From: an uncultured Bacilli bacterium
GTDB taxonomy: Bacteria; Bacillota_I; Bacilli_A; RF39; UBA660
Direction of reading: 5' to 3'
Length of the DNA stretch: 37,391 nucleotides
Assembly (NCBI GenBank): GCA_944363915.1
Contig: CALVVR010000015.1
Coordinates: 1-37,391, forward strand
Below, piece by piece: positions 1-37,391 of the stretch (the first letter of the stretch is position 1; every line of letters starts with the position of its first letter). A program made the position numbers and the translations under genes. A model generated the notes under the pieces. It had not been told where the DNA came from. It did no database searches and saw only the letters and a list, made by a program, of their open reading frames with translations.

Positions 1-2
1 AT

Positions 3-416
3 AAACAAATTTCTACAATTATCAAAGATCTTAATCCACCAACTCTATCTATTCCTGGAATTGGTGTAATTTCTTGTGCTTCAATCATTTCAGAATTTGG
101 AGATGTTTCTAGATTTTCTAATGCTGCAAAGATGTTATCTTTTGCTGGTTTAGAACCTGGCATTATTGAATCAGGTACAATGTCTTCAAAAGGTAAAATG
201 GTTAAGCATGGTTCTGGATATTTAAGGTATTCACTTATGAATGTCGCCTTAACAGTTATTAGATATAACAATACTTTTTATGACTATTACTACAAGAAAA
301 TATCTGAAGGCAAATGTCATAGAGTTGCTTTATCTCATGTTTGTAAAAAACTTATAAGAGTTATTTACATTCTTGAAACTAAAAATATCCAATTTAATTC
401 GTCTTTATTGAAATAA
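3..416 (+). CDS. IS110-family transposase, C-terminal part (cut by window edge)
   Basis: The reading frame is open from base 3, so the annotated ATG at 132 is internal and the N-terminal half lies outside the window. The protein carries the Transposase_20 pattern typical of IS110 enzymes: a helix-hairpin-helix-like PGIGVISCASIISEFGD, then FAGLEPG, then KHGSGYLRYSL and a KKLIRVIY tail. IS110 enzymes are RuvC-like (DEDD) recombinases guided by a structured RNA from the non-coding end of the element; the DEDD half is not visible here, only the C-terminal catalytic-serine half. The gene ends with TAA at 414-416 and is followed by a terminator-like hairpin. The subgroup (IS110 or IS1111) cannot be told from this fragment. 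Confidence 0.85.
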   Translation, partial: KQISTIIKDLNPPTLSIPGIGVISCASIISEFGDVSRFSNAAKMLSFAGLEPGIIESGTMSSKGKMVKHGSGYLRYSLMNVALTVIRYNNTFYDYYYKKISEGKCHRVALSHVCKKLIRVIYILETKNIQFNSSLLK

Positions 417-434
417 TTGACTTATCAATTTTTC

Positions 435-461
435 AAAAATTTCACTTTGTGAAATCTTTTT
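435..461 (+). terminator. Hairpin with T-tract after the IS110 transposase
   Basis: ATTTCAC, loop TTT, GTGAAAT (439-455) is followed by CTTTTT. It sits 20 bases after the transposase stop, in the right orientation to end its transcript. A second small hairpin, TGGAA TTAT TTCCA (466-479), followed by a T-rich run, lies just beyond. Either could instead be part of the structured end of the IS. Confidence 0.5.
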
Positions 462-742
462 GGCGTGGAATTATTTCCAATTTTATTTTTTTAAGAAAAA
501 CTATTGACTTTTCATAGTTAGCCTTTCTTTAAGCCTATTTTGTTTATGACAAAATATTTAACCCCCTAGGTATTTTGACGCAAACATCAAAATTACCTTG
601 TGGGCTAGGGATTCCCTAGAACCCTTTTAAGACTTATTCCATATTGTTTTAAAACTTCGTAATAAAACAAAATTACATAAGCCTTATAAAATGTTATCCT
701 ACTTACAAAATTACTTCGTAATTTCATAATGTGCCACACATT
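462..742. other. Non-coding structured region between IS110 fragment and serine recombinase
   Basis: No ORF with a ribosome site is visible. Three inverted repeats stand out: GGTATTTTGA with TCAAAATTACC around CGCAAACA (about 568-598), CTAGGG ATT CCCTAG (about 605-619), and AAATTAC TTC GTAATTT (708-724). They may be the IS end, a guide RNA of IS1111 type, the recombinase transcript end or a mobile-element boundary; the sequence alone does not decide. Confidence 0.4.
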
Positions 743-2662
<1,920 letters not shown>

Positions 2663-2687
2663 CTATACATCACTCTCCTTTTTCTAA

Positions 2688-2733
2688 CAAAAAAGGTGTC
2701 AAAAGTATTAAGTGCTTAATACTAATGACACCT
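2688..2733 (-). terminator. Attenuator hairpin in the recombinase leader
   Basis: On the minus strand AGGTGTCA, AGTATTAAG, a two-base loop, CTTAATACT, TGACACCT form a stem of 17 perfect pairs with one TT/TT internal bulge, followed by a T-run. It stands between a strong promoter and the recombinase ATG, and its 5' arm overlaps the last codons and stop of a leader peptide. This is the layout of ribosome-mediated transcription attenuation. Confidence 0.8.
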
Positions 2734-2772
2734 CTTTAAGTATAAATTATTATAAAATATACCTTTCTTCAT
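2722..2772 (-). CDS. Leader peptide (16 aa) of the recombinase attenuator
   Basis: The peptide is MKKGIFYNNLYLKRCH, stop TAG. It has a very strong ribosome site (AAGGGGG, 8 bases before ATG) about 43 bases after the -10 box. Its codons for RCH and its stop lie inside the 5' arm of the terminator hairpin, so a ribosome slowed near the end of the peptide would stop the terminator from forming and let transcription reach the recombinase. Leader peptides of this design are known upstream of antibiotic-resistance and translation-stress genes in Firmicutes. I do not recognise this exact peptide. Confidence 0.65.
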   Translation of the reverse strand: MKKGIFYNNLYLKRCH

Positions 2773-2814
2773 CTATTTAACCCCCTTAAATAGACACGAA
2801 ATCTCTTGATGAAT

Positions 2815-2842
2815 ATTCTATCACTTTTTAAAGAAATGTCAA
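2815..2842 (-). promoter_or_regulatory. Sigma-A-type promoter of leader and recombinase
   Basis: On the minus strand TTGACA (2837-2842), a 16-base spacer and TAGAAT (2815-2820) form a near-consensus vegetative promoter. A second TTGACA lies 11 bases upstream. Confidence 0.75.
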
Positions 2843-2853
2843 TTCTTGTCAAA

Positions 2854-3126
2854 TTAAATACCTTTCAAATAATCTTCTAACTCTGACAATTTAATTTTTT
2901 GAGAAAAATTTCTAATATAAATCTCATTAGAATAATTAAAAGCAAGAAATGTTATACCTTTAATGATTATCTTGTGTGGTTCTATATATGAAAGATTAGT
3001 TTTATCTATTTTATGAATACTGCCATTTACAAAAGTAGGAGTGGTATGTGAAAACTCACAAATAAACTCTAATCTTTGTTTTAAAGATTCTTCAATTGTA
3101 ATTTCTTGCTTAATAATGTTTATCAT
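2854..3126 (-). CDS. Small hypothetical protein (90 aa)
   Basis: The product is unknown. The start MINIIKQEI is chosen because AGAAAGGA lies 8 bases before it; longer starts either have the ribosome site touching the ATG or no site. The protein is predicted soluble and beta-rich, and ends with SELEDYLKGI. No known motif is visible. It lies between tRNA-Leu and the recombinase promoter, on the same strand as both, so it is probably part of the mobile DNA next to the tRNA rather than a core gene. Confidence 0.6.
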   Translation of the reverse strand: MINIIKQEITIEESLKQRLEFICEFSHTTPTFVNGSIHKIDKTNLSYIEPHKIIIKGITFLAFNYSNEIYIRNFSQKIKLSELEDYLKGI

Positions 3127-3167
3127 AGACACCATCCTTTCTTGGTAGGATGATTTTCCATATAACG

Positions 3168-3195
3168 AAAAAATCAACCCAAATTGAGTTGATAT
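3168..3195 (-). terminator. Terminator downstream of tRNA-Leu
   Basis: On the minus strand ATCAACTC, loop AATTT, GGGTTGAT is followed by TTTTTTC. It lies 40 bases after the tRNA 3' end. Confidence 0.65.
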
Positions 3196-3234
3196 TTATA
3201 TATAAAGTTCGAATAGTTCGAACAGATTCGTCAC

Positions 3235-3319
3235 TGGTGCTTGTGGTGGGAATCGAACCCACATGACATAAGCCACACGATTTTGAGTCGTGCGCGTCTA
3301 CCAATTCCGCCACACAAGC
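3235..3319 (-). tRNA. tRNA-Leu (anticodon CAA)
   Basis: An 85-base class II tRNA with acceptor GCTTGTG/CACAAGC, D loop AATTGGTAGACGC, anticodon loop CTCAAAA within ACGA/TCGT, a long variable arm, T arm GTGGGTTCGATTCCCAC, discriminator A and an encoded CCA. It decodes TTG. A TATAAT box lies just upstream within a palindrome at about 3325-3351. The 'MAELVDAHDSK' ORF over this gene is an artefact of the tRNA. Confidence 0.95.
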
Positions 3320-3364
3320 AATTAATAAGATTATATCATATAATCTTATTTTTTGAAATAGTTT

Positions 3365-3922
3365 TTAGCTATCTTCGCTATATTTTGAATTATATAAATC
3401 TTTTATACTATCATCTTTAGTAATTTCAATACTAGGTAAATCATTAATTGATTTTAAACCAAAATAATCTAAAAATAAATCCGTTGTTCCATATAACACT
3501 GGACGACCAGCAGCTTCACTTCGGCCGATTTCACAAATTAAGTTTTTATAAACTAATCTTCTAATGATATATGAACTACTTACACCTCTAATTTCATCAA
3601 CCATAAGTCTTGTTACCGGTTGATTATAAGCAATGATAGCTAAAGTTTCTAAAGCCGCTTCAGTTAACACATCGCTATCATTTAAATCAACTAATTTTTG
3701 AATATATTCTTTATTTTCTCTTTTAGTTATTAATTTTAAACGATTGCCTAAAATAGTTAATTCAATTCCTCTATCAATATTGCCGTAACTAAGATTTAAT
3801 TGTTCAACAGTTTTATTTAATGTGTCATCATCAATTTCTAATATTTTTTTTATTTCATCGAAACTTAGTCCTTCATCACCGACAACAAATAACAAACTTT
3901 CTAATATAGAAATAAAATTCAT
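3365..3922 (-). CDS. scpB: Segregation and condensation protein B
   Basis: ScpB is the dimeric winged-helix (kite) subunit of the SMC-ScpAB condensin complex, which compacts and separates newly replicated chromosomes. The sequence shows the two winged-helix domains with family signatures LESLLFVVGDEGL at the N-terminus, EAALETLAIIAYNQPVTR near residues 88-105 and EIRGVSSSYIIRRL. At 185 aa it has normal length. It lies 2 bases after scpA on the same strand, the standard bacterial arrangement, so the two are co-transcribed. A palindrome follows the stop. Confidence 0.96.
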   Translation of the reverse strand: MNFISILESLLFVVGDEGLSFDEIKKILEIDDDTLNKTVEQLNLSYGNIDRGIELTILGNRLKLITKRENKEYIQKLVDLNDSDVLTEAALETLAIIAYNQPVTRLMVDEIRGVSSSYIIRRLVYKNLICEIGRSEAAGRPVLYGTTDLFLDYFGLKSINDLPSIEITKDDSIKDLYNSKYSEDS

Positions 3923-3924
3923 AA

Positions 3925-4635
3925 TTACACCTCACATAGCAATATATTTTCAAAATTATTTTCCTGAACAATTTGTAATTCATTATTTTTAGCTAAAACT
4001 AAAATCGATAAAAAAGTAACAATGATATAACTTTTTGTTTTAATATCAAACAAATCAGTAAAAACAATTTTTTTATTTTTTTTAAGTAAATCTTTTATTT
4101 CTTTACTTCTTTCAGTTATCGAATATTCTTTCGTTGCTATTTTAGTACTAAGTGGTTTATTAGCTTCTTGCCGATTTAGAAATTGTTCAAAAGCTTTTAA
4201 TAAGTCATTTATATCAATATCTGTAGACAAATTAGGATTGATTTGATATTCACTAATGTCACTAGATCGTTTAGTGTAATATTGTTGTCTATCTAGTTCT
4301 AATTCGTGAAATTTAGAAGTTATTTCTTTATAGTTTTGATATTCAATTAATCTTTGAATTAATCTTTGTTTAGGATCTTCTTCATATTCATCATCCTCAA
4401 TTTCTGGTTTTGGTAATAACATTGAGGCTTTCATTTCAATTAATTCAGCTGCCATAACTAAATATGAACTAGCAATATTTAAATTTAAATCTTCCATTTT
4501 TTGGATATAATCTAAATACTGATTTGTTATTTCTTCTATTTTGATATCATAAATATCAATATTAGATTGTTTAATCAAATGAAGTAATAAGTCTAATGGC
4601 CCTGAAAATTTATCAATTGTAAAACAATAATCCAT
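3925..4635 (-). CDS. scpA: Segregation and condensation protein A (kleisin)
   Basis: ScpA is the kleisin that bridges the SMC heads and binds the ScpB dimer. The N-terminal family signature is clear: FSGPLDLLLHLI, then IDIYDIKIEEITNQYLDYI and ELIEMKASMLLPKPE. A central acidic linker and a C-terminal winged helix end with VTFLSILVLAKNNELQI. At 236 aa it has typical length. The ribosome site is AAAGGAGG, 7 bases before ATG. It is the first gene of a scpA-scpB pair. Confidence 0.96.
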   Translation of the reverse strand: MDYCFTIDKFSGPLDLLLHLIKQSNIDIYDIKIEEITNQYLDYIQKMEDLNLNIASSYLVMAAELIEMKASMLLPKPEIEDDEYEEDPKQRLIQRLIEYQNYKEITSKFHELELDRQQYYTKRSSDISEYQINPNLSTDIDINDLLKAFEQFLNRQEANKPLSTKIATKEYSITERSKEIKDLLKKNKKIVFTDLFDIKTKSYIIVTFLSILVLAKNNELQIVQENNFENILLCEV

Positions 4636-4693
4636 TTTATTACCTCCTTTAACTTCATTAATTATAACAAAAAAAGATAAAAAAATCTATTCT

Positions 4694-5326
4694 TTATCTT
4701 TTGACAGTTATCATTTTTAAAAAATTATATACTTTAATATAAATTTCTTCCCAATTTTTTTCCAATTGATGATAAAACATATTTAAAGTGTTTTGATTTT
4801 CTGTTTTCCCAAAACATTCTAAATATAAAAAATTAATTTTATCAGGATCATTTTGAATTAATTTTAATTCTTTATAAATAAATTTTTTGATTTTATTTTC
4901 ATTTCTCGTCCGAAAATACATTTGCTTTTTATCAGAAATGATATTATATTCTATTATTTGTGGTGATAAAGAATCACTATAATTTAAAACTTCAATTTCT
5001 TCTTCAACTAAAAGCTTACTATATTCTTTAATAAGACCATTTTTATCCATTTTAAAAGCAACTACTTCATTTTTATCAGTAGCTAAGAAACAATAATCTA
5101 AATAGTATGTATCTTTTTTATTAAAAACTTCCGTTTTTCGATAAATTTTAGTTAAAAAATTACTATTAACTATAATTTTTTTATTAATCAGATTATATAA
5201 ATCGAAACTATTTATAACAATAAAAGGTATTTTTCTTATGTGGAATATTTTATCTTCTTTATTCCATTCGAACATTTCATAAACTAAACTATTATAATTT
5301 AAAAAAATATCGTATATGTAATTCAT
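4694..5326 (-). CDS. YjbA/UPF0736-like protein (DUF3603)
   Basis: A 210-residue soluble protein resembling the Bacillus YjbA/DUF3603 family. The shared features are an N-terminal hydrophobic-aromatic stretch (IYDIFLNYNSLVYEMFEW) and the segment YYLDYCFLATDKNEVVAF near residues 75-92, matching the family's LDYCFVVTD core. The family function is unknown. The ribosome site is AAGGAGG, 5 bases before ATG. Its start overlaps the end of the small membrane protein gene upstream by 35 bases, suggesting coupled translation. The C-terminal half is more divergent than the core. Confidence 0.7.
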   Translation of the reverse strand: MNYIYDIFLNYNSLVYEMFEWNKEDKIFHIRKIPFIVINSFDLYNLINKKIIVNSNFLTKIYRKTEVFNKKDTYYLDYCFLATDKNEVVAFKMDKNGLIKEYSKLLVEEEIEVLNYSDSLSPQIIEYNIISDKKQMYFRTRNENKIKKFIYKELKLIQNDPDKINFLYLECFGKTENQNTLNMFYHQLEKNWEEIYIKVYNFLKMITVKR

Positions 5327-5525
5327 CTTTTTCCTCCTTAGGTATGCTTAAAAATATTAAAATAATTCCAACAATTGCAATTAGACATTCTGGCTGTCTA
5401 ATTATAAAGTTTACATATTCCCAAAAATTATACCCAATTGTCGTTAAATTAAGATAAATTATAATATAAATAGAACCAATTAAAGTTAAGCCAAATCCAA
5501 CAAGAAAGAAAAAGAATCTCGCCAT
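5292..5525 (-). CDS. Small two-helix membrane protein
   Basis: A protein of 77 aa with two predicted membrane helices (residues about 2-25 and 47-62). The linker IYLNLTTIGYNFWEYVNFIIR resembles a small conserved Bacilli membrane protein of unknown function. The ATG start (MARFF) is preferred over the GTG three codons earlier because AGGTGA lies at the right distance from the ATG and itself includes that GTG. The gene overlaps the downstream YjbA-like gene. Confidence 0.7.
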   Translation of the reverse strand: MARFFFFLVGFGLTLIGSIYIIIYLNLTTIGYNFWEYVNFIIRQPECLIAIVGIILIFLSIPKEEKDELHIRYFFKL

Positions 5526-5558
5526 TAAATTCACCTATTTAATTTTATGAAAAAAGTT

Positions 5559-7502
5559 CTATCGAGTAGAACTATTCAAAACACTATATTTAAAATAATC
5601 TTTTTTTAATGTATTCTCACTTGCTGTAAATTTATTACTTAATATTTTATTTATCTCTTTGATATAATCTTCTGTAATACTATTATCTTTTAATTTATAT
5701 TCATTTTTACTTGCTATATATATAGCTTTATCAGTCACCCAACTTCCTGTAGGAAATAAAGCGATTGTTTCTTCATCAGAAAATAAATCTTTACCAATAT
5801 AATATCTTGGATCGTAATTTAAATCAAACAAGTTGGCTATCGTTGGCAAAATATCAAAAGTACTAGCTGTTTTACTTATTACTTGAGGTTCAACTGTACT
5901 GTTATAAATAATAAAAGGCATCAAATCTTCATTTAAATATTCATATCTATCAACAGGAGAACGTTCAGCTAAATAATCAAAATCTAAATTATAAGGATGA
6001 TGATCGCCAAAGATTACAATAACAGTATCATCTAATTTACCATCACTTTCTAAACTATCAATTAAGTATTCTAGACTTTGATCAAATTCAATGGCTTTGG
6101 CTAAATATCTTTTCATCGTTATTCCAGTATCTAAATCTTTGACTTTATCCCAATTTTTTCTAGTTGTTGCATCATCAAATTCATAAGAAAAATGCATAGA
6201 TACTGTTATAATAAAGCTAAAGAATTTATCATTTTGAGTAAACATCGGATAAATTTTTTCCATTAATTTTAAATCGCTAGTCCAGCCACCACTGGTACTA
6301 AATCCTAATTTATCAGAATTATAAAAGGTTGAGCCCATATTTTGATGAAGTTTAGTTCTTGGATAATAATTATCATCCCAACCATGATATGAAGTAGATG
6401 TATAGCCAGAGGCATTAAATAAATTGAAAATACTTGAACTATAATTATTATTAACATAAGTAAATGGGGTACAAACTGAATTACTAGGAATAATTGAAGT
6501 CAAAGCAATAAATTCACTTTCCCCAGTTGTACAACTAAATTTAGGTGCATAATAATTATCAAAATACCATCCTTCTTTAGTTAAACGATATAAAGTTGGG
6601 GTTAATTCAGGATCAATTGCTGATAAATCTAAAGCTTCAACCATTATTAAAACTAAATTTTTGTCTTTAAAAATACCTGTATATTCATTCTTATCAGTAA
6701 TTGATTGACTCATATAATATTGGTGCAGATTTTTAATAATTTCATCATCTTCATTATCGATTAATTTTTGCCATTCTGTATCATCAAAATATCTAGTATA
6801 ATCGGTTGGTTCTTCTTCATTAGCTGTCGGTGGATCAATTTCAATTATACTATGAGTTTCATCGCCGTTAATAAAATATATTAAATCTCTTATTAAAAAG
6901 CGTAAACTGCCAAACTCTCGTAAGGAAATATCAATAAGAGTTGGTGCTTTATATAACTCTTTATTATTTTTTAATTGATTTTCAGGTGTAACATTTAATG
7001 TTAATAAAGATGCTATATGTAATATTATAATAACACCCATTATAATTAAACTATTCTTCCAATTAATTTTTTTATAAGTAAACCATTGTTTCTTCCAAAC
7101 AAATAAAACTATTAAAATGATTAAAGGTAGAAAACATAGATAATACTCGATTCTTATACTAGAGATAAACGTTGCTACTTCATTTCTAATTCGATCAGCA
7201 TCACCGCCACCGCCAAGCATACTTAAAGACATAAAATTACCCATAAAGTTTTTAAATCCTAATTGTAATAATGTATACAGTCCAAAAATAAACACGGTAA
7301 TACATGTAAGTATTTTAGCAATTAATGGTTTAAAGATTGTATAAACAAAAGAAGTTATTAAACTTAAAACTAGTGTAAATAACATTATTCTTAACATTTC
7401 AAAATCAAAAAAACTATTAAAAGAAACTATTTTAAATAATATCTCGATAAAAAATAAACTTAAAAAATTCATTAGAAATATCTTTAAAAAGTATTTATTC
7501 AT
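5559..7502 (-). CDS. LTA-synthase-type phosphoglycerol transferase (LtaS family)
   Basis: This is a membrane-bound sulfatase/alkaline-phosphatase-fold enzyme. Family members move glycerol phosphate from phosphatidylglycerol to growing lipoteichoic acid outside the cell. Residues 1-165 hold about five membrane helices, as in LtaS. The extracellular domain shows IMVEALDLSAID (metal ligand Glu289), FSCTTGESEF with the nucleophilic Thr at 325/326, and FGDHHPYN. At 647 aa it has typical length. The ATG at 7502 is chosen because GGAG sits 8 bases before it. A glycoglycerolipid phosphoglycerol transferase is an alternative activity in the same family. It is divergent from the RNHCP gene. Confidence 0.88.
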   Translation of the reverse strand: MNKYFLKIFLMNFLSLFFIEILFKIVSFNSFFDFEMLRIMLFTLVLSLITSFVYTIFKPLIAKILTCITVFIFGLYTLLQLGFKNFMGNFMSLSMLGGGGDADRIRNEVATFISSIRIEYYLCFLPLIILIVLFVWKKQWFTYKKINWKNSLIIMGVIIILHIASLLTLNVTPENQLKNNKELYKAPTLIDISLREFGSLRFLIRDLIYFINGDETHSIIEIDPPTANEEEPTDYTRYFDDTEWQKLIDNEDDEIIKNLHQYYMSQSITDKNEYTGIFKDKNLVLIMVEALDLSAIDPELTPTLYRLTKEGWYFDNYYAPKFSCTTGESEFIALTSIIPSNSVCTPFTYVNNNYSSSIFNLFNASGYTSTSYHGWDDNYYPRTKLHQNMGSTFYNSDKLGFSTSGGWTSDLKLMEKIYPMFTQNDKFFSFIITVSMHFSYEFDDATTRKNWDKVKDLDTGITMKRYLAKAIEFDQSLEYLIDSLESDGKLDDTVIVIFGDHHPYNLDFDYLAERSPVDRYEYLNEDLMPFIIYNSTVEPQVISKTASTFDILPTIANLFDLNYDPRYYIGKDLFSDEETIALFPTGSWVTDKAIYIASKNEYKLKDNSITEDYIKEINKILSNKFTASENTLKKDYFKYSVLNSSTR

Positions 7503-7542
7503 AAATCTCACTCCAATTATATTATATATCTTTTTTTTACAG

Positions 7543-7570
7543 TTGACAATATCAAAATATAATGTAAAAT
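7543..7570 (+). promoter_or_regulatory. Promoter of the RNHCP gene
   Basis: TTGACA (7543-7548), a 16-base spacer and TAAAAT (7565-7570) lie 15 bases upstream of the ATG. Confidence 0.6.
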
Positions 7571-7584
7571 ATAATTGGTGAGTT

Positions 7585-7896
7585 ATGAAGAGGTTTAATA
7601 TGATTGATGAAGAATTTACTTGTGAAAACTGTGGAAAAAAAGTAGATAAATTAAATTATACAGCACGTGATCATTGCCCATATTGTTTATATTCTAAACA
7701 TGTTGATATTATGCCAGGCGACAGAAAAAATAAATGCTGTGGCTTATTAATACCAATAAGCATAGAAAAATATAAAAACACTTATAAAATTATTTATAAG
7801 TGTAACAACTGTGGACAAATCCATAAAAATATTATTGCTAATGATGATAATTTTGATGAAATATTAAAAATAATGCAAAAACCTAGTAAATACTAG
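7585..7896 (+). CDS. RNHCP domain zinc-ribbon protein
   Basis: A 103-residue protein of the RNHCP family (named after Arg-Asn-His-Cys-Pro). The sequence shows FTCENCGKKV, TARDHCPYCLYSKHVD, MPGDRKNKCCGLL and a C-terminal YKCNNCGQIHKN, giving two zinc-ribbon-like CxxC pairs plus HCPYC. The biochemical role is unknown. The ATG at 7585 matches where family members begin (MKRF...), although AGAGG upstream of an internal ATG at 7600 would also allow a shorter form. It converges with the gene at 7901. Confidence 0.85.
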   Translation: MKRFNMIDEEFTCENCGKKVDKLNYTARDHCPYCLYSKHVDIMPGDRKNKCCGLLIPISIEKYKNTYKIIYKCNNCGQIHKNIIANDDNFDEILKIMQKPSKY

Positions 7897-7902
7897 GTTT
7901 TT
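7877..7902. terminator. Bidirectional terminator
   Basis: AAAAACCTAGTA, AA, TACTAGGTTTTT is a perfect hairpin with A and T tracts on both sides. It serves the convergent RNHCP gene and the plus/minus junction at 7896/7901. Confidence 0.85.
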
Positions 7903-8491
7903 AAAACTTCCAAATATCTTCATCTTCAGAAACCACTTCATTTTCTTTTTTATCAGTTGTTTCTGGTAAATTTGTAGGATTTATATTTTGTAATTCTTCA
8001 ACTTGATTATCTTCTAAATTTTGGGGTTCTTCGTTAACGACTTCACTAACCGTATCGTTTTGAACAACTGAATTATCATTAGTTGTTGTATCATTATTAA
8101 CAGTTTGATCAGATTGTTCTGTTAGTGGGGCAAATAAAGATTGATCAACAGTTTCATTAGCTATTGGTGCAGTAAATTGTTGATCATTTACTGTTGGTTG
8201 AACATCATCAGTTAATGGTGGCGTAAAAGTTACATCATTATTAACTTCATTTTCAGAATTTTTAAAATTCTTTTCGGCAACATCTTGACTTAATTCATTA
8301 ATACCTTTGGCATCAACTTCGATTTTAGTAGGTTTAGACTCTTTATTTTTTTTCTTTTTCTTTTCAACAACTTTTTCGGTTTTCCATTTGCGACCAAAAT
8401 CAGTCTTATCGGCAATATAACCAATAATTGCCATCAATATAACTACACCACCAACAATAAACCAAATATAATTATCTGTTATAAAATCCAT
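7901..8491 (-). CDS. Single-pass membrane protein with acidic, low-complexity tail
   Basis: The function is unknown. One N-terminal membrane helix (about residues 9-27) is followed by a basic patch (KKKKKNKESK, residues 45-54). The rest is a disordered Asn/Gln/Thr/Glu-rich tail with loosely repeated units such as FTPPLTDD, FTAPIANE and FAPLTEQ, ending EDEDIWKF. The topology suggests an anchor with a cytoplasmic tail, with the positive residues inside. The ribosome site AAGGAGG is correctly spaced. It lies 63 bases after trmL, so it may belong to the same transcript. Confidence 0.65.
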   Translation of the reverse strand: MDFITDNYIWFIVGGVVILMAIIGYIADKTDFGRKWKTEKVVEKKKKKNKESKPTKIEVDAKGINELSQDVAEKNFKNSENEVNNDVTFTPPLTDDVQPTVNDQQFTAPIANETVDQSLFAPLTEQSDQTVNNDTTTNDNSVVQNDTVSEVVNEEPQNLEDNQVEELQNINPTNLPETTDKKENEVVSEDEDIWKF

Positions 8492-8554
8492 ATATAACTC
8501 CTCCTTATTCTTTAACTAATAATATCATTTTTTACAAATATTTTCAATAGTTTT

Positions 8555-9055
8555 TTAATTTTCTAAATAATCTTCACCTTTAAAAGGTTCAGTTCTTAAT
8601 AAATCAAAATAATTATTTTGCCTTAAAACTTCATAAACAGCAATAGCAACACAGTTTGATAAATTTAAAGCTCGCACTTTATCAGTCATTGGAAAACGCA
8701 TACAATGACTTAAATCTTGACTTAATATTTCTTTTGGAATTCCTGTGCTTTCTTTTCCAAAAATTAAATATATATCTTTATCTTTAAATTCGAATTCTGT
8801 AGGTGGTTTCTTACCATATCTTGTGAAATAGTAATAAGTCCCTGGGTTTTTGCTTTTAAATTCATCAAAATTATGATAAATTTGATAATCACAATTATTA
8901 ATATAATTAACGCCACACCTCTTAATTGTTTTATCATCCATTTTAAAACCTAAAGGCTCTATTAAATGCAATTTAGAATTTGTTGCAACACAAGTTCGCA
9001 TAATATTACCAGTATTTTGTGGTATTTCTGGTTCATATAAAACAACATGAATCAT
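8555..9055 (-). CDS. trmL: tRNA (cytidine(34)-2'-O)-methyltransferase
   Basis: TrmL is a minimal SPOUT-fold enzyme that methylates the wobble-base ribose of tRNA-Leu isoacceptors. Its signatures are all present in 166 aa: YEPEIPQNTGNIMRTC at the N-terminus, DIYLIFGKESTGIP with the SAM-binding loop, and RALNLSNCVAIAVYE forming the trefoil knot. It overlaps the stop of the AAA-ATPase gene by ATGA, which indicates translational coupling. A tRNA-Leu substrate gene is also present in this window. Confidence 0.95.
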   Translation of the reverse strand: MIHVVLYEPEIPQNTGNIMRTCVATNSKLHLIEPLGFKMDDKTIKRCGVNYINNCDYQIYHNFDEFKSKNPGTYYYFTRYGKKPPTEFEFKDKDIYLIFGKESTGIPKEILSQDLSHCMRFPMTDKVRALNLSNCVAIAVYEVLRQNNYFDLLRTEPFKGEDYLEN

Positions 9056-9999
9056 AATTCTGTTTGTTCCTTTTCTAAATCTTCTAACTTTACAACAGGT
9101 AAAACAATATTTTCCTGTTTACATAAATCCTTAAATGTTTCACGAAACTTATCTAATTCTTTAATAATACTATCTGGATAAATTTTGCGACTACTCTTTA
9201 TGGCATTATAAAAATCTTCTACATCAACTTCTTTTTTATTATAATATAAGGCTGTTGAAAAGGCTTGTGATAATACCGATAAAGCAACATCAGGATACAT
9301 AGCAGCAATGCCATAAACACGTTTAAATTCACTAGTTGCACTAACTATTGCTTTAACTAATAAACCTGTGACATATTCATTATACTTCGTCTTAATACCG
9401 GTTTGTTTTTCTAATTTAGGAATAGTTCCCATCAATATTTTCTCTGTAACTTCTTCATTAGGCTCTAAAACATCAATTTTTTCAAATCTTCTTAAGAATG
9501 CTCTATCTCTTAAAATATAAGTTTCGTATTCAATAGATGTTGTAGCACCAATAACTTTAATGTCTCCCCGATCTAGTCCAGACTTTAAAATATTAGCTAA
9601 ATCCATTGGTCCATCATCTTTACTACCAATTAAGGTATGGATTTCATCGATAAACAAAATAATTTTTTCTAAACTTTTTAATTCTTCAATTAATTGATTA
9701 GCAACCAATACTTCTCGTCCATCAATAGTCATAGTACCTAATAAAGATGTTGAATTTAAACGAACAATTCGATATCCTTTCAAAGCATCTGGTACTTCAT
9801 TACGTTGTATTAAATATGCAATTCCTTCAACAATCGCTGTTTTACCGATTCCCGGCTTACCAACTAATAAAACTGATTTTTCAGGGGTCAATAAAATAAC
9901 AATTGCTCTTTTTATTTCTTCATCACGAGCAATAGCTGGATTAGTTATATATTCTTTTTTGGTTAAATCATCACCATATGAGTCAATTACACTATACAT
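9052..9999 (-). CDS. Stand-alone Clp-like (D1-type) AAA+ ATPase
   Basis: The sequence matches the first AAA+ module of ClpA/ClpB/ClpC: NPAIARDEEIKRAIVIL, Walker A GKPGIGKT (47-54), Walker B ILFIDE (114-119) followed by IHTLIG, sensor VIGATTSIEYE, and arginine fingers in RDRAFLRRFEKI. There is no N-terminal substrate domain and no second AAA module, and the protein ends at 315 aa. It therefore cannot be a normal Clp unfoldase. No ClpP-binding loop is visible. It sits between a thioredoxin-like lipoprotein gene (2-base gap) and trmL (4-base overlap). The role is unknown. Confidence 0.85.
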   Translation of the reverse strand: MYSVIDSYGDDLTKKEYITNPAIARDEEIKRAIVILLTPEKSVLLVGKPGIGKTAIVEGIAYLIQRNEVPDALKGYRIVRLNSTSLLGTMTIDGREVLVANQLIEELKSLEKIILFIDEIHTLIGSKDDGPMDLANILKSGLDRGDIKVIGATTSIEYETYILRDRAFLRRFEKIDVLEPNEEVTEKILMGTIPKLEKQTGIKTKYNEYVTGLLVKAIVSATSEFKRVYGIAAMYPDVALSVLSQAFSTALYYNKKEVDVEDFYNAIKSSRKIYPDSIIKELDKFRETFKDLCKQENIVLPVVKLEDLEKEQTEL

Positions 10000-10001
10000 A
10001 A

Positions 10002-10406
10002 CTATTCACCTATATATCCAAGTTGTTCTAATTTATTAAGAACATCTTTATACTCACCAGCACCGACAATTCGATTATGAGTTCCTGTTTCCTCGCCATT
10101 TTTAATAAATATAGTTGTTGGAGTATAACTATAAACAAATTTACTATAAACTTTAGATGATTCTTCGTCTGATAAAGTATTCAAATCTAAGAAGAATATT
10201 TCAATATCATTTTTAGTTATAATATCACGCATAGTTTCCTCATAAGCATCACAAGCCGTACAAGTAGATGAACCGATTACTAAAACAAAATCATCTTTAT
10301 TATTTAATTTAGCATCAAGGTCAGTATAAGATAAATATGTATAATCTTTCCTTCCACAACCAGTAAACAATAATAATCCTACTAAACATAATAATATTTT
10401 TTTCAT
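10002..10406 (-). CDS. Thioredoxin-like lipoprotein
   Basis: A signal peptide MKKILLCLVGLLLFTGC ends in a lipobox with Cys17, predicting a lipid-anchored extracellular protein. The mature part has a thioredoxin-like fold with FVLVIGSSTCTACDAYEE, a CxxC pair, and a later YTPTTIFIKNGEE with the cis-proline. It probably acts in thiol-disulfide exchange at the cell surface; the redox partner is not evident. The start at MKKI is chosen because GAAGGTGAT lies just upstream. Confidence 0.8.
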   Translation of the reverse strand: MKKILLCLVGLLLFTGCGRKDYTYLSYTDLDAKLNNKDDFVLVIGSSTCTACDAYEETMRDIITKNDIEIFFLDLNTLSDEESSKVYSKFVYSYTPTTIFIKNGEETGTHNRIVGAGEYKDVLNKLEQLGYIGE

Positions 10407-10441
10407 AACATCACCTTCTACATTATACAATAAAAAAAGAC

Positions 10442-10894
10442 TTATTTCAAATCTTTTTTATTATATATTATAATTTGCTCTGGTTGTAAATAAATTTTTT
10501 TATTTAAACGATTTAAATTTTCCCAACCGACTGGCAAACTTTCTAATAATTCGGCAATTGTTTCATCATTATTGACAATATATATTCCAATATTTTCCTT
10601 TGGAATTAATAATCTTTGATTAGGGTAAATATAATCATCACCATCTAGGCCATTTAATAATTCAAGTGTTTTAGTATCCGTATTATATTTTTGGGCAATA
10701 CTATATAAATTATCCCCTTTCTTAACTATATAAGTTTGATAAAAATTATCTTGTTTAGGTACAATCAACAATTGCCCTGGCATAATATCACCTAACTGAC
10801 CATTTAATTCGATAAGCTCATCAATGCTTATATTTAATTTTTTTGCAATATCGTTTAAAGTCTCTTTGTTTAAAACCTCATATATACTATACAT
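10442..10894 (-). CDS. LysM-repeat protein without signal peptide
   Basis: A protein of 150 aa built from three LysM-like units: residues 3-46, 53-99 (clearest, TYIVKKGDNLYSIAQKYN...LLIP) and a degenerate third at 103-146. LysM modules bind N-acetylglucosamine-containing glycans such as peptidoglycan. No signal peptide or membrane helix is visible, which is unusual for a wall-binding protein; spore-coat or cytosolic use is possible. The ribosome site is GAGGTG before ATG. Confidence 0.75.
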   Translation of the reverse strand: MYSIYEVLNKETLNDIAKKLNISIDELIELNGQLGDIMPGQLLIVPKQDNFYQTYIVKKGDNLYSIAQKYNTDTKTLELLNGLDGDDYIYPNQRLLIPKENIGIYIVNNDETIAELLESLPVGWENLNRLNKKIYLQPEQIIIYNKKDLK

Positions 10895-10947
10895 ATTTCA
10901 CCTCAATATAGTATATTCAAAACAATATAAAAGTACAAAAAAAGCGC

Positions 10948-11160
10948 TTATACTAACGCTGTTTTTATTTCGACCACGTTTTTAGCTTGAAGACCTTTGT
11001 CAGTTCTAACAAGTTCAAATTCGACATATTGTCCTTCGACTAAAGTTTTATAACCTGGCGATAAAATAGATGAATAATGAACAAATATATCTTCATTTTC
11101 TTTATATTCAATGAATCCAAATCCTTTTTCATTATTAAACCATTTTACTTTACCTTTCAC
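10948..11160 (-). CDS. Cold-shock protein (CspA family), GTG start
   Basis: A 70-residue OB-fold single-strand nucleic-acid binding protein. RNP1 is KGFGFIEY and RNP2 is DIFVHYSS, preceded by GKVKWFNNEKG. Family members act as RNA chaperones. The reading frame is open further upstream but the family start is the GTG at 11160, preceded by AAGGGAG; the ATG further upstream has no family support. It is a close paralogue of the next gene and on the same strand. A weak hairpin with a T-run follows at about 10935-10960. Confidence 0.92.
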   Translation of the reverse strand: MKGKVKWFNNEKGFGFIEYKENEDIFVHYSSILSPGYKTLVEGQYVEFELVRTDKGLQAKNVVEIKTALV

Positions 11161-11277
11161 AATCTCAAATCTCCCTTCTAGTAATTTCCTTACATTTTTA
11201 TTATAAAATAGTGATTGTCTAAATTCAAGAAATTTAATCATACAAAATTCGACATATTTCGACAACAAAACATTTAA

Positions 11278-11306
11278 AAAGCATATTCTCAAAAAAATAT
11301 GCTTAA
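11278..11306 (-). terminator. Terminator between the two csp genes
   Basis: On the minus strand AAGCATATT, a short loop, AATATGCTT is followed by TTT. It overlaps the end of the upstream csp gene, so the two are probably separate transcripts. Confidence 0.6.
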
Positions 11307-11518
11307 ACCGAAATACTTTGATTAATCAAGATAACATTTTTCGCTTGTAAACCCTTATCTGTTTCAACAAGATCAAAACTTACTATGTCACCTTCATTTA
11401 ATGTTTTATGACCTTTTAAAACGATCGAAGAATAGTGAACAAATATATCTATATTGTCTTTATATTCAATGAATCCAAATCCTTTACGGTCATTGAACCA
11501 TTTTACTCGTCCTTGCAA
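11303..11518 (-). CDS. Cold-shock protein (CspA family), TTG start
   Basis: A 71-residue paralogue of the neighbouring Csp, with GRVKWFNDRKGFGFIEY and DIFVHYSS. It starts at TTG, 7 bases after a strong GGAAGGAG. Tandem csp genes with different non-ATG starts suggest that expression is tuned at translation. The about 215-base gap to agrB on the other strand must hold the promoters of both. Confidence 0.93.
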   Translation of the reverse strand: MQGRVKWFNDRKGFGFIEYKDNIDIFVHYSSIVLKGHKTLNEGDIVSFDLVETDKGLQAKNVILINQSISV

Positions 11519-11615
11519 ATTTAAAGCTCCTTCCTACATGCTGGTTTTTATATTATCACATTTTATAAAAAAAAATACATAATCTGTCTGGAAACATCAT
11601 TAGACTGTCTAAGCA

Positions 11616-11642
11616 AGTTTGCGCACATAAGTTATAGTTTGC
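11616..11642. promoter_or_regulatory. Direct repeat AGTTTGC x2 upstream of agrB
   Basis: AGTTTGC occurs at 11616-11622 and 11636-11642, a 20-base period. LytTR-type response regulators such as AgrA bind pairs of short direct repeats about two helical turns apart, so this is a candidate AgrA site for agrBD. It does not match the Staphylococcus consensus closely. Confidence 0.35.
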
Positions 11643-11734
11643 AATTTGTTTTCTAGTCTTATTTTCAATATTTTTAAGCCAATATTCAAATTAATTAATC
11701 TTAATATGGTAAGCTTATTTTAGAGGTTATAGTA

Positions 11735-12343
11735 ATGAAAAAAATAGTAGTAGATAAATTGATGAATTTGATTAAAGAAAATGGCCAATACGACGATATA
11801 AAATTGGCTGAAATAAGATATGGTTTGGAAGGATTATATTTAACTTTTTCTAAACTGATTGTTATTTTCTTATTAGCCTATTTACTAGGAATAATAAAAG
11901 AAGTAATTATTTTTTTAATTATTTATAATATTATTAGAGCAACTTCATTTGGACTTCACGCAACGAAAAGTTGGATTTGCTTAATATCTTCAACAATCAT
12001 TTTTATCGGATCACCTATTATCTGTGAATATTTATCAATAGACAATAATTTAAAGTTAATAATAGGGCTTATTTTAATTTTATTTATTTATAAAAATTCA
12101 CCTGCAGATACCTATAAAAGACCAATTGTAAACAAAAAAAGACGATTATTTTTTAAATATCTATCAACATTTATTGCAATTTCTTTTGTGTTTATTTCAA
12201 TATTAATAAATAATAACTTTTTAAGTAATTGTTTTATTATTTCTTTACTAGTTCAGTCATTGATGATTTCACCAACTGTTTATAAAATATTTAATTTACC
12301 ATATAACAATTATATTACTTATTTAGCAAATAATGATATTTAA
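11735..12343 (+). CDS. agrB: AgrB-type accessory gene regulator peptidase
   Basis: AgrB is a membrane cysteine peptidase that cuts the AgrD precursor and forms the thiolactone of the autoinducing peptide. The catalytic pair is visible as FGLHATKSWIC: His75 and Cys82, seven residues apart as in S. aureus AgrB (His77/Cys84). PADTYKRP and several membrane helices complete the family pattern over 202 aa. The ribosome site is AGAGG, 8 bases before ATG. It is followed after 48 bases by agrD on the same strand, while agrA/agrC face it on the other strand. Confidence 0.95.
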   Translation: MKKIVVDKLMNLIKENGQYDDIKLAEIRYGLEGLYLTFSKLIVIFLLAYLLGIIKEVIIFLIIYNIIRATSFGLHATKSWICLISSTIIFIGSPIICEYLSIDNNLKLIIGLILILFIYKNSPADTYKRPIVNKKRRLFFKYLSTFIAISFVFISILINNNFLSNCFIISLLVQSLMISPTVYKIFNLPYNNYITYLANNDI

Positions 12344-12391
12344 ATATACTTTTGTATATTTAGATATATAGGAATAAAGGAGGGAAGTATT

Positions 12392-12511
12392 ATGGCATTT
12401 ATCACATCAATTTTAGCTACATTTGGTTCATTTGTAGCAAATATGGGTAGTCAAGCTTGTTTAATTGTAGTTGTAGATGAACCAGAATGTCCAAAAAGTT
12501 TAATCAAATAA
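12392..12511 (+). CDS. agrD: AgrD autoinducing-peptide precursor (39 aa)
   Basis: A short ORF with a strong GGAGGG ribosome site, directly after agrB. The N-terminus (MAFITSILATFGSFVANMG) is an amphipathic helix, as in AgrD proteins. The signal core is SQACLIVVV, and the C-terminal recognition tail is DEPECPKSLIK, comparable to DEVEVPKEL in S. aureus. Cys23 should form the thiolactone with a residue four or five positions on. The ring therefore reads CLIVV or CLIVVV, an unusually hydrophobic peptide. The exact N-terminal trimming cannot be told. Confidence 0.9.
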   Translation: MAFITSILATFGSFVANMGSQACLIVVVDEPECPKSLIK

Positions 12512-12539
12512 AAGTGTAGAACATTAAACTACATTCAAG

Positions 12540-12573
12540 CTATTAACAAATAAAATTGTTAATAGTTTTTTTT
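12540..12573 (+). terminator. Terminator of agrBD
   Basis: CTATTAACAA, short loop, TTGTTAATAG is followed by eight T, 28 bases after the agrD stop. Confidence 0.9.
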
Positions 12574-12839
12574 ATAATATTTTCACAAAATAAGCTTTTT
12601 AGTATTAAAACACTAATACTCCTCACCATTGAATATCAATATTGGGAAAATAAAATAGTTATTTTCTTTTAATTTTTGAAAAAATAACTTGTTAGTTTAT
12701 TGTGGTGTACCTTTTTACGAGCTATTAAAATTATTTGCTTTTTCTTATTTTTTAATGTGCTTTTTTATACAAAAAATCAAATCTTTCGATTTGATGCTAT
12801 AGTTATTTAGAATTTTTTGTTCTAAACAATATTATTTTC
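12574..12839. other. Intergenic region between the convergent agrBD and agrCA units
   Basis: No gene is supported here. It holds a small hairpin AGTATTA/TAATACT (about 12600-12620), AT-rich sequence, and the agrCA terminator near its right end. A 23-codon ORF on minus lacks a ribosome site. Confidence 0.5.
12770..12795 (-). terminator. Terminator of agrAC
   Basis: On the minus strand ATCAAATC, tetraloop GAAA, GATTTGAT is followed by TTTTTTG. It is a perfect 8-bp stem 45 bases beyond the agrC stop. Confidence 0.85.
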
Positions 12840-14153
12840 TCAAAAATCTGTTTTTATTTTAATTATTTGTGTAAATATGTTGTTTATAATTTTAACTTCA
12901 TTAATTATATTATCATTTTCATTAACTATCTTTCTAAGTAAATTTAGACCATAACCATGACCTTTTCCTTTCGTAGTATAACCTTTATTAAAGATTTTAT
13001 TCGCATCAATTTCTCCAATAAAATGATTAGAAATTTCGATAACAAAATCTTCATCCATATACATAGATATTAATATTTCTTTATTTGCCTCATTCAATTT
13101 AATTGTTGCTTCAATAGCGTTATCTAGTATTATACCTATAATTCGACAAATGTCATAATTCATTTTAGAAGGAATAGTTGAAAAATCCATTTTTCTTACT
13201 TCATTTGAAACGTCTAAAATAAGATTAATATTCTTTTCTTGTATTAGTAGCATCTTCTGATATATTAATCCTTGTAAGCCACCGGAAGGTATTTTTTTAG
13301 CTTGATTATATAAGATTTCATTATCTTCTCTTTTATCTTTAATTATTTCATCAATATAGTTTATGACATCTTTGTCCTTTTTTTCAATCATTGATTTAAT
13401 TACTAATAATTGATTTTTGTTCTCGTGATTACTTACTCTTTGATAATCCAACATTTTTTCATACTCATTTAAGTTAGATAATAATGCCTTGTTTTTCTCT
13501 AAATACATTAGATTTTTCTTTTTTTCAAACATAAATACAATCAAAATAATAGAATATATTATTATAAATATTACATTTATAAATGCTATTAACGTATTAC
13601 TCTCAGTTATATAATTAGAAGTTAATAAAAAATTTAATGTAACTAAAAAAAATAATAAAATTAAATACACAGTTATATAGTTTAGTCTATCAAACATTTT
13701 TACTATTTTTTTGATTTTTGTTCGAACATACCCTATTTCATATATGAAAATTGAAGTTAAACATATAATTAAATTAATTACCGTTAAAAATAATGTGTTA
13801 TTAATTGAAAAATTTAAAAGATTAATAGATAATAAAGAAAAAAGTACCATATAAAAAAGTTCGGATATAAAAGCGATAAATTGTTGAATAATGGAAGCGA
13901 TAAATGTTTTAAAAAGAGATTCTTTAAATATTAAAGATGAAAATAAGCTAATTAAAATCGTAATGCTGAAAAATCTTAAAAAACTATTTACAAATATATA
14001 ATTAATTATGCACAATATCATTAACAAAAGTAGATAAATAATATTTATAAAATTTAAGACAATTTTTTTGTTTAAAATTCTACTTTGAAGATAAATAGCC
14101 GTTAATATAACAAAAACACTAGATAAAAAGTATATTTTAATAACTTCTAACAT
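12840..14153 (-). CDS. agrC: AgrC-type sensor histidine kinase
   Basis: This is the receptor kinase for the AgrD-derived peptide. Residues 1-210 contain about six membrane helices forming the peptide sensor. They are followed by a coiled dimerisation helix with the phospho-acceptor SNHENKNQLL (His243) and a GHKL ATPase domain with the N box DNAIEA and G box GKGHGYGLNLL. At 437 aa it has the size of S. aureus AgrC. It overlaps agrA by 7 bases (agrA first), so the pair is translated together. The order A-then-C on the strand opposite agrBD is unusual. Confidence 0.92.
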   Translation of the reverse strand: MLEVIKIYFLSSVFVILTAIYLQSRILNKKIVLNFINIIYLLLLMILCIINYIFVNSFLRFFSITILISLFSSLIFKESLFKTFIASIIQQFIAFISELFYMVLFSLLSINLLNFSINNTLFLTVINLIICLTSIFIYEIGYVRTKIKKIVKMFDRLNYITVYLILLFFLVTLNFLLTSNYITESNTLIAFINVIFIIIYSIILIVFMFEKKKNLMYLEKNKALLSNLNEYEKMLDYQRVSNHENKNQLLVIKSMIEKKDKDVINYIDEIIKDKREDNEILYNQAKKIPSGGLQGLIYQKMLLIQEKNINLILDVSNEVRKMDFSTIPSKMNYDICRIIGIILDNAIEATIKLNEANKEILISMYMDEDFVIEISNHFIGEIDANKIFNKGYTTKGKGHGYGLNLLRKIVNENDNIINEVKIINNIFTQIIKIKTDF

Positions 14154-14857
14154 TTTTGACTAACCCCTTTTTTGTAATTATCAGATACTAAATAACTAGT
14201 ATCTCCATTATCAAATAATATAGATTTATTTTTCTTATCAATTTTAACAACTCTATCTTCATTAATTAAACAAGCACGATGACTATAAACTAATGATCCG
14301 CCTGCCATTTCATTTAAATCTGCTAACGTTTTTCCTACTTTATAAACACTATTTATAGTTTTGATTAAGCATTTTCTTTCGATATTATCATGAGTAATAT
14401 ACAAAATATCCTTAATTGGGATAATATAGATAGCATTATTATCTATAATTTTAATTACTCTTTTTTTACCAATATAAGATAAAGATTTCATAATAGCTTC
14501 TTTTACTTTAGTTTCAAAATTATCAAATTTACAAATAAAAGTTAATGCCATTAATTGTTCTTTAATAATAATTGAACTTAGTTCTTCATGAGCAGTTATA
14601 AAGATAATAACACTATCTAAATCATTTTTCCGAATTAATCTTGCCATGTCAATTCCAGATGCTGATTGTGTTTCAATATCTAAAAAGTATATTTTATTAG
14701 GAAGTTGTTCATCTACTAATCGTTTAAATTCGCTATTATAATCACTAAAAATATGAGTTTTATATTCTAATTTATTGTTCATCATTATTTTATTAATTAT
14801 ATTTTCTACTTTTTTAGTTATTTCTTTAAAATCATCAACTACTATAAAATTAATCAT
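14147..14857 (-). CDS. agrA: AgrA-type LytTR response regulator
   Basis: A response regulator of 236 aa. The receiver domain has the acidic pair Asp8-Asp9, phospho-acceptor Asp60 (YFLDIET) and FITAHEE. The C-terminal LytTR DNA-binding domain (about 130-236) includes YSHRACLINEDRVVKID. It would be phosphorylated by the AgrC encoded next to it and activate agrBD. The ribosome site AAGGGAG is well spaced. A near-consensus promoter lies 37 bases upstream, so the regulator pair has its own promoter independent of agrBD. Confidence 0.93.
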   Translation of the reverse strand: MINFIVVDDFKEITKKVENIINKIMMNNKLEYKTHIFSDYNSEFKRLVDEQLPNKIYFLDIETQSASGIDMARLIRKNDLDSVIIFITAHEELSSIIIKEQLMALTFICKFDNFETKVKEAIMKSLSYIGKKRVIKIIDNNAIYIIPIKDILYITHDNIERKCLIKTINSVYKVGKTLADLNEMAGGSLVYSHRACLINEDRVVKIDKKNKSILFDNGDTSYLVSDNYKKGVSQKC

Positions 14858-14893
14858 ATAAACTCCCTTCTCGTGGTTTGCAGTACGTTAATA

Positions 14894-14922
14894 ATTTTAC
14901 CATATTTTTACATTTTTTTCAA
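14894..14922 (-). promoter_or_regulatory. Promoter of agrAC
   Basis: On the minus strand TTGAAA (14917-14922), a 17-base spacer and TAAAAT (14894-14899). A plus-strand TACGTTAAT at 14884-14892, overlapping the start of transcription, fits the LytTR half-site consensus and may be an AgrA site. Confidence 0.6.
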
Positions 14923-14966
14923 TTATTTTAAAGAAAAAACTAATTAATTTTTAAAATTAACTTTTT

Positions 14967-16991
14967 TTATAATAAATTAGCTATTTGATTAATTATAAAA
15001 CAGAGAATGATACCAATAATCGTAGGAAGTAAAAACGATAATATGGTCCATTTAATACTCCCCGTTTCTTTTTTTATTGTTAAGCATGTTGTTGAACATG
15101 GAAAATGACAAAGTGAAAAAACTAACATACAAATAGCTGTTATAATCGTCCAGCCATTATTAATCAAAATCTGACTTAAACTCTCTAAACTTTCAAACTC
15201 TATTAGTTGACCTGTTGACAAATATATCATTAACATAATTGGTATAACTATTTCATTAGCTGGAAATCCTAAAATAAATGATAACAATATAACACCATCT
15301 AAACCAATTGCTTTAGCAAAAGGGTCCAAAAAATTAGCAATATGGTTTAATATAGGCAAATTATTAATATTGATATTTCCTAATATCCAAATCAAAGCTC
15401 CAGCTGGTATTGCAATTGTAATGGCTCTTCCTAATACAAATATTGTGCGATCAAAAATTGAACGAATAATAACCTTACCAAATTGTGGTCGACGATAAGG
15501 TGGTAATTCTAAAGTAAACGATGAAGGAATTCCTTTTAAAATTGTTTTAGATAAAAAATAAGATACTAAAAAGGTCAAAACAAATCCTAATAATATGACT
15601 AAAGTTAAGATTAAAACGCTTAAGAAAGTATTTTTTGAGTTTATCCCTACAAAAAATATTGTAATAATTGTTATCATAGTTGGAAAGCGACCATTACATG
15701 GAACAAAAACATTGGTTAAAATAGCAATTAATCTTTCACGTGGAGAATCGATAATACGAGCTCCGCTAACGCCTACTGCATTACAGCCAAATCCCATACA
15801 CATAGTTAAAGCTTGTTTGCCACAAGCACAACACTTTTTAAAAACACCATCTAAGTTAAAAGCAATTCTAGGTAAAAATCCTAAATCTTCTAATAAAGTA
15901 AATAATGGGAAAAAGATAGCCATTGGTGGCAACATTACTGCTATTACCCAAGTCAAAACCCGATAAATACCTGACATTAAAATTCCGATTAACCAATCAG
16001 GACTATTTAAAAATTCTAAAAATCTTGTCAGATATTGTTCAATATAAGAAAACATATCAAACAATAAATTAGATGGATAATTTGCGCCTTTTATAGTTAA
16101 CCAAAAAATACAAAATAACATTACTAACATAGTAGGGATTGCCCAAATTTTACTAGTTATTATTCGATCGATTGTTTGATTTTTAAGATTATAATTTTTA
16201 TTTTCAAAACTTACTACTTCTTTACTTATTTCTTCTGACTTTTTTACAATTGTATTAACAATTTCATCTTTAACATTAAAATTTAATTCTTTTTTTATTA
16301 ATATGATTTCATTCTTTATTTCTTTGTTTTCTAATAAATCACAATTTAAATAATCGGTTATTTTTTGATATAAATCTTTATTAAAATTTATCAAGTTAAT
16401 AGCTATCCATCGAGGATCAAGGTTTCTAGTTTTACCATTTAATTTAGCAACTAAATTAGCAATTGTCGTTTCTAATTTTTCACTGTAACAAATTTTATAC
16501 GAATTAAATTCTTTATTTTCTAATTTATCTAACAATTTGTTTAATCCATTTTTACTTCTTGCACTCGTGCCAACTACTGGTACTCCTAAAATTTGTGATA
16601 ATTTATCTAGATCTATTTTTATTTTTTTCTTTTTAGCTTCGTCAAGAAGATTTACACAAACTATTACCTTATCAGTAATTTCCAAAGTTTGTAACACTAA
16701 ATTAAGATTTCTTTCTAAACAAACTGCATCGCAAATCACAATAACTAAATCATATTTATTAAAACAAATAAAGTCTCTTGCAACTTCTTCTTCCTGTGAA
16801 TGCGCAATTAAAGAATAGGTCCCTGGCAAATCATAAATTTTATAATTTATATTGTGATAAGCAAAGCAACCACTAGCGTTACTGACTGTTTTCCCTGGCC
16901 AATTACCAGTATGTTGATGAAGACCTGTTAAAGCATTAAAAACGGTACTTTTGCCCACATTGGGATTTCCAGCTAAAGCAATTATTTTCAT
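14967..16991 (-). CDS. feoB: Ferrous iron transporter FeoB
   Basis: FeoB brings Fe(II) across the cytoplasmic membrane. The N-terminal G-protein domain has GNPNVGKST (8-16), DLPGTYSL and NLLDEAKK. The membrane part contains the two Gate motifs, including MCMGFGCNAVGVSGARI and CNGRFPT, and ends with HFPCSTTCLTIKKETGS. At 674 aa it has normal length. Its ATG overlaps the feoA stop by 4 bases, the usual feoAB coupling. Antisense ORFs within it are shadows. Confidence 0.97.
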   Translation of the reverse strand: MKIIALAGNPNVGKSTVFNALTGLHQHTGNWPGKTVSNASGCFAYHNINYKIYDLPGTYSLIAHSQEEEVARDFICFNKYDLVIVICDAVCLERNLNLVLQTLEITDKVIVCVNLLDEAKKKKIKIDLDKLSQILGVPVVGTSARSKNGLNKLLDKLENKEFNSYKICYSEKLETTIANLVAKLNGKTRNLDPRWIAINLINFNKDLYQKITDYLNCDLLENKEIKNEIILIKKELNFNVKDEIVNTIVKKSEEISKEVVSFENKNYNLKNQTIDRIITSKIWAIPTMLVMLFCIFWLTIKGANYPSNLLFDMFSYIEQYLTRFLEFLNSPDWLIGILMSGIYRVLTWVIAVMLPPMAIFFPLFTLLEDLGFLPRIAFNLDGVFKKCCACGKQALTMCMGFGCNAVGVSGARIIDSPRERLIAILTNVFVPCNGRFPTMITIITIFFVGINSKNTFLSVLILTLVILLGFVLTFLVSYFLSKTILKGIPSSFTLELPPYRRPQFGKVIIRSIFDRTIFVLGRAITIAIPAGALIWILGNININNLPILNHIANFLDPFAKAIGLDGVILLSFILGFPANEIVIPIMLMIYLSTGQLIEFESLESLSQILINNGWTIITAICMLVFSLCHFPCSTTCLTIKKETGSIKWTILSFLLPTIIGIILCFIINQIANLL

Positions 16992-17218
16992 ATTAAATCC
17001 ACCTCAATATTTTGACTATCTTCCTTTCGGATCGCTATAACAGCACCTCTTATTAAATAAGCTAAAGGATCATTAAATGGACTTTCTAAAACACATTCAA
17101 TATAAGTTCCTTTAATTAATCCCAAATCCAGCAAGCGCCTTTTAATATTGTCGTTGGTATTTAATTCTTTAATAATGGCTTTATCGCCTACTTTCATATC
17201 ACTTAAAAACATAAACAT
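16988..17218 (-). CDS. feoA: FeoA, SH3-like partner of FeoB
   Basis: A 76-residue SH3-like protein needed for FeoB activity in many bacteria. The sequence KVGDKAIIKELN, RRLLDLGLIKGTYIE and DPLAYLIRGAVIAIRKED is characteristic. The ribosome site GAGG lies 5 bases before ATG. A TATAAT box lies at 17260-17265 on the minus strand. No clear Fur or DtxR operator could be assigned by eye. Confidence 0.95.
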   Translation of the reverse strand: MFMFLSDMKVGDKAIIKELNTNDNIKRRLLDLGLIKGTYIECVLESPFNDPLAYLIRGAVIAIRKEDSQNIEVDLI

Positions 17219-17332
17219 CTTTTCCTCTCATATTAATTAAAAAGCCCCTTTTGCTTAATATTATATGCCAAGAAAAAAGGACTGTTTGGGCACACAAAAA
17301 TTTTTATAATAAAGTGTTGATAATATTTAAAT

Positions 17333-17358
17333 CAAAAAAAACACGATTTGATCGTGTT
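17333..17358 (-). terminator. Terminator after the HTH gene
   Basis: On the minus strand AACACGAT, loop CAA, ATCGTGTT is followed by a run of T. It ends the HTH gene transcript before feoA. Confidence 0.85.
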
Positions 17359-17364
17359 AAATTA

Positions 17365-17700
17365 TCAATTCTTATTTAATAGATTAGCTTCTTTTAAAAT
17401 ATTATAAATACAAGAATAGCTACGTCGACTATAAAACTTACAAAATCTTCTAATACTTACTCTGGTTCTTTTATATAAACTAATTATATAATCTTTTTCC
17501 TTTTGACTAATTTTATTTATTGGCTCTTTATCTTTATTGCCATGTTCAAAATTAATTTTTCCGTCTAAAATTTCCTTTTTTAATTTCAATATATATTTAG
17601 GGTGGTAACCAGTTATATTGGCAATTTCTACATAAGTAAGATATGTTTTACCTCTTAATTTGTCAGCGATCAATTTAGCAGCTTCTATTTTTTTATTCAT
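17365..17700 (-). CDS. Helix-turn-helix protein resembling the N-terminus of ISNCY-type transposases
   Basis: A 111-aa protein with two DNA-binding helical units: YVEIANITGYHPKYILKLKKEI (about 27-48) and KISQKEKDYIISLYKRTRVSIRRF (about 64-87), joined by EHGNKDKEPIN. The pattern 'HGN...KIS...IISLY' is like the N-terminal domain of IS1202/ISNCY-type transposases, but no DDE catalytic part follows and the terminator is directly downstream. It is either a domesticated or truncated transposase piece or an independent regulator. The start MNKKIEA is preferred because GGTGAT precedes it. Confidence 0.55.
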   Translation of the reverse strand: MNKKIEAAKLIADKLRGKTYLTYVEIANITGYHPKYILKLKKEILDGKINFEHGNKDKEPINKISQKEKDYIISLYKRTRVSIRRFCKFYSRRSYSCIYNILKEANLLNKN

Positions 17701-17809
17701 ACAAATCACCATTGTAATTATATCATAAAAGTAATATTTTCACAAGATAATAAAGTTGTATCTTAAGATTATACTGTATTTATTTTAATAATTTAATATA
17801 GATATTTAA

Positions 17810-17838
17810 AAATCTCGTTTTTATATTAAAAACGAGAT
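17810..17838 (-). terminator. Terminator of the 541-aa membrane protein gene
   Basis: A perfect 12-bp stem, ATCTCGTTTTTA with its complement around a TAT loop, lies immediately beyond the stop codon. Confidence 0.85.
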
Positions 17839-17842
17839 CTAA

Positions 17843-19426
17843 TTATTCAATGCTTATAATTTCATTTATATCAGATTTTTTGTAAATTATTTCTATATTA
17901 TCACCAGTAGCTAAAAAAGGTAAAATATTTTGATTTACTTTTAAAGATACACGATAAATTTCATTATCTGATTGCAAATAATAATAAGTTGTTCCATCTA
18001 AAACAGCAGTTTTTATCGAGTCAACAGTGATTTTTTTGGATATTTCTTCACCACTTGTAATGCTACCACCTAAATAATTTTGAGCAGCTTTAACAATTCC
18101 TTCAGAAACATCTGTAACAACGACTTTTTGATAATCAGTGTAATCAACAAAAGCATACATTTTAACTAATCCGGCATTGTCTTTTAAACTCATCAAATAA
18201 GTTGGTTTGCTATCTAAATTAATTAATAATGGAAAAGTTGAAACATAATTCATTTGCTGAACTTGACCTTCTGCCGATGCCATTGCAGAAGTTTCTTCAG
18301 CACCTGCCACATCATAAAATTTAGTTTCTTTAGTCCGCATATTAACAAGAACAAAGCCAATATTTGAGCCATCACTAGAAACAGAAGTAATACCAGTATA
18401 TAAGTATACATCATTATTCATAGTCAAATAGTTATATCCTGTTGTTGTTCGAACAACATCTTTTTGTCCAAAAAGAGAATTTAAAAAGCCATTTTTGTAT
18501 TTTCCCCAACTATTTAATTGTTCAATTATTAAATTAGCTGAATAAACATGATCGACCCAAGTTGGAATTTCTTCCACTTTATATTTTTTAGAAGTTCCAT
18601 CAATAGGATTTAAAATCACTACTCCAGTTACTTCTTTTTTTAATCCTACCCCACTATATTTCAATGTTTCAGCTATCCAATAAGGATTTCCTTCATCATC
18701 TATTTCAAAATTAACTTCACCAAATATAGTAAACGGATAACTTATTCTTAATTTTCGATATAAATTTTCAAAAAAGAAACTTGATGGCATATATTTCATG
18801 CCTTCTTCTAATCTAATTAAATTAGATTCACCAGTAACTGAATCAACTGTAATATAACCAGCAACTCCTTTGTTACGATTGGAAAAATATTTGATTAATC
18901 CCGCATATTCTAAAGGTGTTACTCTAATTATATCGTTATTATAATTAATTTGAGTATAGTTATTTGAAACTTCAAATTGTGAAACTAAATCAGTCATTTG
19001 CCCCATAACCTTATCTCCTAATTTAATAGAAGAATTTTTATCTAAGAGTGGTAAATTATTAAAATCAACTGGCGGAACATCTTCATTAAAATTACTATTT
19101 GTTACATTAATTCTTTCATAATAGCTTTTAGAACTAAACAAAGGTGAATTTATAATATTAATAATAAAAATTAAGCCAACAATAATTGGAATACTTCCTA
19201 AAACAATATAATTAATACGATTTTTTTGAACTTTTTTATTATTAATTATTGTTTCAAAACTAATATTATTAGAAAACATAAGAAAAATAAGAAAACAAAA
19301 AATAATAATTAAAAACATAAATAACCAAAAACTAGGATCACTTAAATTAATTGGTGGCAACATAAAATAATACAAAACAAATATAAATATTAAACAAAAT
19401 GATATTTTTAATAAATTTTTTTTCAT
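17843..19426 (-). CDS. Large membrane-anchored protein of unknown function
   Basis: A protein of 527 aa from the ATG at 19426 (GGAG 9 bases upstream; the longer frame has no ribosome site). Three hydrophobic helices (about 5-23, 30-50 and 72-94) anchor a large domain. The C-terminal half resembles proteins seen in clostridia and Bacilli with NIGFVLVNMRTKETKFYDVAGAEE, SAMASAEGQVQ and FPLLINLDSKPTYLMSLKDNAGLVKMYAFVDY. Such proteins are sometimes mislabelled 'Tat pathway signal'. No catalytic motif can be named and the function is unknown. It is monocistronic, ending at a strong terminator. Confidence 0.7.
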   Translation of the reverse strand: MKKNLLKISFCLIFIFVLYYFMLPPINLSDPSFWLFMFLIIIFCFLIFLMFSNNISFETIINNKKVQKNRINYIVLGSIPIIVGLIFIINIINSPLFSSKSYYERINVTNSNFNEDVPPVDFNNLPLLDKNSSIKLGDKVMGQMTDLVSQFEVSNNYTQINYNNDIIRVTPLEYAGLIKYFSNRNKGVAGYITVDSVTGESNLIRLEEGMKYMPSSFFFENLYRKLRISYPFTIFGEVNFEIDDEGNPYWIAETLKYSGVGLKKEVTGVVILNPIDGTSKKYKVEEIPTWVDHVYSANLIIEQLNSWGKYKNGFLNSLFGQKDVVRTTTGYNYLTMNNDVYLYTGITSVSSDGSNIGFVLVNMRTKETKFYDVAGAEETSAMASAEGQVQQMNYVSTFPLLINLDSKPTYLMSLKDNAGLVKMYAFVDYTDYQKVVVTDVSEGIVKAAQNYLGGSITSGEEISKKITVDSIKTAVLDGTTYYYLQSDNEIYRVSLKVNQNILPFLATGDNIEIIYKKSDINEIISIE

Positions 19427-19536
19427 AAATTCTCCTTTTTTAAACTCTATTTTTATTTTATATGTTCTTTGATAATTTGTCAATTTATTAGTTGTATATT
19501 TATTTTTTTTATTATATAATGTTAATGGTGATTAGA

Positions 19537-20082
19537 TTGAAAAAAATTACAATTATAAATTATTCTAATGATAATTCATTATTTAGTTCAATATTATTTT
19601 TACTTTTCGGTATTATATTGTTTACTAATCCTGGTGATATTTTAAAATTCATTTCTTATATTGCTGGAGGAAGTTTAATTTTAATTGGTATATTTAATAT
19701 TATTAATTATCGAAGAATACTTAAAAAATTAAATATTGAACAAAAATCAAAACTAATTAGTGGAATTATATTAATTACTTTAGGTTTAATTGCAATTTTA
19801 TTTTCATCTTTAATTGAAACAACAATTAGATTAATTTTTGGAGGTTGGATAATTTACAGTGGAATTATGCGATTAATTGAAGTTTTAAACAATAAAGAAA
19901 ATTCAGTTTCATTTGTTGCTAGATTGATTGTATCAATTTTACTTATTATTTGTGGATTATATGTTGCATTAACTGATTTAGTATATTCGATGATCGGATT
20001 ATTTATTATTATATATGCAATATTAGATATTATTGGATATATTTTTTATAAAAAAGAATTCAAAAAAAATGATGTTTTATAA
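19537..20082 (+). CDS. DUF308/HdeD-like membrane protein
   Basis: A protein of 181 aa with six predicted membrane helices arranged as two-helix repeats (LFLLFGIILF, YIAGGSLILIGIFNII, SGIILITLGLIAILF, and so on), typical of DUF308/HdeD-family proteins. HdeD has been linked to acid resistance in E. coli; the role here is unknown. The TTG at 19537 is chosen because GGTGA lies 5 bases upstream; the ATG codons further upstream have no ribosome site. Confidence 0.7.
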   Translation: MKKITIINYSNDNSLFSSILFLLFGIILFTNPGDILKFISYIAGGSLILIGIFNIINYRRILKKLNIEQKSKLISGIILITLGLIAILFSSLIETTIRLIFGGWIIYSGIMRLIEVLNNKENSVSFVARLIVSILLIICGLYVALTDLVYSMIGLFIIIYAILDIIGYIFYKKEFKKNDVL

Positions 20083-20092
20083 GGCATCTTTT

Positions 20093-21235
20093 TTATATAC
20101 AACTATTAATTATATAATTATAAATGTTATTAGTAGTAGATATATTATAATGTAAGCCATCGCTACTTGGTACAATATTTAAATTATTATAAGTATCGCA
20201 ATAACTTAAATTTGATAAATTTGAACTTGCAATAAGCGAATTCATTTTTTCATTAAAACTTTCAACACCGGAAGTATAAGCGTTACTTTTTCCATCTGTA
20301 ACCGGATTTACTGATACAATTATAATATTATGATTTTTCCAATCTCCTTTTGCATAATTAGCAATTGTATTATAATATGATTCAGCTACAGATGTTCCAT
20401 TGCTCCCAACGTCATTTACTCCCATATTTATAATAATGTTATAAGTTTTATTATTATTGACTACATTGTTAATTCTATTAATAGCAGTATTGTTGAACCA
20501 AGATTGTCCAGCATTTTTTTGGGCAATGCAATTATCACTATAGCATGTAGAACCATCCGATGAAGTTGTGCACAAAGATTGGCTAGAACATAATAATACC
20601 ATTCTAGAATCACCAACAAATAAATTAGCTATAGCAATATTATCATTTTATGAACTACTTGATGAGGAATTATTAGAAGCCGTGCCGTTTTTTAACTGAG
20701 CACGTATATCTTCTAGAATATCCTTATATCCATCTAATCTAGTTTGATATGTTTCACGCGTATCTTTATCTGTTATATCTTTAACATTTTTTCTAGCTTC
20801 TTCGTAGGCCAAATAAGCATTATTATAATTTTGTTCATTTGGAACTGATTCTAAAATAGAAATAGCCTGTTCTAAATCTGCTATAGAATTATCAGCATTG
20901 TTCTTAGATATTTGCAAAACATTATCACGAGAAGCACAATTGTAACAACCAATATAATAAAGATCGGAAATTGGTAGTATCCTTAAAACAGTATTTATAA
21001 TTGGAAATATTAAAAATACTATTACAGCAGCAATCACACGTTTAGATATTGATCCCCACAACTTTTTAGTATCAACATCACCTGAACTAATAGTTTTTAC
21101 AATATCAATCATAACAAAAATAATTAAAATAACAGGGACAATAATTGTTATTAATCCGATCAAAGTTTTAAAAATACTTAAAATATTTAAAAGTTCTACG
21201 TCAACACAGATGTCGACACAATTATCTAAGTTCAT
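20093..21235 (-). pseudogene. Membrane-anchored SGNH hydrolase gene interrupted by one in-frame TAA
   Basis: The upstream ORF (20651-21235, 195 aa) has an N-terminal segment NCVDICVDV, two membrane helices (about 19-46 and 66-88), a helical linker and a serine run SSSSSS. It then stops at TAA (20648-20650). In the same frame directly after the stop the sequence continues NDNIAIANLFVGDSRM, with the SGNH block I GDS, then INMGVNDVG (block III) and SDGLHYN (block V Asp-x-x-His). The ATG used by naive callers for the second half (20602) lies after the catalytic Ser, so that half cannot work alone. The intact protein would be about 380 aa: a membrane-anchored esterase or acyl-hydrolase. A TCA-to-TAA change at the end of the serine run explains it. 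A sequencing error or readthrough is possible. Confidence 0.8.
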
Positions 21236-21395
21236 TTCTCACCCTCCAAAATAATAACTAATTAAATTATACCATATACTTATAAGTTTTACAATTTAAA
21301 AATCAATATAAAAATAAACTAAAAGCACGAAAGTAATATTTGTTCTTCCATGCTTTCATATATATTTGTCCCAAATTCTTGGATTTTTTTAATAA

Positions 21396-21469
21396 TGGCA
21401 GGGATGGCAGGAGTTGAACCCACATGAACGGTTTTGGAGACCGTCATTCTACCATTGAATTACATCCCT
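21396..21469 (-). tRNA. tRNA-Trp (anticodon CCA)
   Basis: A 74-base tRNA: acceptor AGGGATG/CATCCCT, D arm TTCAATGGTAGAA, anticodon loop CTCCAAA in ACGGT/ACCGT, T arm GTGGGTTCAACTCCTGC, discriminator G and encoded CCA. The CCA anticodon fits a standard code in which TGA is stop. Confidence 0.95.
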
Positions 21470-21576
21470 AAAACAATGTAAATAAATTATATCATATAAT
21501 CTTTTCTATTACAATATATTTAATAAAATTATTCAATGTTTATCAGGTATAACATATAATAACATAGGTGAAACTT

Positions 21577-21999
21577 ATGATTATAAAATATAATTCTAAA
21601 GAAAGAGAATTATTAGCTAGAATTATGCGTGCTGAAGCGATTGGTGAAGGAAATTTAGGAATGTTGATGGTAGGTAATGTTTTAGTTAATAGAGTTTTAG
21701 CTGACTGTTTGACTTTCAAAAATATTGATACAATAACGGATGCTTTATATCAAGCCAATCAATTTTCGGGGGTTGATAGTCCATTATTTTTTGGTAATCC
21801 AACGACTGCTGAATTGAGTTTAGCTGATCGTATTTTAAGAGGCGAATATTATTTTCCGGCAACTAACGCCTTATGGTTTTACGCACCAAGTGGAAGCGAA
21901 TATTGTAAAGAAACATGGTATGACCAAGATTTAGCAGGACGTTACAAAAGTCATTGCTTTTATAATCCAGATCCTGGAGTATGTACTCAAATCCATTAA
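21577..21999 (+). CDS. cwlJ: CwlJ-like cell wall hydrolase
   Basis: A 140-aa protein of the SleB/CwlJ (Hydrolase_2) family, with no signal peptide and nearly the length of B. subtilis CwlJ (142 aa). Shared landmarks are LLARIMRAEAIGEGNLGMLMVGNVLVNR (from residue 12), FKNIDTIT, SLADRILRGE, ALWFYAP, TWYDQDLAGRYKSHCFY and a terminal C-x-x-x. CwlJ is a spore-coat enzyme that degrades cortex peptidoglycan during germination. Its presence suggests sporulation ability or ancestry. The ATG at 21577 follows AGGTGA at proper spacing. A perfect terminator follows. Confidence 0.85.
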   Translation: MIIKYNSKERELLARIMRAEAIGEGNLGMLMVGNVLVNRVLADCLTFKNIDTITDALYQANQFSGVDSPLFFGNPTTAELSLADRILRGEYYFPATNALWFYAPSGSEYCKETWYDQDLAGRYKSHCFYNPDPGVCTQIH

Positions 22000-22024
22000 A
22001 AACCTAGCAATCGCTAGGTTTTTT
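21998..22024. terminator. Terminator between cwlJ and the amidase 3' half
   Basis: AAAAACCTAGC, AATC, GCTAGGTTTTTT is a perfect stem with A/T tracts on both sides, usable by the convergent cwlJ and amidase-LysM transcripts. Confidence 0.9.
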
Positions 22025-23104
22025 ATATTATTAATATCTGACCGATACTTAATAAGTTGCTTGTAAGATTATTTTTCCTTTTTATTTCATCTACCGTTGT
22101 ATTGTACCTATTAGCTATACTATATAAATTATCGCCACTTTTAACAACATATGTAACTTCATTAGAGCTTGGTATTTTTAAAGTCTGACCAACATTTAAA
22201 AGATTACTTGTTAAATTATTTAATTGTTTTATTTCATCGACGGTTGTATTATATTTATTAGCAATACTATATAATGTGTCACCTAATTTTACTACATAAT
22301 CAAAATTATTTGGAGATTGGTTCATTTTTTTAGGAACCAACAGTTTTTGACCAATACTCAATAGATTAGTACTTAAATTATTAATATCCATTAAGTTATC
22401 CACAGTAGTATTATAATTTATTGCTATTCGATAAAGTGAATCGCCAGCTTTAACAATATATGTATCATATTCAGATTCATTTATTATTTCATTTGGAATC
22501 AACAATTTTTGACCAATTGTTAAATTAGTTGATGATAAATTATTATATTCTATTAAATTATCTACTGTTAAATCATACTCATTAGCTATTTTATATAATG
22601 TATCGCCCTTTTGCACAGTATAAACAGTGTAATTTTCTGGTGTTTCTTGAATAGTTGGTATTTTTAATATTTGACCAATACTTAATAAATTACTACTAAG
22701 ATTATTTGCTGCTTTTAATTCTTCAACAGTAACACCATATTTTTTAGAAATACTCCACAAACTATCTCCTTTTTTTACTATATAAGTATTATTATCGGTT
22801 GGAGTTGTATAACCAATATAATTTAATACCGCTCTTACCACTGCTTCTGCATAATCAATGTAATTTTCTTTTAATTTTTGAGCATCAGCTGCATTATCTA
22901 GAAAACCATATTCTACTGTGATTGGTTCAGTTATTCCAGTATTTCTTTGCATAAAATAATAATCCTTAGATGTATTGCTAGGTAGTCTTCTTTGATAAGC
23001 TTTCCTTATCTTTTGACCTTCTTTGGCTAATTCATCTAAAACTAAATTGGATAAAGTATCTTTATTTCTTAGTGCGTATATTACTTCAGCACCTTCACCA
23101 CCTC
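22023..23104 (-). pseudogene. N-acetylmuramoyl-L-alanine amidase, 3' half with five LysM repeats
   Basis: This is the second part of the amidase gene split by the integrative element. The frame is open from the junction: GGEGAEVIYALRNKDTL, LAKEGQKIRKAYQRRLPS, DYYFMQRNTGITEPITVEYGFLDN (the catalytic Glu of Amidase_3 is in EYGF). Then follow five LysM modules, each of the type YIVKKGDSLWSIS...IGQILKIP, giving a peptidoglycan-anchoring tail. In-frame TAA just inside the element (about 23112) prevents translation from the element side. The ATG at 22952 lies inside the catalytic domain and is not a genuine start. The 5' half is at 34145-34403. With both halves joined the protein would be a complete autolysin without signal peptide. 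Confidence 0.9.
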
Positions 23105-23119
23105 GAGAGTTTAGTTACC
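23098..23119 (-). other. Attachment site junction, left (core plus attP arm)
   Basis: Reading plus, the 7-base core CCACCTC (23098-23104) is followed by G and the arm AGAGTTTAGTTACC (23106-23119). To the left the amidase frame is intact; to the right it meets a stop after four codons. Confidence 0.85.
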
Positions 23120-23130
23120 GCCAGTAAAAT

Positions 23131-23160
23131 AATCGATGACTTTTATTTTAGCCATCGATT
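23131..23160 (-). terminator. Hairpin ending the left-hand transcript of the element
   Basis: AATCGATG and CATCGATT form an 8-bp stem with a 14-base loop, followed on the minus strand by ATTATTTTAC. It insulates the amidase remnant from element transcription. The T-run is weak. Confidence 0.5.
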
Positions 23161-23166
23161 AAATTA

Positions 23167-23559
23167 TTATTTAATATTTAATAATCCTTTATATTCTAAT
23201 TTTATTAATTCATCATCTATATTTAGTTTCATTTCAATTCGATCATTGTCTATATTACCAAATTCTAAATTAACTTCACTATCAATAAAATCAATAAAAT
23301 TATTGGTATCATATATTTCTATCATTGATATTTTTGAATTTAATTCTGTTGGTAATTCTATATATTTTCTATTCTCTATAATTTTAATATCATTGTCATC
23401 AAAAAAGTCAACATAAAAGCTTATATAACCTTTAATTTCATTTAACTGGATATCTAATGAAATTAAAATAGAATAACCTTTTTTTGAGTTATAAGTTGCG
23501 TCAACATATTTAAGGTCAGAAGTTAAAACCTTATATTCATTATTATTTATCCTTAACAT
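23167..23559 (-). CDS. Hypothetical acidic beta-rich protein (130 aa)
   Basis: Unrecognised. The protein is acidic, with alternating hydrophobic/charged stretches (GYSILISLDIQL, GYISFYVDFFDD, RIEMKLNIDDEL), suggesting a small beta-barrel or sandwich. There is no signal peptide or membrane segment. It starts 3 bases after the previous gene's stop with only a weak ribosome site, so translation is probably coupled to it. Small acidic partners of this type are often immunity or adaptor proteins, but nothing here proves that. Confidence 0.6.
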   Translation of the reverse strand: MLRINNNEYKVLTSDLKYVDATYNSKKGYSILISLDIQLNEIKGYISFYVDFFDDNDIKIIENRKYIELPTELNSKISMIEIYDTNNFIDFIDSEVNLEFGNIDNDRIEMKLNIDDELIKLEYKGLLNIK

Positions 23560-23562
23560 TTC

Positions 23563-24135
23563 TTATCTACCCAACTTTAAAGTTTTAACTAGTCTTTGTT
23601 CTAACACTGGCCTTGCAAATTGTTCTTCTAGCGTTAAGACACTGTTTTTATATCTACTATATGCTTTATCATAATGTCCTTGTTCAATTTGTTCAACACA
23701 ATAATCTACAATGTTATCATAAATATAATCATAAATAATACCAGATTGTTCTTCTTTATTAATTGTTTCAACAATTATTGGGGCAATTTCATAATAATGT
23801 TCTTTATCTTCCTTTGACACGAAATTATCCCTAAACCATCTTAATACTGTTAATTCATAACAATTATCATCAAAGTTTTCTTGAAAATATTTCATACAAG
23901 CTGTTGTTAAAAAACAACTAACATCTGTTGATGACTTTTCAGATTTATCAGCATTATGTTGATCAATACTTCCTTTTCCAGTATTAGTATCATAATTTAT
24001 TGTATCTCTGGTATGTCCACCTTTTTCTCTCTCATTACCTTCATAGATATCAATTCTTACTTTGTCATCACCATTAATTCTAATTAATCCACCATCTTTA
24101 GTTTCATATCCTTTTCTATCACTATTATATGCCAT
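23563..24135 (-). CDS. CFI-box-like protein (CFLTTAC motif)
   Basis: A 190-residue protein. The N-terminal part (1-70) is hydrophilic and Gly/Asp-rich (GGHTRDTINYDTNTGKGSID). The C-terminal part begins with CFLTTACMKYF, then CYELTVLRWFRDNFV and HYYEIAPIIVETI. This order (Cys-Phe-x-x-Thr-Ala, then LRxFRD, then YYxxAPxI) resembles CFI-box domains, whose biochemical role is unknown. The Cys pair in CFLTTAC could be modified or bind a ligand. It lies directly downstream of the recombinase gene on the same strand. The start is supported by AAAGGA. Confidence 0.6.
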   Translation of the reverse strand: MAYNSDRKGYETKDGGLIRINGDDKVRIDIYEGNEREKGGHTRDTINYDTNTGKGSIDQHNADKSEKSSTDVSCFLTTACMKYFQENFDDNCYELTVLRWFRDNFVSKEDKEHYYEIAPIIVETINKEEQSGIIYDYIYDNIVDYCVEQIEQGHYDKAYSRYKNSVLTLEEQFARPVLEQRLVKTLKLGR

Positions 24136-24215
24136 TTAAATCATTCCTTTCTTGTCTTTTATTATAGACTTTTTTCAAAATAAATCAATAATTCTAATAA
24201 TTAAATTCTATTTTT

Positions 24216-25862
24216 TCATCTTTTTCCATAAGGATTTCTTACTAAATTTCTATTTTCATACGTAAAATTAATTTCTTGTATAACATCATATTTAAATATA
24301 ATGGTTATATTCCTATTTTCATCAATTATTATTTTATTTATTAACGAATTAATTAACTCCTTTTTAGTTTTCTTTAAATCTAATAGTTCTTTTATCTTTT
24401 TTGTATAATCTGGCAGTATATTTGCTTTATTCTTTATATTTTGTTTTTTTATTTTTTCTACTTCTATTATATTATTAATCTTTTTTAATTTAGTTTCTGA
24501 CTCTGTAGATAATTCTTTATATAATTCTGCTGAAATAATATTATTACATCTATCACTATATAAAGTGGATAACTTATTCATAATTTGTTCTTTTTCTTTT
24601 GAAAAATCATTTATCTTCTTATCTATATCTTCTGTTTCCTTATGAACGTTTTTTTGTACTTCTTTATTTAATTCTTCTATATCAAGATCTTTTATAAATT
24701 TTGATACTGAATTATTAAATTGTTCTAGTATTTGTTCTTCTAAATAGTCATATGGATAAAAGTGTGAACTACATCTTCCTCTCTTTGGATCTCTAGAATA
24801 CCTATTACAATTAATAGACCAATAATCAAGTTTCTTTCTATAATAAACAGATAGTCTATTACCACACTCTTTACAAAATATTTTTCCTTCTAAAATTCTT
24901 TTTGGTCTTTCTGTTTTTAAACCGTAATTTCTAGTTTTTCTTTTTCCTAAAGAATTAACATATTTAAAAGTTTCTTTATCAACTAAAGGTTCATGAGTAT
25001 CTTCAACTATTACCCATAAACTTTCATCTAATGTTATCTTCTTCTTTGATTTATAATTTACTTTTGTCTGAGTGTGTTGAACCATATCTCCAGTATAGAT
25101 TCTATTACTTAATATTTTCTTTACTGTCGATATATTCCAACTATCTCTATCAATCAATCTAGAGGAATAATTTGTTTTTTTATATCCTGCTGGTGTAGGT
25201 ACATTCATATCATTTAATCTTGTTGCTATTTCGGTTGGCCCTATTCCTTCTGTTCTCCACTTAAATATTTTTTTAACAATTGATGCAGTTTCTAGATTAG
25301 GTATTAAATGTCCTTTATCTAAAGGATCTCTAATATATCCATAACAAGGTTGACTCCCTATAAATTTACCATTTTTTCTTTTATCATTTAATACATTTCT
25401 TATCTTTATAGAATTTTGTTTACTATAATAATCATTACAAGCAATTATAAATGTTGAAGAATCATTACTAGCTTGATTTTTAAAACTATCATATGATTCA
25501 AGTATAGATATAAATCTTATGTTATTTTCAGGAAAAAATGTTTCAATATAATATCCTGTCATAACATGATCTCTACCAAACCTAGATAAATCTTTAACTA
25601 CTACACAATTTATCTTTTTTTGTTTTATATCCTCTAACATTTTTTGAAATCCCGGTCTATCAAAATTAGTTCCAGAATATCCATCATCTACATATTCTCC
25701 ACATAGATTAAAATTATTATTTTTAACATAACTTCTTAGTAATTCTTTTTGATTAATAACACTTTCACTATCAGATTCATATTTTTTATCTTTATCTTCT
25801 TGAGATAATCTTATATAGATTCCAACGTTGAAATCTATTTCAGTTAAGTAAGTATTATACAT
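24216..25862 (-). CDS. Large serine recombinase of the integrative element
   Basis: This is probably the integrase/excisionase that placed the element in the amidase gene. The catalytic domain (about 10-160) shows GIYIRLSQED with nucleophile Ser20, DDGYSGTNFDRPGF, VVKDLSRFGRDHV and the long helix. Then follow the Recombinase domain (about 170-300, KIRNVLNDKRKNGKFIG and YGYIRDP), a zinc ribbon with CKECGNRLS and a paired Cys further on (about 345-375), and a coiled coil (about 400-500). The 548 aa length is normal for the TnpX/transposon-type subgroup. The ribosome site GGAGG is 5 bases before ATG. It lies 1.1 kb from the left end. Confidence 0.93.
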   Translation of the reverse strand: MYNTYLTEIDFNVGIYIRLSQEDKDKKYESDSESVINQKELLRSYVKNNNFNLCGEYVDDGYSGTNFDRPGFQKMLEDIKQKKINCVVVKDLSRFGRDHVMTGYYIETFFPENNIRFISILESYDSFKNQASNDSSTFIIACNDYYSKQNSIKIRNVLNDKRKNGKFIGSQPCYGYIRDPLDKGHLIPNLETASIVKKIFKWRTEGIGPTEIATRLNDMNVPTPAGYKKTNYSSRLIDRDSWNISTVKKILSNRIYTGDMVQHTQTKVNYKSKKKITLDESLWVIVEDTHEPLVDKETFKYVNSLGKRKTRNYGLKTERPKRILEGKIFCKECGNRLSVYYRKKLDYWSINCNRYSRDPKRGRCSSHFYPYDYLEEQILEQFNNSVSKFIKDLDIEELNKEVQKNVHKETEDIDKKINDFSKEKEQIMNKLSTLYSDRCNNIISAELYKELSTESETKLKKINNIIEVEKIKKQNIKNKANILPDYTKKIKELLDLKKTKKELINSLINKIIIDENRNITIIFKYDVIQEINFTYENRNLVRNPYGKR

Positions 25863-25930
25863 TCAATCCTCCAATCTTCTTACTTGACTGAGTATTAAGA
25901 CAATTTAATAATACCGCATTATAAAAAAAA

Positions 25931-26014
25931 TTACAGCGCATTATTTTCTTTTTCTATCTCTTCGATAAGATATTTTAAAATAAGATCTTTAAAAGTTATA
26001 TTATTTTCATTCAT
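25931..26014 (-). CDS. Small ORF (27 aa) upstream of the recombinase
   Basis: The peptide begins MNENNITFKDLILKYLI and ends EKENNAL. It has a ribosome site AGGTG, 6 bases before ATG, and forms an acidic amphipathic helix. It is too short for a confident call, but lies 69 bases before the recombinase start on the same strand, with a T-rich stretch between. The region carrying its ribosome site and start codon is the downstream copy of a 37-bp tandem duplication. Confidence 0.4.
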   Translation of the reverse strand: MNENNITFKDLILKYLIEEIEKENNAL

Positions 26015-26068
26015 AGCAACACCTACTTAAAGTTATATTATTTTCATTCATAGCAACACCTACTTAAA
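25992..26068 (-). repeat. 37-bp tandem duplication containing ribosome site and start codon
   Basis: Two exact 37-base copies start at 25992 and 26029, with a partial third from 26066. Each copy carries AAGTAGGTGTTGCT followed by ATGAATGAAAAT on the minus strand. Confidence 0.9.
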
Positions 26069-26109
26069 GTTATGTTGTTTTTATTTGTTTTATTATTATT
26101 TAAACTCAT
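26044..26109 (-). CDS. Small ORF (21 aa) ending in the tandem duplication
   Basis: ATG at 26109 follows AAGGGGG with a 9-base gap. The peptide ends ITLSRCCYE and stops at TGA in the duplicated unit. It may act as a leader peptide or simply be a by-product of the duplication of the downstream start. Low confidence that it is a functional product. Confidence 0.3.
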   Translation of the reverse strand: MSLNNNKTNKNNITLSRCCYE

Positions 26110-26170
26110 TTTATGTTACCCCCTTTTTATTCAATAAAAAAATCCCTACATTATTTTGATATAAGGATTA

Positions 26171-26335
26171 TTATTCTTTTATAACTGAATCAATATTTTT
26201 TATAATATATTCTATTAATAAAGTTTCCATTATAGATTGTATTGTAATTTTTTTATTTTCTAGTACTCTTTTAAAAGCCATTTTTGTATGGTCATCAATT
26301 CTAAATTTAACTTGATTATTTTTTGGTAAAGCCAT
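26171..26335 (-). CDS. Ribbon-helix-helix regulator (54 aa)
   Basis: A small protein with MALPKNNQVKFRIDDHTKMA, a beta-strand with alternating residues followed by two helices (FKRVLENKKITIQSIMETLL), the ribbon-helix-helix layout of CopG/Arc-type repressors and MobC-like accessory proteins. A strong ribosome site GAGAGGAGAG precedes ATG. It is unusual in lacking a Gly turn but otherwise fits. It may repress its own promoter or the recombinase. Palindromes at 26443-26461 and 26518-26577 upstream are candidate operators. Confidence 0.75.
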   Translation of the reverse strand: MALPKNNQVKFRIDDHTKMAFKRVLENKKITIQSIMETLLIEYIIKNIDSVIKE

Positions 26336-26442
26336 TTTTCACTCTCCTCTCTAATAAATTGGTTCCAAAGTATGCACGTTAATTTTTAAACACTATTTTA
26401 GGAAAAGGATTTTGATAAAGCAGGATAAACCTGTTTACAAAC

Positions 26443-26461
26443 AACTCACCAGTGGTGAGTT
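26443..26461. repeat. Perfect inverted repeat AACTCACC/GGTGAGTT
   Basis: AACTCACC, AGT, GGTGAGTT: 8-bp arms with a 3-base centre. It lies in the leader of the RHH gene. It could be a repressor operator or a hairpin; no T-run follows on the minus strand. Confidence 0.6.
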
Positions 26462-26517
26462 TTACCTTATTTTATAAGCATTTATAAAATTAAGTAGCGT
26501 TTACACTTTTCATATTT

Positions 26518-26577
26518 GTTATACAATTGTATACTTTTGATTCCTTATATTATAAGGGGTGTTATACAATCGTACAC
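26518..26577. promoter_or_regulatory. Pair of operator-like repeats flanking a palindromic promoter region
   Basis: GTTATACAATTGTATAC (26518-26534, itself palindromic around CAATTG) and GTTATACAATCGTACAC (26561-26577) are 43 bases apart, about four helical turns. Between them CCTTATA T TATAAGG (26543-26557) is palindromic and contains TATAAT on minus. This suggests cooperative binding by a dimeric repressor. Confidence 0.5.
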
Positions 26578-26602
26578 AATTTCTAAAATAACTAACTAAG
26601 GT

Positions 26603-26649
26603 TTTTGGTACTAAAAATATAAAAACAAAATTAATACTTAGTACCAAAA
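26603..26649. repeat. Inverted repeat with TTTTGGTACTAA arms
   Basis: TTTTGGTACTAA (26603-26614) and TTAGTACCAAAA (26638-26649) are perfect inverted copies separated by 23 bases and followed by CTTTTT on plus. It may be a plus-strand terminator or a binding site. Confidence 0.55.
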
Positions 26650-26686
26650 CTTTTTATATTGAATTTAAAGAGGGATTTTTGAATAT

Positions 26687-26758
26687 GAAAAAAAGCACTG
26701 ACCTTTCCCATAAAGATCAATGCCATAAATACATCTAATTGCATTATTATTTCATATT
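26687..26758 (-). ncRNA. Probable small RNA of about 70 nt
   Basis: A strong minus-strand promoter (TTGACT at 26788-26793, 16-base spacer, TACAAT at 26766-26771) is followed about 45 bases after the expected start by a 12-bp hairpin with two G-U pairs. The hairpin is GCATTGATCTTT, loop, AAAGGTCAGTGC (26695-26723), then seven T. Promoter and terminator are too close for a protein gene, and no ORF with a ribosome site lies between. This is the form of an antisense or regulatory RNA. A target cannot be named; no gene lies opposite. Confidence 0.6.
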
Positions 26759-26801
26759 CTACTATATTGTATCACATGATTGTCGAAAGTCAATCAGTAA
26801 T

Positions 26802-26947
26802 AAATGTTGTACAAATTTTGATAAAAATGTTGTATAAAATCTTGATAAAGCCATATAAATACTGCATTTATGAAAATAGATACTTTAATAGATTATATGT
26901 TATTGACAAGCATATGTAATTTTATTTCTTAAATTTTTATCAAAATA
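26802..26947. repeat. Iteron-like direct repeats and distant inverted copy
   Basis: AAATGTTGTA recurs at 26802 and 26825 (23-base period) with a following TTGATAAA in each. ATTTTGATAAAAAT (about 26816-26829) recurs inverted as ATTTTTATCAAAAT (about 26934-26947). This fits a protein-binding control region. No replication gene is present to make it an origin. Confidence 0.45.
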
Positions 26948-26965
26948 ATGTTGTCATTATAACTG

Positions 26966-27536
26966 TTATTTATAATTCCAAATACCTAATTGTCCTTTAA
27001 CTTTTATTGGAGTTATTGGTTCTACATCTTCCAAAATCCATGCGTATCTTCCAACTTCATAATGACCTGCAATAAAATTATTTATATTATTTTCTTTTTC
27101 TTTTTTTATAAACTCTTCTGTCATATAAATACAATCAACTAAATTGCACTTACATATTATATGTCCATAATTAAGTTCATCTTCATTATATAGTTCAGAT
27201 AATCCTTTTCTTTCTTTTACTTCTTTTCTTATTTTTGCAACTCCAGCTTTTAGCAAATATTAAATTTGGATATTCTTCTTCAATATAAACTTTCCCACCA
27301 AACATGTCAATTTCTTTATATGTTGATATATTTTTTGGTTTCTCTTCATGATTACCTTGAACACAAAATAATTTTATATTATAACTATTTAACTGTTCTT
27401 TTAACAACTTATCTCTTTCGTCTAAATAATAATTAATTCCCGCATCTCCTAAAATAATTAACATATTATCTTTGTTTTTTTCTATATCATGTAATCTATA
27501 AAATTCTCTATGCATATCTCCCGTTATATAAATCAT
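26966..27536 (-). pseudogene. Metallophosphoesterase/ASCH deletion scar
   Basis: The N-terminal part (27536 down to about 27255) is a calcineurin-like phosphoesterase: MIYITGDMHREF, IILGDAG, CVQGNHEEKP, EEEYPNLIFAK (the first metal-binding motifs of the family). It then breaks off near residue 95, where full-length relatives continue with the remaining His ligands. In another frame the DNA continues as the C-terminal part of an ASCH-like protein: IICKCNLVDCIYMTEEFIKKE, GHYEVGRYAWILEDVEPI, GQLGIWNYK. Both genes therefore lost their adjoining ends in one deletion, and the short ORFs left overlap out of frame. The products are unlikely to be functional. Confidence 0.7.
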
Positions 27537-27562
27537 TACATACCTCCAAAATATCTAAATAT

Positions 27563-30271
27563 TTAAATATTATACTTATTTTTAAATATATAAAAATCCT
27601 TTTTATTAGCAGAATTTTTTATTTGATCAATTATATATTGTGCTGTTTCATTTGTCCAAAAAATTGTTAATTCTTCTTTTGCCCTTGTTATCGCTGTATA
27701 AAAAATATTTGATGAAATTAATTTTTCTACATCTTTTGTCAAAACAACCTTAACACTTTTATACTCAAGGCCTTGCGCCTTATGAATAGATAATGCATAA
27801 GCAATATTAAATGGTACGATGTTATTTTTGTCCTCATCATCGTCATCATTTTCAAATTCTTTTTCAATATCAAATCCAATTATTGAAGAAAAAGGTTTAA
27901 TATCTATCAATTCTACATTTGAACCCAAAACATCAAGTTTAGTTAATGGTTTTTCTATTTCAATTTCAAAATGCATTTTATTTTCATCTTGTTCTATTCT
28001 AGTTATTTTACCTTTCAAATTATTATATAAAACACTACCAAATCTTTTAGTATCAAAAAACAAAACCGGATCTCCTACTTTATAAGATTTTATACCAAAA
28101 TCATATTTCGGATTTATATTAGAATCTTGTAAATATTTATTAATTTGATTAATTCCATATAATCCATCATAACCAAGACATAATATTATTTCATCATCAT
28201 GTTTTTTTTCAAATATTTTATTATTTAATTCACTTGAAAATTTGTTATTAACAATATATTCAGTAATATTATCATCATAATTTCTAACCTTTTGCCAAAG
28301 TCCTAACAATGTTTTATCATCTGTTCTAAAGGTTTCAGACAATTCATAAATTGCTTTTTTATTAACAAATTGTTTTGCAAAATCAAACCAGTTTCCAAAG
28401 TTTATTGATTCAATTTGATACACATCACCAACAAGTAATAATAATTCAAAATCACTATCATTTAAAATCTTTAATATATCCTGATTGCTTACTGTACTAC
28501 ATTCATCTACTATTAATATATCAGACTTTTTAGAAATATAATCACTTTTATTATACTCTGTTATGGTATAAAATTCTGAATTTTTAACTTTAATTCTTCT
28601 TTTTAAATTTTCTACCGCAGTATTTGTATTTGCCAAATAAATTTTATCTTTATCAGAGAAAAAATCAGAAATACTACTAATTAAAGTGGTCTTACCAGTT
28701 CCAGCTGCACCATATATTAATGCAACCTTTGAATCTGAATACATTCCCTTTAAAATTATTTTCTTTTCATCAGATATTTCTTGAAAATACCCATCAAATA
28801 ATTCCCAAAATTCATATGATTGTCTATACCCATCTAATCCAACTTGAGTCAAATTATTTATTAAATTAATGATTTCTAAAGTACTTTCCTCATAACCTTC
28901 CATGTATATATAATTGTGCTCTTTTATCAATTTTAATCTTCGCTGTTTACCATATAATTTTGCATTAAATGTACTTATTAATTTATCTAAATTGCTAAAC
29001 TCATTTAATTCATCTAATGGTGTATAAAGAACTCCTTTTTGTTCAACATTATTTAAAACGTGTCTAGCTACTAACTCATCTTCACAGTTTTCACTTTCCA
29101 GTGACATAAACAAATCTTCTCCATTAGGTATATGGTTTGCTAATGACATCACAAAAGGTATTTTTTCAAAAGGAAAGCATTGACTTTTTAAGCATAAATT
29201 ATTCATATAGTCTAATGGCTTGTTTTTATTTAATTGTTTTTTTATATTTATATTCCTCATTGTAAATAATAAATATCTAATAACCTTATACCCACTCTTT
29301 TTTGTTTCAATAATTTCTCTACATTTATCTATCAAATCAAAAATATAATTTGTTGGAGCTAAACCAATTTTTTTCTTTTCTTCTAAATAAACACTTTTGG
29401 GCATTAATACTAAATCCAGCAAATTAATATTACTTTTTGTTAAATATTTCATTAAGTTGTTATATTCAATCATATTACTTCTTATTATAATATCAACATT
29501 AAATATTTTAGATAAATTATTTATTTCACAAGATCTAATGGCAATCTTCCAGTTATTAATTATTTTTATAGAAGTTATAGACGAAAATAATTCTATATCT
29601 TTTTCTACATACGAAATAGTTATTGCATAATTTGGCAAAATATCACATTTTGTATATGCAATCATTCTGTCAAATTTATTCATTTTATCTGTTGCACTTG
29701 ACAATGTTATTTCATAATAAATTTTATTATCAATATAAAATGGTTTGATTTTCTCTACATAATACCTTGCTTTTTGAAACTTTGAACTTCCTATTTTGAC
29801 TTCTTCGATCTTCGTAGCTATTTTCTTGTAATAATTACTCAAAGAAACATCATTATTTATTGGATATTTAGAAATGTTAAATAATATATCAATATTAAAC
29901 TCCACTTTTGCAAAGTTTTTTAATTTCAACAAATAATAATAATATTTTTGCATGAGTAATTCTGCACCATTATAGTTTGGTGTATAATGAGATTTTGATG
30001 ATTGTAGATATCTATGAAATTCGTTTAAAAATCTTGGTTTGCATTTAGATTCTAAATCTTTATATGCTGTTTTTTTATCTTGAAAAGATACTCCTAAATT
30101 CTTTTTATATTTTTTATTATAATGAAGAACTATAAAATCTTCGACAAGATTTCTTAATTGAGAAAGTATGTTTTGTGATAACAAGCCCCTACCTAAATAA
30201 TCTTTTTCACTAATATTATCATCTATGACTTCATTTATATTTTTTATCTCATTAATTACACTTTGATTCAT
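27563..30271 (-). CDS. SF1-type helicase with large N-terminal domain
   Basis: A protein of 902 aa. The C-terminal half is a superfamily 1 (RecD/UvrD-like) helicase: Walker A GAAGTGKT (521-528), Walker B DECS (589-592), LVGDVYQIESI (motif III-like), ELSETFRTDD and a final UvrD_C_2 module with YALSIHKAQGLEYKSVKVV and FYTAITRAKEEL. The first about 500 residues are unrecognised, beginning with a helical segment (SQLRNLVEDFIVLHYNKK) that resembles HEPN-like domains. Such fusions are frequent in anti-phage defence loci, which fits the AbiE neighbourhood, but the activity is inferred. The ribosome site GGGAG is well placed. Confidence 0.8.
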   Translation of the reverse strand: MNQSVINEIKNINEVIDDNISEKDYLGRGLLSQNILSQLRNLVEDFIVLHYNKKYKKNLGVSFQDKKTAYKDLESKCKPRFLNEFHRYLQSSKSHYTPNYNGAELLMQKYYYYLLKLKNFAKVEFNIDILFNISKYPINNDVSLSNYYKKIATKIEEVKIGSSKFQKARYYVEKIKPFYIDNKIYYEITLSSATDKMNKFDRMIAYTKCDILPNYAITISYVEKDIELFSSITSIKIINNWKIAIRSCEINNLSKIFNVDIIIRSNMIEYNNLMKYLTKSNINLLDLVLMPKSVYLEEKKKIGLAPTNYIFDLIDKCREIIETKKSGYKVIRYLLFTMRNINIKKQLNKNKPLDYMNNLCLKSQCFPFEKIPFVMSLANHIPNGEDLFMSLESENCEDELVARHVLNNVEQKGVLYTPLDELNEFSNLDKLISTFNAKLYGKQRRLKLIKEHNYIYMEGYEESTLEIINLINNLTQVGLDGYRQSYEFWELFDGYFQEISDEKKIILKGMYSDSKVALIYGAAGTGKTTLISSISDFFSDKDKIYLANTNTAVENLKRRIKVKNSEFYTITEYNKSDYISKKSDILIVDECSTVSNQDILKILNDSDFELLLLVGDVYQIESINFGNWFDFAKQFVNKKAIYELSETFRTDDKTLLGLWQKVRNYDDNITEYIVNNKFSSELNNKIFEKKHDDEIILCLGYDGLYGINQINKYLQDSNINPKYDFGIKSYKVGDPVLFFDTKRFGSVLYNNLKGKITRIEQDENKMHFEIEIEKPLTKLDVLGSNVELIDIKPFSSIIGFDIEKEFENDDDDEDKNNIVPFNIAYALSIHKAQGLEYKSVKVVLTKDVEKLISSNIFYTAITRAKEELTIFWTNETAQYIIDQIKNSANKKDFYIFKNKYNI

Positions 30272-30410
30272 TATAAAACTCCCTTACTTCTAAAAAAGAG
30301 CAATATTAACCCTAATAACAAGATTAAATACTGCTCATCTCTTCTTTAATTATATCATACATTTCTACTATTTTTTAATTTTCACATATATTTTATAATT
30401 AAAATTTCTG

Positions 30411-30438
30411 TCTTAATACCCAATCATTTCTTTGTAGT
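30411..30438 (-). repeat. 28-bp direct repeat, internal copy of the right attachment arm
   Basis: The 28 bases are identical to 34096-34123, the sequence just inside the right end of the element. Both copies continue with TAACTRAACT, two bases further on. The pair flanks the four-gene AbiE operon. Confidence 0.9.
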
Positions 30439-30483
30439 AATAACTAAACTTATGACCATTAAAATTAAGGAACTAAAAAGCCA

Positions 30484-30511
30484 AAAATTATGAATATTTC
30501 ATCATAATTTT
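30484..30511 (-). terminator. Terminator of the AbiE operon
   Basis: AAAATTATGA, 8-base loop, TCATAATTTT is a perfect 10-bp stem with T-tract. It overlaps the TGA stop of the last gene. Confidence 0.85.
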
Positions 30512-30939
30512 ATTATTACATCATCTTCATAATCTATATTATTCCACAAACACCATTCTTTAGCTAGTTCATAATAAGCATTATTTTTAAACTTATACCA
30601 ATCATTAATGATACCATAATTAATACAACTATCTTTAAATCTTCTAAATGCTCCTGTTCCTTGGATTACTATTAATAATTGATTCTTCATTTGATTATCT
30701 TTAATAGTTTCTATAAAATCTTTAATTATTTTATATTCATTTATTTCATATTGTCCTGGCAATGAAATAGAACTATCATTATATAAATATTCATCACTCA
30801 ATTCTTCATTATTATCAATATAGAAATTACCCATATCAGTAGATACCCATACTCTACCATTATTTTCATTTAAATAATATGTTTCATTTACATTAGCTCT
30901 ATCCATTCCTTCTATAATTAAACTTAATTTACACTTCAT
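30502..30939 (-). CDS. UPF0158 family protein
   Basis: A 145-aa protein of the UPF0158 family. Its landmarks are YYLNENNGRVWV near the start, LPGQYEINEYKIIKDFIETI in the middle, and GTGAFRRFKDSCINYGIINDWYKF plus AKEWCLWNNI at the C-terminus. The function is unknown; family members are soluble and widespread in mobile and core regions. It is the last gene of the AbiEi-AbiEii-527-aa operon (12-base gap), ending exactly at the terminator. Confidence 0.85.
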   Translation of the reverse strand: MKCKLSLIIEGMDRANVNETYYLNENNGRVWVSTDMGNFYIDNNEELSDEYLYNDSSISLPGQYEINEYKIIKDFIETIKDNQMKNQLLIVIQGTGAFRRFKDSCINYGIINDWYKFKNNAYYELAKEWCLWNNIDYEDDVIIKL

Positions 30940-30951
30940 AAATACCTCTTA

Positions 30952-32535
30952 TTATAGATGATAATATTTCATCATATTATCATATTCTTTTTCTACTATA
31001 TCATCAAAACCATTTCCCATTTTAACTCCCATACCTAATAGCATCCCATCATAAGTTAATACATTTTTAAATGGAATTACTGAAGTAACAACAACATAAG
31101 GTAAGTCTTTATATGAAATAATGTTATCTATATTATCATTTAATCCTTTTACCATATAAACTTTATCTTTTTCCATAAATGCGGTATATTCTAAATCATA
31201 TTTAGCGATGATAAACATACCTCTAATTCCTTTTTTAAATTCACTTGTTATTTCTAATTCTTCTTTATTAAATTTATATGGGTTAACTAAACAAAATTCT
31301 AAAACTATAGCATCTTTGTTTTCCCAAAACTTATCAACAATATCTTTTAATTCATAAGGATTAATACCATGTTGATTATATATTTTCATATTATTAATTT
31401 TATATTTTTTATTAGTAAATTCTAATAAGCCAAAATAAATTTTATAAAATAATTTAGAATCTTTTTTTGATAAACAAGCATTTTGTTGTTTAACATAAGA
31501 TTGATTTTTCTTTATATCTTTCTTAACTTGTTTTACCTTTAATTCTTTTGCTTCATTAGGAGTAAATCCATTTAGTGCTCCAGATGGCATTTCATCCATA
31601 GCCTCATCCATAATCTTGAAAAAATTAGTTAAATCATGATATTGTAAAGCTGGCACACTTTGTATTGATTTCTTTAATGAAGATCTATCAATATTTAACA
31701 TTGCAAATTCTCTAATTGTTTTAATTGCAGAAAACCAAAAGAAAGGTAGTTTTTGTAATTCATCTAAGAATTTTTTAATCTTTGGATTTTGGATATCAAA
31801 ATCGTTATAAAATAATCTTTTATAAATTCTAATATCTATTTGTTTATCTCCAGCTAATCCTTGTAATCTTCTTTGTTTCTCTAATTCTTCTTCAATTTCA
31901 TAATAATCTTGATGTATTGCCACCGGTATATTATTACCAATACTATCAAAATCTTTAGAAACTATATAAACATAATAATTAAATAGTTTATTACTTAACA
32001 TATGTTTCCAAATTACATCTTCTGAAAGTCCGGTTATTCCAGAGCCAAATGATGCTACTGTATTTAATAATGCTGAACCTTGAACTTTACAATAGCCAAC
32101 TATTATTTCATTTAATTCATCTATCTTTTTTTGTTCTTTCCAATTTACATTTTTTATAGCAGCTTTTACATTATCTAATATTTCTTCTGGAATATGACTT
32201 TCTTTATAATAATCATAATCTAATAAAAATTTATGACGCAAATTTTCTCTTTCCCAATTATATTTTTCATCTAAATATTCTATTTTTAATTCATTAGGAT
32301 TTTTTAATAAATCATCTATAGTTAATTTATTATCCAATACCATTTTTAAATATTTTAATTCTCTAGTTGTACAAACATCTATAATATTATTGTAATCACT
32401 ATAAACATCATAAATAGCATCTAACATTTTTACTTTTGTTATTTTATCATAATCTTTAAAATCATGAACAATTCGTGTATATCTTTCATACACATATCCT
32501 TTTTTTAAATGATTAATTTCTTCATACTTTTTCAT
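30952..32535 (-). CDS. Unknown 527-aa protein of the AbiE operon
   Basis: I do not recognise this protein. It is soluble and mainly helical, with long charged helices and a short motif MPSGALNGFTPNEAKE (about 325-340). That motif resembles the 'LNGxTPNE' segment of SEC-C-associated and related helical proteins, but no zinc-binding C-terminus is present. The final part (FMEKDKVYMVKGL, PYVVVTSVIPFKN, GMLLGMGVKMG) looks beta-rich. It lies 21 bases after abiEii and 12 bases before the UPF0158 gene on the same strand, so the four genes form one operon. The order suggests an added component of a defence system. Confidence 0.6.
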   Translation of the reverse strand: MKKYEEINHLKKGYVYERYTRIVHDFKDYDKITKVKMLDAIYDVYSDYNNIIDVCTTRELKYLKMVLDNKLTIDDLLKNPNELKIEYLDEKYNWERENLRHKFLLDYDYYKESHIPEEILDNVKAAIKNVNWKEQKKIDELNEIIVGYCKVQGSALLNTVASFGSGITGLSEDVIWKHMLSNKLFNYYVYIVSKDFDSIGNNIPVAIHQDYYEIEEELEKQRRLQGLAGDKQIDIRIYKRLFYNDFDIQNPKIKKFLDELQKLPFFWFSAIKTIREFAMLNIDRSSLKKSIQSVPALQYHDLTNFFKIMDEAMDEMPSGALNGFTPNEAKELKVKQVKKDIKKNQSYVKQQNACLSKKDSKLFYKIYFGLLEFTNKKYKINNMKIYNQHGINPYELKDIVDKFWENKDAIVLEFCLVNPYKFNKEELEITSEFKKGIRGMFIIAKYDLEYTAFMEKDKVYMVKGLNDNIDNIISYKDLPYVVVTSVIPFKNVLTYDGMLLGMGVKMGNGFDDIVEKEYDNMMKYYHL

Positions 32536-32556
32536 CTACTACCACTTCCAATCAAA

Positions 32557-33384
32557 CTATACCGCAATAGTTTCCTTTTCCAATTCATAAATATAATCTA
32601 ATACTTTAGTTATTGCATCATCTATTGATATATCTAACCAATTAACTTTTGGGTTTGATAAATTACTTCTATAGATTTTAGAATTAAATATACTTTCAAG
32701 TCTTGATATTATATTACCTATCGTTTCTTCTCTCATAGTTTCATCATCAAATATAATAATTTTAAACGTTTTTAATAATTTATTCTCATCTAATTTATTA
32801 TTATCAATCAAATAATAAAAATCAAATAAATCTTTATATCTTGTTGATCTAAATCCTAATTTTAATAATGACTTTAATTTTTCTGTAAAAATTTGTTCTG
32901 GAGAATTTATCAATAGACTTATTCCTTCTCCTAATGCATCTAAATTAAAATAATAATCATCTTGTTCTAATTCAAATAGCTTATGAACACCAATATCAAG
33001 CTTAGCATCAATAGTATAATTAAATTCATCTATTAATTTAATATTTGCCCTTTTACCATTATAATCTTGATGACTAAGTTCTGTTATATTACCAACTATT
33101 TGAATATTAATATTATCATTTACTGAATTTAATTTTTTTATAAATTCACAAATAGAATCATCTTCTAAAGAGTATTTAATAAAATCTAAATCCAAATCAC
33201 GTGTAGCACGACGAATGGAATTAGATATACTATGCATTACTACTCCACCTTTTACAGTAATATGATTTTTAAAATTACTTTTACAAATTTTTGTTAAAAC
33301 AACATCTTGTGCTACTTTTGATCTAGCATCGTTAAGCTCATAACCTTCATCAATATATTTTCTTACATATTCTTCTAAATTCAT
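32557..33384 (-). CDS. AbiEii-type nucleotidyltransferase toxin
   Basis: AbiEii is the toxin of type IV toxin-antitoxin phage-exclusion systems. It is a DNA polymerase beta-fold nucleotidyltransferase; the related MenT enzymes block tRNA charging, and AbiEii of Streptococcus binds GTP. Visible motifs are VKGGVVMHS (44-52), followed by RRATRDLDLDF (58-68) with the two acidic metal ligands, and SPEQIFTEKLKSLLK plus RYKDLFDFYYL. At 275 aa it has typical length. It overlaps the antitoxin stop by one base (TAATG), showing tight coupling. Confidence 0.88.
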   Translation of the reverse strand: MNLEEYVRKYIDEGYELNDARSKVAQDVVLTKICKSNFKNHITVKGGVVMHSISNSIRRATRDLDLDFIKYSLEDDSICEFIKKLNSVNDNINIQIVGNITELSHQDYNGKRANIKLIDEFNYTIDAKLDIGVHKLFELEQDDYYFNLDALGEGISLLINSPEQIFTEKLKSLLKLGFRSTRYKDLFDFYYLIDNNKLDENKLLKTFKIIIFDDETMREETIGNIISRLESIFNSKIYRSNLSNPKVNWLDISIDDAITKVLDYIYELEKETIAV

Positions 33385-33926
33385 TAAAACACCTCTCTTA
33401 ATAAAACATTACCTAAATTACATTCGTTTTTATATAAAGCAATATATTGTTCTATTTTATACATATCTAATTCATCCGCAATCTTTCGATAATTAGCTAC
33501 TATTTCTTTATAATAATCAAAAGGAATTTGATTTCTTTTTCTAATTAATTCAACTAAAAGTCGTTCCTTGTTATACATATTTACTTCTTCACCATCAACT
33601 ATAACTTTTTCTTTTCCTTGATTTAATATTTCTTTAGGAACCCAAACCTGAACAATATTTTCATTTTTTATAGTATTAGAATTTCTGTTGGTTGCAACAA
33701 AAGTTTTGTTTGGAATTATATCTGTTAAATCATAATAATAAAACGCTGAATCCATTGTAATAATTGCATTTGGATATTTTTTTGAAGTAACAATCATTGG
33801 ATTTACAAGTTCTCTATCTGAATATATACCGTGTTCTAATTTGAATATTTCCTTATTTTTTATTGCTTTTGATAAATTATATCTTGTTTTATATTTTTTC
33901 AAAATTTCTTTACTAGAACAAATCAT
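33384..33926 (-). CDS. AbiEi-type antitoxin/transcriptional repressor
   Basis: The antitoxin of type IV AbiE systems, which acts as a repressor rather than by binding the toxin. The N-terminal winged-helix (SSKEILKKYKTRYNLSKAIKNKEIFKLEHGIYS) is followed by PNAIITMDSAFYYYDLTD, VWVPKEILNQG and NKERLLVELIRKR, characteristic of the AbiEi_4 group. At 180 aa it is of short to medium length. It starts just downstream of a promoter flanked by CCGGAC repeats, which fit autoregulation. Confidence 0.88.
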   Translation of the reverse strand: MICSSKEILKKYKTRYNLSKAIKNKEIFKLEHGIYSDRELVNPMIVTSKKYPNAIITMDSAFYYYDLTDIIPNKTFVATNRNSNTIKNENIVQVWVPKEILNQGKEKVIVDGEEVNMYNKERLLVELIRKRNQIPFDYYKEIVANYRKIADELDMYKIEQYIALYKNECNLGNVLLREVF

Positions 33927-33948
33927 AATAATACCACCTTTTTTGAAC

Positions 33949-34047
33949 GCCGGACATTTTTTAAAATGTTGTCCGGTGTTTTTTAACTATATTCAGTATA
34001 GCATTAAATATTAAAAATGTAAATATATTTTTGCAAATTACCGGACG
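33949..34047 (-). promoter_or_regulatory. abiEi promoter with three CCGGAC operator boxes
   Basis: On the minus strand TTTACA (34018-34023), 17 bases and TATACT (33995-34000) form the promoter. GCCGGACA (33949-33956), inverted TGTCCGGTG (33970-33978) and ACCGGACG (34040-34047) flank it. The two downstream boxes also form a hairpin with a T-run on plus. AbiEi proteins are known to repress their own promoters through inverted repeats, so this is the likely operator set. Confidence 0.7.
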
Positions 34048-34095
34048 CTTTCACATAATATGCTAGGCATTTTGTAAAAAACTTTTATTTATAAA

Positions 34096-34123
34096 TCTTA
34101 ATACCCAATCATTTCTTTGTAGT
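34096..34123 (-). repeat. 28-bp direct repeat at the right end of the element
   Basis: Identical over 28 bases to 30411-30438 and followed directly by the attP arm GGTAACTGAACTCT. Confidence 0.9.
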
Positions 34124-34403
34124 GGTAACTGAACTCTCCACCTCCTGCATTTATGTGATTAGATATAACTACCACATCATCACTGTTACCAAAAGCGTCT
34201 AATACTCTATTAACTCTTTCGGTCGGACTAATAGTTTCATCTGTACTTCTTATAATCTTGACAGGTACTCCTAATTCTCTAAAACGATCATACATATAAT
34301 TAGATATTTTTAAATTTAAATCTTTTTCTATAATCCCATTGCCACTTGCTCCAGGATCATCTCCCCCATGACCAGCATCAATTACTATTTTATATTCTTC
34401 CAT
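34098..34403 (-). pseudogene. N-acetylmuramoyl-L-alanine amidase, 5' half
   Basis: The first half of the gene split by the integrative element. The start MEEYKIVIDAGHGGDDPG is supported by GAGGAGG 6 bases upstream. Zn ligands His12 (AGHGG), Glu26 (GIIEKD) and the His of SNHINAGGGE are present. The frame then runs into element DNA (FSYHYKEMIGY, then stop). The catalytic Glu lies in the 3' half at 22023-23104, so this fragment cannot be active. The last genuine amidase codons are at about 34138-34145. Confidence 0.9.
34124..34144 (-). other. Attachment site junction, right (attP arm plus core)
   Basis: Reading plus, the arm GGTAACTGAACTCT (34124-34137) is followed by the 7-base core CCACCTC (34138-34144), then by amidase sequence. 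Confidence 0.85.
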
Positions 34404-34458
34404 AAGCTTCCTCCTCAAATTATTTTATGAAATTACTAAACTTTTGACATAAAATATA

Positions 34459-34485
34459 ACAAAAAAGAATGTAATAATACATTCT
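34459..34485 (-). terminator. Terminator of htrA
   Basis: On the minus strand AGAATGTA, TTAT, TACATTCT is followed by TTTTTTG, overlapping the stop codon of htrA. Confidence 0.85.
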
Positions 34486-35569
34486 AAATTGCATCGGTTA
34501 ATTTAACTTCAACGGTTTTTAATTCACCATCTCGTTCATACTCTATTTCAATGGTATCACCAATACTATACTTATATAAAATATATCTAAGATGAGTATT
34601 ATCCTCTATTTCAACATCATCAATTTTTAAAATAACATCATCTTTTTGAAATCCGGCTACTGAAGCTGGTGAGCCGTCTTCAACATCAATAACAACCACT
34701 CCTTTAGTATAATCCTTATCTAAATATACTTTGTAAGTGAATAAAGCATATTGATTATTTGCATCAATCATACTAATTCCTAATAATGGTCTTTCGATTT
34801 TTTCACCATTTTCAAGTCTATCTAATACCGAAGTAGCCATTTCAACTGGAATAGCGAACCCCATTCCCTCAATTTCATCTTCAACCAATTTCAAAGTATT
34901 AATACCAATAACTTCACCTTGCATATTCACTAAAGGACCACCACTATTACCTGGATTAATTGCAGTATTAGTTTGTAGTACCTCCATCATGAATTCATCA
35001 CCATTTTCTAAAGTTACAGGAACGGTTCGATTCATTCCAGAAATTATCCCCTTAGTAACTGTTCCATAGTATTTAACATCAATTGGTGTCCCGACAGCAA
35101 ATACAGTATCACCTATTTCTAAATCAGTACTGTTTCCCAAAGTTGCTACTTGTAAAACAAAATCCTTATCAACACGTAATACAGCTAAATCAGCATATTC
35201 ATCACTGCCTAATAAAGTTGCTTCTACTGTAACTTCCTGCATATTGGTAACTTCAATTTTACGAGCATCAACAATAACATGATGGTTAGTTAAAATATAG
35301 CCATAATCATCATCAGTTTTATAGACAAATCCTGTTCCAGTAGCTTGCAAACTACGGTCATAGTTAAGAACAGTAACGACTGAATCATAAACTTTTTTAA
35401 CTGCTGGAGCAATTGTATCACTCTCATTAATTGTTACTACTTCTTCAACCACTTTAGTTTCTCCATTACTATCAGGAATATAGTAGACAACTAATAAAGT
35501 TAAAGAAACGCCAATAAATAAAGATATAATAACTGAAGTTAAATAAATTATTTTATTTTTCAAATTCAT
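34484..35569 (-). CDS. htrA: HtrA/DegP-family membrane serine protease
   Basis: A surface quality-control protease. One membrane helix (about 7-30) anchors a trypsin-like domain with the triad His97 (TNHHV), Asp127 (EYADLAV) and Ser209 (NPGNSGGPLV), followed by a single PDZ domain (about 265-355; GVVVIDVEDGSPASVAGFQKDDVILKI). At 361 aa it is the usual one-PDZ form of Firmicutes. GAAAGG lies only 3 bases before the ATG, so the TTG two codons later is an alternative start. It lies 8 bases after the Abi_2 gene, so the two form an operon. Confidence 0.93.
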   Translation of the reverse strand: MNLKNKIIYLTSVIISLFIGVSLTLLVVYYIPDSNGETKVVEEVVTINESDTIAPAVKKVYDSVVTVLNYDRSLQATGTGFVYKTDDDYGYILTNHHVIVDARKIEVTNMQEVTVEATLLGSDEYADLAVLRVDKDFVLQVATLGNSTDLEIGDTVFAVGTPIDVKYYGTVTKGIISGMNRTVPVTLENGDEFMMEVLQTNTAINPGNSGGPLVNMQGEVIGINTLKLVEDEIEGMGFAIPVEMATSVLDRLENGEKIERPLLGISMIDANNQYALFTYKVYLDKDYTKGVVVIDVEDGSPASVAGFQKDDVILKIDDVEIEDNTHLRYILYKYSIGDTIEIEYERDGELKTVEVKLTDAI

Positions 35570-35576
35570 CACCCTT

Positions 35577-36506
35577 TCAATCTATATCTGAAATATCACG
35601 CCAATTATTAGGAAAACCAATTTTGTTCAAAATCACACTTGTATCAACCGAATCAATTTTTCCATCCAAAATATCTATTTCATAGCTTATTTCTCTTATA
35701 GCATCATGAAACTCATCTTCGCTTAACATTTGCTTAAGAATTATTAATACAGCAAAGAAATCATTCTTACCATAAATATACTCATCATCTGTTTTAGGTA
35801 TGTTTAAAATTTGATGATAACGATTATCAGGAATACTGCGTTGAGTTTGATGATCATATAAAATATCTTCATGAGCACATAAATTGCGATAATTTGAAAG
35901 AATTGATAAATATATACTTAAATCTCTTCTGTCAATATTATAAAAACTAGCTATTTCCTCTTGATCTTCATCTTTTAGTATTGTATATAATTCAGAAATA
36001 ATTCCAAATGATAAAACTTTTACAGACACCCACATCGGTATATAACCATAATTGCTTATATAGTGCTTTGTGGCTCTATGTTGCTTACCGTTTAATCTTA
36101 TCTGCCGTTTCATTTTATTTATAATGTCATTTACTTGGCTAAGTTTAAAACTTTCTTGTCTAAAATGTTTAGGATTTAAATAATCTTTCTCTTTATAACC
36201 ATATTTTTTTGACAGTTGATAACTAATAATTGATTTTATATTGTTTTCTATTATCAAAATATTCTTAAACATAATATTTCGCATTCTTCGATCAAATACA
36301 AAAATAGAGTAAAGTTCCTCGAAAGTAGCACCTTGTACGAAACGACCTTTGTTTTCTGGATCAATTAATAAATGACGGTAACCATTTATAAAAAAATAAT
36401 TTTCTTTAAACAGAATTTCTTTTGTTCGGTTATAATCATTAATTATTAAACCACGTGATTCTAAGATTCTAACTTGTTCATCTAATGTTTTAAATGTCTT
36501 TTGCAT
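35577..36506 (-). CDS. Abi_2 (AbiD/AbiF-like) HEPN protein
   Basis: A 309-aa protein of the Abi_2 family, linked to abortive phage infection in Lactococcus (AbiD/AbiF). Family features are LLIDPENKGRFVQGATFEEL, FDRRMRNIMFKNILIIENNI, YIPMWVSVKVLSFGIISELY and SILSNYRNLCAHEDILYD. The last holds Arg207-x4-His212, the HEPN RNase motif, so it is predicted to be an RNA-cleaving or RNA-binding protein. It lies outside the integrative element, upstream of htrA with an 8-base gap, and so belongs to the chromosome. Confidence 0.88.
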   Translation of the reverse strand: MQKTFKTLDEQVRILESRGLIINDYNRTKEILFKENYFFINGYRHLLIDPENKGRFVQGATFEELYSIFVFDRRMRNIMFKNILIIENNIKSIISYQLSKKYGYKEKDYLNPKHFRQESFKLSQVNDIINKMKRQIRLNGKQHRATKHYISNYGYIPMWVSVKVLSFGIISELYTILKDEDQEEIASFYNIDRRDLSIYLSILSNYRNLCAHEDILYDHQTQRSIPDNRYHQILNIPKTDDEYIYGKNDFFAVLIILKQMLSEDEFHDAIREISYEIDILDGKIDSVDTSVILNKIGFPNNWRDISDID

Positions 36507-36572
36507 TTTACCACCATTTTAATTATATCATAAAAATTATATAAAAACGTGAAAAATAAATGATATTTTTCC

Positions 36573-36602
36573 AAAAAAACCTATCAATTTGATAGGTTTT
36601 TG
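36573..36602 (-). terminator. Terminator after the DUF1292-like gene
   Basis: AACCTATC, 5-base loop, GATAGGTT is followed on minus by a run of T. It overlaps the stop region of the gene at 36604. Confidence 0.85.
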
Positions 36603-36603
36603 A

Positions 36604-36852
36604 TTATTCTTCTAATAATCCTACATATTTACATATTAATGAAACTAGATTTGGATCTTTAATCTTCTTAACGCTTTTCTGCCCATTATAATCAACTTCT
36701 TGGAAAACAACAAATTCATCAGTTACATCTTCTTCATTATCTGTCGTTCTTATGGCAACAAAATAATTATCACCTTTATATATTGCTTGTTTTAGGACAA
36801 CATATTTTCTTCCATCAGCTAATTCCATTACTTGGTTTATTCTATTCTCCAT
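36604..36852 (-). CDS. DUF1292-like small protein
   Basis: An 82-aa protein resembling DUF1292: an N-terminal strand pair (VMELADGRKYVVLKQAIYKGDNYFVAI) and VVFQEVDYNGQKSVKKIKDPNLVSLICKYV. The family function is unknown. It starts 2 bases after the previous gene stop, so translation is probably coupled to it. Confidence 0.75.
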   Translation of the reverse strand: MENRINQVMELADGRKYVVLKQAIYKGDNYFVAIRTTDNEEDVTDEFVVFQEVDYNGQKSVKKIKDPNLVSLICKYVGLLEE

Positions 36853-36854
36853 AA

Positions 36855-37391
36855 TTATTTTGTTTTCCCTCCTTCAACACTTTTAGTATCATTAAGTTCG
36901 TTTTTAAATAGGTCATTCAAATCTTTAAATGCATCATAAGCATCATCTAACTTATCATCAGTCACATCATAATGATCTTTAACAAAATCATCTACCGCAT
37001 CTTTAACAGTATAATCAGCATTACCAGTAGTAGTATCTTCAAATTTGTTAGTAATAGTACCATTGTCATCTACACTGCTGCTTACTAAGTTAGGATCTTC
37101 AGAATAATTAGCATTTCCAACATTATTTTTATTTAAATTATCTAAAAGTTCATCGGCTACAACTTGTTGAAGAGAGTCACTCTTACCACTTGAAAGTTCC
37201 ACATTATCAGTAACCGCTACACTTCCATCAGAAGTTTGAATAATACCAACTTCTCCTGGTTTAACCTCTTGTGTAACTGTTTGGTCTGGTTCAGGAATAA
37301 TTCCTGGATCTGGATCTGGTGTTGGTTCTGGTGTTGGTTCTGGTGTTGGTTCTGGTGTTGGTTCTGGTGTTGGTTCTGGTGTTGGTTCTGG
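36855..37391 (-). CDS. C-terminus of a protein with a Pro-Glu-Pro-Thr repeat (runs off window)
   Basis: The frame is open to the right edge, so the ATG-less start at 37202 (a GTG) is not a genuine start. From the edge the protein reads (PTPE) repeats, then PDPDPGIIPEPDQTV, then an acidic, Asp/Asn/Thr-rich domain with DELLDNLNKNN and DAVDDFVKDHYDVTDDKLDDAYDAFKDL (Asp/Lys-rich helix). The N-terminal domain is outside the window. A Pro-rich spacer of this kind normally crosses the cell wall or links an extracellular domain, but no signal or anchor can be seen. Confidence 0.75.
   Translation of the reverse strand, partial: PEPTPEPTPEPTPEPTPEPTPEPTPDPDPGIIPEPDQTVTQEVKPGEVGIIQTSDGSVAVTDNVELSSGKSDSLQQVVADELLDNLNKNNVGNANYSEDPNLVSSSVDDNGTITNKFEDTTTGNADYTVKDAVDDFVKDHYDVTDDKLDDAYDAFKDLNDLFKNELNDTKSVEGGKTK
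37315..37391. repeat. 12-bp tandem repeat, at least 6.4 copies
   Basis: The unit TCTGGTGTTGGT is perfectly repeated from 37315 to the edge. It codes for the PTPE spacer; the copy number is likely variable. Confidence 0.95.

Follow-up and report, generated by a model that had tools for sequence, protein, structure and literature searches.

Directly upstream of a large serine recombinase gene in an uncultured Bacilli bacterium (contig CALVVR010000015.1; the whole 37,391-nucleotide stretch analysed is hereafter "the window"), a short leader ORF runs into the 5' arm of an intrinsic terminator, and this overlap is conserved among relatives of the recombinase while the encoded peptide drifts. We consider it likely that this leader works by ribosome-occupancy antitermination, like E. 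coli pyrBI, here acting on the recombinase unit of an integrative and mobilizable element (IME) that targets tRNA genes. A ribosome on the leader message would then probably decide whether the recombinase is made.

Organization of the leader

The original prediction had described a promoter, a strong ribosome site, a 16-codon ORF and a terminator overlapping the ORF stop, in this order before the recombinase ATG, and all of these were found at 2688-2842 on the minus strand:

2815..2842, minus strand: promoter TTGACA-16 nt-TAGAAT with a TG before the -10 (11 of 12 consensus matches, extended -10)
2781..2787, minus strand: Shine-Dalgarno (SD) AAGGGGG of the leader ORF
2770..2796, minus strand: 11-bp hairpin around the leader start, whose loop holds the SD GGGGG, the AUG being on the 3' side of the stem
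2722..2772, minus strand: leader ORF MKKGIFYNNLYLKRCH, 16 codons, ATG at 2772, stop TAG (2724-2722) inside the terminator
2689..2737, minus strand: the attenuator, an intrinsic terminator made up of a hairpin (2737-2690, about -23 kcal/mol) and a T run
2680-2673, minus strand: recombinase ribosome-binding site AAGGAGAG, between the terminator and the recombinase ATG
743..2662, minus strand: large serine recombinase of 639 aa, the attenuated gene (Pfam Resolvase and Recombinase), ATG at 2662

In the window, the 5' arm of the terminator carries the final codons and the stop of the leader ORF. The whole leader folds better than 200 out of 200 shuffles (z -5.1), and a covariance model built for the attenuator matches the window at 2685-2749 with 61.9 bits; an Rfam search of the window returned two tRNAs and nothing else. 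The hairpin around the leader start had been missed in the original prediction. Across leaders generally, SD and start are unpaired at 0.39, vs. 0.49 when the flanks are shuffled, which supports this start hairpin weakly.

The element carrying the leader

Gene content and junctions place the recombinase in an IME, which combines a recombinase and a relaxase with a defined left attachment site. Two features lie upstream of the leader:

3235..3319, minus strand: tRNA-Leu(caa), the integration target (ARAGORN and Rfam), with the element starting right after its CCA
2854..3126, minus strand: ORF of ~90 aa, located after the tRNA junction and before the leader, with homologues in 157 of 172 loci

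The left junction, CCA followed by RYGACG..TCTGTTCGAAC, is common to all 21 occupied sites compared (the window, at 3234/3235, and 20 further loci), at which the tRNA species are Leu, Gly, Tyr and Thr, with a tmRNA beside the element in locus L018. Nearly every locus for which the upstream stretch was available has a tRNA gene (the tmRNA in L018) ~600 nt ahead of the recombinase, and the element and its upstream tRNA share the same orientation. Downstream of the recombinase, 58 of 80 loci carry a relaxase homologue (Mob_Pre/MobV). The element in the window is without a relaxase; the contig end is close by, beside an IS110-type remnant, i.e., a partial IS110-family transposase (Transposase_20, window 132-416, plus strand) at the contig edge and at the position expected for the relaxase. 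A search for the right end of the element by repeats of the tRNA end (at least 12 nt) found none, and no resistance cargo was seen in the window's element.

In gene content, this IME resembles Tn4451-type elements (TnpX, the MobV relaxase TnpZ, and TnpV), with which it shares a large serine recombinase and a Mob_Pre/MobV relaxase, and a TnpV homologue was found in locus L067. It differs in its target, however: Tn4451 has low target specificity (PMC5704250), whereas each insertion described above abuts precisely the encoded CCA of a tRNA gene, a fixed target on the sites compared.

The ~90-aa protein is well conserved (76% mean column identity among homologues). It has no Pfam match, and its AF2 model (pLDDT 93) has no PDB match at E <= 0.001; we treat it as a candidate recombination directionality factor or regulator. 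A second copy of this ORF lies ~3 kb behind the recombinase in locus L035 (9860-10144), which probably represents two tandem elements. The window itself encodes another, distant large serine recombinase (24216-25862, minus strand; Resolvase, Recombinase and Zn ribbon).

Conservation and specificity of the attenuator

The protein-based collection of relatives covered 193 genomes of the order as well as public genome contigs, the latter giving 80 loci, and further upstream pieces were added. The carriers are gut bacteria, mostly metagenome-assembled, and labelled as Bacilli, Tenericutes, Clostridia or Clostridium sp.; within this set, conservation of the attenuator extends over relatives in both gut Bacilli and Clostridia. 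Plasmid and phage collections contained no DNA match to the leader and only distant relatives of the recombinase (<60% identity, with only about half of the protein covered), and no relative was found in viral contigs.

A single-hairpin terminator within ~115 nt of the recombinase start was detected in 123 of 163 upstream regions, which reduced to 76 distinct leaders; among the remaining 40, several had been missed by the strict hairpin filter only, or have the attenuator further upstream at the operon head. The hairpin shows compensatory changes at 15 of its 17 pairs. An ORF with SD and ATG and with its stop inside the hairpin was present in 43 of the 76 distinct leaders, vs. a mean of 3.9 and a maximum of 10 when whole leaders upstream of the fixed hairpin were shuffled (400 shuffles), these leaders being thinned by similarity, yet related, and thus not independent trials. 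When SD and ATG were kept and only the pre-stem codons were shuffled, the mean was 10.0 out of 51 and the maximum 18. In 33 of the 43 ORF-bearing leaders, the ORF is preceded at a fixed distance by a strong promoter whose spacer is 16-18 nt long, vs. 1.6% of shuffled stretches.

The attenuator is also specific to the recombinase. Its covariance model matches 61 of 146 genomes of the order, and the best 30 matches in the order all lie directly before a recombinase copy, decayed copies included. In a sample of the phylum, no match outside the family was better than about 1e-4. Weak matches without a recombinase (E about 1e-4 or worse) were taken as ordinary terminators, and the idea of the same attenuator before unrelated genes was rejected. 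With ORF, hairpin and promoter co-conserved in many lineages and specific to the recombinase, the central part of the original prediction, a translation-coupled attenuator before a mobile-element recombinase, is well supported.

The frame is kept while the peptide drifts

Across the five leader groups that could be aligned, the pN/pS ratios of the pre-stem codons were 1.02, 0.82, 0.78, 0.73 and 1.04 (the fourth group being small and including one misassigned member). The alignments thus indicate a leader frame that stays open while its peptide sequence drifts. No shared stalling motif was found in the leader peptides outside the stem-encoded end, nor were repeated regulatory codons seen by inspection of 43 leader peptides, and both the frame in which the hairpin is traversed and the position of the stop within it vary among lineages. 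A comparison of related leaders for a conserved peptide and a conserved overlap had been proposed at the outset; it confirmed the overlap of ORF and hairpin (43 of 76 vs. 3.9) and not the peptide (pN/pS 0.73-1.04).

Taken together, the drifting peptide and the varied frames and stops argue against three roles for the peptide: specific ribosome stalling, amino-acid sensing, and function as a micropeptide. Amino-acid shortage, one of the two signals initially suggested, is unlikely, given the lack of regulatory codon repeats and a peptide that is free to drift (pN/pS about 1). That the leader encodes a functional micropeptide which the hairpin merely follows would fit with an ORF kept open in many lineages; given these pN/pS values, and unlike peptides and frames running through one hairpin, we find this barely credible.

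The ribosome as putative antiterminator

To see how a ribosome may act on these leaders, the 43 ORF-bearing leaders, window included, were folded with a masked ribosome walked along the ORF. For ribosome positions up to the middle of the ORF the terminator stays formed, and for those in the last 5-9 codons it is lost; in none of these leaders did an alternative structure (i.e., an antiterminator) replace the hairpin. As no competing structure was found and only a ribosome late in the ORF opens the terminator, the antiterminator is likely the ribosome itself.

We propose the following sequence of events. Transcription would start ~35 nt ahead of the leader ORF and, unless prevented, stop at the hairpin, so that little recombinase is made. 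If a ribosome stands at the last codons or the stop when RNA polymerase meets the T run, it would cover the 5' arm so that the hairpin cannot close, and transcription would run on into the recombinase gene. The quantity sensed would be a ribosome closely trailing the polymerase rather than the identity of a peptide, and candidate physiological signals include growth rate, nucleotide-dependent polymerase pausing, or a drug. U runs in the leaders are uninformative for UTP-sensitive pausing because of the AU-rich background. From these leaders we infer that termination takes place at the hairpin in the cell, that the leader is translated and that occupancy drives read-through; ribosome gating would likewise be expected to set the rates of excision and integration. 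More tentatively, and with the chances somewhat against it, occupancy of a peptide-indifferent leader ORF may be a direct recombinase switch in widespread gut IMEs, such that mobility would track translation-transcription coupling with no sensor protein and no resistance cargo.

A toy kinetic model with a single ribosome and assumed rates gives the highest read-through when ribosome and polymerase move in step. In this model, slower translation lowers read-through at polymerase rates of 50-80 nt/s, whereas with a slow or paused polymerase it increases read-through; the sign hinges on the polymerase rate, and a drug effect could therefore go in either direction. In E. coli, an intrinsic terminator is repressed by the ribosome when a stop codon lies no more than about 30 bp away, an effect lost once translation is uncoupled, and terminators of classical amino-acid attenuators lie >20 bp from the leader gene (PMC4824070). 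The leaders described here, with the terminator overlapping the ORF rather than spaced from it, follow the opposite design from these classical attenuators.

Alternative readings of the leader

In the reading first put forward for the window, slowed or stalled ribosomes on the leader raise read-through, so that ribosome-targeting antibiotics trigger the element. There are good precedents, since attenuation in Tn916 is relieved by tetracycline and other translation inhibitors with a boost to excision and transfer (PMC9632896), and vmlR and hflXr use small ORFs in a similar way (PMC9226507, PMC6310831); the toy model also gives the matching sign when the polymerase is slow or paused. However, the antiterminator and anti-antiterminator of vmlR and hflXr are absent from the leaders folded here, and hflXr has an RLR stalling motif, whereas no conserved motif accompanies the freely drifting peptides of the present leaders. 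Stalling would help only in the last third of the ORF, as a ribosome in the first half leaves the terminator intact. Discussion of stop-proximal terminators in E. coli has moreover pointed to the opposite sign, with slower translation predicted to raise termination there, and a cited in vitro experiment with fusidic acid agrees (PMC4824070). Slowed translation by such antibiotics is therefore a possible signal and one that we do not favor, and drug triggering of the element seems to us unlikely.

The terminator could instead be a passive insulator that shields the recombinase from read-through out of the tRNA gene and the small ORF, as proposed for terminators at the 5' ends of insertion sequences, with the leader ORF being incidental. 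The element immediately follows a co-oriented tRNA gene, which agrees with this, as do the lineages in which the terminator alone is kept, and transposases are often preceded by terminators that have been interpreted as insulators (PMC2965389). However, the recombinase has its own conserved promoter between the small ORF and the terminator, so that the terminator blocks this promoter too, and the overlap of ORF and hairpin is far above chance; an insulator is thus very improbable. Slightly less so, though still a long way from likely, is a trans-acting factor such as the conserved ~90-aa protein, which would act on termination or leader translation by binding either the nascent RNA or the leader hairpin. 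This protein adjoins the leader in 157 of 172 loci, the leader SD lies within a hairpin and some leaders have no ORF, all of which would suit such a factor. Against it, the ~90-aa protein is without known fold or family, and could equally be a recombination directionality factor. Ribosome occupancy thus remains the reading that we prefer.

Comparison with known systems

The pyrBI attenuator of E. coli has no known antiterminator. It is among the closest parallels to the leaders described here, with a terminator that lies within or overlaps the leader ORF and a hairpin that is prevented by a closely following ribosome. The differences are in setting and size: pyrBI is a biosynthetic operon that senses UTP via polymerase pausing and has a 135-bp leader gene, whereas the present ORFs are of 13-30 codons and precede a mobile-element recombinase. 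The location of the pyrBI terminator inside the leader gene is documented in PMC4824070.

In Firmicutes, control of resistance genes by a small ORF together with a conditional terminator is established (PMC9226507, PMC6310831). The Bacillus and Listeria examples, vmlR and hflXr, resemble the present leaders in having these two parts, and differ in switching between antiterminator and anti-antiterminator structures (PMC9226507, PMC6310831), of which none was found in the leaders folded here. The tet(M) leader of Tn916 is likewise a leader-peptide attenuator in a Firmicutes mobile element, tied to excision and transfer and relieved by translation inhibitors (PMC9632896, PMC9154091), although there (tet(M) being compared by description) the attenuator precedes a resistance gene, whereas here it directly precedes the recombinase. 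Mobile attenuators before transposases (Naville and Gautheret, 2010, PMC2965389) also place a terminator ahead of a mobility gene; in the portion of that work used here, these are described as insulators of insertion sequences, and no overlap with a leader ORF is mentioned.

No description of an ORF-terminator overlap before the recombinase of an integrative element was found in open-licence full-text literature, no leader attenuator for tnpX was found in the literature searched, and the portions of the IME review used here (PMC5704250) describe no such control. The class of mechanism is thus known, while its location on the recombinase of a tRNA-targeting IME and its peptide-free design appear to be new.

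To our knowledge, hardly anything is known about the control of serine-recombinase IMEs. If the gate works as proposed, a very common gut element would have its mobility coupled to the translation state of its host, and effects of growth changes and of ribosome-targeting drugs on this mobility would become directly testable. Ribosome-polymerase coupling in Firmicutes is debated, and dozens of natural leaders in which the frame is kept and the peptide is free would offer a clean system in which to study it.

Variants of the attenuator

About a third of the distinct leaders have the terminator without a recognisable ORF with SD and ATG. In a Clostridia group (loci L066-L108), the hairpin is kept, the SD is absent and ACG stands in place of ATG in several members; GAGTACTTTGA, complementary to the 5' arm of the hairpin, lies upstream. 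It is possible, judging from this complementarity, that an RNA antiterminator has replaced the leader ORF in this group, although folding of leaders with GAGTACTTTGA still prefers the terminator. In four other loci (L023, L113, L115 and L124), the terminator follows the promoter nearly directly and there is no leader ORF, and among close relatives of the window the leader ORF is shortened in L035 and has lost its start in L034. Loss of the ORF with retention of the hairpin, which had been named at the outset as the pattern that would speak against a translation-coupled leader, thus occurs in some sub-lineages and not in the majority. Across the leaders compared, the terminator is the more constant part, and the sub-lineages without an ORF appear as exceptions to translation gating.

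A further variant concerns the transcription unit itself. In loci L012, L059, L064 and L069, a gene is inserted before the recombinase, and the attenuator precedes the inserted gene and still heads the unit. This extra gene (L059, 4219-4992) encodes 250 aa of no known family, and its position between attenuator and recombinase places both genes under one attenuator.
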